Shown here piece by piece: positions 1 to 47,752 of a stretch of 47,752 bases of DNA (its first letter is position 1; each line of letters opens with the position of its first letter). The notes beneath the pieces are model-generated. The model was not told the DNA's origin. It ran no database searches and saw nothing but the letters and a program-made list of their open reading frames with translations. Made by a program: the position numbers and the translations under genes. Source of the DNA: Planctomycetota bacterium (GTDB taxonomy: Bacteria; Planctomycetota; Phycisphaerae; UBA1845; Fen-1342); contig JACRLV010000027.1 in NCBI GenBank assembly GCA_016235145.1, positions 1 through 47,752 of the forward strand, written 5' to 3'.

Positions 1-23
1 CTTCGCTTCTCGCTTCTCGCTGT
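1..23 (-). repeat. Heptamer tandem repeat at a gene 3' end
   Basis: Read on the minus strand, directly after the TGA of the membrane-protein gene, the sequence is AGCGAGA, AGCGAGA, AGCGAAG. It is a degenerate 7-base tandem repeat that runs to the window edge, so its full length is unknown. A related heptamer array lies at 8474-8498. Confidence 0.6.
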
Positions 24-431
24 TCAACCTGCTCTCTCCGCCAGGTACTCCGCCACGAGATAATTATACGTCCCCGCGACTCCCACCGCGCCGATGGCGG
101 CGGCCCAGGACCATCCGCCGCTCGGCCATTCGCTCATCAGGACGATTCCGGCCACGACGTCCACCACGGACAGCCCTGCGACCAGCAGTACTCCCGCCGC
201 GTTCGATCCGAACTCGACGACGCGGCGGATATACAGCGCGGCACTCCACGGCACGGCGGCGGCGACGGCGAGCCAGACGAGGCTGCGCCAAAAGCCGCTC
301 CAGATTGCGGATTTCGTCTCAGCCGGCATCTGATAAATCGCGATGCCGACGAGCACCACAACCGCCAGCCCGACCCAGCCGAGGATCCTCTCCGTCAGCC
401 GGCTCAACATCCCGCCGCTCGGTGTTTCCAT
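24..431 (-). CDS. Small integral membrane protein, unknown function
   Basis: This 135-residue protein begins with a short polar stretch and then has about four hydrophobic segments, near residues 17-34, 48-68, 78-98 and 105-128. That suggests a four-helix inner-membrane protein with no soluble domain. No catalytic motif or recognised family signature is visible, so no role is assigned. The stop codon is followed two bases later by a heptamer tandem repeat at positions 1-23, so the 3' flank is repetitive. It is transcribed away from the cytochrome gene and shares a roughly 320-base upstream region with it. The ORF itself is convincing because its hydrophobicity is well patterned; the overlapping frames are Arg-rich shadows. 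Confidence 0.6.
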   Translation of the reverse strand: METPSGGMLSRLTERILGWVGLAVVVLVGIAIYQMPAETKSAIWSGFWRSLVWLAVAAAVPWSAALYIRRVVEFGSNAAGVLLVAGLSVVDVVAGIVLMSEWPSGGWSWAAAIGAVGVAGTYNYLVAEYLAERAG

Positions 432-754
432 ACTGAAAGTCTAATCGCTCCCGCGACTTGCGGAATTACAAAAACCGTTCGATTCACGAACGCGCAAGCC
501 GTCCCCCCGTATTCGCGACGTATGCGGTTTTCTTCGGCTGGAAATCGCGCTGGGGAATTCACGCCGGGGCGGCAGCGCCGCCCAGGCCATCTTCGCTGGT
601 CTGCGTGTCGGCGACGCTGGCTGTGCTGGACGGCTCGATTATTCGCGAGGTGGTTCGTGAATCTGGTACGCGGCTTGCCGCGAAAACGACGGATGTTCGT
701 CGCATTTCGTGCAGAGCACGGGTAGTCCGATAAGTCAGCCCGTCGGAGGAAAAC
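432..754. other. Divergent intergenic region
   Basis: About 320 bases lie between the membrane-protein gene (minus) and the cytochrome gene (plus). The ORFs here are Arg-rich and show no family signature. A small hairpin with 6-base arms (CGTTCG/CGAACG) sits near 476-492. No convincing promoter was picked out. A strong ribosome-binding site, GGAGGA, at 745-750 serves the ATG at 755. Confidence 0.4.
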
Positions 755-3039
755 ATGCGCGCTCCCCATACTGATTCGTTCCACCTGAAGCTTCTCCTTG
801 TTGCCGCTTTGGCCGCTGCGATCGTGCACGAAGCCCTGGCCCGGAACACGTATCGTCGCGAGTTCTTCGACGCCTACCCTCAAGCGACCAATACGCGGTT
901 GGATCGCATCGGCGGAACTCAGCACTGCGGCGTCTGCCACTATGACTTCAATGGCGGCGGAACACTGAATCCATATGGTCTGGCGGTTCAGGCGACGCCG
1001 AACCGAACCGCCGCGCGAATCTCGGCCAAGTGACCAACGTCGACATCTTTCAGATCAACGGATACGTCACGCCCGCGTGGGGCAGCGACACGACACCGCC
1101 GGAGGTGACCGTTCTCTTTCCCAACGGCGGCGAGACGCTCGGCAGCAGTTCGCAGCAGACGATTCAATGGACGGCGACTGACAATCGGGGCGAAATCGCG
1201 TACGTCAACATTTATGTCACATTCGACGGCGGCGCCAATTGGGATCCGCTGGCCCTGTTTGCCCCAAACACCGGCTCGTTCACGTGGTTCGTCCAGAACC
1301 GGCCGACCGCGCAGGCGCGGATCAAGATCGACGTTTTCGATCCATCCAACAACCAGGCTGCGGACACCAGCGACGCCTTCTTTACGATCGCCTCGACCGC
1401 GACCGGGCGCGTGCCGACCACGCTCCGCGACTTCGACATGCCCGGTTCGCAGGCGTTCGACGCGGGACCGATCAATTCGCCGGCGGAGTGCCGCGTGTGC
1501 CACGGCGACTACAACCTGGCGGTCGAGCCGCACTTCAACTGGCGCGGCACGCTGATGGCGTACGCATCGATCGATCCGATCTTCCTGGCCGCGATGGACG
1601 TTGCCAACCACGACGCTCCGGAATCCGGCGATCTGTGCCTGCGTTGCCACATGCCGCGCGGCTGGTTGCAGGGCCGCAGCACGCCCACCAACGGTTCGCA
1701 GATGCTCGCGGACGATCGCATCGGCGTCGCCTGCGCCCTGTGCCATCGGTTGGTGGATCCGATCTACCAGGCCGGCGTCAGCCCGGTCGAGGACGAGCCG
1801 ATCCTGGCGGCGTTGCGCTCCGTGCCGACGCATTACACTTCGGGCCAGATGGTCGTCGATCCGAGCGAATCCCAGCATCGCGGTCCATACGAAGACCCGG
1901 TCACGCCGCACGAATTCCTCTACTCGCCTTTGCACAGAGAGGCGGAAGTTTGCGGCATGTGCCACGACGTGAGCAACCCGGTGTTCGTGCGGCAGCCCGA
2001 CGGCACCTACCTGCCCGGCGCATTCGATCAACCCGCCGCCGACTTCGGATCACACCAGATCGGTCCGGCGGAGCGCACGTACAGCGAGTGGTTCTTCAGC
2101 GCGTACAACACGCCGCAGGGCGTTTACAACCCCGAGCTTGGCGGCAATCGCGACTATGTCACCGTCTGCCAGGACTGCCACATGCGGGCAGTCACCGGGC
2201 AAGGAAGCGGCCTGCCCTTCGCCCCCGAGCGCAACGACCTGCCGCTGCACGACATGACCGGCGGAAGCGTTTGGCTTACCGACGTGCTGGATCAATTCGA
2301 TCCTTCGGTCGACAAGCCGGCTTTGGACGCCGCCATTATCCGCTCGCGGTACATGCTTCAGCATGCGGCGCAGCTTGAGCTTCAACAGGTCGCCGGTCAG
2401 CTCGAAGTCAGGGTGATCAACCGCACCGGCCACAAGCTGCCGACCGGCTATCCGGAAGGCCGCCGCATGTGGCTGCGCGTGCAGTTCTATGATGCCCGCA
2501 ACCGACTCGTCGGCGAGTCCGGCCAGTATGACGCGAACACGGGTACGCTCGTGCATGACTCGCAGATCAAGGTATACGAGGCGATGCCGGTGATCGGCGA
2601 GAACATCGCGCCGGTCGTCGGATTGCCGGCCAACACCGAGTTCCATTTCGCGCTCAACAACAAGATCTTGAAGGACAACCGCATTCCGCCGCTGGGCTTC
2701 ACGAATGCGGCGTACAACTCCGTCGGCGCGGCGCCGGTCGGAGCGGTTTATGCCGACGGCCAGAACTGGGATTCTTCGCTCTACGCGATCCCGCGCCGGG
2801 CCGTCCGGGCGGAGGTCACGCTGCTTTACCAATCCATGAGCAAGGAGTTCGTCGAGTTCCTGCGCGACAACGCGACGACCAACGGAATCGGCATGCAGCT
2901 TTACATGCTCTGGGCCGGCAACGGCATGTGCCCGCCGGAAACGATGGCCAGCGGAACGATCGGCGTAACGTCACTCGGCTCGGCCGGAACGCCGACGCGA
3001 GTGATTCCGAGCGGCGCGACGCAAATACCGCCGCCGTAA
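755..3039 (+). pseudogene. Multihaem c-type cytochrome, disrupted by frameshift
   Basis: Two ORFs read as one broken secreted cytochrome. The first (755-1033, 92 aa) has a strong GGAGGA site, a signal-peptide-like N-terminus and one haem site, CGVCH (Cys58, Cys61, His62). It ends about 30 residues later. The second (frame open from about 946, ATG at 1030) continues in another frame with an Ig-like segment around residues 22-121 (PPEVTVLFPNGGETL), then five CXXCH sites: CRVCH, CLRCH, CALCH, CGMCH and CQDCH. That is six haem sites in all. The stretch expected between the first haem module and the Ig-like part seems shortened, so a deletion with frameshift near 985-1030 is likely. A sequencing error cannot be excluded. 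If intact it would be an exported electron-transfer protein. A terminator hairpin follows. Confidence 0.7.
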
Positions 3040-3124
3040 GAGGGCGCGAGCGGGGCATCCGCGGCGATTCGCTGCACGCAACGGTCCCCGGCCCCATGTC
3101 GGCCCAAGCAACCATCGGAAGTTC

Positions 3125-3164
3125 GCGGGCCCTGGAGGATTGCCGATCCAGGGCCCGCTGTTTT
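3125..3164 (+). terminator. Rho-independent terminator after the cytochrome gene
   Basis: There is a perfect 12-base stem (3125-3136 with 3147-3158, GCGGGCCCTGGA/TCCAGGGCCCGC) with a 10-base loop, followed by TGTTTT. It lies 85 bases after the cytochrome stop codon and before the next gene, in the right place to end that transcript. Confidence 0.75.
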
Positions 3165-3336
3165 CCGGTGCGCCTGCGTTTGCGTCGAAAACCACATTGA
3201 TTGGCAAAAACACCCACTCATTCGACATCGTGTCAAAGCGCCGGCTTCAGCTTGCTGCAAGCGCTTGCATGCGACCGAGGCCGGGTGGAAAATGGCGCGC
3301 GCACAATTCACCATCCTCGTTGCAGGAGAAGCGAAA

Positions 3337-3888
3337 ATGGAAAAGAACGAGTTTCTGGTCCAGCAGTTCGCGACGTTGCGCCACGAGATCGAAGGTCACC
3401 AATCAAGGTCGTTCTGGATCGTGGTGATCGGACTGCTGGGGATTCCGACCGCCAGTTACTTTCTGCTCGAGGCGTCGATTCCGCTCTGGATGGCGCTGCC
3501 GTTCTTCCTGCTGGTGCTGATGGTGCTCTTCCTGGCGCAGCAGAATTTCATGATGCGGGCCGGGCGCTACATCCGCGAGTACATCGAGCCCAAGATGGAA
3601 TGCTCGCCGGGCTGGGAAGCTTGGATCGAATCGCGGCCGGCTTTCCGGGTCATGGATCGACAGTTCGCCGGTTCGCTGCTGGTTCTGTTCTTCCTGTTCT
3701 ACTTCCTGTTGATCGGCTTGGCGCTCAACCGGCTGTATGACCAGGCGCTGTCCAATCCCGGTTTGGGCAACTGGATGATCTTCGGAGCCGCGGCGGCGGT
3801 CTATACGATTGCGACGCTGTTCGGATTCGCGACGCTGATTCATCATTGGCGCTCCTCCGTGAGCACCATGCCGAATCAGAAACCGTAA
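3337..3888 (+). CDS. Four-helix membrane protein, unknown function
   Basis: The start at 3337 is chosen because AGGAGAA at 3324-3330 lies six bases upstream; the longer frame from 3265 has no such site. The 183-residue protein starts with a charged segment (MEKNEFLVQQFATLRHEIE). It then has two helices close together near residues 24-64, a soluble loop of about 50 residues, and two more helices near 109-132 and 141-168. This two-plus-two layout resembles small planctomycete membrane proteins of unknown function. No active-site motif is seen. Its 3' end overlaps the convergent minus-strand gene by 13 bases, so the two genes lie tail to tail. Confidence 0.65.
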   Translation: MEKNEFLVQQFATLRHEIEGHQSRSFWIVVIGLLGIPTASYFLLEASIPLWMALPFFLLVLMVLFLAQQNFMMRAGRYIREYIEPKMECSPGWEAWIESRPAFRVMDRQFAGSLLVLFFLFYFLLIGLALNRLYDQALSNPGLGNWMIFGAAAAVYTIATLFGFATLIHHWRSSVSTMPNQKP

Positions 3889-4685
3889 AGGGCAGCCGGT
3901 TGATGTGCGGTCTTGTGCGGCGTGCGGCGCCGCAGCGGCGGGCGGCCGACTCGCACCGCAACCAAGGCGGCCGGCACGAAGAAGGCTGGTGCGGATGGCT
4001 CCGGCACGGTCCACAGCCAGTAGTCGTATCCGACCGGCGCCGGGTTCCAGTACGTGGCGTTCGCGATTCCCGGGGCCGCCGTGCCGGTGCTCCAATGCGC
4101 CAGGAGAAATGCGTCGGCGGGGTGGTCCTCGGTGACGAAGTACGGGTACAGGTCGCCGCTGGGCAAGTAGCTCAAATAGTCGACCGCAATGCGGGCCACG
4201 TATCCGTCCAAGCTGGGCGGCAAGGGCGGTTCAGGAATCGGCGCGAACCAGATCACGTTGCACTCGGTCGGCGTCAGGACCGGATCGGCCGCGTGCGGTT
4301 CGTAGCTGCCGGCGAGTTCCGCGCCGCAGTTGTCGAATCGGGCGGGGGAGTCCCGGCGGCGCGGCTTGCTGACCATGTTGACGAACCGATCATTGGCGGA
4401 GCCGGTGTTGATCAGGTTCGGCTGCAAACCGGGCGTGTTCGCATCGCCGTCGGCGTAGCGGAAAAAGCAGCCGTTCAGCGCCGTCACGCGCATCCCCGCC
4501 GCGGTCCACACGTCCGTCGTCGCCACGTCGACGTACACATCAACGACCACGACATGCGGCGGCGCGGGCGGACCGTCAACGCCGTGCTGATACACGCTCA
4601 TGATTTCGGTGACCTGTGCGCCGGCGGGCGGACCGAATGCGAGCCACGCCCCGAGCTCGAGCATCAGGTGAGGGAGGCGCGTCAT
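3876..4685 (-). CDS. Secreted protein with a PEP-CTERM-like C-terminus
   Basis: The 269-residue protein starts with a short signal-peptide-like stretch ending near AGAQ (residues 21-24). An AGGAG site lies six bases before the ATG. The body (about 25-225) is acidic, Pro- and Tyr-rich and has three cysteines; I do not recognise its fold. Residues 227-254 match the layout of a PEP-CTERM sorting tail: VPEP, a modestly hydrophobic stretch (FFVPAALVAV) and an arginine cluster (LRRR). In PEP-CTERM proteins this tail is processed by an exosortase. Here the hydrophobic part is weak and about 15 residues follow the arginines, which is longer than usual, so a small 3' frame change is possible. No exosortase gene is in the window. 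Confidence 0.6.
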   Translation of the reverse strand: MTRLPHLMLELGAWLAFGPPAGAQVTEIMSVYQHGVDGPPAPPHVVVVDVYVDVATTDVWTAAGMRVTALNGCFFRYADGDANTPGLQPNLINTGSANDRFVNMVSKPRRRDSPARFDNCGAELAGSYEPHAADPVLTPTECNVIWFAPIPEPPLPPSLDGYVARIAVDYLSYLPSGDLYPYFVTEDHPADAFLLAHWSTGTAAPGIANATYWNPAPVGYDYWLWTVPEPSAPAFFVPAALVAVRVGRPPLRRRTPHKTAHQPAALYGF

Positions 4686-4905
4686 GCAGTGCTCCTGTCG
4701 GCGGAGATGATGATCCCTGATACGGTCTCAAGTGATTTTAGGTGTCCGGCCTGGTGACGTGGTAAAGTCCATCGTGTGGCATGCTGACCGTGGCGCACCC
4801 CCATCGGCTAATTCTAGTCGACGGCGGGATGATCAAGGGAAATCCGGTTCGCATTGTCTTGCGTGAGATCGAGAATCTGGTCGAATGGGCGCGAGGGAGG
4901 CCAAC

Positions 4906-6327
4906 ATGACGCCGTTACTTGTCGTCCTTGCAATTGTACAGGCTGCGTTGGTCGGCGCCGGGCAGGCGGCCGAGGACGGGTTCAGCTTGGATCGGCCGTC
5001 TGCCCTGCAAGCGATGGAGCAGGCCCGGCGCTCGATCACTCGCGCCGACATTCGCTGGTCGCGCACCGACTATTTCGACCAGTTTGCTCCCGGAATGAGG
5101 AAGCAGTATCGCAGTCGTTTCGCCGGAAGCGATAGTGCGTTCGACAACGACGGCGTCGATGGCGGCATTTACGGCGTCGAGGGCGGAATCGCCGCGTGGC
5201 GGGAGGGCGGCAAGCCCATTCCGGAATCGCGGAACGCGTGTCTGTTTCGCGAGACGGACGCTTGGATGCTGGAGACGGACTATCTGATTGGCGAGACGTC
5301 CTCGCGCGAGAAGTCGCCGTATGTGTCCTTGGATGTGCGAAACATCGGACTGCTTCCCGTTCCGCATCTGGCCGCTTCCGTGGCCGAAGCCATTTGGAAC
5401 TATCCCGCGGAAGACAGCAGCGAGCGTCTGTATCGGCAGCGCATCCGCGACGGGATCTACGAAGTGGAATTGAAGCTTCCGCACAATGATACGCTGATTC
5501 GCTGGGAAATCGATCCGTCGAAAGGCTGGAACCCCGTTCGATCGCAGTATGTGTATCGCGGGCGCATATTCACCGAATGCCGCAGCGATTATGTCCTGGA
5601 GGGCGGAACGTGGTTTCCCACCGGCGTCACGTATTTCGACATCGCCGGGAACATCGTCACGCAACTGGACGTCGAGTCGCGGGAGATTGGGGGCGACCGG
5701 CTTCCCGATTCGCTCACGCCGGAATCCATCGGCTTCGGAACGGGAATGCAAGTCAAGGTGGATGGGGCAAGCGAGGTAAAGGTGTTCGTTGCAGGCAAGC
5801 CGCCCGTGGCTTCTGACGAATACCTGCGGTTGCGCAAAGAGGGCGCGGTTCAAACCGATCCACGCCTGATTGAGCGTGGGAAGGAGTTGATGCGGCGATC
5901 TCAACTCGCCGCGGCGGGTGCCGAGAATTCCGGCGGTGGGCCGCCTGCTGCCGGGCCGGCCTCGCAGCCCGCGATCGTTCCCAACAAGGTTGATGACGAA
6001 TGGGAGCGCTACACGCGCGAGTTCATTCATCGTTATGCTCTCGATTCCGAGCAACGGCAGAAGGCGCAACTCATCCTGCATGAGTGCCAGGAGCGACGAA
6101 CGACCTACCTGCGCACCAAAAAGGACGCTTTGAACAAGATCGAGATGAAACTGCTGTCCAAGCCCGCTGACAGCGAAAAATCGCGTGTGACGGAACAAGT
6201 CGCCGAAATGCTGAAGCCCGTCGAACGCATCTTCGAGGAGCAACTGAAGCCTCGTTTGGATCGTCTCCCCACGCGCGCCCAACGGGAAGCCGCGAAGAAA
6301 GATGCCCCGGCGAACAACCCGAAATAG
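4906..6327 (+). CDS. Secreted protein with helical C-terminal region, unknown function
   Basis: The start at 4906 is preferred over 4885 because GAGGGAGG (4893-4900) ends five bases before it, and the N-terminus MTPLLVVLAIVQAALVGAGQ is then a clean signal peptide. The mature part (about residues 23-345) looks beta-rich and resembles secreted outer-membrane or periplasmic proteins of planctomycetes, but I do not recognise a named domain. A Pro/Ala/Gly linker near 345-362 precedes a charged helical segment of about 110 residues. That segment (LDSEQRQKAQLILHECQERR and onward) recalls Spy/CpxP-like periplasmic helical proteins; this comparison is weak. No catalytic motif was found. The gene stands alone on its strand. 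Confidence 0.6.
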   Translation: MTPLLVVLAIVQAALVGAGQAAEDGFSLDRPSALQAMEQARRSITRADIRWSRTDYFDQFAPGMRKQYRSRFAGSDSAFDNDGVDGGIYGVEGGIAAWREGGKPIPESRNACLFRETDAWMLETDYLIGETSSREKSPYVSLDVRNIGLLPVPHLAASVAEAIWNYPAEDSSERLYRQRIRDGIYEVELKLPHNDTLIRWEIDPSKGWNPVRSQYVYRGRIFTECRSDYVLEGGTWFPTGVTYFDIAGNIVTQLDVESREIGGDRLPDSLTPESIGFGTGMQVKVDGASEVKVFVAGKPPVASDEYLRLRKEGAVQTDPRLIERGKELMRRSQLAAAGAENSGGGPPAAGPASQPAIVPNKVDDEWERYTREFIHRYALDSEQRQKAQLILHECQERRTTYLRTKKDALNKIEMKLLSKPADSEKSRVTEQVAEMLKPVERIFEEQLKPRLDRLPTRAQREAAKKDAPANNPK

Positions 6328-6785
6328 GGCGGGCGCCGGCCGCTGCGGGCGGCGTCATCAAATCGGCGAACGATGCACAGACCAACTACCTGCGGCGCGG
6401 TGCTGGTGCCGTCTGGCCATGTGCTTGCCGCAGGGCGACTGGCTGCGCGAAGTCACGGCCAAGCGGCCGCCTTGTGTCTGCTCGTTATTCGCGCGTCTTC
6501 CGGCGCGGCCGCTTGACCGTGCCACACTTCGACGTGTTGGGATCAAAAAAGAGGCTGGAACCCGCAGGAATCGCATTCGCAATCGTGGATGAATCGACCC
6601 CGCCCGCGGCTCTAAGCTGTTTATTTACAGCCGATTGCGGCGAACCGCGCGCAGGCGAAACCCGTTTCGGGTCGCCTCGCCGACGCGAGTCAGCGAGCTT
6701 TTTTGTTGAATACACCTGCCCGCGGCCGCGTCGTGTCTTACACTCTGCATCGCGCGATGGATCGCGCATCGATAAGGAGAAGATC
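6328..6785. other. Intergenic leader with hairpins
   Basis: About 460 bases contain no convincing gene, and the open frames lack family signatures. A bulged hairpin (AGGCGA...CCCG-TTT-CGGG...TCGCCT) spans 6653-6677. A weak 5-base stem (6676-6680 with 6693-6697) is followed by six T at 6699-6704, which could be a terminator or attenuator ahead of the WXXGXW gene. The ribosome-binding site AAGGAGA at 6774-6780 fixes that gene's start at 6786. Confidence 0.35.
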
Positions 6786-8423
6786 ATGAAACTGCGGCTC
6801 TTCCAAAGCAGCATCGCATCCGCCGCTGTTGCCGTCGGCGTCACGCTGTTCCCGATTTCCCGAGCGTTTGCCCAAGGCGGCGTCGACGTTCGCGTCGGCG
6901 TCGGCTCGCAGGACAGGCGCGTCGACGTCGAAGTGCTCACGCGCGGGCCGGTGCACGAGGCGTTCGCTCAAACCGCGATCGTCGAACTTGAGCCGCCGCC
7001 CAGCGTCAGACACGTCCCGCCGCCGCCGGTTCCGGAAGTGCCGCCGGAAGAGATCGTCGATTTCGGGAATGACGCGGATGTGGTCTGGATTCCCGGCTAT
7101 TGGGCGTGGGATGACGATCTGACGAACTACATCTGGGTCAGCGGCGTTTGGCGCGTGCCGCCGCCGGCATGCGAGTGGGTTCCCGGGTATTGGACGGAGA
7201 CGGCGGGGGCCTGGATTTACACTCCCGGCACGTGGCTGCCCGCGGACGATGACGACGGCGATGAAATCGAATACCTGCCGACGCCTCCGCCGCCGCCGGC
7301 CGACGCCGGCCCGCCGATCGAGCCGCCGTCAGCGGGACACGTCTGGGTTCCCGGCACTTGGTACTGGGAAGCGAACTGGGGCTACGACGTGGACACGTAC
7401 CGCGATCCGCGAACCGGGCGCGAGGTGCGCGTCTACCAGAAGCGCGAGGCGGGCTATGTCTGGCGGCCGGGATATTGGATGGTGGCGCGGCCCGACTGGG
7501 TCTGGTCGCCGGCGACGTACGTCTGGACGCCGCGCGGCTACATCTTCATCGACGGGCATTGGGATTATCCGATCGATCGCCGCGGCGTGCTGTTCGCGCC
7601 GGTGACGTTCTCGACACCGGTCGCGGCGGTTCGCGAGTACCACTACAGCCCGAGCTTCGCGATCGACGTGAGCGTGGTCGTCGATCACATGTTCTTGCAG
7701 GTTCACACCGGGAGCTACTACTTCGGCGATTACTACGCGGTGGAATACAGCCAGGCGGGATTCTGCCCCTGGTTTGAGAGCGCCAAACGCGTACACGTGT
7801 ATGACCCGTTCTACACGCAGACCCGCACGCACTTTGTGAAGATCAACGCGAGCTGGGAAAGCGATCTGCGGCGCGACTTCGAATTCCGCGTCGCGCACGT
7901 CGACGCCCGCCCGGCCCGCACGCTGCGGCTTCAGGAGACGCGGATCAAGTCGATCTCCGTGAAGCGCGACGCCGACGGCGATCGCTCGATCGACGTGCGA
8001 AAGCTGACGATCGCCAAGCCGATGGCGGCGGCGGTTCGAGCATCGAGCACGCACGTGCAGCTCAAGCCGCTCAGCGCGTCGCGCCGGGCCGAGATGAGCG
8101 CGACCGGCGGCAAGCTCGCCTCGTTCCTGGACAAGCGCCGCGAGGTCGAAGGGAAAACGACCCTGCTTCGCCGCGGCGGCGACAAGCCCGACGCCGGCGG
8201 GCCTTCCGTGGAAGTGAAATCGCAGCGGGTGAAGATCGAACGTTCGCCGCTCGGCGGCCGGTCGCCGGAGGCGATCCGCAAGGCGCCGGAAAAGCCGCGT
8301 TCCGACGACGCGCCCGCGCCGAAGAAGCTGCGCAACCTCCGCAAGAAGGCCGGCGACGATGACAAGCCCGGCGAGAAGCGGATCAAGCGGCAGCCCAAGG
8401 ACAAGGACGACGACAAGCCGTAG
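6786..8423 (+). CDS. Secreted WXXGXW-repeat protein with charged tail
   Basis: AAGGAGA five bases upstream and a clear signal peptide (about residues 1-30, ending RAFAQ) select the ATG at 6786 over the longer frame from 6474. The 545-residue product carries repeated aromatic motifs of the WXXGXW type: VWIPGYWAW, IWVSGVWRV, EWVPGYWTE, IYTPGTWLP, VWVPGTWYW and VWRPGYWMV, roughly residues 97-240. Pro-rich linkers lie between some of them. A middle region of about 150 residues rich in Tyr, Phe and His follows. The last 120 or so residues are Lys/Arg/Asp-rich and probably disordered (KKLRNLRKKAGDDDKP). Family members are exported proteins of uncertain role, often thought to be envelope-associated. 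No enzyme motif is seen. Confidence 0.75.
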   Translation: MKLRLFQSSIASAAVAVGVTLFPISRAFAQGGVDVRVGVGSQDRRVDVEVLTRGPVHEAFAQTAIVELEPPPSVRHVPPPPVPEVPPEEIVDFGNDADVVWIPGYWAWDDDLTNYIWVSGVWRVPPPACEWVPGYWTETAGAWIYTPGTWLPADDDDGDEIEYLPTPPPPPADAGPPIEPPSAGHVWVPGTWYWEANWGYDVDTYRDPRTGREVRVYQKREAGYVWRPGYWMVARPDWVWSPATYVWTPRGYIFIDGHWDYPIDRRGVLFAPVTFSTPVAAVREYHYSPSFAIDVSVVVDHMFLQVHTGSYYFGDYYAVEYSQAGFCPWFESAKRVHVYDPFYTQTRTHFVKINASWESDLRRDFEFRVAHVDARPARTLRLQETRIKSISVKRDADGDRSIDVRKLTIAKPMAAAVRASSTHVQLKPLSASRRAEMSATGGKLASFLDKRREVEGKTTLLRRGGDKPDAGGPSVEVKSQRVKIERSPLGGRSPEAIRKAPEKPRSDDAPAPKKLRNLRKKAGDDDKPGEKRIKRQPKDKDDDKP

Positions 8424-8473
8424 CGGAGCGGCGACCGGCGCGGCCGGGGGCCGAGCGGCCTGAATAGCGCGTT

Positions 8474-8498
8474 TCGAGTAGCGAATAGCGAGTTCAAA
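8474..8498 (+). repeat. Heptamer-like tandem repeat downstream of the WXXGXW gene
   Basis: The sequence GAGTAGC, GAATAGC, GAGTTCA repeats with a 7-base period about 50 bases after the stop codon. It shares the AGCGA core with the array at 1-23, which also lies at a gene's 3' end. Confidence 0.45.
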
Positions 8499-8629
8499 TT
8501 CTGTGGCGCCGGCGTCCTCGCCGGTGAACAGAGAACGGAGCGCTGGGTCCGAGCTGCCTGCCGTGCCGCGTCACACAGGGCGACGGAGTGAGGAAACGCA
8601 CCGGCGCCAGATTGGCGCGGACGGCTCGG

Positions 8630-9907
8630 CTACTTCGGCGCCGTGGGCAGCCTCCAACTGAGCACGACCACCGACGACATGGGCGGGTATGCCATCGACA
8701 TTCGCCAGCCGCGAAAGTCCTTCGGACTCCAGTTCATTTGCTCATAGACCCGCGCCGCGATCTGGCCGTAGCGCGGAATCATCGGCGTGGCGATGGTTGG
8801 CGGAAGTCCCGCCAGTTCCTCCACCTCGGCGCTGATGGGCAACAGGTTTTGCTGATTCTGCGCCGCGGGCGAATCCAAGCCGCCGTGGGGGAAGCCGTAC
8901 ACATTCGTCGTGAACGGCCCGTCGCCGAGGTCGCGGTGGAGGATTACGTCCATCAGCAGTCTCTCGGTGGGCGCGTTGATCGGCGCGGCGCCGGAGTGTG
9001 TCGGATTCTCCTCGTCAGCGAAACGCGGCAGCCCGCGCACCAGCATTCCCAGCACGCAGTCGAACGCCGCGGTGTTCCCCACCGGCCCGCCTGGAAGAAC
9101 CAGCTCCGTCCCGTCCGGACCGTCAACGGCTTCGATCGCCGGCATGTTGTTCGAGCAGAATTCCGGAATGACGAATGGTGCGTGCGGAATCCCGTTGTCC
9201 GGCGCCAAAGGGCGCGGGCGGATATCGGGGTGGCTTTCGCCGGTGTTGTCATGAACGCGAGCGCGTCCGAGGCGCCAACGCGCTTGCGGCCGCAGGCGAC
9301 GAAAATCGAACAGGCCGCTGACCTGCACGAAATCGATCGCATCGCACCGCCCGGCCGAGGGCCCCGCGAAGGTGCAAAGCAGCCGCGTCCGGATCTGCAC
9401 GCCCCAGATCATGCTGTTGCCGCGAAACGCAAGTTCCCGGCCGCTTTCGAGGCTGCGCTCGCGTTCGAAGACGCCCGTGCTCTCGAGCGTGAGTTCGAAC
9501 TGGTCGCGGCCGCCGGCGTGCGTCGTCACTACTTCGTTGAAGCGTCCCATCGCCTCGGCGAGTGCCGCAAGGACGTCGGGCGGCGCGCCGGCCCGCTGAA
9601 ACGCTCGAATCACAAGGTCGATACCCTGCTGCCCGGGAAGGAAATTGAGCGCGGCGAACGGATCGGGCGAGCTCATCACCCGGGAGAGCTTCCAGGTCAG
9701 GTTCCGATTGATCCCGAAACGCCGTGCGGTGTCCTGCGGCGAGGCCGGGTCGGCGCCGACGGAAGCGTAAAGCTCTATCAGCGCTTTTCTGATCGACTGC
9801 AACGCTCCCCGGCTGTCGTCGATGATGTCGATGTCGGGCTGCATGACCAGATCGATCCTACCGGGATTGGCACAGGGGGGCAAATCTGGTTTATTCTCCA
9901 AAGACAA
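8630..9907 (-). CDS. Protein with HTH-like N-terminal segment, unknown function
   Basis: This is a 425-residue protein from a possible TTG start. The ATG at 9844 (residue 22, MQPDIDIIDDSRG) is an alternative and may be the real start, since neither has a strong ribosome-binding site. Residues about 30-85 look helical and include an HTH-like stretch, SPQDTARRFGINRNLTWKLS, as in DNA-binding domains. The remaining 300 or so residues are mixed and have no motif that I recognise. No membrane segment or signal peptide is evident. The opposite strand carries a longer open frame (8588-10195), but that is Arg-rich and reads as a shadow. The protein may be a regulator; this rests only on the HTH-like segment. 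Confidence 0.55.
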   Translation of the reverse strand: MSLENKPDLPPCANPGRIDLVMQPDIDIIDDSRGALQSIRKALIELYASVGADPASPQDTARRFGINRNLTWKLSRVMSSPDPFAALNFLPGQQGIDLVIRAFQRAGAPPDVLAALAEAMGRFNEVVTTHAGGRDQFELTLESTGVFERERSLESGRELAFRGNSMIWGVQIRTRLLCTFAGPSAGRCDAIDFVQVSGLFDFRRLRPQARWRLGRARVHDNTGESHPDIRPRPLAPDNGIPHAPFVIPEFCSNNMPAIEAVDGPDGTELVLPGGPVGNTAAFDCVLGMLVRGLPRFADEENPTHSGAAPINAPTERLLMDVILHRDLGDGPFTTNVYGFPHGGLDSPAAQNQQNLLPISAEVEELAGLPPTIATPMIPRYGQIAARVYEQMNWSPKDFRGWRMSMAYPPMSSVVVLSWRLPTAPK

Positions 9908-10161
9908 TCGCTGAGATGGTTTGCAAAGACAATCGACTTTCTCGACCTAGGTTCGCTGATCTGGCGAACAACCGGGGGGCACTCTTCTCATGCGACCAGG
10001 CGGCTTCACGGGTTTGTGAATTGCCGGAATTGGCGCGGGCGCGTGGTTGCCGCGGGGAAGCAGGAGCCGCAAAGCCCCCGCCCACCCGCTCATGGGCAGG
10101 GCCTCTGCGCGGCCGTATCGGATTTGCCGGTGATCGCGGCGACTCGGCTGCGCCGCGGCCC

Positions 10162-10962
10162 TCACGGGCACAGACTCTTCAACAAGGCGACGTAGCGGTC
10201 CATGCTGTGATCATCAAAGGCGTTCTTCGGGAGTTCTTTGTATGCTTCGACCGTTATGGTCACCTCCTCCAGGAACCGCATCCAGCGGGCGGGCGATTGC
10301 GAAAACACGCCATCCCCATCGAAATAGCATTCGACGCCGACGTGCCGGTATCCGAGCAGTCGAGGCGGGATGCGCGTGACGACGTCGCGATTGTTCACAA
10401 ATCGGAACGTCCTTGCTCGAAAATCGACGTCGAATCGGCCGGAAAACTCGCTGTCGCCGACGCGCGGCGAGCCGAACGTGTAGAGCCCGGCGACGGGCTT
10501 GTCTTCTTCGATCCGCAGTTTCGCCGTCGCGAGCGTCGCGAGCGCCGCCCCGAGGCTGTGCCCGGTGAACCAGAGCGTCCGCGGATGTGCCGGATCCTGC
10601 TGCGCGTCGATCGCCGCGCGAAGCTCCCACCACACGTCGAAGAGGGCTCCCAGGAATCCCTGATGCACCTTTCCGCCGGGGCCGGCAACGAGGCGGGCGT
10701 CGATATCGGTGAGCCAATCCGCCAGTTCGCGCGGTTCGGTGCCGCGAAACGCGATCAGGATGATCGAGTCATTCCGTGCGACGAACCCCTGCGTATCACG
10801 ATGGTCGAGCAGCGTCGGCGGTTCAAATCCCCAGTCCGCGAGCGTCGCGCTGACGGAGTTCGGTTCTCTCGTGTATGCGAGCCTTGCGGCTTCGCCGAGG
10901 GAATAGGCGTTGCAGCGGGAAAACGCATCAGCCATCGAATCGAAGTTCTCAAATGGCTCCAT
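10162..10962 (-). CDS. Class 3 lipase-like alpha/beta hydrolase
   Basis: Starting at the ATG at 10962, with a GGGAG site seven bases upstream, the product has 266 residues, normal for a single-domain Lipase_3 protein. The nucleophile elbow is GHSLG with Ser136 (TGHSLGAALA). The oxyanion region is AFRGTEP (residues 71-77). Asp193 in NNRDVVTRIPP and His252 in DDHSMDRY complete the likely triad and match the family pattern. No signal peptide is seen, so it may act in the cytoplasm or leave by another route. Substrates in this family are acylglycerols or other esters; the exact one cannot be read from sequence. It lies about 250 bases before the HTH-like gene on the same strand, too far for a tight operon. 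Confidence 0.85.
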   Translation of the reverse strand: MEPFENFDSMADAFSRCNAYSLGEAARLAYTREPNSVSATLADWGFEPPTLLDHRDTQGFVARNDSIILIAFRGTEPRELADWLTDIDARLVAGPGGKVHQGFLGALFDVWWELRAAIDAQQDPAHPRTLWFTGHSLGAALATLATAKLRIEEDKPVAGLYTFGSPRVGDSEFSGRFDVDFRARTFRFVNNRDVVTRIPPRLLGYRHVGVECYFDGDGVFSQSPARWMRFLEEVTITVEAYKELPKNAFDDHSMDRYVALLKSLCP

Positions 10963-11589
10963 GACATGCTCCCTTCTCGGCGCAATGCCGAAAATCGACC
11001 GCCTCGATGGTGAGGCATGGCCAGGCGGCGCACAAGGGGGATTCGCCCGGTGTCCATGCCGGCGGCTGTGGAATTGACGGCGGCGTTGCATGAGTTTCCT
11101 GGCTTCTAGTTCGCCAACCATTGATTTTCTGGTTGCTGCCTGGGAACGGGTGCTCGTCCGTGATGAGTTCTGTGGGGCAGGCCTCCGAGCTTGTGAATTT
11201 TTTCGGGAGTGCGGGCGTCTCGCCCGCGTTTTCAAGCAAGAAACGGCGATCGCCTTTGGAGTTTGCCAAAAAACTCACAAGCTCTCCGGCCTGCCTCTTC
11301 GGCGCAAACGGTTCCTGCGCCAGGCGGGCCTGTTTCCGAAGAGACAGGCCGGAGGCCTGCCCCACATGTCTCCGCACCAGCCTCCGGCCCCACATTTCTC
11401 CGAACCAGCGGCCGGTCCCCAATTCGGATCTTGCCCGCACCAGAAAACAAAAGGCTGATGGACCACCATGTGTCGGCGGTGATCGTGCATTGGACCGACG
11501 GTCGCGGCCAGGAGATTGGCGAACGGCATCATCGTGCGTTGATTTCCCTCGGATCCGCTGAATCGAATGATTTCGCGTAATATCGGCTC
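10963..11589. other. Repeat-rich intergenic region between divergent genes
   Basis: About 630 bases separate the lipase (minus) from pxpB (plus). No gene is supported. The region holds an imperfect inverted repeat (11177-11294), a hairpin built on CAGGCC/GGCCTG near 11326-11359, and a 28-base direct repeat in two imperfect copies starting at 11360 and 11388. Promoters for both flanking genes must lie here, but I could not single one out. Confidence 0.5.
11177..11294. repeat. Imperfect inverted repeat, MITE-like size
   Basis: Arms of 27 bases at 11177-11203 and 11268-11294 match at 23 of 27 positions when one is reverse-complemented. Both end in a T6/A6 run facing inward. The interior contains a short palindrome, GCGGGCGTCTCGCCCGC, at 11211-11227. 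There is no coding capacity. Confidence 0.6.
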
Positions 11590-12303
11590 GTGGTGAACGA
11601 GAGCCCCGAGACGCAGTTTGCTTGGGCGAGCGAGCGGCACTTGCGCCTCGCGCTCGGTGAGGCAGGCTCCCCTCAGACGCAGGATCGCGTGCGACGGGCG
11701 ACCGCGGCGCTGGAAGCCGCCGGTCTGCCCGGACTCGTGGGCGTCACGCCGGCCTATGCGACAATCCTGCTCGAATTCGATTTGAACGGCTTGAACGCCG
11801 AGCGGTCCGTGGTCGCCGTGCGGCGAGCCCTGTCGGCGTCGGTCGAGCAGCGAGCGGAGACGCAGACACGCATCGTGGAAATCCCGGTTTGTTACGAGGG
11901 GCCGTGTGCCCCGGACGCCCCGGAAGTCGCTCGCATGCACGGTATTGGCCTGCCCACACTCGCCCGCCTGCACGCGGCGCCGACATACCGTGTTGCTTTC
12001 ATCGGATTTGCGCCCGGATTCGGGTACTTGAGCGGTCTGCCGCCGCAGATCGCGACTCCCCGGCTGCCTTCGCCGCGGGTGCGCGTGCCCGTGGGCAGCG
12101 TCGCCATCGCGGGAGAGCAGACCGGCATCTACGCGACGCCCGGCGCCGGCGGCTGGCGACTGATCGGCCGGACGCCGCTGGTCATGTTCGACGCGCGGCG
12201 AACGCCCCCGGCACGGCTCGCCGCGGGCGATCTGGTGCGTTTCATGCCGATCAGTCTGGCGGAATTCGAGGCCCAGATGCGAGGCCGTGCGGTCGATGGC
12301 TAG
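11590..12303 (+). CDS. pxpB: 5-oxoprolinase subunit PxpB
   Basis: This 237-residue protein is of the KipI/PxpB family. Characteristic stretches are VCYEGPCAPDAPEVA (near residue 98), the conserved FIGFAPGFGYLSGLP (137-151) and VPVGSVAIAGEQTGIYATPG (166-185). With PxpA and PxpC it forms the ATP-dependent 5-oxoprolinase, which opens 5-oxoproline to glutamate and so clears a by-product of glutamine and peptide chemistry. Its C-terminus overlaps the start of pxpC by 8 bases if pxpC begins at 12296, pointing to translational coupling. The start is GTG at 11590, with GTG at 11593 as an equally possible start. The repeat-rich region lies just upstream. Confidence 0.9.
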   Translation: MVNESPETQFAWASERHLRLALGEAGSPQTQDRVRRATAALEAAGLPGLVGVTPAYATILLEFDLNGLNAERSVVAVRRALSASVEQRAETQTRIVEIPVCYEGPCAPDAPEVARMHGIGLPTLARLHAAPTYRVAFIGFAPGFGYLSGLPPQIATPRLPSPRVRVPVGSVAIAGEQTGIYATPGAGGWRLIGRTPLVMFDARRTPPARLAAGDLVRFMPISLAEFEAQMRGRAVDG

Positions 12304-13264
12304 CCGAACCGCTTTGCGAGTGATCGAGCCCGGAATGTGCACGACCGTGCAAGACCTCGGCCGTCCCGGCTGGGCGTCCGTCGGCGTGGCCCGCGGCGGC
12401 GCGGCGGACGCGCTGTCTTTGCGAATCGGAAATCGGCTGCTCCAGAACGAGGACCGCGCCGCCGCGATCGAGATGACGCTGCTTGGCGGCGCATTCGCGT
12501 GCGAGCGCGACATCATCGCCGTGTTGGCGGGTGGAGAGATCGAAGCCCGGATCGAGGGCCGCGGATCGACGCACCTGGCGTCAACCTGGGCGCCCTTCGA
12601 GCTGAGCGCCGGCGAGCGGCTTGTTACACGATCGATCCGCGGCGGCGTGCGCACGATTCTGTGCGTCGCGGGCGGCATTCTCGTTCCGCCGCTTCTCGGC
12701 AGCCGCTCCACGCACCTGGGCGGGCAGTTCGGCGGTTTGGACGGGCGGATGCTGCGCCCGGGAGATGCGATTGAAGTCGGCGAACCGCGCGGGCGATGCG
12801 CGGACGGATCTGCGGGCGCACGTGCCCGGGCGTTGGCGAAACCGATGCTGGCGCGGCGCAGTCTCCGAGCGGTCGATGGCCCTCATCGACATTGTTTTGA
12901 TTCCGCCGCCGTCAAACGCTTCTGGTCCACCCGCTTCGAAGTGTCCTTGCAATCGGATCGGGTCGGCCTGCGGTTGAACGAGTGCATCGGCTCAGCGAAC
13001 TTCGGCGGACGCATGCCCAGCGAGGGCATGCTGCACGGCGCGGTGCAGGTGCCGGAATCCGGCAGGCCCATCGTGCTGATGGCGGACCATCCCACCACCG
13101 GCGGGTATCCTGTCGTTGCGTGCGTCGCCGCGGTCGATCTGCCGGCGCTCGGGCAAGTTCGGCCGGGCGAGTCCATTTCCTTCGAAACAGTGACCGTCGA
13201 GCGGGCGCGTGAACTGTACGCAGAGCGGGAGCGAATTCTGGAGGTCGAGCTGCCCACGCGGTGA
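12296..13264 (+). CDS. pxpC: 5-oxoprolinase subunit PxpC
   Basis: This is a KipA/PxpC-family protein of 322 residues from the ATG at 12296; a GTG at 12287 would add three residues. Family signatures visible are RVIEPGMCTTVQDLGRPGW (about 8-26), the MTLLGGAF region, and near the C-terminus MPSEGMLHGAVQVPESGRP with HPTTGGYPVVA. The family is related to biotin-dependent carboxylase C domains, although PxpC itself acts in ATP-dependent 5-oxoproline cleavage with PxpA and PxpB. Overlap with pxpB and the 45-base gap to pxpA make a three-gene operon. No disruption is seen. Confidence 0.9.
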   Translation: MASRTALRVIEPGMCTTVQDLGRPGWASVGVARGGAADALSLRIGNRLLQNEDRAAAIEMTLLGGAFACERDIIAVLAGGEIEARIEGRGSTHLASTWAPFELSAGERLVTRSIRGGVRTILCVAGGILVPPLLGSRSTHLGGQFGGLDGRMLRPGDAIEVGEPRGRCADGSAGARARALAKPMLARRSLRAVDGPHRHCFDSAAVKRFWSTRFEVSLQSDRVGLRLNECIGSANFGGRMPSEGMLHGAVQVPESGRPIVLMADHPTTGGYPVVACVAAVDLPALGQVRPGESISFETVTVERARELYAERERILEVELPTR

Positions 13265-13309
13265 GCTTGGGCGCCGCGGGCGGTTGGTGGGCGCTGCGGA
13301 GATCGCGAC

Positions 13310-14095
13310 ATGACGGAATGCATCGACCTTAATTGCGACCTCGGCGAGCGATGTGACGCACCCGGCGTCTCTGCGGACCTTGAATTGCTGAGTGCGGTGA
13401 GCTCAGCGAACATCGCCTGCGGCGGTCACGCCGGCGACTATGAGAGCATGATCCGCACGGTGGCGGCGGCGATCGAACTTGGTGTGGCGGTGGGGGCACA
13501 TCCCAGTTTTCCGGATCGACCGAACTTCGGGCGCGTGACGATCGCAATGCCGCTGCCGCAGCTTGAGGACGCGATCGCGTCACAAGTGGACGCACTGTTG
13601 CGGATTGTCATTCGTCAACACGGCTGTCTGACTCACGTCAAACCGCACGGCGCCCTTTACCATGCCGCGATGCGCCAGGCGGAGATTGCCGAGGCGATAG
13701 CGAATGCCGTGGTGCGCCTGGGTTTACGTCTGATCCTCGTCGGGCAGTCCGGCGCCATTGCGCTTGGCGTCTGGGGAAAGATGGGTTTCCAAGTCGCCGC
13801 GGAGGCGTTCGCAGATCGGCGTTATGAGGCCGATGGTTCGCTACGGGATCGGCGGCATGCCGACGCGGTGCTCGCAACGTCCGCCGATGCGGCCCAACAG
13901 GCGGTTCGCATCGCGACCGGCGCCGGCGTCCTGACGCCGACCGGATCCATAGTGCCCGTGCGAGCGGACACGATTTGCTTGCATAGCGATACACCCGATG
14001 CACCCGCGAAAGCGCGCGCCGTCCGCGACGCGCTCCTGCACGCCGGAATTCGGATGCGAGCCCTGGCGCTCTCGTGTTCGAAACCAGCGGGATGA
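13310..14095 (+). CDS. pxpA: 5-oxoprolinase subunit PxpA (LamB/YcsF family)
   Basis: The 261-residue product starts with the family hallmark IDLNCDLGE (residues 5-13). It continues with NIACGGHAGDY (33-43), VGAHPSFPDRPNFGR (60-74) and THVKPHGALYH (104-114), as expected for the polysaccharide-deacetylase-like fold of LamB/YcsF proteins. It supplies the third subunit of 5-oxoprolinase. Order pxpB-pxpC-pxpA is complete, so the enzyme should be functional. The length is normal (about 250 residues in the family). A GGAG element lies eight bases before the ATG. Palindromic repeats follow after the stop codon. Confidence 0.92.
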   Translation: MTECIDLNCDLGERCDAPGVSADLELLSAVSSANIACGGHAGDYESMIRTVAAAIELGVAVGAHPSFPDRPNFGRVTIAMPLPQLEDAIASQVDALLRIVIRQHGCLTHVKPHGALYHAAMRQAEIAEAIANAVVRLGLRLILVGQSGAIALGVWGKMGFQVAAEAFADRRYEADGSLRDRRHADAVLATSADAAQQAVRIATGAGVLTPTGSIVPVRADTICLHSDTPDAPAKARAVRDALLHAGIRMRALALSCSKPAG

Positions 14096-14318
14096 AGCGA
14101 GCGCAAACGCGAGTCGTTCGATTCGCGTACGTGAGTAGGAAATCTCCGGGGTGTGCAGGTCGGCGGCTATGGCCGACCCCGGGGTGTGCCGAGATCCACC
14201 CCCGCCTGACGCGACCCGCGCTGGCCTGGGCGGGTCGTTCGATCCTCGCGCTGGCTTGCGGCGCCAGTTTTCAACCGGCGTTCTTGCACGTTGCGGGAGA
14301 GGCTCCTGGTACTTCGTT

Positions 14319-14439
14319 AATGCATAATTCCCGGGGAGCATCGGCGTCTCGCCGGTATTCACCGGCTGGCGCCAATGCCTGCCGGCGAGACGCCGATGCT
14401 TACCGGCGAGACGCCGATGCTCCCCGGAAATCATGCATT
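14319..14439. repeat. Long palindromic repeat, 39-base arms
   Basis: Arms at 14319-14357 and 14401-14439 are reverse complements with only two mismatches. The loop carries a further copy of the core (GGCGAGACGCCGATGCT, near 14384-14400), so the right side holds the core twice in tandem at a 21-base spacing. It is non-coding and sits between convergent genes. Confidence 0.8.
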
Positions 14440-14480
14440 GACAGACCACTAGTGTAGCTAGTCAGAAATAGTGCATCACG

Positions 14481-14534
14481 GGTGGTACGGGCGTCTCGCC
14501 CGTTGTCCGACCCGGGCGGGACGCCCGGACCACC
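14481..14534. repeat. Palindromic repeat, 22-base arms
   Basis: Arms at 14481-14502 and 14513-14534 are reverse complements with two mismatches (outer GGTGGT/ACCACC) around a 10-base loop. The centre GGGCGTCTCGCCC resembles the cores at 11212-11226 and 14344-14355, which suggests related elements. Confidence 0.75.
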
Positions 14535-14566
14535 CTGCTAAGATGCAAACAGCGCGACTAAATACA

Positions 14567-16873
14567 CTAGCACGCCGCGCCGAACGCCGCCAGCAGCAAC
14601 GCCAGGTCGCTCAGGTCCACGTCACTGTCGCCGTCGAGGTCGCCGTCGGCGGGGGTCGCACCGGACGCCGTTCCGAAGTGGGACAGCATCACGGTGAGGT
14701 CGGAAAGCGACACGGTCCAGTCTCCGTCGAGGTCGCCGGGGCAGTTCTTGTGGACGCGGAAGGAGTAGACCGCGTCGCTGGTGATTTCACCGTCGAGCCG
14801 AATCGAGGCGGCGGCGGAGACGACGGTGTCGTGCACAGCCAACGTGTACAAGCCGTCCGCCAAAGGCGATCCGAAATCGAGGGTGGCGCTCAGCGATCCC
14901 GCGGTATACGAAAGCGTGAACGGCACGGCGCCTGACGGACCCGTGACGGTGTAGTTCGCGGCCGTGGTCGTAACCGGTTCGCTGAACACGACGCTGGCCT
15001 GCGACGGGCCGCTGCCGGGCAGGAACTCCGCATTGATCGCCGGGACCGTGCGGATCACTTTAGGCGGTCCGTTGACCCACGCAACTTCCGTTCTTCCGGT
15101 TTCGAGAATCCACATGAATTCATCCAGCGACACGCCGGTGGCCGCGGCTGGAATCGGGATCACGTAGTGCTCCGTCCGGGCGTCGTTCTCGATGACGCGC
15201 GTGACGTTGCCGCCGCCGGACAGATTTACGCGCACGTCGACGGGCATGCGGAACGTCGGCCAGGATGCGTTCTGATTCTGGTTGACGTAGAGCCGGAGGT
15301 AACGGTTCGCGCCGTCGTTGAAGGTCTGCCACGCATAAAGATAGTTCGGCGCGCCGACCTGATAGACCCACTGGTCGAAGAAATACGTCAGGTCGCGGCC
15401 GGCGGTCGAAGACGCGACGGCGGCGAAGTCGTCTGTGGTGGCCGCGCCGAACTCAAACGCCGTGCGATAGTCGGCCAGGATCTGGAAAAACGTCGCGTCG
15501 CCGACGACGTGCCGCAGCATGTGCAGCACCCAGCCGGCCTTTCGGTAGCTGAAGTCGCTGCTGTAGATGCGCGACACGCTGCTGGTGTCATAAACATATA
15601 CGCTGCCGTTGACCGCTCCCGGCCGGCGGTTGTACATATGGGCCAGGTAGTCGGGCAGGCCGGCGGAGCCCGGCCGGTTTTCGTACCAGATCGCTTCGCC
15701 GAATGTCGCGAAACCCTCGTTCAGCCAGATGTCGTGCCACGTGCGGCAGGTGATCATGTCTCCCCACCATTGATGCGCCAGCTCGTGCGCGGTGACGCTC
15801 TCGTTGAATGTGCCCTGTCCCGTGTTGGTCTGGTGCTCCATGCCGCCGCCGAAGCCGAAGTAATAGATGCCGTATTTCTCATTGACGAACGGATATTCGC
15901 CGAAGGCCGGGCGAAACGCGCTGAGCATCGTCACGGAGCGATCCCAGGCCTGGCGGTTCCCGGCGGAGTCGCTGGTCGGAACGACGTTGAATTCCACCGG
16001 CATCGTGCCGCCCGGGTAGGTGTACGTCTGCGTCCACGTGTTGTACGTCGCGGAGCTGAAGCAGACCAGGTAAGTCGAGATCGGATAATTCGACGCCCAG
16101 CGATAGCGGCTGCGATCCCCGCTCAGTGCGTCGATTCCCTGCAACAGGCCGTTGGAGACAGTCCGCATGGTCGACGGAGCGGTTACCGCCAGCTCCAGCG
16201 TGAACTTGTCGCCGTTGTCGCCGGGATCCAATGCGTCGCCGTCTTTCACCGGGAACCAGGTCGCCGCGTAGTATGGCTCACTCAACGTGAAAATGAGCAC
16301 GTTTCCGTCACTCAGCACCAGTCGGTTGTACGAGCCGAACCCCATCGAGGCCGGCGTTCCGGTGTAGTCGATGCGAAGCGTGAAGACTTCGTCGGTGTTG
16401 TACGCCCGGTCGAGCGGCACGATGCGCCCGTAGACGCCCGTCGAGATGAGCGATCCGACCGGCACGTTCGTCGTTCCGTTCAGCGTGACCGCGGTGACGG
16501 TCATGTTGCTACGCAGCCGGAAGGTGAACTGCGTCAAGCCGTCGACGAGGCTGCGCACGGTCATCGTGTTGCTGCCGGTCAGCGCACCGCTGCCGGCGTT
16601 GAGTTCCACATCGAGATTGCAGTGCTGGAGGTCGGTGTCGCTGAGCGCCTCGCGCGGGCTCGATCCGCCGCCCTCGCCGCCACCTTCGCCGGGCGGAAGA
16701 AAGCGGGCCGCATGTGCCTTGCCGCAAAGGTCGTGCTCGCACGGATCCTCAAGCAAGGCGTTCAGGGCTTCGAGCGACGGGCCGGTCGCCTGTCGCTGTG
16801 CGAGACCATCCGAAGCGGCGGCCGGCGAGGCGGCTGCCAGACAGGACGCCAGGAGCGCGATAAATGGAGACAC
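14567..16873 (-). CDS. Secreted M1-family metallopeptidase with C-terminal dockerin
   Basis: GTG at 16873 is preferred because GGAGGG lies six bases upstream and a signal peptide then starts at once (SPFIALLASCLAAASPAAAS). That gives 768 residues. Domains: M1 N-terminal beta domain (about 80-270); catalytic domain with the exopeptidase-like GGMEH (343-347), zinc motif HELAHQWWGD (HEXXH at 363-367) and the third ligand Glu386 in NEGFATF; an Ig-like segment near 590-690; and a type I dockerin with two EF-hand repeats, each reading GDLDGD then LSDL. M1 enzymes remove N-terminal residues from peptides using zinc. The dockerin would dock to a cohesin, or bind calcium as in many planctomycete exported proteins; no cohesin gene is nearby. 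Confidence 0.88.
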   Translation of the reverse strand: MSPFIALLASCLAAASPAAASDGLAQRQATGPSLEALNALLEDPCEHDLCGKAHAARFLPPGEGGGEGGGSSPREALSDTDLQHCNLDVELNAGSGALTGSNTMTVRSLVDGLTQFTFRLRSNMTVTAVTLNGTTNVPVGSLISTGVYGRIVPLDRAYNTDEVFTLRIDYTGTPASMGFGSYNRLVLSDGNVLIFTLSEPYYAATWFPVKDGDALDPGDNGDKFTLELAVTAPSTMRTVSNGLLQGIDALSGDRSRYRWASNYPISTYLVCFSSATYNTWTQTYTYPGGTMPVEFNVVPTSDSAGNRQAWDRSVTMLSAFRPAFGEYPFVNEKYGIYYFGFGGGMEHQTNTGQGTFNESVTAHELAHQWWGDMITCRTWHDIWLNEGFATFGEAIWYENRPGSAGLPDYLAHMYNRRPGAVNGSVYVYDTSSVSRIYSSDFSYRKAGWVLHMLRHVVGDATFFQILADYRTAFEFGAATTDDFAAVASSTAGRDLTYFFDQWVYQVGAPNYLYAWQTFNDGANRYLRLYVNQNQNASWPTFRMPVDVRVNLSGGGNVTRVIENDARTEHYVIPIPAAATGVSLDEFMWILETGRTEVAWVNGPPKVIRTVPAINAEFLPGSGPSQASVVFSEPVTTTAANYTVTGPSGAVPFTLSYTAGSLSATLDFGSPLADGLYTLAVHDTVVSAAASIRLDGEITSDAVYSFRVHKNCPGDLDGDWTVSLSDLTVMLSHFGTASGATPADGDLDGDSDVDLSDLALLLAAFGAAC

Positions 16874-17015
16874 GATGGTCCCTCCGACTGGATGGAAAAC
16901 TGCATGAGAAGACTGCACACCATGTTAGTTGCTGGAGGGGTGGAAAAACAACTGCGCCGGGCATAACCCCAACGCAGCTTGCGGCGATATCGGCGTTTTC
17001 ATTTCGCCGGCGAAT

Positions 17016-19763
17016 TCAGCGGCTTTGGGCCTGCAACAGCTCCGCCTGCTTCACCAGCGTCAAAAACTCGGTCCGGTAACGATCGGGATCGTCGCCGAGC
17101 GAGGTCAGGGCCGTCTCCGCGATCGCATCGAGCGTCCAGCCGTCGGCGAACGGCGTGCCGCGGAGTTTCATCGCAAAACCCGCTACCGCCGCCGCGAAAC
17201 GAAACTCCGGCGAAGCTTCATCAAACGACCCTGATGCGTCATCCAGCGCGAATTCGATTCGCCGGCTCTGCTCGCCTTCGGGCGCTTTGTAGCGAAGTTT
17301 GAGCGTCAGAAGCTCAAGCTGCTCGCCCGACGCCGCCGCGACGAGCTGCGCCGGCGTCTGGTACTTCAGCGGATCGATCTCGGGATCGGGAGCGAGCATT
17401 TCGGGGGTTTCGGCGGCGAGGTCGATCGGCGTGGGCGGCGGCGGGACGACGTCGTTCAGCGTCTCCGCCCTCACCCCAGCCCTCTCCCGGAGTACCGGGA
17501 GAGGGAGCCAACCCTCCCCCTCTCCCGGTACTCCGGGAGAGGGCTGGGGTGAGGGTGCATTTCTCCGCCCCCAAGCACCAGCGCGCGGGGCCGAACCGGC
17601 AGCCGAGGGCGGCTGCGGTACATCAGCCGAGGGCGGCTGCGGTACACCAGCCGAGGGCGGCTGCGGTACATCAGGCAGCGTGCCTCCCGCCGGCACGATT
17701 TCGTACAGCGCCGTCACCGTGTGCCCCGCCCCGATTTCGCCGGCGTCTTTCGTGTCGTCGTTGAAATCGCGGGCCGCGAGCATGCGGTTCTCGTATCCCA
17801 GCAGCCGGTAGCCCGCGACCGCCGCGGGGTTGAATTCGACCTGGATTTTCACGTCCTTGGCGATGGTCTGGAGCGTGCCGCCCATCTGCTCGACGAGGAC
17901 CTTGCGGGCTTCTTCGATCGAGTCGATGTAGGCGTAGTTGCCGTTGCCGCGGTCGGCGAGCGTTTCGAGCGTCGCGTCTTTGAGATTGCCCATGCCGAAG
18001 CCGAACACGCTCAGGAAGACGCCGGTCCTGGCCTTCTCCTCGATCAGCTTCTGCAAATCGTCGCGATTGGCGACGCCGACGTTGAAGTCGCCGTCGGTGC
18101 AGAGGATCACGCGGTTGATGCCGCCCTGGATGAAGTTCTCCGCCGCGATCGCGTAAGCGAGGTTGATGCCCTGGCCGCCATTGGTCGAGCCGCCGGCGGA
18201 GAGGTTGTCGAGCGCGGCTTCGATCGCGGCCTGCTCGCGGGCCGGCGTCGATGGCAGCACGAGGCCCGACGCGCCCGCGTAGACCGCCAGCGCGACGCGG
18301 TCGTCGTCGCGCAGCCGGCCGAGCAGCAGCTTGAGCGACTCGACCACCAGCGGCAGCTTGTTCGGCGGTTGCATCGAGCCGGATACATCCAGCAAAAAGA
18401 CCAGGTTCGCGGTCGGGCGCTGCTCTTCGGACGGCTCCCAGCCGCGCAGCCCGATCCGCACCAGGCGGTGTTGCGGCGCCCACGGGCAGGCGGCGAGTTC
18501 CAGGTTCGCCGAAAACGGCGCTTCGCCGTCAGCGCCGGCGTCGGCGTCGGGCGGCGGATACCGCACGGCGGACGGCGGCGGAAGCTGGCCGCTCAGCAGA
18601 TAGCGGCGGATGTTGGCGTAAGAGGCGGTGTCTACGTCAATCGAGAAGGTCGAAAGCGGATTCGCTGACGCGGGCAGGAAGGGGTTGTGGTAGATGGGGC
18701 TGTACGCTTCGGCGGAGTCGATCAGGGCATCAAGATCCGGCAGACTGCGGACTTTGAATAGCGCTTCGCCCGCTGATTCGGAGCCGCCGCCGTAGCCGAG
18801 TTCGGCGATCTTGTCGCGCACAAAAAGCGAACCCAACGCGGGAATATCGCCAAGCACCGGGAGGCCGAAGCTATCCCCCGACTCAATTTGCTTCGTCTGA
18901 TCCGCCCCGTTACGACCATAAATCAGGTAGCCGCCCGCTTGGAACTCCACTCCCGAAGGCTGATTCGCACCCCTGCGAGATAGAGCGGCCAGAATCTTCT
19001 GACTATCGCCTGCCGACAAATTATCAAGTTTGAGCACTACTGAGTTCTCAGCCTCAAAGTCACCTCCGTAGCCGAGCGTGCCAAGTTGTCTTGGCCCGTA
19101 GAATCCCTCAACCTCGGTGCGAAAGGCCTCGCGCGCAACCAGGCGCTCGTTCGAGTTTGTTTTGCCGTAGGGCAACTGATAGCCGTAACTGAGGTGTCCT
19201 TGCGCGGGAAAGTCGAAGCGGTTCTCTGGGTACGGGGTGGCTTGCGATTCAGCCGCAGCGCTTGTGCCCATCGAGAGCAGCCACAAGCTGGGCTGAGAGG
19301 CGGGTTGTTCCACGGCAGGCGGAGGAATGTCCGATCCGAGAAAGGCCGACACGCTTGTCCGGTTGGCGGTTGTGTCTGAACGAGTTGACGGCAACAGAAA
19401 ACCGGTCCCAATCAGCCCAATCGCTGCGGCCGCTGCGGCGAGGCTGGTCGCCCAGAATTTGATCGCGCCCGGCGCTGAGCGCGCTATGGCGGACTCAGGC
19501 ATCGGCAGCGATGATTCGGCGCCTCGCACGTCCAAGCTGCTTGCGCCCTCGGTCAGCCGCGCCCGCCGAAGGTCGTCCAGCATCAGCGCCGGCTCGGCCG
19601 CCAGGCTCGCGCTGAGCCGATCCGCGGCGGCGCGGATTTGCTCGGCGGCGTGGCGGGCGGCCGGGTCGGCGGCGAGCAGGGCTTCCACGTCCGCCTGCTC
19701 GGACGGGTCCAGTTCATTCAGCACGTATGCGGTCAGGCGCGGGTCGTTTTCCAGGCGAGTCAT
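17016..19763 (-). CDS. Membrane-anchored VWA (YfbK-type) protein with anti-sigma-like N-terminus
   Basis: The ATG at 19763 (GAGG five bases upstream) gives 915 residues. Residues 1-55 (DPRLTAYVLNELDPSEQADV) resemble the short cytoplasmic N-terminus of planctomycete anti-sigma-like proteins. One transmembrane helix is at about 103-126. Residues 296-314 contain GLPVLGDIPALGSLF, like the secretin signature. The YfbK N-terminal domain follows (NPLSTFSIDVDTASYANIRR, 368-387), then a VWA domain with intact MIDAS DVSGS (459-463) and a C-terminal DUF3520-like region. Residues about 698-768 are an inserted linker encoded by two kinds of DNA repeat. VWA domains bind protein partners through a metal ion. 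The ECF sigma gene upstream suggests the pair form a signalling unit; this is inference. Confidence 0.85.
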   Translation of the reverse strand: MTRLENDPRLTAYVLNELDPSEQADVEALLAADPAARHAAEQIRAAADRLSASLAAEPALMLDDLRRARLTEGASSLDVRGAESSLPMPESAIARSAPGAIKFWATSLAAAAAAIGLIGTGFLLPSTRSDTTANRTSVSAFLGSDIPPPAVEQPASQPSLWLLSMGTSAAAESQATPYPENRFDFPAQGHLSYGYQLPYGKTNSNERLVAREAFRTEVEGFYGPRQLGTLGYGGDFEAENSVVLKLDNLSAGDSQKILAALSRRGANQPSGVEFQAGGYLIYGRNGADQTKQIESGDSFGLPVLGDIPALGSLFVRDKIAELGYGGGSESAGEALFKVRSLPDLDALIDSAEAYSPIYHNPFLPASANPLSTFSIDVDTASYANIRRYLLSGQLPPPSAVRYPPPDADAGADGEAPFSANLELAACPWAPQHRLVRIGLRGWEPSEEQRPTANLVFLLDVSGSMQPPNKLPLVVESLKLLLGRLRDDDRVALAVYAGASGLVLPSTPAREQAAIEAALDNLSAGGSTNGGQGINLAYAIAAENFIQGGINRVILCTDGDFNVGVANRDDLQKLIEEKARTGVFLSVFGFGMGNLKDATLETLADRGNGNYAYIDSIEEARKVLVEQMGGTLQTIAKDVKIQVEFNPAAVAGYRLLGYENRMLAARDFNDDTKDAGEIGAGHTVTALYEIVPAGGTLPDVPQPPSAGVPQPPSADVPQPPSAAGSAPRAGAWGRRNAPSPQPSPGVPGEGEGWLPLPVLRERAGVRAETLNDVVPPPPTPIDLAAETPEMLAPDPEIDPLKYQTPAQLVAAASGEQLELLTLKLRYKAPEGEQSRRIEFALDDASGSFDEASPEFRFAAAVAGFAMKLRGTPFADGWTLDAIAETALTSLGDDPDRYRTEFLTLVKQAELLQAQSR
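17468..17555. repeat. Perfect inverted repeat inside the VWA gene, 38-base arms
   Basis: Arms at 17468-17505 and 17518-17555 are exact reverse complements around a 12-base loop. Each arm also folds on itself (CTCTCCCGG-AGTA-CCGGGAGAG). The element is in frame and encodes Pro/Gly/Glu-rich linker sequence such as APSPQPSPGVPGEGEGW. A near-identical arm occurs at 42359-42396. Confidence 0.9.
17600..17671. repeat. Three 24-base tandem repeats inside the VWA gene
   Basis: Units at 17600-17623, 17624-17647 and 17648-17671 are identical except for one T/C change at the last base. They encode the repeated peptide DVPQPPSA/GVPQPPSA on the minus strand, next to the 38-base inverted repeat. Confidence 0.92.
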
Positions 19764-20104
19764 AAGAACCTCGGTTTCTCTGTCTTCACAAAAAACACTA
19801 CGCACGGCGCCGGCGGAACGGAAGTCTCCTCGCTTGCGCTTCGGGCTCGGAAATGCCGGCCCCGCGCGCTGGCGCTTGGGGTTCTGTTTTTCGTTCGTGC
19901 ATCGAATTACGGGCTGGAGGCCCATGCTCCCCAATTACCGGCTGGAAGCCGGTGCTACCCATTTACGGGCTCGGAGGCCCATGCTCCCCAATTACCGGCT
20001 GGAAGCCGGTGCTACCCATTTACCGGCCCGGAGGCCCATGCTCCCCTTCGTGCCTTCGTGCCTTCGTGCCTCCGTGCCTTCCTTCTGTCTGCGTGCCTTC
20101 GTGC
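19764..20104. other. Repeat-filled gap between sigma factor and VWA genes
   Basis: These 341 bases separate two genes that are transcribed in the same direction. No gene is supported. The gap holds a 57-base tandem repeat and an octamer array, listed separately. The ribosome-binding site of the VWA gene (GAGG) lies just before 19763. Confidence 0.5.
19908..20046. repeat. 57-base tandem repeat, about 2.4 copies
   Basis: The element CCCATGCTCCCCAATTACCG recurs at 19921 and 19978, and its first ten bases again at 20035, giving a constant 57-base period. Each unit contains the palindrome ACCGGCTGGAAGCCGGT. Copies are nearly identical, with small changes only in the GGGCTGGAGG portion. Confidence 0.88.
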
Positions 20105-20106
20105 CT
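20045..20106. repeat. Octamer tandem array abutting the sigma-factor stop codon
   Basis: GTGCCTTC recurs with slight decay (GTGCCTCC, GTGCCTTCC) from about 20045 to 20106. On the gene's strand it reads GGCACGAA repeats beginning right after the TAG of the ECF sigma gene. Confidence 0.75.
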
Positions 20107-20626
20107 ACTCCGACGCCCCGCCGCACAGGTCGCGGAGCTTTCGCAGGGCCGTGTGCAGCAAGAATCCGACGTTCGTCACGGAGAGTCCGGTCACTTCCGC
20201 GATTTCCTTGTAGCGCAGCCCGGCCTGGAACTTCAGCCGCACCACTTCCTGCTGAATCGCCGGCAGACGCTCCAGGGCCGCCAGAAGGCGCTGCGAATCA
20301 TCCGCGGCTTCGACCGCGGCCCCGGGTTGCTCGCTGTGAGCCGGTCCGGCGTCGAGCGGAATTGCGATCGTTCGCGTCACGAAGCGCTCCTTGCGGCGGA
20401 TGTCCAGGGCGCGATTGCGGCAAACGGCGAACAGCCACGGGCCGATCTGGCCGTCTCGCGACGCCAGGTCCTGTTGTAGGGCGCGGACAAACGTGTCCTG
20501 CACCGCGTCGCGAGCCGCCTCCAGGTCGCCCGTCAGGCCGAGCGCGTAGCGCAGGAGCGGCCCCTCAAATCGGGCGAGCAGCGAGGCCAACGGTTCGGTG
20601 GACGGCCGGTCGTTCGGCTCAGCCAT
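20105..20626 (-). CDS. ECF-type RNA polymerase sigma factor
   Basis: The ATG at 20626 is chosen because GGAAGGG lies about five bases upstream; the frame from 20653 has none. The 173-residue protein has sigma region 2 at about residues 17-75 (RYALGLTGDLEAARDAVQDTF, WLFAVCRNRALDIRR) and sigma region 4 at about 110-165 (LERLPAIQQEVVRLKFQAGL, then the HTH YKEIAEVTGLSVTNVGFLLH). Regions 1 and 3 are absent, as in ECF factors. Such factors direct RNA polymerase to stress or envelope genes and are usually held by an anti-sigma factor. The next gene on the strand encodes a membrane protein with an anti-sigma-like N-terminus, so that is the likely partner. Confidence 0.88.
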   Translation of the reverse strand: MAEPNDRPSTEPLASLLARFEGPLLRYALGLTGDLEAARDAVQDTFVRALQQDLASRDGQIGPWLFAVCRNRALDIRRKERFVTRTIAIPLDAGPAHSEQPGAAVEAADDSQRLLAALERLPAIQQEVVRLKFQAGLRYKEIAEVTGLSVTNVGFLLHTALRKLRDLCGGASE

Positions 20627-20799
20627 ACGACCCTTCCAACGTGCGATCTTCAATTCATAGAACGCTCGGGCCGGCGTTTTCTTAGGCCACGGTCAAGAAA
20701 ATGGTACGCCGAATTGAGCGTGCGGCGGGCATCGCCGGTCGATGTCAGATTTCACCGCCGAGAACGCGGAGCGCGCAGAGACAATGCAGAGGGTATTCC

Positions 20800-20872
20800 G
20801 TAGCGTCGGACCTCCGAGTCCGGCGACGCGACTGCGGCGAAAAACACTTCGGATACGCAGGTCCGACGCTTC
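20800..20872. repeat. Palindromic repeat shared with 47445-47519
   Basis: The first 23 bases (20800-20822) are identical to the left arm of the element at 47445. The right arm near 20855-20872 carries the complementary AGGTCCGACGCTTC, but the copy is decayed in the middle. It lies upstream of the gamma-carbonic-anhydrase-like gene. Confidence 0.75.
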
Positions 20873-20926
20873 GAATGCCGCATTCCGGTATCTTTCGACT
20901 GACCGACGGATCGGATCGGCGCGGCG

Positions 20927-21337
20927 ATGCAGATGGTACAATCAGGCGGGAATTCGAATATGCAAACACAGGTCATCCGTCCGACGCTTGGAATCCATAC
21001 GCGCAGCGGCGTTCCGCTCGACATCGAAGACGAGGTCGGCATCGGCCATCGCGCGGTCGTACACTGCCGCCGCGTCGGCCGCCGATCGCTGATCGGGATC
21101 GGTTCGACCGTGCTCGACGATGCGGAGATCGGCGAAGGCAGCCTGGTGGGGGCGGCGGCGCTGGTGCCGCCCGGCATGATTGTCCCGCCCGGGAAGGTGG
21201 TAGTAGGCATCCCGGCGCGCGTAATTCGAGACGTGACGGACGAGGATCGCGCTTACATCTCGTTTGTGATCGAGAACTACGTCCGGCTCGGCCGGGTGCA
21301 CGCGAGCGGAACCTACCCGAATGCCGCCGAGCGATAG
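20927..21337 (+). CDS. Gamma-carbonic-anhydrase-like hexapeptide protein, N-terminally short
   Basis: The protein has 136 residues from 20927, or 125 from the ATG at 20960. An in-frame stop at 20900 blocks any longer form. It is a left-handed beta-helix protein: hexapeptide rungs run through about residues 30-110 (DEVGIGHRAVVHCRRVGRRS, IGIGSTVLDDAEIG, VPPGMIVPPGKVVVGIPARV). The three likely metal-binding histidines are present (GIHT, then GHRAVVH). Relatives are about 170 residues or longer and begin with extra rungs that include a conserved RGD-like turn; those rungs are missing here. The gene may therefore be truncated, and a repeat element sits about 55 bases upstream. Members hydrate carbon dioxide or bind other ligands. 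Confidence 0.75.
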   Translation: MQMVQSGGNSNMQTQVIRPTLGIHTRSGVPLDIEDEVGIGHRAVVHCRRVGRRSLIGIGSTVLDDAEIGEGSLVGAAALVPPGMIVPPGKVVVGIPARVIRDVTDEDRAYISFVIENYVRLGRVHASGTYPNAAER

Positions 21338-21653
21338 ACGAACCGCCGTTGCAGAGGAACGCTGAAACCCATCGCGACGTAACCAAGCGGCCGCGACTCA
21401 GCCACGTGAACCGCGTTCACGGCCTGAAGACGCGACATTTCTCTTGACTGCTGACTCCGTTTGTGGGAATCTACCGTCTTCGCATGTGTGTTCTGGCGCC
21501 GACCCGCTCTGGGTCCGGTTTCGTTTGCGCCGGCGTTTGGTGTTCCGCGTGCTTCGGCGGCGGAGCCCGCTGACGGGGACGCGTTCGGCTGCGCGAGTGG
21601 TTCTCGCCTTCGCTGTATGTATGCAGCGGAGGTGTACAAGCTCGGGGTTCGTC
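21338..21653. other. Intergenic region before the prepilin-like pair
   Basis: About 315 bases hold no supported gene. A TTGACT element at 21444-21449 could be a -35 box, but no good -10 box lies at the right distance (GAATCT at 21467 is poor). A possible ribosome-binding site GGAGG is at 21628-21632, far from the chosen start at 21654. Confidence 0.35.
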
Positions 21654-22802
21654 ATGGTCGACCATAGGCGTGTGCGCGCGTTTACTCTGATCGAACTGCT
21701 GGTCGTCGTGGCGATCATCTCGCTGCTGCTGGCGATTCTGCTGCCCTCGCTGAAGGGCGCCCGAGAGCAGGCCAAGCGGGCCAAGTGCCTGTCCAACATG
21801 GGGCAGTTCGGCCGCGCCGCGCACGCCAACGCCGCGGAAGACAAGAAAGCGCGCTTGCACACGCCGCACCCGAACACATACGAATTGGATGACATGCGCA
21901 CCGCGCCGGGCGCCCCGCCTCCCGGGAGCCCTCCGGGCGCGTATGCGTACTACATGGGATCTGGCGACCATTGCTGGGGCGGCAACAACGGCCAAGCAAA
22001 CCTCAGTAACCAATGGGGTTTTGAATACAACCGGACCGGCACCGGTGCGCACCCAGGAAAAGACGCGGAAGGCCGCTTCATGAATCGCCTGATGTTCTCC
22101 GGCAATTTCGCGGGTGGAACCGCCGACAACGCGAAGGACTGGGCGGTATACCAGGAGCCCGGCGACGACACAGTGTACGGCGAAGCGGCATACCCGGCCG
22201 GCGCGGGCCTCATGACTTATCCGCCTCGCCAGACGGCGGGGTATCCGACCGGACAGTCGATGTACATGGAGTCCGTTTTCAAGGCGACGGGAAATAGCTA
22301 CATGGGCGATTCCTTCGTGCTCAAGGACCATAATCTCGACGGGTCAGGCGGCGCTTACATGCGGCCCGGCGGGTACAATCGGCGGGCCGAATCGTTCAGC
22401 GATGCGGGCCGCAATCTTCTGTTTTGGGAATCGCGGTTTATCCAGGCGATGCTGAACACGAGCGAGATTGCCACAGCGGGTCTGGCTCCCAGCGGCGGGC
22501 AGTATTGGGCCACTCGGCCGGGCATGCGACCGCAGGATATCGTGGGTCACCACGGTCAAATCGGCAAATTCAACGCAACCTTCGCCGATGGCCATGCCGG
22601 GATTATCGCCTGCCGCAGTCAAGGCGATATGCAAAAGCCGTCGGACTTCCGCGACGGGCGCACGAGATTCTGGCGCGTTTACTGGCGCGGTCTGGGCTGG
22701 AAATACGACAATCTGCCGGGCACCAAGCACTATCAGCGCGAGTGGTTCAATCCCTGGGATGATCCGCGCGTGATGTGGATGAACAACGCCGGCAATCCCT
22801 GA
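21654..22802 (+). CDS. Prepilin-like protein with N-terminal methylation motif (first paralogue)
   Basis: The ATG at 21654 places the type IV prepilin cleavage motif correctly: a short basic leader (MVDHRRVRA) is followed by [20 protein letters not shown], with Glu at +5 after the cut. The longer frame from 21444 would bury it. The 382-residue product has a globular body rich in Gly, Trp and Asp. Near residues 300-315 it has [18 protein letters not shown], like the H-X9-DG signature of planctomycete pseudopilin-type proteins but with two extra residues. Such proteins are processed by a prepilin peptidase and held in the inner membrane or exported by a type II-like system. The next gene is a close paralogue, so this pair arose by duplication. 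Confidence 0.82.
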
Positions 22803-22920
22803 TCCGAATCACAGAGACTCGGACGGATCCGGCGGACTTTTCGGCGCGAAGTACGCTGCGATCGGCGTGATCGCCGGTCGCGATGGCGGTTTCTCGTCGC
22901 GCAGCCGGGAGGATCTTCCG

Positions 22921-23985
22921 ATGGTCCGCGTGTCTTTCAGCCGGGCATTTACGCTGATCGAGCTTCTGGTTGTCGTCGCCATCATTTCGCTGCTGATGGC
23001 AATTCTCCTGCCGTCGCTGAGAGGCGCTCGCGATCAGGCCAAGCGGGCCAAGTGCCTGTCGAACTTGCGCGAGTTTGGCCGTTTCGCTCATTACAACTCG
23101 CGCGAGAACTCGAAGCAGCAACTTCACATGAGCCATCCGGCGACGCGCGAGGAGAACCGCCAACCCGGCGATCCGGCGCCCTTCTTCATGGGTTCCGGCG
23201 ACCATTGCTGGGGCGGCGCAGACGGCCAGGTGAACATCGCCGGCGTCGGGTACGAATACGACATTCGCGGTACGGGCGGCAATCCGGGCAAGAATGCCGC
23301 CCGCCGCTTCATGAATCGCTTCGTGTTCGGCGCGGATTCGTCCATGTCGCAGAGCGGGCCGCAGGATCAGTGGGGCCTCTTCCGCGAGCCCGGCGACGAC
23401 ACGATGTTCGGCAGCGTCGCCGACGGCGCCCGAATGTGCATGCAGCCGCGCAACGCGATGTTCGAAGAGTCCATCTTCAAGGCCACCGGGAACAGCTACA
23501 TGGGCGACACCTTCTCGGTGAAGGACCACAATGCGCCCGTCGGCGCCGAATACGTTCGCTGGGGCGGCTATCGCCGGCCGCTCGACAAGTTCGCCGAAGT
23601 CGCCCGGAATCTTCTCTTCTGGGAGTCGCGGTTGTTCCAGGCGATTGTGAATACCGACGAGATTCGTTACGCGGGGATCGCCTCTGGAAACCAGCAGACG
23701 GATCCGGGCGTTCGGCCGCAGGACATCGCGGACCATCACGGCACGGTCGGCAAGTTCAACGCGGTGTTCGCCGACGCGCACGCCAAGACGATCGCCGTCA
23801 TGGCCCGCGGCTCAATGAGCAAACCCAGCGATTTTCGCGATGGCCGAAACGTGTTTTGGCGGCTGCACTGGCGCGGAAACGGCTGGCGCTACGACAATTT
23901 CCCGCAAAAGGTAGTCGATCACCCCTGGTTCCAGAACTATACGGACCCGCGCGTGTTCTACCAGAACGGGCTGCTCGCCCCCTGA
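22921..23985 (+). CDS. Prepilin-like protein with N-terminal methylation motif (second paralogue)
   Basis: The ATG at 22921, with GGGAGG upstream, gives 354 residues with leader MVRVSFSRA and cleavage motif [20 protein letters not shown]. It aligns along its length with the previous gene: both contain [26 protein letters not shown] and KPSDFRDGR. The DG motif region reads [17 protein letters not shown], so the conserved Gly is replaced by Ala, unlike the first copy. The gap of 118 bases and shared orientation suggest one transcript. The gene after it faces the other way, and their 3' ends are only 33 bases apart. Confidence 0.82.
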
Positions 23986-24018
23986 TCGTATCGAGAGGAT
24001 TCGTCACCCGCCGCGACG

Positions 24019-25530
24019 CTACGGCTGCGCCACCGGCGGCCGCGAAGCCGCCGGAATCGCACAATCGGCCTCGGTCCGGGCCGTGCGCTTAATTTCGTAC
24101 ATCGCCTGGTCCGCCGCGTCGATCAGTTTCCCCGTGTCCCAACCGGGTTGCCATTGCGCCACACCCACGCTGACCCGAACCGGAACCAGCTTGTCGTTGT
24201 GGCAGGCCGGGTCGCCGCTGACGGCGGCCGCGATGCGCTCGGCGACGTGACGTGCGCCGGGTAGATCGGTAGCGGGGAGAATCACGACGAATTCGTCGCC
24301 GCCGATGCGAGCCGCCGCGTCGATCTGCCGCAGGATCGACCGCACGCGACCTGCGACGTGGCGCAGCACGGCGTCGCCGGCGGAGTGCCCGAGCCGATCA
24401 TTGACCGGCTTCAAGCCGTCAAGGTCCAGCAGCGCGATGGACAGCGGAGTTCCGTAGCGCGCGGATCGTCCAATTTCTCGTTCGAGCGACTCTGCCGCCC
24501 AGCGGTAGTTGAACAGGCCGGTCAGCCCGTCGATGCGGGCTTCGATCTTGGCAAGTTCGTGCCGCTGTGCGAAATCAACGCTTCGGCCGAGGAACCCGGC
24601 GATACTCGCGAGTCGAGCGTCGTCGACACCCGCCGCCGATTCGGCATTCCCGGTGAGCGCCGGCGCAGCGGCAGGACGCCGGTGCCACAGAAGCCGGTGC
24701 CACAGGAGGGCAGCACCGCCTTCCAGGCGGTTACCGGCCGCGCTCGCGGTTTTCCCGGTCAGCACGAGCAATCCGCAAAGCTGGCCGCCGCCGATCAGCG
24801 GCATCAGCAGCGCGTTCGCATGAGCTGGCCCATTCAGACCCATCGGCGGAGTCAATCCAATGTCGCCGCACGAGGCGGAAAGATCGTCTGTCCGGAGCGT
24901 CTCGCCGGCGGTCGCTACGCGCCCGAGAAACGTGGACGCGTCCGCGCCGATCCGGATGGCGAGATCGACCGAATCCGTCAGCGTCGTCTCTGCCAAACCA
25001 AGCGTCTCGGACAAGCCGCTGCGCAGGTAGAGTGAAGCGTGTTCGAATCCAAGCTTGGCGGGGGTGAGGCGCACAATCCGCCGAGACAACTCCGCCAACT
25101 CGATTTCGTGAAGGTCGCCGATCCAGTCTGGCAGAGAACCTGCGGGCTGGGTGACGGATGCTTCCAGCGAGCCGGATTCCAAGCGTTTCTCGCCGGTTTC
25201 AGCTTCGTGTTCCACGGCGGCCCACAGTGCCGCCAGCGAGGAGTTGCAGAGCGGCTTTTTCACCACCAATCCGGGTGGAAGATCGCCTGAAGAATCAGGC
25301 AGCCGACTGCATAGGTAGACTCGGTCGGGGATGGCGCGGAGATTCGCCGGGATCGCGGCGACGAAATCGAGGTCGATCCAAAGCTGATCGGCCTCCAGGG
25401 CCGTTATTCCCATAACCTGTGATGGCGTCAGAGGATAGCAATCAAGCTGAGCCGGCGCCGCAGCCTTGACTTGCCGCGCGAGCGCGTCGTCAAGTGTTAC
25501 AAGCACCACGCTGGCCCGCTTATCAGACAT
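24019..25530 (-). CDS. Diguanylate cyclase with GGDEF domain and degenerate receiver
   Basis: From the ATG at 25530 (GGAG four bases upstream) the protein has 503 residues. Residues about 5-110 look like a degenerate receiver domain: an Asp-containing strand (QLWIDLDF) and a Lys-Pro pair (VVKKP). About 140-310 resembles a GAF sensor. The GGDEF domain is at 330-490 with intact GGDEF (410-414, RIGGDEF) and an intact allosteric I-site, RQID (401-404), five residues upstream. It should make cyclic di-GMP from two GTP with product inhibition. Residues 275-284 are LLWHRLLWHR, encoded by a 15-base duplication. It is divergent from the flagellar cluster, so control of motility is a fair guess. Confidence 0.9.
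   Translation of the reverse strand: MSDKRASVVLVTLDDALARQVKAAAPAQLDCYPLTPSQVMGITALEADQLWIDLDFVAAIPANLRAIPDRVYLCSRLPDSSGDLPPGLVVKKPLCNSSLAALWAAVEHEAETGEKRLESGSLEASVTQPAGSLPDWIGDLHEIELAELSRRIVRLTPAKLGFEHASLYLRSGLSETLGLAETTLTDSVDLAIRIGADASTFLGRVATAGETLRTDDLSASCGDIGLTPPMGLNGPAHANALLMPLIGGGQLCGLLVLTGKTASAAGNRLEGGAALLWHRLLWHRRPAAAPALTGNAESAAGVDDARLASIAGFLGRSVDFAQRHELAKIEARIDGLTGLFNYRWAAESLEREIGRSARYGTPLSIALLDLDGLKPVNDRLGHSAGDAVLRHVAGRVRSILRQIDAAARIGGDEFVVILPATDLPGARHVAERIAAAVSGDPACHNDKLVPVRVSVGVAQWQPGWDTGKLIDAADQAMYEIKRTARTEADCAIPAASRPPVAQP
24678..24707. repeat. 15-base tandem duplication inside the GGDEF gene
   Basis: GCCGGTGCCACAGAA at 24678-24692 is followed by GCCGGTGCCACAGGA at 24693-24707, 14 of 15 bases identical. 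It encodes LLWHR twice in a linker before the GGDEF domain. The core GCCGGTGC also occurs in the 57-base tandem repeat near 19950. Confidence 0.8.
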
Positions 25531-25557
25531 AACTCTCCACACCCATCCACTCAATAC

Positions 25558-25587
25558 AGTATCGGAAACGACGAGTCCGTTTGCCAA
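25558..25587 (-). promoter_or_regulatory. Candidate sigma-70-type promoter for the GGDEF gene
   Basis: On the minus strand TTGGCA (25582-25587) is followed after 18 bases by GATACT (25558-25563), matching the -35 consensus at 5 of 6 and the -10 at 4 of 6. It would start transcription about 20 bases before the ATG at 25530. Confidence 0.4.
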
Positions 25588-25736
25588 ATCGCGTGTCCGG
25601 AAATTCCTGCTTTCCGCGCAATTTCCGGGAGCAGTTTTGATGGACCCGCTCGGGTCTGCGTTCCGATAGAGCATACGCCGACCGAATCGATCGGTGCGAT
25701 CGATTCCCGGATTGCGGCTTGTCTTCGGACGCACGG

Positions 25737-28112
25737 ATGCAACTGATTCGAGCCATTCGCGGCCTGTTTCGCGATCGCTGGCAGATCCCAGCGGCGGTGG
25801 TCGCATTGGTCATAGCCGGCCTGGCGATCTCGCGGATTCGCCCGCCGGAAAGGACCATCCAGTTCGAGCCGCTGCTTGCAGATGTAATGAAGTTGATGGA
25901 GGCGGAGGCGTATTACGACGCCGCGAATGCCGCCGCGAATCTGCTGGACCTGAAGCCGCCGCTGCCGGCCCGCCAACAAGCGATCCTGCACGACCGCATC
26001 GCGGAGATTTCATGCCGCGTGGAACGGCGGCGCGAAAAGCCCGACCTCGACAACGTCCGGCTGGTGCTGGAGCACCAGAAGCAGGCGGAGGAGTTGGGCC
26101 TGCGCCCCGACGCCCGCACCGCGTTGCGCGCGGGGCAGGCGCAGGAATGGCTCGGCGAATTCAAAGACGCGGCCGAGGAGTATCGCAAGGCGCTCGAGCG
26201 CGAGCCTTCGACGGCGATTCGGCGCGAGTCGCTCCAGGCGCTGGTTCGACTGCTCGAAGGCCGCCCCGGCGCCGAGGAAGAGCGCCGCGAGGCGATCGAC
26301 GCGCTGCTGGCGGAAGAAGGCGTCGCGCCGGCGTACGTCTGGTGGGCGCTGCAACACGCGATGCAGGAAGCGATCGACCGCGAAGAGCCGCTGCGCGCCC
26401 GCGGCATGCTGGAACGGCACGCCGAGCGATTCAAGCGCTCCGATCTGCGCGGCTATCACGACTTCCTGTGGGCCTGGCTCGATATCAGTACAGGTCGAAT
26501 CGAGGAAGCTGCCCCGCTGATCGAGTCCGTTGACGATTGGCTGCGGGAGCACACGCGCGTCGACAGCGAGATGGATCGCGCCGGATTCCTGCCCGCAATG
26601 AACCTGTGGCTGCACGGCCGCATACACCTGGCGGAGGACCGGCCTCAGCAGGCTTTGGACACGCTCGATCGGGTGTTGACGCTCCAATCGCACGGGCAGT
26701 TGATGGTCGACGTGGCGATCGCCCGCGCCCACGCGCTGGCGATGCTCGAACGGCATGCGGCGGCCCGCCGCGCGGTCCGAGACGTTTTGATGCGGCTGGC
26801 GGGTAATCCGGCCGCACTGCACGGCGCCATGATGCGGATGCGCCGCACCATGCTCGAGCTCTCGACGGCGCGGCGCCGGTTGGAGGACAGCGGCAACGCC
26901 GTCGCCTATCTGGCGCTGGGCCTCGATCTGACGCCCGCCGCCGAAGCGGAGTCGCGGCTCGAACTGCTCGAATTGCTCGGAAACGAGTGCGAACAGGGGG
27001 CGCAGAGGTCGGCCGACCCCGTCCTGGTGCGACAATTTACGTTTGAAGCCGGAGATTACTTCGGAAAGGCGGCCGACCTGGCGATCGTCGATCCCGGCCG
27101 GCATGCCACGCTGTTGTGGGCCAGCGCGCAGAGCTACGACCGCGCCGGCGATCCGGCCAAGGCGCGCGATCAACTGCGGGCGTTCATCGAGAGCACTTCT
27201 TCGGATCCGCGGCTGGCGCCGGCGATGCTGCAATTGGGGCAGGCGTACGCCGCCGATGGGATGTTCGAAGAGGCGATGACGTGGTATCGGCGTTTGGCGG
27301 CGAACTTCCCGAACGTGGAAGAGTCGTTGCGCGCCCGGCTGCTCCGAGCGGACGCGCTCGTGATGTCCGGCGAGTCGCGCTACGACGAAGCGGAGCAGGT
27401 GCTCAGCGAACTGCTGACGGACGACCGGCTCAGCCCGAGCAACCAGAACTACAAGGACGCGCTGTTCATGCTCAGCGACCTGCTCTATGAGCGCGGTCGC
27501 TACGCACAGGCCATCAGCAGGCTGGAAGAATTCCTGACGCTGGCCCAAGGACACGCGGAATACGACACGTCGCGGTTCACTCTGGCGGATGCGTATCGGC
27601 GCAGCGCGCACACGCTGCGCGAGTCGCCGCCCGCGGGCGCGCCGGCGGACGCGGTCCGCGCGGAAAGCGACCAGCGCTTTCGCCGGGCGGCGGAGCTGTT
27701 TCAGGAATTCGCGCCGGATGAGCCGGAGTCGGCCGGCGAGGACGCGGAACAGGAGACGGAACAGCAGACGCTCCGGCGGCTGGCCCTGCTGAACCGCGCC
27801 GAGTGCCTCTACGAGCTGAATCAACCGGACACGCTGGACGCGGCGCTTGCCGTGTATCGCCAGGCCGCCGCGGTCTACCAGGGGCGGCGCACCGCGCTGG
27901 TGGCGCAAGTTCAGATCGTGAACATCCTCCTGCGGCAGGGCAAGCTGACGGAGGCGGCTCGAGCCATCGAGCAGGCTCGCTGGCTGCTCAAGAGCGTGCC
28001 GGACGAGGAGTTCGCCGAAACGGTCGGAGAACAGCGATCGTCATGGGAACAGTATTTCAACGCCGTCGCGTCTTCGCCGCTGCTTCGCGGCGTGTTCGCG
28101 GATGCACGTTGA
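25737..28112 (+). CDS. Membrane-anchored TPR-repeat protein at the head of the flagellar cluster
   Basis: The ATG at 25737 gives 791 residues; a TTG at 25719 would add six. A short basic N-terminus (MQLIRAIRGLFRDRW) precedes one transmembrane helix (about 17-34, IPAAVVALVIAGLAI). The rest is long alpha-helical sequence with tetratricopeptide-like repeats, clearest at about 40-180 and 400-620 (for example QLGQAYAADGMFEEAMTWYR and LYERGRYAQAISRLEEFLTL). It is therefore a protein-binding scaffold, mostly on one side of the membrane. No enzymatic motif is seen. It lies 37 bases before the FlgN-like gene and begins the cluster. A flagellar assembly role is inferred from context only. Confidence 0.75.
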   Translation: MQLIRAIRGLFRDRWQIPAAVVALVIAGLAISRIRPPERTIQFEPLLADVMKLMEAEAYYDAANAAANLLDLKPPLPARQQAILHDRIAEISCRVERRREKPDLDNVRLVLEHQKQAEELGLRPDARTALRAGQAQEWLGEFKDAAEEYRKALEREPSTAIRRESLQALVRLLEGRPGAEEERREAIDALLAEEGVAPAYVWWALQHAMQEAIDREEPLRARGMLERHAERFKRSDLRGYHDFLWAWLDISTGRIEEAAPLIESVDDWLREHTRVDSEMDRAGFLPAMNLWLHGRIHLAEDRPQQALDTLDRVLTLQSHGQLMVDVAIARAHALAMLERHAAARRAVRDVLMRLAGNPAALHGAMMRMRRTMLELSTARRRLEDSGNAVAYLALGLDLTPAAEAESRLELLELLGNECEQGAQRSADPVLVRQFTFEAGDYFGKAADLAIVDPGRHATLLWASAQSYDRAGDPAKARDQLRAFIESTSSDPRLAPAMLQLGQAYAADGMFEEAMTWYRRLAANFPNVEESLRARLLRADALVMSGESRYDEAEQVLSELLTDDRLSPSNQNYKDALFMLSDLLYERGRYAQAISRLEEFLTLAQGHAEYDTSRFTLADAYRRSAHTLRESPPAGAPADAVRAESDQRFRRAAELFQEFAPDEPESAGEDAEQETEQQTLRRLALLNRAECLYELNQPDTLDAALAVYRQAAAVYQGRRTALVAQVQIVNILLRQGKLTEAARAIEQARWLLKSVPDEEFAETVGEQRSSWEQYFNAVASSPLLRGVFADAR

Positions 28113-28149
28113 ACGGCCGCCCACGGCGGGAACGCAGGGAGAGCTTTGC

Positions 28150-28614
28150 ATGGATGCGAACGGGGCGACGACGCAGCGACGGCCGCTGGTTCAGCTTCTG
28201 CGCGAGCAGAGCGAGCTGTATTCGCGGCTGCGCGAGTTGAGCGAACGGCAGCGAAATCTGATCTCCGGCGACCACCCCGAGCTTCTGCTGGACATCCTCC
28301 GCGATCGCCAGACGCTGGTCATGTCGCTGGCCCGAATCAACGAGGCCCTTTCGCCGTATCGGCGCGATTGGGAGGCCGTTTATTCGGGCCTGGACACGGA
28401 AACCCGCGCCGAGGTCGCGGATCTGCTCCGCGACATCAACGGGACTTTGCAGATCATCCTGCGGACGGATCAGGAGGACGGGGCGCTGCTGGCGGCGCGC
28501 AAGCAGGCCGTCGGACGCGCCATCGAGAGCGTCAACGACGCCCGCAGCGCCAATGCGGCGTACGCGCGCGGCGCATACCACCGGCCGACCGGCGGAGCAG
28601 ACATGCGGGGTTGA
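28150..28614 (+). CDS. FlgN-like flagellar export chaperone
   Basis: The ATG at 28150 with AGGGAGAG six bases upstream gives 154 residues; the frame open from 28102 is not used. The protein is almost all helical, with heptad-like patterns (LVQLLREQSELYSRLRELSE, then DILRDRQTLVMSLARINEAL). Length and layout fit FlgN-type chaperones, which hold hook-filament junction proteins before export. Sequence identity in this family is low, so the call rests on shape plus position between a TPR gene and flagellar regulators. A different small coiled-coil protein remains possible. Confidence 0.6.
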   Translation: MDANGATTQRRPLVQLLREQSELYSRLRELSERQRNLISGDHPELLLDILRDRQTLVMSLARINEALSPYRRDWEAVYSGLDTETRAEVADLLRDINGTLQIILRTDQEDGALLAARKQAVGRAIESVNDARSANAAYARGAYHRPTGGADMRG

Positions 28615-28644
28615 AGTGCGGGCGGAACGAGCAGGGAGGCTCGG

Positions 28645-29523
28645 ATGACAGTCGTTGCGGAAAGCCAGGCAGTCGCAGGCGCGGGAGACGCGCTCGGCGG
28701 CGTGCTGCGCGAATACATGGCGGTGACCGAGCGGCTGGCGGCCACGCACGAGTCGCTGCAACGAGAGGTCGTGCGGCTCCGCGACGAGCTGGAAAGCAAG
28801 GACCGCGAGCTGGAGCGGCGGCGCCGCCTGGCGGCCCTGGGCGAGCTGGCAGCCGGCGTGGCCCACGAGGTGCGGAACCCGCTCGGCGCAATCCAGCTCT
28901 ACAGCGGGCTGCTCAAATCGAAATGCAATCCGGGCGACGAGGCATGCGCCCTGATCGAGAAGATCGAACGCGGCATTCAGGCGATCGAATCCGTCGTGCA
29001 GGACACATTGGCGCTCACGCCGCGCGGACATCGCCTTGCCCCGCGGCCCGTCGGTGCGTTGCTGGCCCAGGCCGCGGACGCATGTGCGCGAGCATTCGAG
29101 GCGCGCGCGATGAAGCTGACCCGCGGCCACAACGCGGCCGAGACGTCCGTATTCGTGGACGAGCACGCGATTGTGCGCGTGCTGATCAATCTGCTGACCA
29201 ACGCGGCGGAAGCCTCGCCGATCGGCGGCGCAGTGAACCTGGCCGTCGACAGCTCGGACGAAACCGTCGTGGTTCGAATTCAGGACAGCGGTCCGGGCAT
29301 ACCCGCCGATCTGCTCGACAAGATCTTCGACCCGTTCTTCACGACCAAGGCGACGGGTACGGGGCTCGGTCTGGCGATCGCGCACCGGCTGATCGATGCA
29401 CACGGCGGACGTTTGACGGTGCGGAACGCGGTCGGCGGTGGAGCGGAGTTTTCGGTCGCGCTGCCGGTGCATGGGCCCGAAGCCGCCGCAGCAGGCTCGA
29501 CCGGCGAGGCGGAAGCGGCGTGA
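28645..29523 (+). CDS. NtrB-type sensor histidine kinase of the flagellar cluster
   Basis: This is a cytoplasmic 292-residue kinase with no transmembrane segment. Residues about 20-62 form a coiled coil. The H-box is AAGVAHEVRNPLG with phospho-acceptor His74. The ATPase domain has the N-box (LINLLTNAAEA), G1 (DSGPGIP), F-box (IFDPFFTTKATG) and G2 (TGLGLAIAHRL), all intact. It would phosphorylate the sigma-54 activator encoded next. The arrangement is like FlgS/FlgR or FleS/FleR pairs, which switch on rod and hook genes in polar flagellates. No PAS or other input domain is visible, so the signal may come from a partner protein. A GGGAGG site precedes the ATG. Confidence 0.85.
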   Translation: MTVVAESQAVAGAGDALGGVLREYMAVTERLAATHESLQREVVRLRDELESKDRELERRRRLAALGELAAGVAHEVRNPLGAIQLYSGLLKSKCNPGDEACALIEKIERGIQAIESVVQDTLALTPRGHRLAPRPVGALLAQAADACARAFEARAMKLTRGHNAAETSVFVDEHAIVRVLINLLTNAAEASPIGGAVNLAVDSSDETVVVRIQDSGPGIPADLLDKIFDPFFTTKATGTGLGLAIAHRLIDAHGGRLTVRNAVGGGAEFSVALPVHGPEAAAAGSTGEAEAA

Positions 29524-29661
29524 GATTGCACTTGGAACTTCGAATCAGGGATTGAATCCGGCCTGGCGCGGAAACGGACAGGCGGGCGAGTGTGGGGATT
29601 GAGCCGATCGGCCGCAGGCCGGCGGAAGAGGAACTTTGGAACGGATTCGCGAGGAGAACCC

Positions 29662-31125
29662 ATGGCATTGGTGTGTGTTGTCGACGACCAGGCGATGATG
29701 CGGGATTCGCTGACCGCAACACTTAGCGCCCAGGACCATAAAGTCGTGGCGTTTGATAACGCGCAGGAAGCGCTGACGGCGATCCGGCAACGCGCCTTCG
29801 ACGTCGTGCTGACGGACCTGCGCATCCCCGGGATGGACGGCGTGAGCCTGTTGCGCGAGATGCGGCGGCTGGGACTCGACACGCCGGTGGTCCTGATGAC
29901 CGCCTTCGCGTCGGTTCAGACCGCGGTCGAGGCGATGAAGCTCGGCGCGTTCGATTACGTGCAGAAGCCGTTCAACGGCGAGGAAGTCGCGATCGTCATC
30001 GAACGCGCGGTGCGCGAGAAGCAGATGCTGCGCGACAACGAGGTGCTGCGCCGCACGATCGAGGACATGACCGCGGAGCGCCGCCTGATCGGCCAGGCGA
30101 CGGCGATGAAGCCGATCATCGACAAGATCGAGCGCGTGGCGCAATCCACCGCGACGGTGCTGATTTGCGGCGAAAGCGGCACGGGCAAGGAGCTGATCGC
30201 CCGCGCGATCCACGCCGCCAGTCCGCGCGCCGCGCAGCCGATGCTCGCCGTAAATTGCGCCGCACTCTCGCCGACGCTGCTGGAAAGCGAGCTGTTCGGG
30301 CATGAGAAAGGCGCGTTCACCGGCGCGGATCGCATGCGCAAGGGCCGCTTTGAGCTGGCCGACGGCGGCACGCTGCTGCTGGACGAAGTCTCGGAAATCA
30401 GTCCGTCGCTTCAGGCGAAGCTGCTGCGCGTCCTTCAGGAGCGCGAATTCGAGCGGGTCGGCAGCTCGGTCACCCGCCGGGTGGACGTGCGCGTGATCGC
30501 GACGACCAACCGCGATCTGCGCGAGTGGTCGGCCAAGGCGCGTTTTCGCGAGGATTTGTACTACCGCCTGAGCGTGCTGCCGGTGGATGTCCCGCCGCTG
30601 CGGGAACGACGCGACGACATCAACGCCCTGATGGAACATTTCATCACGCGCGTGACGGAGCGTGAGGGCAAGGATCGTCCGCGCTTCTCGCCCGACGCGA
30701 CCAACCTGCTGATGGAATATTCCTGGCCGGGCAACGTGCGCGAGCTCCAGAATCTCTGCGAGCGCGTCTGCGTGCTGGAGGCCGGCCGCGACGTCACGGC
30801 CGCGACCATTCGCCCGCTGCTCAGCGGGCCGGTGAAGGCCCCCGCGTCCGCCGCGGAGCGCGCCTCGTACCGCGACGGCTCGATCCTGGACGACGCCGAG
30901 CGCGACCTGATCTGCCGCACGCTCCAGCGTTTCGCCGGCCATCGCGAGAAATCCGCGCGTGCCCTGGGAATCGGCCTGCGGACGCTCGGTCTGAAGCTCA
31001 AGAAATGGCGCGACGAAGGCCTGTTCGACGAGGGCATGGTCCGTCGCTCCGGCTCGATTCCCGTCGCGCTATCAGCCGTCAGTCAGGCCGTCGAAAACGC
31101 GGAACACGACTTGCAGAGCGTGTAG
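29662..31125 (+). CDS. Sigma-54-dependent response regulator of the flagellar cluster
   Basis: The ATG at 29662 has GAGGAG five bases upstream and yields 487 residues. The receiver domain has Asp8/Asp9, phospho-acceptor Asp52 (LTDLRIPGMDG), Thr80 and Lys102. The AAA+ domain has Walker A GESGTGKE (170-177), the sigma-54 contact loop GAFTGA (217-222) and Walker B GGTLLLDE (235-242). A Fis-type HTH ends the protein (about 430-470, KSARALGIGLRTLGLKLKKW). It should bind enhancers and activate sigma-54 RNA polymerase once phosphorylated by the preceding kinase. I could not find convincing -24/-12 promoters in the cluster, so its targets may lie elsewhere. Confidence 0.9.
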   Translation: MALVCVVDDQAMMRDSLTATLSAQDHKVVAFDNAQEALTAIRQRAFDVVLTDLRIPGMDGVSLLREMRRLGLDTPVVLMTAFASVQTAVEAMKLGAFDYVQKPFNGEEVAIVIERAVREKQMLRDNEVLRRTIEDMTAERRLIGQATAMKPIIDKIERVAQSTATVLICGESGTGKELIARAIHAASPRAAQPMLAVNCAALSPTLLESELFGHEKGAFTGADRMRKGRFELADGGTLLLDEVSEISPSLQAKLLRVLQEREFERVGSSVTRRVDVRVIATTNRDLREWSAKARFREDLYYRLSVLPVDVPPLRERRDDINALMEHFITRVTEREGKDRPRFSPDATNLLMEYSWPGNVRELQNLCERVCVLEAGRDVTAATIRPLLSGPVKAPASAAERASYRDGSILDDAERDLICRTLQRFAGHREKSARALGIGLRTLGLKLKKWRDEGLFDEGMVRRSGSIPVALSAVSQAVENAEHDLQSV

Positions 31126-31156
31126 CGGATTCGGGCAAAGCGGAGAGCCAGGCCGT

Positions 31157-31591
31157 ATGTGGATCGACCGGATACTCAACTCGCCGACGCGCAACGCGAT
31201 CGAGCTGACGGCCCGCTTCGCGGAGGAACGGCACGCCGTTCTCGCGGAAAACGCCGCCAATCTCGACACGCCGGACTACCACGCGAAACGCCTCGACGTC
31301 GAGTCGTTTCAGTCGGCGTTGAGCGCCTCGCTCGAGCAGGCTCGTCGGAGCGGCCGGGCGCTGACTTTGCGCGGCGACCGGCAATTTCAGGCCGATCGCG
31401 ACGGGCGGATCCGCGTCAAGCCGACGGTCGAACCGGCGCAAAATGTGCTCTTTCATGACGGAACCAACGCGCGGCTTGAGACGTTGATGACCGACGTGCA
31501 GGACAACGCCGCCAGCTACGACCTGGCGATCAACCTGCTGCGCAGCCGGTTCGAAACGCTGATGACCGCGATCAGGGGTAGGACCACATGA
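31157..31591 (+). CDS. flgB: Flagellar proximal rod protein FlgB
   Basis: The 144-residue protein has the FlgB pattern: an N-terminal helix (WIDRILNSPTRNAIELTARF), the rod motif AENAANLDTPDYHAKRLD (about residues 30-47), and a C-terminal helix beginning NAASYDLAINLLRSRFETL. FlgB forms the base of the rod next to the MS ring. The stop codon overlaps the start of flgC by four bases (ATGA at 31588-31591), which implies coupled translation. Length is typical. Confidence 0.92.
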   Translation: MWIDRILNSPTRNAIELTARFAEERHAVLAENAANLDTPDYHAKRLDVESFQSALSASLEQARRSGRALTLRGDRQFQADRDGRIRVKPTVEPAQNVLFHDGTNARLETLMTDVQDNAASYDLAINLLRSRFETLMTAIRGRTT

Positions 31592-31998
31592 TTCGCGCAT
31601 TGGACGCCACACGCTCGGCGCTCGTCGCCGAGCGGGTGCGCATGGACGTAATCGCCGGCAACATCGCGAACGCCTTCGCGACTTCGCAGGCAGACGGCAA
31701 GATCGAGCCGTACAAGCGGCGGGTGGTGACATTCGCGAGCGGCGACGGCCGCGGCGGGCCGGGCGTGCGCGTGCAGAAAGTCAGCGAGGACCAGTCGCCG
31801 GCCCGGCTCGTGTTCGACCCGGGGCACCCGCACGCGGCCAGGGAAGGCCCGACGCGCGGGTATGTGCGCTATCCGAACGTGAGCGTGACGATGGAGTACA
31901 TCGACGCGATCGAAGCCGGGCGGGCGTACGAGGCGAACATCGCGATGATGAACGTGACGCGGGGCATGGTTCAGCGGGCGATTCAGTTGCTCGCGTAG
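31588..31998 (+). CDS. flgC: Flagellar proximal rod protein FlgC
   Basis: The 136-residue protein begins with the rod-family helix and the motif ERVRMDVIAGNIANAFAT (about 15-32) and ends with the conserved ANIAMMNVTRGMVQRAIQLL helix. The segment VRYPNVSVTMEYIDAIEAGR matches the conserved FlgC region. FlgC stacks on FlgB in the proximal rod and is exported by the flagellar type III system. Overlap with flgB supports an operon; fliE follows after 42 bases. Confidence 0.92.
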   Translation: MIRALDATRSALVAERVRMDVIAGNIANAFATSQADGKIEPYKRRVVTFASGDGRGGPGVRVQKVSEDQSPARLVFDPGHPHAAREGPTRGYVRYPNVSVTMEYIDAIEAGRAYEANIAMMNVTRGMVQRAIQLLA

Positions 31999-32040
31999 AG
32001 TCGGCCGGCAGCCGTCGGAAAACAAGGCAGGTAGCGACGC

Positions 32041-32349
32041 ATGTCCAACCCGGTTTCATTCGATCCGCTTCGTCCGCTGGGCCCCGCACAGCCGCCGCGC
32101 AAGGCGCCGGAGAAGGCTTCGTCTTTCGGCGACGACTTCGCATCGGCCTTTCGGGATCAACTGGCGCGCGTCAGCCGCATGCAGAACGAGGCGGACGAGC
32201 AGGTTCAGGCGCTTCTGACCGGACAATCGTCGAACGTGACGGACGTTTTCACCGCGGCGCGGAAGGCCGAAGTTGCGTTCAGCATGCTGATGGAAATCCG
32301 CAACAAGCTGGTGGACGCTTATCAGGAATTGCAGAACCTGCGCATCTAG
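32041..32349 (+). CDS. fliE: Flagellar hook-basal body complex protein FliE
   Basis: The 102-residue protein fits FliE in size and has its conserved C-terminal part: ASAFRDQLARVSRMQNEADE (about 34-53) and DVFTAARKAEVAFSMLMEIRNKLVDAYQEL (68-97). The N-terminus is a disordered Pro-rich stretch. FliE joins the MS ring to the rod. It sits between flgC and fliF, the usual place. A separate upstream gap of 42 bases contains no promoter that I can name. Confidence 0.92.
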   Translation: MSNPVSFDPLRPLGPAQPPRKAPEKASSFGDDFASAFRDQLARVSRMQNEADEQVQALLTGQSSNVTDVFTAARKAEVAFSMLMEIRNKLVDAYQELQNLRI

Positions 32350-32468
32350 CGCAAAAGGCGGGCGGGTTTCGTCGGGGCTAAGGCCGCGACGTTGAAGCCG
32401 TCGAAGACACAGCACGGCGGGCGTTCAAGGATTGAATGCCGGCCGTGTTCCTTTTGGAGCGGCCACGG

Positions 32469-34208
32469 ATGGCCTCGATGCAGCAGCAAGTCGAGAACGC
32501 GCTCAAGCAGCTCAAGGGGCTCACACTCTCGCAGCGGTTGGCGGTGTTGTTCGGGGCGCTGCTGGTCGGCTGCTCGCTGGTGTGGATGGCCCAATGGGCG
32601 GCGTCGTCGGAGATGGTCGCTCTGGTGGAGCAGACCCTCAGCACGGAAGAAACCGCCCAGATCAGCAGCGGCCTGACGGCGATGGGCGAGCAGCACAAAT
32701 TGGAAAACGGCCGCGTGATGGTGCGGGCCGCCGCGAACCGGCCGGCCCTCTGGGCCCAGCTCGGGCTGATGAACAAGATGCCGGCGGACACGAGCATCGG
32801 GTTCGCCGAGATGGTCAAAGAAGCCAACCCGTGGCTGCCGCAGGAAGAGAACGCCCGCCGCTGGACGCTCGCGGTCCAGACGGCCCTGGAGCGGATGCTC
32901 AAGCAGGTCAGTGGAGTGAAGGATGCGCGCGTGCTGCTCAATCTGAACGCGCGCGATCGCGGCTTTTCCCGCAATCAGCCGGAGTCAAAAGCCAGCGTGC
33001 TGCTGACCACCGCCGGCGAGCCGGTCTCGCGGCAACTGGCGCTCGCGGCGGCGCGGCTTGTGTCCGGCGCGGTGCGCGGCTTGCCGCTCAAGAATGTCGA
33101 GGTCGTGGACGGCAGCGGCCGCAGCGCCCTGGAATGGGATAACGAATCGGAAGAGAGCGGTTCGGGCCTGGCCCAGTTGCAAAGGCAGGTCGAGCGCGAG
33201 ACGCAGCAGAAGATCGAGGAACAGCTTCGCTACGACCCGCACGTGCGCGTCAGCGTGCAGGTCGTGCTCGAACGGGCTGCAAAGGTCGAAAACGCCAGCA
33301 CGCCGGTCGAAGGCGTGGTGACGGAAGAGATCAAGAATGACCAGGCAACATCGCGCGGCAAGTCAGGTGGGCAGCCCGGAGTCGAGGCGAACACCGGGGC
33401 AGTCGCCGCCGGCGCCGAACCCGAAGGCGAGTCCACCACCAACAACGTCACGGAGACGCGCTACCAGCCGGGAATGACCACAACCACGACGACGAACCCG
33501 GCCGGCAGCGTCAAGCAGGTCTTCGCGGCAATCGCCGTCTCGCACACCTATCTCGAATCGATCTTCCGCAAGAAGAACCCGGACGGCAAGGAGCCTTCGG
33601 AGCAGGATCTGGCCAAGGTCTTTGAAGAGCAAAAGACCCGGATCGAGAACCAGGTCGCCAAGCTGGTCATGCCGCCGGACGCCAAACAGGTTGCAATCGA
33701 CTGGTATTACGACACGCCCGTGGCGGTGGCCGGATCGGCGTCGAGCGCGGCGGGAATGGAAGTCGGAATGGATCTGGTCGCCCGATACGGTCCGGCGTCG
33801 GGCCTGGGGTTGCTCGCCCTAATTTCGCTGGCGCTGGTGATGCGCATGGCCAAGTCGCACTCGGCGGGCGAGAGCTTCGGCGTGGAGCTCGGGCTGCCGA
33901 AGGAGGCGATCGACGCGGCGCGGCGGGCGGCCAGCGATTTGGCGGACGTGACAGTCGCCTCACGGGCGCGGGCCGCAGCCTCGCAGGGCGGTGCGATGGT
34001 CGAGCCGGTCGCATCCGAGGGGGCCCCGGCTCCCGCCATTCCCGTGCCGATGGGCACGGCCGCGGAGGGAGTGCTCGACGCGCAGGAAGTCGACGAGGGA
34101 ACGGTGCAGATTCACAAGATGATCGAGCAGGTCAGCCGGATGACCTCGGACGACGACGACATGATGGCGCACCTGGTCGAGAAGTGGGTCGATCAGCTTC
34201 CCAACTAG
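32469..34208 (+). CDS. fliF: Flagellar MS-ring protein FliF
   Basis: The start is uncertain among 32436 (AAGG five bases upstream), 32469 (GGAG nine bases upstream) and 32478; 32469 is used, giving 579 residues. An N-terminal transmembrane helix (AVLFGALLVGCSLVWMAQW) precedes the ring-building domains, with the conserved run ARVLLNL. A low-complexity periplasmic linker (about 285-345, rich in Gly, Thr, Ala) follows, then a second helix (GLGLLALISLALVMRMA) and a cytoplasmic tail ending HKMIEQVSRMTSDDDDMMAH, the FliG-binding segment. FliF forms the ring on which the motor is built. It is followed directly by fliG. Confidence 0.92.
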   Translation: MASMQQQVENALKQLKGLTLSQRLAVLFGALLVGCSLVWMAQWAASSEMVALVEQTLSTEETAQISSGLTAMGEQHKLENGRVMVRAAANRPALWAQLGLMNKMPADTSIGFAEMVKEANPWLPQEENARRWTLAVQTALERMLKQVSGVKDARVLLNLNARDRGFSRNQPESKASVLLTTAGEPVSRQLALAAARLVSGAVRGLPLKNVEVVDGSGRSALEWDNESEESGSGLAQLQRQVERETQQKIEEQLRYDPHVRVSVQVVLERAAKVENASTPVEGVVTEEIKNDQATSRGKSGGQPGVEANTGAVAAGAEPEGESTTNNVTETRYQPGMTTTTTTNPAGSVKQVFAAIAVSHTYLESIFRKKNPDGKEPSEQDLAKVFEEQKTRIENQVAKLVMPPDAKQVAIDWYYDTPVAVAGSASSAAGMEVGMDLVARYGPASGLGLLALISLALVMRMAKSHSAGESFGVELGLPKEAIDAARRAASDLADVTVASRARAAASQGGAMVEPVASEGAPAPAIPVPMGTAAEGVLDAQEVDEGTVQIHKMIEQVSRMTSDDDDMMAHLVEKWVDQLPN

Positions 34209-34220
34209 CGGGAGTGAATT

Positions 34221-35252
34221 GTGGCTGCTCGCCAGGAAATCGAAGCCCTCGCCGAACTGAGCGGCGGACGCAAGGCCGCCATTCTGCTGCTGGCGCTCCA
34301 CCAGGACGCCGCGGCGCGGATCATGAAGAAACTGCCGCGCGACAAGGTCGAGGAGATCTCACGCGAAATCGCCAGCATCGACCGGGTCGATCCGGAGATT
34401 CGCACCGAAGTCATTCGCGAGTTTTACAACCTCGTTTTGGCGCGGCGGTACATGGACATGGGCGGCCTGCCGCTGGCCCGGACTCTGCTGCAAAAGACAC
34501 TGGCTCCCGAAGACGCCAGACGCGTGCTTGAATCCATCGAGCACCAGGTGCACAAGCAACCGTTCAGCTTTCTGCAAAAGACCGAAACCGAAAACCTGCT
34601 CACGTTCCTGCATGGCGAACACCCGCAGACGATCGCGCTCGTGCTCTCGCACCTGCCGTCGTCGATGGCCAGCGAGATTCTGGTGGGGCTGCCGACCGAC
34701 CGGCAGATCGAGGTCATCACGCGCATCGCGAACATGGACCAGACCAGCCCGGAAATCATCAAGGAGGTCGAACGCGGCCTCGAAAAACGCCTGAGCGGTC
34801 TGGTCGCCGAGCGGTTCGAGCGCACCGGCGGCATCTCCGCGGTGGCGGAAATTCTGAACCTGGCGGGCCGCGCCGCGGAAAAGGCGATCATGGAAGGGTT
34901 GACGGAGCACAACCCGGAGCTGGTCGACGAAATCCGCCGTCTGATGTTCGTCTTCGAGGACATCATCAAGGTCGACGACAAGGGCATTCAGTCGGTTCTC
35001 AAGGAAGTCGAGAACGACGTGCTCACGTTGGCGCTCAAGACGGCGAGCGATGATCTCAAGGCCAAGATCTTCAAGAACATGTCGGAGCGCGCCGCCCAGC
35101 TCGTCCGCGAAGAGATGGAGTTCATGGGGCCGGTCCGCGTCAGCGACGTCGAAGCCGCGCAACAGAAGCTGGTCGACATCGTGCGCAGGCTCGAAGACGC
35201 CGGCGAGCTGGTCATCATGGGCAAGGGCGGCGGCAACGACATGATCGTCTGA
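34221..35252 (+). CDS. fliG: Flagellar motor switch protein FliG
   Basis: GTG at 34221, with CGGGAG six bases upstream, starts a 343-residue protein, a normal length. The N-terminal domain binds FliF (GGRKAAILLLALHQDAAARI). The middle region carries the EHPQTIALVLSHL motif and is followed by the GGISAVAEILNLA segment. The C-terminal torque domain has DDKGIQSVLKEVENDVLTLALK and ends VRRLEDAGELVIMGKGG. The charged residues that meet the stator are present in this helix. FliG sits on FliF in the switch complex. The short gap to fliF (12 bases) supports co-translation. Confidence 0.95.
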   Translation: MAARQEIEALAELSGGRKAAILLLALHQDAAARIMKKLPRDKVEEISREIASIDRVDPEIRTEVIREFYNLVLARRYMDMGGLPLARTLLQKTLAPEDARRVLESIEHQVHKQPFSFLQKTETENLLTFLHGEHPQTIALVLSHLPSSMASEILVGLPTDRQIEVITRIANMDQTSPEIIKEVERGLEKRLSGLVAERFERTGGISAVAEILNLAGRAAEKAIMEGLTEHNPELVDEIRRLMFVFEDIIKVDDKGIQSVLKEVENDVLTLALKTASDDLKAKIFKNMSERAAQLVREEMEFMGPVRVSDVEAAQQKLVDIVRRLEDAGELVIMGKGGGNDMIV

Positions 35253-35324
35253 TTTCGTGCCGGCGTGCGGCGAGTCAGGCCCGCGAGGGCGACGCCGCTG
35301 CGCCTGTCCGGCGGGGAGGCCGAT

Positions 35325-35981
35325 GTGCCCGGTGTGATTCGACGCGAAATCCCGCTTCAGACGCGCAGCCTCTCGCTGAGCGCCGTGGAAGAGAAAGCCG
35401 AGGCGATTCTCGAACGCGCCCGCAAGCAGGCCGTCGAGGAGGCCGCGGTGACGCGCCGCCAGGCTGAGGCCGTGATCGCCGAACACCGCGCGGCCGAAAG
35501 GAAACTCGGCTTCGAAGAGGGCCGGCGGGCGGGCCTCGACCAGGCGCGAACAGAAGCGGCGAAAATCGTCGAGCAGGAGCGGCAGCAGGCCAGAGCCGAT
35601 CTCGACGCCCTGACGCAGAGCCTGCGTGCGTCGATCGAGCGGATCGAAGCGGATCGGCATCGATTGCAGGCCGACGCGGAAACCGGATTGGTCCGGCTCG
35701 CTCTGGCGATCGCGCAGCGCGTCTGCGGGCTGATTGCCGCGAAATCTTCGGCCGCGGAGGCCGAAGTCCGGCGGCTGCTCGACCTGGTCCGCCATCAGCA
35801 GGACGTCGAGCTGCACGTTCACCCGTCCGAACAAGGCACGCTCGAAGCTGTCGTCCGGGAATTCCTCGAAAGCGTCCAGCGCGGCCAGCACGTTTCGATT
35901 GTCCCCGATCCCGAGGTCTCGCGCGGCGGCGTCGTGTTGGTCGCCGGCGAAGCGGTCATCGACGCAACCATCGAAACGTAA
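35325..35981 (+). CDS. fliH: Flagellar assembly protein FliH
   Basis: A GTG at 35325 is preferred over the one at 35265 because GGGGAGG (35313-35319) ends five bases before it. That gives 218 residues. The N-terminal half is a long charged coiled coil (EKAEAILERARKQAVEEAAV) and the C-terminal half the V-ATPase E-like domain, with LALAIAQRVCGLI and SIVPDPEVSRGGVVLVAGEA typical of FliH. FliH is the stator-like regulator of the export ATPase FliI, encoded next. The distance of 107 bases to fliI is larger than elsewhere in the cluster. Confidence 0.88.
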   Translation: MPGVIRREIPLQTRSLSLSAVEEKAEAILERARKQAVEEAAVTRRQAEAVIAEHRAAERKLGFEEGRRAGLDQARTEAAKIVEQERQQARADLDALTQSLRASIERIEADRHRLQADAETGLVRLALAIAQRVCGLIAAKSSAAEAEVRRLLDLVRHQQDVELHVHPSEQGTLEAVVREFLESVQRGQHVSIVPDPEVSRGGVVLVAGEAVIDATIET

Positions 35982-36088
35982 CTCGATCGCATCACGACTC
36001 TGCTGCTCGGCGAGGCGCCCTCCGCGTGCGCGCTGCCATCGCCTGAAGACGAACCTGCCGGACAGCCTCCTCCGGGCGAGGCGCTGCA

Positions 36089-37441
36089 ATGATGACGGTC
36101 TTCGACAACCTCGCGGAAGAAGTGGCGGGTTCGCTCAGCGAGCGCGTCCGCGGGCGCGTTTCGGCGATCCGCGGGCTGTCGGTGACGGCGGTCGGTCTGC
36201 CGGCCCCGATCGGAGCGCGCTGCGCGATCAGGACCGCGCACGACGGCGCGATCGAATGCGAGGTCGTCGGACTTCAGCGCGGCGGCTCGCTGTTGTCCGT
36301 TTTCGGCGACTCGACCGGCATCGCGCCCGGCGACCGGGTTGAGTGCCTGAGCGGCGCCCCGCGTGTCGCGGTCGGCATGGATCTTCTGGGACGTGTGATC
36401 GACGCCCGCGGCGAACCGCTGGACGGCGGGCCGCGCCCGCGCCTGAATCAGCGCGTGCCGCTTTACGGCGATCCGCCGCCGCCGATGCAGCGCCGCACGA
36501 TCGACGCCCCGCTGGGCCTGGGCGTTCGCTCGATCGACGCGTTGCTGACGGCGGGCAAGGGCCAGCGGCTGGGAATCTTCGCCGGCACGGGCGTCGGCAA
36601 GAGCGTCCTGATGGGGATGATCTGCCGCCGGACGCAGGCCGAGGTGAACGTCGTGGTGCTGGTCGGCGAACGCGGCCGCGAGGTGCGCGACTTCGTGGAA
36701 TTCCAGCTTGGCGCCGAAGGACTGAAACGCAGCGTGGTCGTCGTCTGCACGTCGGACGAAGCCCCGGCGCTTCGCGTCCGCGCTTGTTTTCAGGGAACGG
36801 CGATCGCCGAGTACTTCCGCGATCGCGGCTGCGACGTGCTGTTGATGATGGACTCGCTGACGCGCATGGCGATGGCGCAGCGGCAGATCGGCCTGGCCGC
36901 CGGCGAGCCGCCGACGTCCAAGGGCTATCCGCCGAGCGTGTTCGCGCTGATGCCGCGCCTGCTGGAGCGGGCGGGCCGCACGCCGGGCGGCAGCATCACG
37001 GGCATCTACACGGTGCTGGTCGAAGGCGGCGACGTGGACGAGCCGCTGGCGGATGCGGCCCGCGGAATTCTCGACGGGCATATCTGGCTTTCGCGCAGCC
37101 TGGCGAACCGCGGACATTTTCCGGCCGTCGACGTGCTCAACAGCATCAGCCGCGTGGCGGAAGACGTAGTCGACGAGGGCCATCGCCGGGCCGCCCGCGA
37201 GGTACGCAAGGTTCTGGCGGTCTGGAACGACATCGAGGACTTGGTGAGCATCGGCGCGTATTCCCCGGGCTCCAGCCTTGAATATGACGTCGCCGTGCGC
37301 ACGCGCGAGGCAGTCACCGCGTTTCTTCAGCAGGATCGCGGCGAGCAGTGCGATTTTCTGGCGAGCGATCAGGAGCTTCGGCGGCTGGGCGAGGCGATCG
37401 CCCGGGTGCGCAGCGAGTTGAGCGGCGGCCGCGCGAATTAG
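36089..37441 (+). CDS. fliI: Flagellum-specific export ATPase FliI
   Basis: The 450-residue protein (ATG at 36089 or 36092) is a type III-type rotary ATPase. Walker A is GTGVGKS (166-172), and the Walker B region is CDVLLMMDSLTRMAMAQR. The signature YPPSVFALMPRLLERAG and DGHIWLSRSLANRGHFPAVD are conserved. FliI unfolds and feeds substrates to the export gate together with FliH and FliJ, which flank it here. Length and motifs are complete, so it should be active. Confidence 0.95.
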   Translation: MMTVFDNLAEEVAGSLSERVRGRVSAIRGLSVTAVGLPAPIGARCAIRTAHDGAIECEVVGLQRGGSLLSVFGDSTGIAPGDRVECLSGAPRVAVGMDLLGRVIDARGEPLDGGPRPRLNQRVPLYGDPPPPMQRRTIDAPLGLGVRSIDALLTAGKGQRLGIFAGTGVGKSVLMGMICRRTQAEVNVVVLVGERGREVRDFVEFQLGAEGLKRSVVVVCTSDEAPALRVRACFQGTAIAEYFRDRGCDVLLMMDSLTRMAMAQRQIGLAAGEPPTSKGYPPSVFALMPRLLERAGRTPGGSITGIYTVLVEGGDVDEPLADAARGILDGHIWLSRSLANRGHFPAVDVLNSISRVAEDVVDEGHRRAAREVRKVLAVWNDIEDLVSIGAYSPGSSLEYDVAVRTREAVTAFLQQDRGEQCDFLASDQELRRLGEAIARVRSELSGGRAN

Positions 37442-37453
37442 CCGGGAGAGCGG

Positions 37454-37939
37454 ATGGCACTGCGGTTCCGGTTTCGGCTTCAGACGGTCCTGCGGGTGCG
37501 CGAGCTGCGCGAACGCGAGGCCAAGCGCAAGGTCGGCGCGAAGCTGGCGGAAATTGCCGCGCTCGATCATGCGAATCAACAGGCTGCCGCCGAAATCGCG
37601 CGCTGCCAGCGTGTGCTGCTGAGCAAGCAGGGCGACCAGCCGCTGAACATCCGCGATCTGGCCGCCTCGCGCGGCTGGATCGCGCATCTGAGGAGGACGA
37701 TCGTCGAGCGGCAAATCGCTCGCCAGGCGCTGGTTGCGGAGCTGGACGCGCTTCGGCGTGCGCTGGCCCAGGCGCGGACGCAGACGCGCGTGCTTGAGAA
37801 GCTTCGCGAGCGCCGGCTGACGGAATGGAAGCGCGCCGCCGGCGTGCGCGAGCAGAACGAGACCGACGAAGTGGCACAACGATTGCTGATCCATCAGGCC
37901 GGCGGGTGGCCGGCATCCGACGATGAGGCGCAGGCGTGA
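37454..37939 (+). CDS. fliJ: Flagellar export protein FliJ
   Basis: The 161-residue all-helical protein begins with the FliJ pattern FRFRLQTVLRVRELREREAK and stays coiled-coil to about residue 140. FliJ forms the central stalk of the FliH-FliI ATPase and helps couple it to the export gate. Family identity is low in sequence, but its position right after fliI is diagnostic. Its stop overlaps the GTG of the next gene (GTGA at 37936-37939). Confidence 0.88.
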   Translation: MALRFRFRLQTVLRVRELREREAKRKVGAKLAEIAALDHANQQAAAEIARCQRVLLSKQGDQPLNIRDLAASRGWIAHLRRTIVERQIARQALVAELDALRRALAQARTQTRVLEKLRERRLTEWKRAAGVREQNETDEVAQRLLIHQAGGWPASDDEAQA

Positions 37940-38625
37940 TCCGCAAGCTCTACGGCATCCTGGCATTCGTGTCGCTGGCGGCGGTGCTCGCCGGCGGCGG
38001 GCTCGCCGGCTACCTCTTCGGGGCCGGAAAGCTCAACGCCGCGCGGGTTGAGCGCATCGCGTCGGTTTTGCGCGGCGAGCTGGACGAGATGCCGTCGGCG
38101 GCGTCCCAGCCGGCCTCGCAGCCCGCGACGCAGCCGACTGTGGCGCGGCATCAGTCAGCCGAGGAAATCCGCCAGCGCCGGCACGACGATCGCATTCAGC
38201 GGGCGGTCCTCGGGCGAGCGAGTCGCGACGTGGCGGCGCAGCGCGATCTGCTGAATCAGGTGATGCAGGACGTAATCGCGCGAACCGACGAGCTGGACCG
38301 CGGCCGCAAAGCGTGGGCCGACGAAAAGGAGAAATTCTCGGCCACTGCCCGCGACGAGGGGTTTGAGCGCGAACTGAAATACGTGAGCAAGCTGGATCCA
38401 CCGCTGGCGAAAGACCATCTGCTCACGACGTGGAAGAAGCAGAAAGCCGACGCGGTGCGCCTCTTCAGCGCACTGCCCGAATCAGCAGGCAAGCGCATCC
38501 TCCAGCAGATGAAGACGCCGGAGGAGCGCCAGATCATGAGCGAGCTGCTGGAGCAGCTTCGCAATCAGGGAGCCGATTCGCTCGCGCCGCGGTCAGGGAC
38601 GACCTCAGCCGACGCCTCGAAGTAG
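37936..38625 (+). CDS. MotE-like flagellar protein (MgtE_N-type C-terminus)
   Basis: This 229-residue protein has one N-terminal transmembrane helix (about 9-30, LAFVSLAAVLAGGGLAGYLF), a low-complexity Ala/Ser/Pro/Gln segment (51-70), and then a charged coiled coil (about 75-140). The C-terminal helical domain (LFSALPESAGKRILQQMKTP, then RQIMSELLEQL) resembles the magnesium-transporter N-domain fold of MotE and FliG-like proteins. MotE is a periplasmic chaperone for the stator or motor in other bacteria. The location between fliJ and fliK is a common place for such genes. Overlap with fliJ shows it is part of the operon. Confidence 0.72.
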   Translation: MIRKLYGILAFVSLAAVLAGGGLAGYLFGAGKLNAARVERIASVLRGELDEMPSAASQPASQPATQPTVARHQSAEEIRQRRHDDRIQRAVLGRASRDVAAQRDLLNQVMQDVIARTDELDRGRKAWADEKEKFSATARDEGFERELKYVSKLDPPLAKDHLLTTWKKQKADAVRLFSALPESAGKRILQQMKTPEERQIMSELLEQLRNQGADSLAPRSGTTSADASK

Positions 38626-38634
38626 GTGTTGCTC

Positions 38635-39903
38635 ATGCAGGTCGAAGACCGGGCGCGCTCCGCGCTGCGCCATTTCAGCCAAGCCAGATCGCCTGGCATT
38701 CCGCCGGCGCTTCTCGCCGTACTGACCCCGCCGCCGACTTTTGCACTCGGAGCGTCAGACCCTGCCGCCCGGCGGCAAGTTGACTTTCTCAATCGACAGC
38801 GCAAAGACAGCGAGCGGGTCGACGATGTAAACGCGGCCCTGGCGCCGGGGAATTTGCAGCACGCCGAGCAGGCCCGCGCGGAGCGGCGCGATCTGCGCGA
38901 CGCGACCGCCGAACGCGGAACGCGGCGGGAGGCGCTTCACGAGAAGCTGGTGACGGCCCGAGAATCATTCCAATCGACGCTGCGATCCGCCAGGGGCCAG
39001 ACGAATGCCGGCCCTGAGTCCACCGCCTGCGCAGACGAACTCGAATCGGCGGCGAGCAAGCCGACCGAGGCCAAGTCCGCGTCTCTCGACGGTCGCGCGC
39101 CGGCGAGCCCGACACCCGCAGACGCCGGCGGCAAGCCGGCGGTCGCGAATTCAGCAACAGTTGCCCAGCCTGCGCCCGCCGCCACGTCCGGGTCATCAAT
39201 CACGGCGACGACCGCCGCACCGATCGCGGCTTTTACAAGCGCGCAGGCCACGCCGACGATTTCGACTCTGCCGGCGGCGGCGACCACAGCGGCAGCGCAG
39301 ACATCCGGGAGCGAAGTCGGCTCAACGGGAGGCGCAAAACCGGCCGCCCCGACCGCCGGCCCATTGGACGTTGCCAGGTTGCCGCGCACCGCTCCCGCGG
39401 ACGAGAGAACCGGCAAGACCGAGCCCGCGCCGGAAACGACCGATCGCGCAGAAAACATCGAACGCATGTTGCGCGTGCTGCGCGGCGAACTGTCGCGCGG
39501 AAGATCAAAAACGGTCATTCGCCTGGACCCGCCGGAGCTCGGTTCGCTTCGGCTGGAGCTGGACTTACGGAAAGACGTGTTGCGTCTGAAAGCGCTGGTC
39601 GAGACCGATGCGGCACATCGATTGCTTCGCGATGAACTCGAAACGCTGCGAAGCGGGCTGGAGGCGGTTGGAATTCGCCTCGCCAGCGCCGAGTTCCGGC
39701 TGATGCAGCCGGATGGCGCGTCCGCATTCGCGGACTTCTCGCAGCCGCGACAAGGAAGTCGCGGCGAATCGGCCGGGCAGAACGATGATCGTCCGCGGCC
39801 GCGGGGAACGGAGTCCCATTCGACGGCGTCCGCGTCGGCCGGTCCAGCGGACGTTCCCATGATCATGCCGGCGGCGGAGCCCCGGCTGAACATCATCGCG
39901 TAG
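38635..39903 (+). CDS. fliK: Flagellar hook-length control protein FliK
   Basis: The ATG at 38635 is chosen; a GTG at 38626 would add three residues. The 422-residue protein has a long low-complexity middle rich in Ala, Thr and Pro (about residues 110-270), which is normal for FliK and acts as the ruler. The conserved C-terminal domain lies at about 285-360: VIRLDPPELGSLRLELDLRK, then LRDELETLRSGLEAVGIRLA. It switches export from hook to filament proteins. It lies upstream of flgD and flgE, the hook genes that it regulates. The ORF is intact. Confidence 0.85.
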   Translation: MQVEDRARSALRHFSQARSPGIPPALLAVLTPPPTFALGASDPAARRQVDFLNRQRKDSERVDDVNAALAPGNLQHAEQARAERRDLRDATAERGTRREALHEKLVTARESFQSTLRSARGQTNAGPESTACADELESAASKPTEAKSASLDGRAPASPTPADAGGKPAVANSATVAQPAPAATSGSSITATTAAPIAAFTSAQATPTISTLPAAATTAAAQTSGSEVGSTGGAKPAAPTAGPLDVARLPRTAPADERTGKTEPAPETTDRAENIERMLRVLRGELSRGRSKTVIRLDPPELGSLRLELDLRKDVLRLKALVETDAAHRLLRDELETLRSGLEAVGIRLASAEFRLMQPDGASAFADFSQPRQGSRGESAGQNDDRPRPRGTESHSTASASAGPADVPMIMPAAEPRLNIIA

Positions 39904-40010
39904 CCGCCTTTTGCGGCCGCGCGTCGTCGCTCGGTCGGCGTTTGCGTCGGCCGTCAGCGGTTCAGCGCCGCGAGAACGCGGTCGCGGCAAAGATCCAATG
40001 GAGTCCTTCA

Positions 40011-40592
40011 ATGGTGACAGCCACGCAGGGAGTCGGAGCAACGCCCGCAACGAGCATCAAAACCGACCGCGGGTTGGGAGCGCTCAAGAGCGAGGACTTC
40101 TTCAAGATTCTGATCACCGAACTGCGACAGCAGGATCCGCTCCAGCCCGCGAAGACCTCTGACATGATCAGCAACGTCTCGCAGATCCGCAGCATCGAGC
40201 TGTCCGGCCAGCTCACCGAGACGCTCGACACGCTCGCCCGCCAGCAGCGCACCGCCGGAACCAGCGAGCTGATCGGCAAGTATGTCGTCGCCGTCACCGG
40301 CGGCGCCGACGGCGCGCCGACTGTCGCCGAAGGCATGGTGAGCGGCGTGCGCTTCGACGCCAGCGGCACGGCCCTGCTCGAACTAGATTCCGGCGTGACC
40401 GTCGCGGCCTCGAACGTCGCGCACGTCACGACGCTGGAAGAGGCGGAGCGCAGGATGTCCGCCGCCGGACAGGATCAGTTGGCGACGGTTCTTTCCGCCG
40501 GCGACCTGAACGGCGGCGCCGCGAGCGCGTCCGCGAAGAGCCGCGCGAATGCGCGCAAGACCGATTTCTTCAGCCGCGTATTCCATCTCTGA
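40011..40592 (+). CDS. flgD: Flagellar hook assembly scaffold protein FlgD
   Basis: The ATG at 40011 has GGAG seven bases upstream and gives 193 residues; the longer frame from 39942 is not supported. The N-terminal FlgD motif is intact: LKSEDFFKILITELRQQDPL (about 26-45), followed by KTSDMISNVSQIRSIELSGQ. A short FlgD Tudor-like part (about 85-145) and an Arg/Ser-rich tail follow. FlgD caps the growing hook and lets FlgE polymerise. It is shorter than enteric FlgD because the Ig-like cap domain is reduced or missing. Confidence 0.9.
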   Translation: MVTATQGVGATPATSIKTDRGLGALKSEDFFKILITELRQQDPLQPAKTSDMISNVSQIRSIELSGQLTETLDTLARQQRTAGTSELIGKYVVAVTGGADGAPTVAEGMVSGVRFDASGTALLELDSGVTVAASNVAHVTTLEEAERRMSAAGQDQLATVLSAGDLNGGAASASAKSRANARKTDFFSRVFHL

Positions 40593-40666
40593 TCGTCCGC
40601 GGATTCTGGATCGACCGGATGGCGGCGCGAGCCGCTTGACTTCGAATCGTCGCAAGGAAACAGCTC

Positions 40667-42349
40667 ATGGGTCTCACCACCGCGATGTACACCGGCCTGT
40701 CGGGTATGAACGTCAACCAGACGCGAATCGACACGATCGGCCACAACATCGCCAACGTCAACACCACGGCGTTCAAGAGTTCCCGCACGCTGTTTCAGTT
40801 TCAGCTCTCGCGCATCCTTTCGGGCGGCAGCGCGCCGTCCGAAACGACCGGCGGCACGAACCCGACCCAGGTTGGGCTCGGGGCCGTTGTGGGCTCGACG
40901 CAACGCGACATGACGCCCGGCTCGGTCGAGACCACGGGCATCAACTCCGACGTCGCCATTCAGGGCGCCGGAATGTTCGTCTTGCAGCGCGCCGACGGCC
41001 GGCAGGTCTACACGCGCGACGGCGCCTTCTCGCTCGACGCCAATAACCGGCTCGTCTCGATGGACGGCCACGCCGTTCGCGGTTTCGCGGTGGACTCGAA
41101 CTTCAACGTCGTGCCCGGCGTGCTTTCCGATCTCACGATCCCGGTCGGCACGCTCTCCATCGCACACGCCACGCAGAACGTCACGCTCGACGGCGATCTC
41201 AGCGCCGGCGGAACGATCGCCACGCAGGGCTCCACGCATGCGACGCAAACGCTGGTCGACGGCGGCGGAGGGCTTGCGGCCGCCGGCACGGCGCTGAGCG
41301 ACTTGCGCGACGGCGCCATTCCCGGAACCACGCTTTTCGCCGCCGGTAATACCATCACCGTGTCGAATCTCACGCGCGGCGGGCGCGTCCTGCCGCCCCG
41401 CTCGTTCGTGATCGGAACCGACGGCAGCACGCTCGGCGATTTTGCGACCTGGCTCCAATCCGCGGCGGGGATCGACATGACGGCGGGCGTGCCGGGTACG
41501 CCGGGCGTGACGATCGAGAACGGCCAACTCGTCATTCGCGGAAACGCCGGCGAGGCGAACGCGCTGGGAATCGACGCGAACGTGGTCCGCAGCGACAACG
41601 GCGGCGGCTCGCTGCCGTTCACATTCACGCAAACCGCCGAAGCCAATGGATCGGGCGTTTACACGTCGTTCACCGCTTACGATTCGCTTGGCAACGCCGT
41701 GGTGGCGAATGCGTCGTACGCGCTGGAGGCCCTGACCGCGACCGGACCGGTTTGGCGCTACTACCTGACCGCGCCCGACGGCGCCGGCGTGCTTCAGGCG
41801 ATCGGCACGGGAACGGTCAGCTTCGACAACAACGGGAACTACGTCAGCGCCACCGGCAATCAGTTCAATCTCGATCGATCCGGAACCGGCGCGACTTCGC
41901 CGCTTCAGATCACACTCGATTTTTCGCAGATCAACGGCCTTTCGACGGAGCTTTCCAACGTGATCGCCGCCTCGCAGGACGGCTATCCGCCGGGAACGCT
42001 GGCGAATTTCGGCATTGGCGTGGATGGCACGGTTTCGGGCACGTTCACGAACGGGCAGTCCCGCACGCTGGGACAACTCGCCGTCGCCGTCTTTTCGAAC
42101 GACGAAGGCCTGATCGCCGACACCGACAACAACTACCTGAACGGCCCCAACAGCGGCGAGCCGGTGATCACCACGCCGGGGCTGACCGGAGCGGGCCAGA
42201 TGATGGGCGGCGCGCTGGAGCTTTCGAACGTCGATCTGTCGCGTGAGTTCATCGGCCTGATCACTTCGAGCACGGCGTTTCAGGCGGCCAGCCGCGTCAT
42301 CAGCACTTCATCGGACATGCTTGATCAACTGCTGCTGATCACGCGGTAG
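40667..42349 (+). CDS. flgE: Flagellar hook protein FlgE
   Basis: This 560-residue protein starts with AAGGAA upstream of the ATG. The N-terminus has the rod/hook motif YTGLSGMNVNQTRIDTIGHN (residues 8-27) and NVNTTAFKSSRTLFQ. The C-terminus has GALELSNVDLSREFIGLITS, then TAFQAASRVISTSSDMLDQL, as in all hook proteins. Between them lies a large middle region (about 130-480) that is longer than the enteric form and should be the exposed part of the hook. FlgE forms the flexible joint between basal body and filament. It is the last gene of the cluster in the window. Confidence 0.95.
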   Translation: MGLTTAMYTGLSGMNVNQTRIDTIGHNIANVNTTAFKSSRTLFQFQLSRILSGGSAPSETTGGTNPTQVGLGAVVGSTQRDMTPGSVETTGINSDVAIQGAGMFVLQRADGRQVYTRDGAFSLDANNRLVSMDGHAVRGFAVDSNFNVVPGVLSDLTIPVGTLSIAHATQNVTLDGDLSAGGTIATQGSTHATQTLVDGGGGLAAAGTALSDLRDGAIPGTTLFAAGNTITVSNLTRGGRVLPPRSFVIGTDGSTLGDFATWLQSAAGIDMTAGVPGTPGVTIENGQLVIRGNAGEANALGIDANVVRSDNGGGSLPFTFTQTAEANGSGVYTSFTAYDSLGNAVVANASYALEALTATGPVWRYYLTAPDGAGVLQAIGTGTVSFDNNGNYVSATGNQFNLDRSGTGATSPLQITLDFSQINGLSTELSNVIAASQDGYPPGTLANFGIGVDGTVSGTFTNGQSRTLGQLAVAVFSNDEGLIADTDNNYLNGPNSGEPVITTPGLTGAGQMMGGALELSNVDLSREFIGLITSSTAFQAASRVISTSSDMLDQLLLITR

Positions 42350-42358
42350 TGCGGTCAG

Positions 42359-42396
42359 CCCTCACCCCGGCCCTCTCCCGGAGTACCGGGAGAGGG
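42359..42396 (+). repeat. Hairpin repeat after flgE, shared with the VWA gene
   Basis: These 38 bases match the arm at 17468-17505 except for one base. They contain the stem CTCTCCCGG/CCGGGAGAG with a 4-base loop. The element lies ten bases after the flgE stop and could help end transcription of the flagellar operon; no T-run follows. Confidence 0.82.
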
Positions 42397-42461
42397 GGCA
42401 GCGGCCCGCGCTTTCGCACGGCCGCGTTTTCGCGCGGCGGCGTTTTCGCGCAGCGGCGCTT

Positions 42462-44102
42462 TCAGCGTTTCAAAAAATCGACAGCGCTCGGAATGCGGAG
42501 TACGGGAAATTCGCCGCCCGGCTTGGCGCCTTCGTCAAAGTAGTTCCACGCCGCCAGCCCGTCGTCGCACTGCGGCTCCAACATGTAAACAACGAGGTTT
42601 CCAAGCCGCTGCCCGGTCCGCACGAGAATCGTTCCCGCTGGAAGCGTGCGTTTTTCGCTGTGGCGGACGCCGTCAAGATACGCCAGCTTGTGGCCTTGAA
42701 ACGGCATCAGGCTGTGCTTTGCGGTTTCGATGGAGAACACTTCCACCGGGCACTCGACGGAGCCCGAAAGCTCGGCGATTTCCACGCCATGCTGGCGGAG
42801 TTTCTCGATCACCCTCGTCTCGCCTGTCGGTATCGCGTACGCGAACGGCCGCGGCACGCTCACGGTCGGCTTGTAATGCGTCCAAAGCTCGACGTTGTAG
42901 TCATAGGGCTGTGAAGTCGGCTTGCTGTGCCCGTTCTGAAGCTCCTCGATGAATCCGGCGGCCGGCGTTTTCTGCGGCGCTGCAATGACCTCGCTGCGCA
43001 AGGCGATATCGTTGCGTGGCGTGGCTGCGGCCGCTGCGATCGTCTCGCGGTCGACGTCCGCAAGCCTGGTGCGAATCGCCTCGCGATTGGCGGCGGCGAA
43101 TTCGAGGATCGACTTCACGAAATCGCGCGTCCCCAGCACGCGCGTCTTGTATGTCGCGTAGGAATAACCCTCGGAAAGCACGCTGATCCGCCCGCGCAGC
43201 CCGACGTAGCTCGTGCTGTACCGCGCCTGAGCCGGATAGGTTTCCCATTTCGTGTGCGCGAGATTGAAATCGCCGTAGACGAACGACGGCACCTGGTATT
43301 TGGCGAGCATGTCGCGCGCAATCGCCGGCATCATCTCGTCGCGGCACCAGCGAATCAGCCCGGCGTTCCCGGCGAGGCACTTCGGGCCTTCGTAGGTGAT
43401 CACATAGCGATGCCAGCAGCCGTTGGTGGTGTGCGTGTCGATGAAGATGTGCGGATCCCAGCGGTTCAGAAAATCAACCAGCGCCCGAGTCTCCGGCGCT
43501 TCGAGCTTGATGAAATCGCGGTTCAGGTCGAGGCCGGCGGCGTTCTCGCGCCGGCCCATGCCCTCTTCGGGGCCGAGCTGGCCGGGCCGGTTGTCGGGCG
43601 AGACGCGCTCGTTGCCGTCCGCGTTGTAAATCGGCGCAATCGCGAGGATTACGCTACGAAGCAGCGGATGATGCGGCGTGAGCAGCAGCTCGCGCGCGAC
43701 CATCGGCAGCGCTTCCTTCCCGTCGACCTCGCCGGCGTGAATGTTGCCGATTGCGAAGACGAGCAGCTTGCCGTCGTTTTCGATCTGGCGGCGGGCCTGC
43801 TCGGGCGTCGCCACGGGCGGGTCGGCGATGATCAGCAGCGGCAGCGTGCGCCCTTCGCCGCTCACGCCCAACTCGCCGCGTTTCGCCAGCGGCGAGGATT
43901 CGGCCAGTCGATCCAGCAGTGCAACCACCTCGGCGTGCCGGGCCGTCGCGCGGTATTCGGATCGCTCGGCCGTCGTGAGAAGCGCGGCGGGAATCGGCGG
44001 ATCGCCACCAGCCGCTTCAGCTGACGGAGCGAGGATCACTGCTGCCAGTGCGGTTGCCAGCTGCCGGAAGAGCCGCCGACGGATGGGGTGCTTTTGCGTC
44101 AT
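42462..44102 (-). CDS. Secreted M14-family zinc carboxypeptidase
   Basis: The ATG at 44102 starts a signal peptide (about residues 9-31, LFRQLATALAAVILAPSAEA); the frame from 44180 extends past it. No clear ribosome-binding site precedes this ATG. The 546-residue product has the M14 metal and substrate residues: His122 and Glu125 in GNIHAGEVDG, Asn194-Arg195 in LDLNRDF, and His224 in FIDTHTTNG. M14 enzymes cut residues from the C-terminus of peptides, or cell-wall peptides, using zinc. A C-terminal region of about 200 residues has no identified domain. It is divergent from the repeat-protein gene and may feed peptide uptake. Confidence 0.87.
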   Translation of the reverse strand: MTQKHPIRRRLFRQLATALAAVILAPSAEAAGGDPPIPAALLTTAERSEYRATARHAEVVALLDRLAESSPLAKRGELGVSGEGRTLPLLIIADPPVATPEQARRQIENDGKLLVFAIGNIHAGEVDGKEALPMVARELLLTPHHPLLRSVILAIAPIYNADGNERVSPDNRPGQLGPEEGMGRRENAAGLDLNRDFIKLEAPETRALVDFLNRWDPHIFIDTHTTNGCWHRYVITYEGPKCLAGNAGLIRWCRDEMMPAIARDMLAKYQVPSFVYGDFNLAHTKWETYPAQARYSTSYVGLRGRISVLSEGYSYATYKTRVLGTRDFVKSILEFAAANREAIRTRLADVDRETIAAAAATPRNDIALRSEVIAAPQKTPAAGFIEELQNGHSKPTSQPYDYNVELWTHYKPTVSVPRPFAYAIPTGETRVIEKLRQHGVEIAELSGSVECPVEVFSIETAKHSLMPFQGHKLAYLDGVRHSEKRTLPAGTILVRTGQRLGNLVVYMLEPQCDDGLAAWNYFDEGAKPGGEFPVLRIPSAVDFLKR

Positions 44103-44281
44103 GGGGCGGGTTTTACAGCAGAACTCGCGGGATTTCACGCAATTTCCCCGGTACCGCCTCGATTTCGGACCTTCCAGCACTTTTTTGAATAGCGGGGACG
44201 TTCGCCGCGTCGATGGACTGGCGACGATCGACCGGCGGGTTGCCGGCGGCCGCAGCCCGAAGCTGAAAAAAGGAGCCGAAA

Positions 44282-45001
44282 ATGAAACGCTTTCTGATTA
44301 CCGTTCTGGCCGCCAGCCTGACTCTCGCGAGCACTGCTTCCGCCGGCGAGGCAACCGCCGTCTCGATCAGCAGCCGCGGCGGCAGCGCTTCTTCGACTGC
44401 GGTCGCGACCGGCAACTCGACTTCGACCGCGATCAGCGGAGCGACCAACGGCGGGCGGGCCGTCGCCAACAGCACCGCGAGCGCCAACCGCAACAGCGCC
44501 GCGGACAGCCGCGCGGTCGCGACCGCCGACCGAGGGCTGGCGATCAGCAACTCCAACGCCGACGCCCGCGGGCGGCTCGGCGGCCGTGCCGAGGCGGACA
44601 GCGAGGCCGTGAGCGCGACGATCGGCGGCCTGGCGGTCAGCAACAGCGACGCGCGTGCGGACGGCGTGCTCGCCGGCCGGGCCACCAGCCGCTCCGCCGC
44701 GACTTCGCTGAGCGAATTCGGCAGCGCCGTGAGCGACAGCCGCGCGACCAGCCGCGGCAGCCTCGGCGGCCATGCGATCAGCGTGAGCGACTCGACCGCG
44801 GTCGGCTTCTTCAATCACGCCGACAGCCGCACCCGGGCCGAGAGCGATGCGACGCTCGGCGCCCGTGCCGAAGCGAACGGCGTCGACGTGACGATCAAGG
44901 AACGCTCGCCGCTGGTGCGGCCGATCGTCCGGGCCGAAAGCCGCGTCGTGGGCCACAATCTGGGCATCAAGCGCAAGCTGATCGCCAGGATTGAACGATA
45001 A
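44282..45001 (+). CDS. Secreted Ser/Ala/Gly-rich repeat protein, unknown function
   Basis: The 239-residue protein has a clear ribosome-binding site (AAAAGGAG) and a signal peptide (MKRFLITVLAASLTLASTAS, cleaved near AGEA). Residues about 55-180 hold some four degenerate repeats of roughly 30 residues. Each has a Gly pair followed by alternating small and polar residues, for example GLAISNSNADARGRLGGRAE and GLAVSNSDARADGVLAGRAT. The alternation suggests beta strands stacked as a solenoid. There are no cysteines. The last 40 or so residues are basic and different (IKERSPLVRPIVRAESR). I do not recognise a family. The neighbouring M14 peptidase is divergent, and nothing links their roles. Confidence 0.7.
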   Translation: MKRFLITVLAASLTLASTASAGEATAVSISSRGGSASSTAVATGNSTSTAISGATNGGRAVANSTASANRNSAADSRAVATADRGLAISNSNADARGRLGGRAEADSEAVSATIGGLAVSNSDARADGVLAGRATSRSAATSLSEFGSAVSDSRATSRGSLGGHAISVSDSTAVGFFNHADSRTRAESDATLGARAEANGVDVTIKERSPLVRPIVRAESRVVGHNLGIKRKLIARIER

Positions 45002-45031
45002 GAGGCGCCCCGCGCCGTCGGTCTGGAACAC

Positions 45032-45102
45032 GGGGATCGGTCTTCAACCGGCTTCTGATCGAAGGATCCTTCGAGAAGAAGCGTGGCGGGAGACCGATCC
45101 CC
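45032..45102. repeat. Nested palindromes before the protease gene
   Basis: Outer arms GGGGATCGGTCT (45032-45043) and AGACCGATCCCC (45091-45102) are perfect reverse complements. Inside, CGAAGGATCCTTCG at 45060-45073 is a perfect 14-base palindrome. The structure follows the repeat-protein stop by about 30 bases and precedes the htpX start by about 170. It could act as a terminator or a leader structure. Confidence 0.65.
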
Positions 45103-45275
45103 ACTCGCAGGCCGATCGTGAACGTGGATTCGTGCTGCGACCCGACCTTGCCTCTCTCGCTCGCTATCATATTTTGCGTCGCTGGTCGCCAGGTGAAGTT
45201 CGCCAGGCGACAAGGAAGCTCGGTACGGCCGACCGTGCCGATTGCGGAGCGCGGGGTCACAGGAGGTTGCCGCTC

Positions 45276-46133
45276 GTGCGGTTTGTGAACAACGCGAAAA
45301 CGGCGCTGCTGCTCGGATCGTTGATGGCGCTGTGCATGCTCATCGGCTATTTTTCGATGGGCGCCGGCGGACTGCTGCTTGGATTCATGTTCGGCGGCGT
45401 GGCGAATGTGCTAGCGTACTTTTATTCGGACAAGATCGCGATCGCGGCGCATGGCGGCCAGCCGATTTCACGGGCCGACGCGCCGGAGCTATACGACACG
45501 GTCGAGCGGCTCGCCGAGCGGGCCGGTCTGCCGATGCCGCGCCTGTATGTCTGCCCGCAGGCGGCGCCCAACGCGTTCGCGACCGGGCGCAATCCGCGGA
45601 ACGCGGCGGTCGCGGTCAGCGCGGGCATGCTCCGCAGTTTCCCGATGCGCGAGGTCGCCGGCGTCGTGGCCCATGAACTGGCGCACATCAAGCATCGCGA
45701 CGTGCTGATTTCGACGATCGCCGCCGTCATGGCGGGCGTCATCAGCTACGCGGCCCACATGTTCTGGTGGTTCGGCGCCGGTTCGCGAGGAAGCCGCGAC
45801 GGCGGCAATCCGCTCGGGGCGATCGGGGCGATCCTGATGATCGTGCTGGCGCCGTTGGCCGCGCTGCTGATTCAGACCGCGATTTCGCGGCAGCGCGAAT
45901 ACGCCGCCGATTCGTACGGCGCCGAGCTGGTCGGCAATCCGGACAACCTCGCGGACGCGCTGGAGCGGCTCTCCTACGCTCATGAGAATATTCGGACCGA
46001 CACGCCGCCGGCGTTTCACAGCCTCTACATCGCCCAACCGCTCTCCGGACAGGGCTTTGCTTCGCTCTTCAGCACGCACCCGCCGATCGAAAAGCGGATC
46101 GCCGCCCTGCGCCGCATGGCGGGCCGCGGATGA
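45276..46133 (+). CDS. htpX: Membrane zinc metalloprotease HtpX (M48)
   Basis: GTG at 45276 is chosen because AGGAGG (45261-45266) lies nine bases upstream and it yields 285 residues, the usual HtpX length; the frame from 44991 is longer without cause. Two N-terminal helices (about 8-27 and 30-50) anchor it. The zinc motif is HELAH (133-137, VAHELAHIKHRD) and the third ligand is Glu208 in RQREYAADSYG. A second pair of helices lies at about 143-166 and 180-204. HtpX degrades misfolded membrane proteins as part of envelope quality control, together with FtsH. The C-terminus carries the conserved FSTHPPIEKRIAAL. Confidence 0.93.
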   Translation: MRFVNNAKTALLLGSLMALCMLIGYFSMGAGGLLLGFMFGGVANVLAYFYSDKIAIAAHGGQPISRADAPELYDTVERLAERAGLPMPRLYVCPQAAPNAFATGRNPRNAAVAVSAGMLRSFPMREVAGVVAHELAHIKHRDVLISTIAAVMAGVISYAAHMFWWFGAGSRGSRDGGNPLGAIGAILMIVLAPLAALLIQTAISRQREYAADSYGAELVGNPDNLADALERLSYAHENIRTDTPPAFHSLYIAQPLSGQGFASLFSTHPPIEKRIAALRRMAGRG

Positions 46134-46250
46134 ACCCGCAATCACCGCGGCGAACGCGGAGAAGACAACGAACGGCGCAATTCGCTCGTCAGACGAAGCG
46201 GCCTTCGCTCCAGCGTGTACGCACGCGTTGATCGGTCCGCTGCGCAGGGT

Positions 46251-47393
46251 TCAGGCGGATTTGTGCGCCATGGCCGCGGCCAGCCGCTCCACCACCGCGT
46301 CGATCTGCGCGCGCGTGGTCGAGCGGCCGAGGCTCCAGCGGATCGCGCCGCGGCCGGTCGCGGGATCCACTTGCATCGCCGACAGGACCGCCGACATTTT
46401 CACGTCGCCATAGTGGCAGGCCGACCCGGGACTGGCGGCGATGTCGCTCAGCTTGTCCAAAAGCTCGGCGCTGACCACGTCGCGAAAACCGACGTTGAGC
46501 GTGTTCGGCAGGCGCTCGTTCTCATGCCCGTGCATCGCGACGCGCTGGCCGAACCGCGCGCGAAGCTGCTGCCAGAAATAATCGCGCAGCTCGCGCAGGC
46601 GGGCCATGTCCTCGCGTCGCGCGATCTCGCACGCCGCCCCCAGGCCGACGATGAACTCGGCGTTTTCCGTTCCGCCGCGCAGGCCGCGCTCCTGCCCGGC
46701 GCCGTGGATGAGCGGATCGATCTTGACGGCGTCGCGGCGGACGTAGAGCGCGCCGACGCCCTTGGGCGCGTAGAGTTTGTGGCCGGCGATGCTGAGCAGG
46801 TCTACGCCGAGCTCGCCCACGCTCACGGGGATCTTGCCGAGCGACTGGGCGGCGTCGCACAGGATGGGCACATTGCGGGCGCGTGCGGCGGCGGCGATTT
46901 CGCGCACCGGCTGAATCGTGCCGACCTCGTTGTTGGCGTGCATGACGCAGGCCAGGATCGTCTGCGGCGTCAAAGCGGCGGCGAATTCGCGGGCGTCGAC
47001 GCGGCCGGTTCGATCCACCGCGACGCGCGTCACCGTGGCGCCGAACGTCTTTTCGAGCCACGCCAGCGGTTGCAGGATCGACGGGTGCTCGATCTGCGTT
47101 GTGACGAAATGGCCGCCGCGCCGGCGGTTGGCGAAGTACACGCCCTTGATCGCCCAGTTATTCGCCTCGCTCGCTCCGCTGGTGAAGAACAGCTCGTCCG
47201 CGTCGCAGCCGATCGTCTCGGCGACCTGCCGACGAGCCCGCTCGACGGCCTCGCCGGCGGGTTTACCGGCCCAGTGCCGCGTATGCGGATTGCCGTAGTA
47301 GCGATTCGCGTAGGGCGCCATCGCGTCGAGAACTTCCGGCGCCACGGGCGTGCTGGCGTTGTAATCAAGGTAGATTTGTTGTTGTGCGGGCAT
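46251..47393 (-). CDS. Cysteine desulfurase (NifS/IscS family)
   Basis: This 380-residue PLP enzyme has AAGGTGAG before its ATG. It shows the N-terminal YLDYNASTPVAPEV, the His103 region (TTQIEHPSIL), the PLP lysine Lys206 (SIAGHKLYAPKG), GGTENAEFIVG, and the sulfur-carrying Cys326 in SPGSACHYGD. It removes sulfur from cysteine as a persulfide for Fe-S clusters or tRNA thiolation. The active-site loop reads GSACHYGDVKMSAVL rather than the GSACTSG form of enterobacterial IscS, closer to the NifS-like group. No iscU or iscR lies next to it, so the exact role (iscS or nifS) is left open. Confidence 0.9.
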   Translation of the reverse strand: MPAQQQIYLDYNASTPVAPEVLDAMAPYANRYYGNPHTRHWAGKPAGEAVERARRQVAETIGCDADELFFTSGASEANNWAIKGVYFANRRRGGHFVTTQIEHPSILQPLAWLEKTFGATVTRVAVDRTGRVDAREFAAALTPQTILACVMHANNEVGTIQPVREIAAAARARNVPILCDAAQSLGKIPVSVGELGVDLLSIAGHKLYAPKGVGALYVRRDAVKIDPLIHGAGQERGLRGGTENAEFIVGLGAACEIARREDMARLRELRDYFWQQLRARFGQRVAMHGHENERLPNTLNVGFRDVVSAELLDKLSDIAASPGSACHYGDVKMSAVLSAMQVDPATGRGAIRWSLGRSTTRAQIDAVVERLAAAMAHKSA

Positions 47394-47444
47394 GGCTCAC
47401 CTTGTATCGGCTCGTCGCGGCAAAGACGCCGGACAACGGCGTTT

Positions 47445-47519
47445 GTAGCGTCGGACCTCCGAGTCCGACGATTGTATTCCCCACCGGTTTTGCCGTCGGA
47501 CTCTGAGGTCCGACGCTAC
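47445..47519. repeat. Palindromic repeat with 26-base arms
   Basis: Arms at 47445-47470 and 47494-47519 are reverse complements with a single mismatch around a 23-base loop. The first 23 bases are identical to 20800-20822. It lies between the divergent desulfurase and lipoprotein genes. Confidence 0.85.
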
Positions 47520-47576
47520 GGGGCGCTCGGCCGCGCCGCCGTGGGAATGGTAGCGCCATTTTGGCTGAAATTGAAA

Positions 47577-47606
47577 TTGACATTCATCGCCGACGAAGCC
47601 TAGCAT
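47577..47606 (+). promoter_or_regulatory. Sigma-70-type promoter for the lipoprotein gene
   Basis: A perfect -35 box TTGACA (47577-47582) is followed after 18 bases by TAGCAT (47601-47606), which matches the -10 consensus at 4 of 6. It lies about 35 bases before the ATG at 47642 and supports that gene. Confidence 0.55.
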
Positions 47607-47641
47607 CATAGTGCGACACATTACGTCGTTCGGAGCGCCCA

Positions 47642-47752
47642 ATGTCGCCCAAGTGCTTTCCGGTATTGTTGTCCGGAATCCTGCTCTTCGGATGTAGTCA
47701 GAATTCCGGGCGCACAACAGCACAATCCCCCCCCCCCCCCCCCCCCCCCCCC
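47642..47752 (+). CDS. Lipoprotein, N-terminal fragment (partial)
   Basis: The frame begins at an ATG with GGAG six bases upstream and reads MSPKCFPVLLSGILLFGCSQ, a lipoprotein signal ending in a lipobox-like LFGC. After about 28 residues the sequence becomes a run of C that would encode polyproline to the window edge. The real protein continues beyond it, or the run is an artefact. Only the export signal can be interpreted. Confidence 0.5.
   Translation, partial: MSPKCFPVLLSGILLFGCSQNSGRTTAQSPPPPPPPP
47727..47752 (+). repeat. Poly-C run at the window edge
   Basis: Twenty-six consecutive C residues end the window, inside the lipoprotein frame. This may be a real homopolymer at which assembly stopped, or a poly-G read artefact of two-colour sequencing seen on the other strand. 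Confidence 0.9.

Follow-up and report, generated by a model that had tools for sequence, protein, structure and literature searches.

BoxC and related palindromic repeats

The BoxC element has been known from Escherichia coli since the 1990s, and we know of no account of the means by which it spreads. Holder et al. (2015; PMC4666352) described the motif, TM_ECO, as a pyrimidine arm, a purine arm, a short linker and an antiparallel purine third strand, with sequences such as CCCTCTCCCTGTGGGAGAGGGCCGGGGTGAGGG (their Table 1). They found no stable triplex in vivo and no transposase for the motif, and the copies of MG1655 were reported as always intergenic. The GTAG/CGTC REPs that occur with RAYTs (Di Nocera et al. 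2013; PMC3733652) resemble the BoxC copies of the present study in size, palindrome, abundance and placement, and also in their inverted dimers and occasional in-frame gene copies. By contrast, BoxC has neither the tag nor an adjoining RAYT, and the genome studied here contains, in addition, true GTAG families, of which two come with a RAYT of their own. The Rickettsia palindromic elements (RPE), which PMC3733652 also cites, are by description likewise in-frame palindromic repeats in unrelated conserved proteins; RPE-4 and RPE-6 have been assigned to CGTC families (PMC3733652). The BIMEs and REPINs of E. coli and Pseudomonas are mosaics of short palindromic repeats, as here, and REPIN-like inverted doublets occur in genomes related to ours, whereas the copies of our genome are mostly single.

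We analyzed a stretch of 47,752 nucleotides (the window) from a Planctomycetota bacterium, in which a 38-base sequence recurs. Judged by its sequence, the element is the known E. coli family called BoxC, PIT element or G/C-rich intrastrand triplex motif. We assign a probability of about 0.85 to its being a BoxC member, a palindrome of ~40 bp with a purine third segment, that would have spread as a non-autonomous element through a folded single strand. The family itself is known; what is notable here is that, unusually, some copies lie in frame inside working genes.

Copies of the element in the window

The earlier note on this DNA had reported that 42359-42396 and 17468-17505 differ at a single base. 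Both sites were re-read, and the sequences are indeed identical at 37 of 38 bases, with a G/A difference at position 11 of the 38-mer. Its statement that one copy is coding also holds: the copy falls within the YfbK_C-coding region of a VWA gene, and orthologs confirm the reading frame on both sides. The minus strand holds a third copy (17518-17555), which had been missed. It forms with 17468-17505 an inverted pair of 38 bp, 100% complementary with 12 nt between the arms, which folds far better than shuffled sequences (z -14.8). The 26-base core has no match in dinucleotide shuffles of the window, and Rfam gave no match in the window. The features are listed in Table 1.

Table 1. Repeat copies and neighboring genes in the window
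Feature	Position	Strand	Remarks
BoxC/triplex-motif copy 3' of flgE	42359..42398	+	genome-wide profile: head CCCTCACCCCGG, hairpin CCCTCTCCCGGAGTACCGGGAGAGGG, tail GG
BoxC copy within VWA gene	17468..17507	+	antisense to gene
Third BoxC copy, in VWA gene	17516..17555	-	sense to gene; inverted partner of 17468-17505
flgE, flagellar hook protein	40667..42349	+	stop codon 9 bp before BoxC copy
M14-type zinc carboxypeptidase gene	42462..44102	-	convergent with flgE
Repeat family E (GTAGCGGCCCGCGCTTTCGCGC-like)	42398..42419	+	abuts BoxC tail; same junction at 5 copies
Repeat family B (CCCCGCGCGCTGGYGCTTGGGG)	17569..17590	-	upstream of VWA BoxC copy, nearly usual register
Repeat family C (TACCGCAGCCGCCCTCGGCTG), three copies	17600..17668	-	24-bp tandem, in frame in VWA gene (VPQPPSA peptides)
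YfbK-type VWA gene	17016..19925	-	repeat cluster in variable linker of YfbK_C domain

Any role of the copy on the flgE side is most likely minor, that of a hairpin where two genes converge at their 3' ends. Other repeats are present in the window as well: GTAG-tagged REP copies occur at 20800-20825 (+) and at 47445-47470 (+) with 47494-47519 (-), and belong to the family with 388 places in the genome whose RAYT gene is on contig C337. A separate inverted repeat occupies 14316-14442, with arms of 51 nt that are 88% complementary and 25 nt apart. It is of the GGCGTCTCGCCGG type and resembles the repeat at the RAYT of contig C117. The window ends in an unbroken run of C (47727-47752), which probably arose in assembly where the contig stops.

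Copy number and shape of the element

The assembly comprises 4.6 Mb in 392 contigs and is 82% complete. When up to 3 mismatches were allowed, the element matched 116 places and a reversed-pattern control none, which excludes the case that the window held the only two copies in the genome. About 100 copies were read individually and 102 were classified. The copies have the dimensions of a REP, a palindrome of 20-40 bp with many dispersed and mostly intergenic occurrences. In a profile of 85 good copies, conservation runs from column -13 to column +27, counted from the hairpin, in the order head CCCTCACCCC, two purines, palindrome CCCTCTCCCGGAGTACCGGGAGAGGG and RG; it is limited to the three segments of the triplex motif and a tail of 2 nt. 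Outside these columns a weak upstream TGAAAATGCG gives way to background. Neither a GTAG nor a CGTC tag is present at either end of the profile.

No part of the hairpin is available to the head for Watson-Crick pairing. The head is nevertheless conserved like the stem (95-100% per base), with the flanks dropping to background, as would be expected if it were a third strand. The hairpin is stable as single-stranded DNA in fold computation.

The purine-rich strand reads CCCTCTCCC-GGTACTCC-GGGAGAGGG-YY-GGGGTGAGGG and thereby follows the E. coli BoxC pattern CCCTC(T/G)CCC - loop - GGGAGAGGG - 2 nt - GGGGTGAGGG (PMC4666352, Table 1); the E. coli sequences of the same study agree with the window element outside the loop. 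The two have in common the stem, the head, the linker, a class II purine-triplex layout and the lack of a linked transposase; placement is mostly intergenic in our genome and was reported as always intergenic in MG1655. Our copies are mostly single units of type B, with the same CC-GGGG linker as type B in E. coli (PMC4666352). The commonest stem departure is also the same in both: the 'mm' subtype of E. coli, a G.A stem mismatch (T-to-G), affects the same triad as in 12 of 88 of our copies, which carry CCCTCGCCC in place of GGGAGAGGG with one mismatched triad. A 46-base query from the window matched 4,367 of 5,426 E. coli genomes, at a median of five places, and the copies read directly agree. 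The differences lie in a stem longer by two G-C pairs, in the loop (AGTA), in copy number (about 116, against 23 in MG1655) and in fixed joins to other repeat families.

Genomic placement and repeat mosaics

For 92 classifiable copies, placement was read from the gene calls of a codon-based caller that had been trained on the fetched sequences. Intergenic copies number 80 (45 between unidirectional, 19 between divergent and 16 between convergent genes), and the remaining 12 are inside called genes; some of these 12, close to gene starts, may owe their place to a wrongly called start site. Other repeat families often adjoin the copies at constant distances: family B (CCCCGCGCGCTGGCGCTTGGGG) starts 47 bases upstream of the hairpin in 18 copies and 34 downstream in 7, family C (TACCGCAGCCGCCCTCGGCTG) lies at 36 upstream in 10, family E at 27 downstream in 5, and a GTAG family at 38-39 downstream in 7. 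These fixed-offset joins are a BIME-like mosaic, and one locus, on contig C261, is a tandem array with an 80-bp period.

Mosaics in fixed register and tandem 80-bp arrays of this kind would also be produced by recombination or template switching between existing repeats, through gene conversion or replication slippage and without a dedicated enzyme. The lack of a linked transposase fits this explanation, as does the local instability to which Holder et al. tie the motif (PMC4666352). However, isolated copies in unrelated flanks, some of them in genes with no homology nearby, call for an insertion step, and simple recombination between repeats does not include one. We regard this explanation as possible, with the odds somewhat against it.

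The favored explanation is spread as a non-autonomous element. Given a palindrome with a purine-rich third segment, a single purine-rich strand could form a hairpin and then turn back on it to give the predicted triplex. The element would be copied through this folded single-stranded intermediate, either in the course of replication or by an enzyme supplied in trans; new copies would tend to land beside other repeats, and insertions into genes would survive in flexible linkers and in frames free of stops. Target-site duplications were not found at the copies, where linkers are variable and no close strain provides an exact empty site. No transposition event was seen, and no transposase gene is linked to BoxC.

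Distribution in other genomes

The exact element was found in none of 20 relatives tested, and its amplification is therefore recent on the scale of genera. In relatives of the same class and order the head and arms are unchanged and the loops differ: GGA is found in genome G218, and loops of the TGAA/TGGA/TCGA type in genome G018. The earlier note had proposed a dispersed element that moves or is copied, and the ~116 near-identical copies in unrelated flanks, together with this absence and the lineage-specific loops of other genera, bear it out. Among named records, the exact 26-mer occurs mostly in Phycisphaerales and other Planctomycetota, and in one Bacteroidota and one gammaproteobacterial assembly. 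The window query also matches scattered proteobacterial plasmids, with scattered copies only and no linked transposase in the annotated regions read.

Several carrier genomes contain inverted doublets, some of which oppose a type A head (CCCTCACCCTAA) to a type B head, as in E. coli. Such A+B pairs, which characterize E. coli, were seen in these other carriers alone and not among our own copies. The layout also differs: the pair in the window has its hairpins inside and its heads outside, while the doublets of relatives show the opposite arrangement. In the one-contig genome G018 (loci L253 and L254), BoxC doublets have a similar inner spacer at several sites, and two of the doublet sites share a longer, MITE-like flank.

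RAYT genes and a possible terminator function

The earlier note had suggested a search for a RAYT-type transposase elsewhere in the genome. RAYT genes are present: there are seven Y1_Tnp matches, and three proteins pass the NCBIfam RAYT cut-off. Their association with the element was not supported; two of them carry other, GTAG-tagged REPs. The RAYT on contig C337 lies between GTAG REPs GTAGCGTCGGACCTCCGAGTCCGACG, of a family with 388 places in the genome, and that on contig C117 between GTAG REPs GTAGCGGCCGGCGTCTCGCCGGCC; the RAYTs with identifiable repeats thus belong to families other than BoxC.

Could BoxC still be a REP that a REP-associated tyrosine transposase, encoded at another place in the genome, excises and reinserts? 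Several RAYT/IS200-type proteins are coded in the genome, a cognate gene could lie unseen in the ~18% missing from the assembly, and the head GGGGTGAG conforms to GGGGWSAS, a motif that goes with certain TIR-associated tyrosine transposases (PMC3733652). Against this, no BoxC was found near the Y1_Tnp genes examined in the 82% complete assembly, and in 19 other carrier genomes BoxC did not flank any Y1_Tnp locus that was read; the one copy at ~0.7 kb from a Y1 gene (locus L175) is at chance level. In the one-contig relatives the nearest Y1 gene is 104 kb (G018, with 42 copies) and 80 kb (G333) away from BoxC, so that no copy comes within 79 kb of one, and the tags of RAYT-linked families are missing from the element. 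Mobilization by a RAYT is therefore improbable, and the term 'RAYT-mobilised' is not supported for the BoxC copies. RAYT-linked repeats and BoxC coexist in this genome, yet are separable, so the mere presence of RAYTs is no reason to attribute all REP-like families of a genome to them.

It is more improbable still that the copies are intrinsic transcription terminators or mRNA 3' stabilisers kept by selection rather than mobile DNA: the hairpin is strong, the flgE copy follows the stop codon by 9 bp and 16 copies lie between convergent genes, but a terminator scan at the flgE copy found neither a T run nor a terminator-like site, divergent genes flank 19 copies and another 12 are within genes, the E. 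coli versions had no terminator activity (PMC4666352), and neither a conserved unpaired head nor fixed joins to other repeats would be expected of terminators.

Copies inside genes

In-frame BoxC is found in at least five protein genes: those of the VWA/YfbK protein, valyl-tRNA synthetase, class II ribonucleotide reductase, a Cas1-like and a heparinase-like protein. As MG1655 copies were reported to be always intergenic (PMC4666352), the copies in genes are the main departure from the known BoxC family; for other REP families, copies in frame have been described (PMC3733652). The cluster in the VWA gene (three C, one B and two BoxC repeats) adds roughly DVPQPPSAGVPQPPSADVPQPPSAAGSAPRAGAWGRRNAPSPQPSPGVPGEGEGWLPLPVLRERAGVRAE to the predicted protein between YEIVPAG and DPLKYQ, where the orthologs have a shorter variable linker and lack the insert. 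The valyl-tRNA synthetase gene has a BoxC-C-B cluster encoding PSPRPSPGVPGEGVPQVPQPPSAANSAPRAGAWGSD, and its nearest ortholog (genome G008) passes from RHHELIW to PLIVAPWP through a short stretch without the insert. Five of the six BoxC reading frames contain no stop. The PSPxPSPGVPGEG frame is common to the VWA, valyl-tRNA synthetase and Cas1-like genes and, to judge from its composition, would suit a flexible linker, with small numbers at three genes.

A broader proposition is that BoxC spreads actively without a dedicated transposase and forms modular mosaics, in this lineage yielding in-frame linkers rich in Pro, Gly and Ser in conserved and even essential proteins; we hold this to be rather unlikely as a whole. 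With about five times the copy number of MG1655, and with in-gene copies whose orthologs are uninterrupted, the genome offers a way to ask how BoxC inserts and how it affects proteins.

The called start of the VWA gene passes through a B repeat (19860-19925 of the window; peptide QNPKRQRAG), and the true start is probably near amino acid 55 (MTRLEND). The valyl-tRNA synthetase gene (2336-5506; locus L044, G000:C366) contains a second insert, a tandem PPHNAT repeat that is absent from orthologs. An ARRHEGTQG-like peptide repeat, with 29 DNA matches in ~405 kb, is in frame in the ribonucleotide reductase gene (L089, G000:C241) and in a pilin-like gene (L072, G000:C339).
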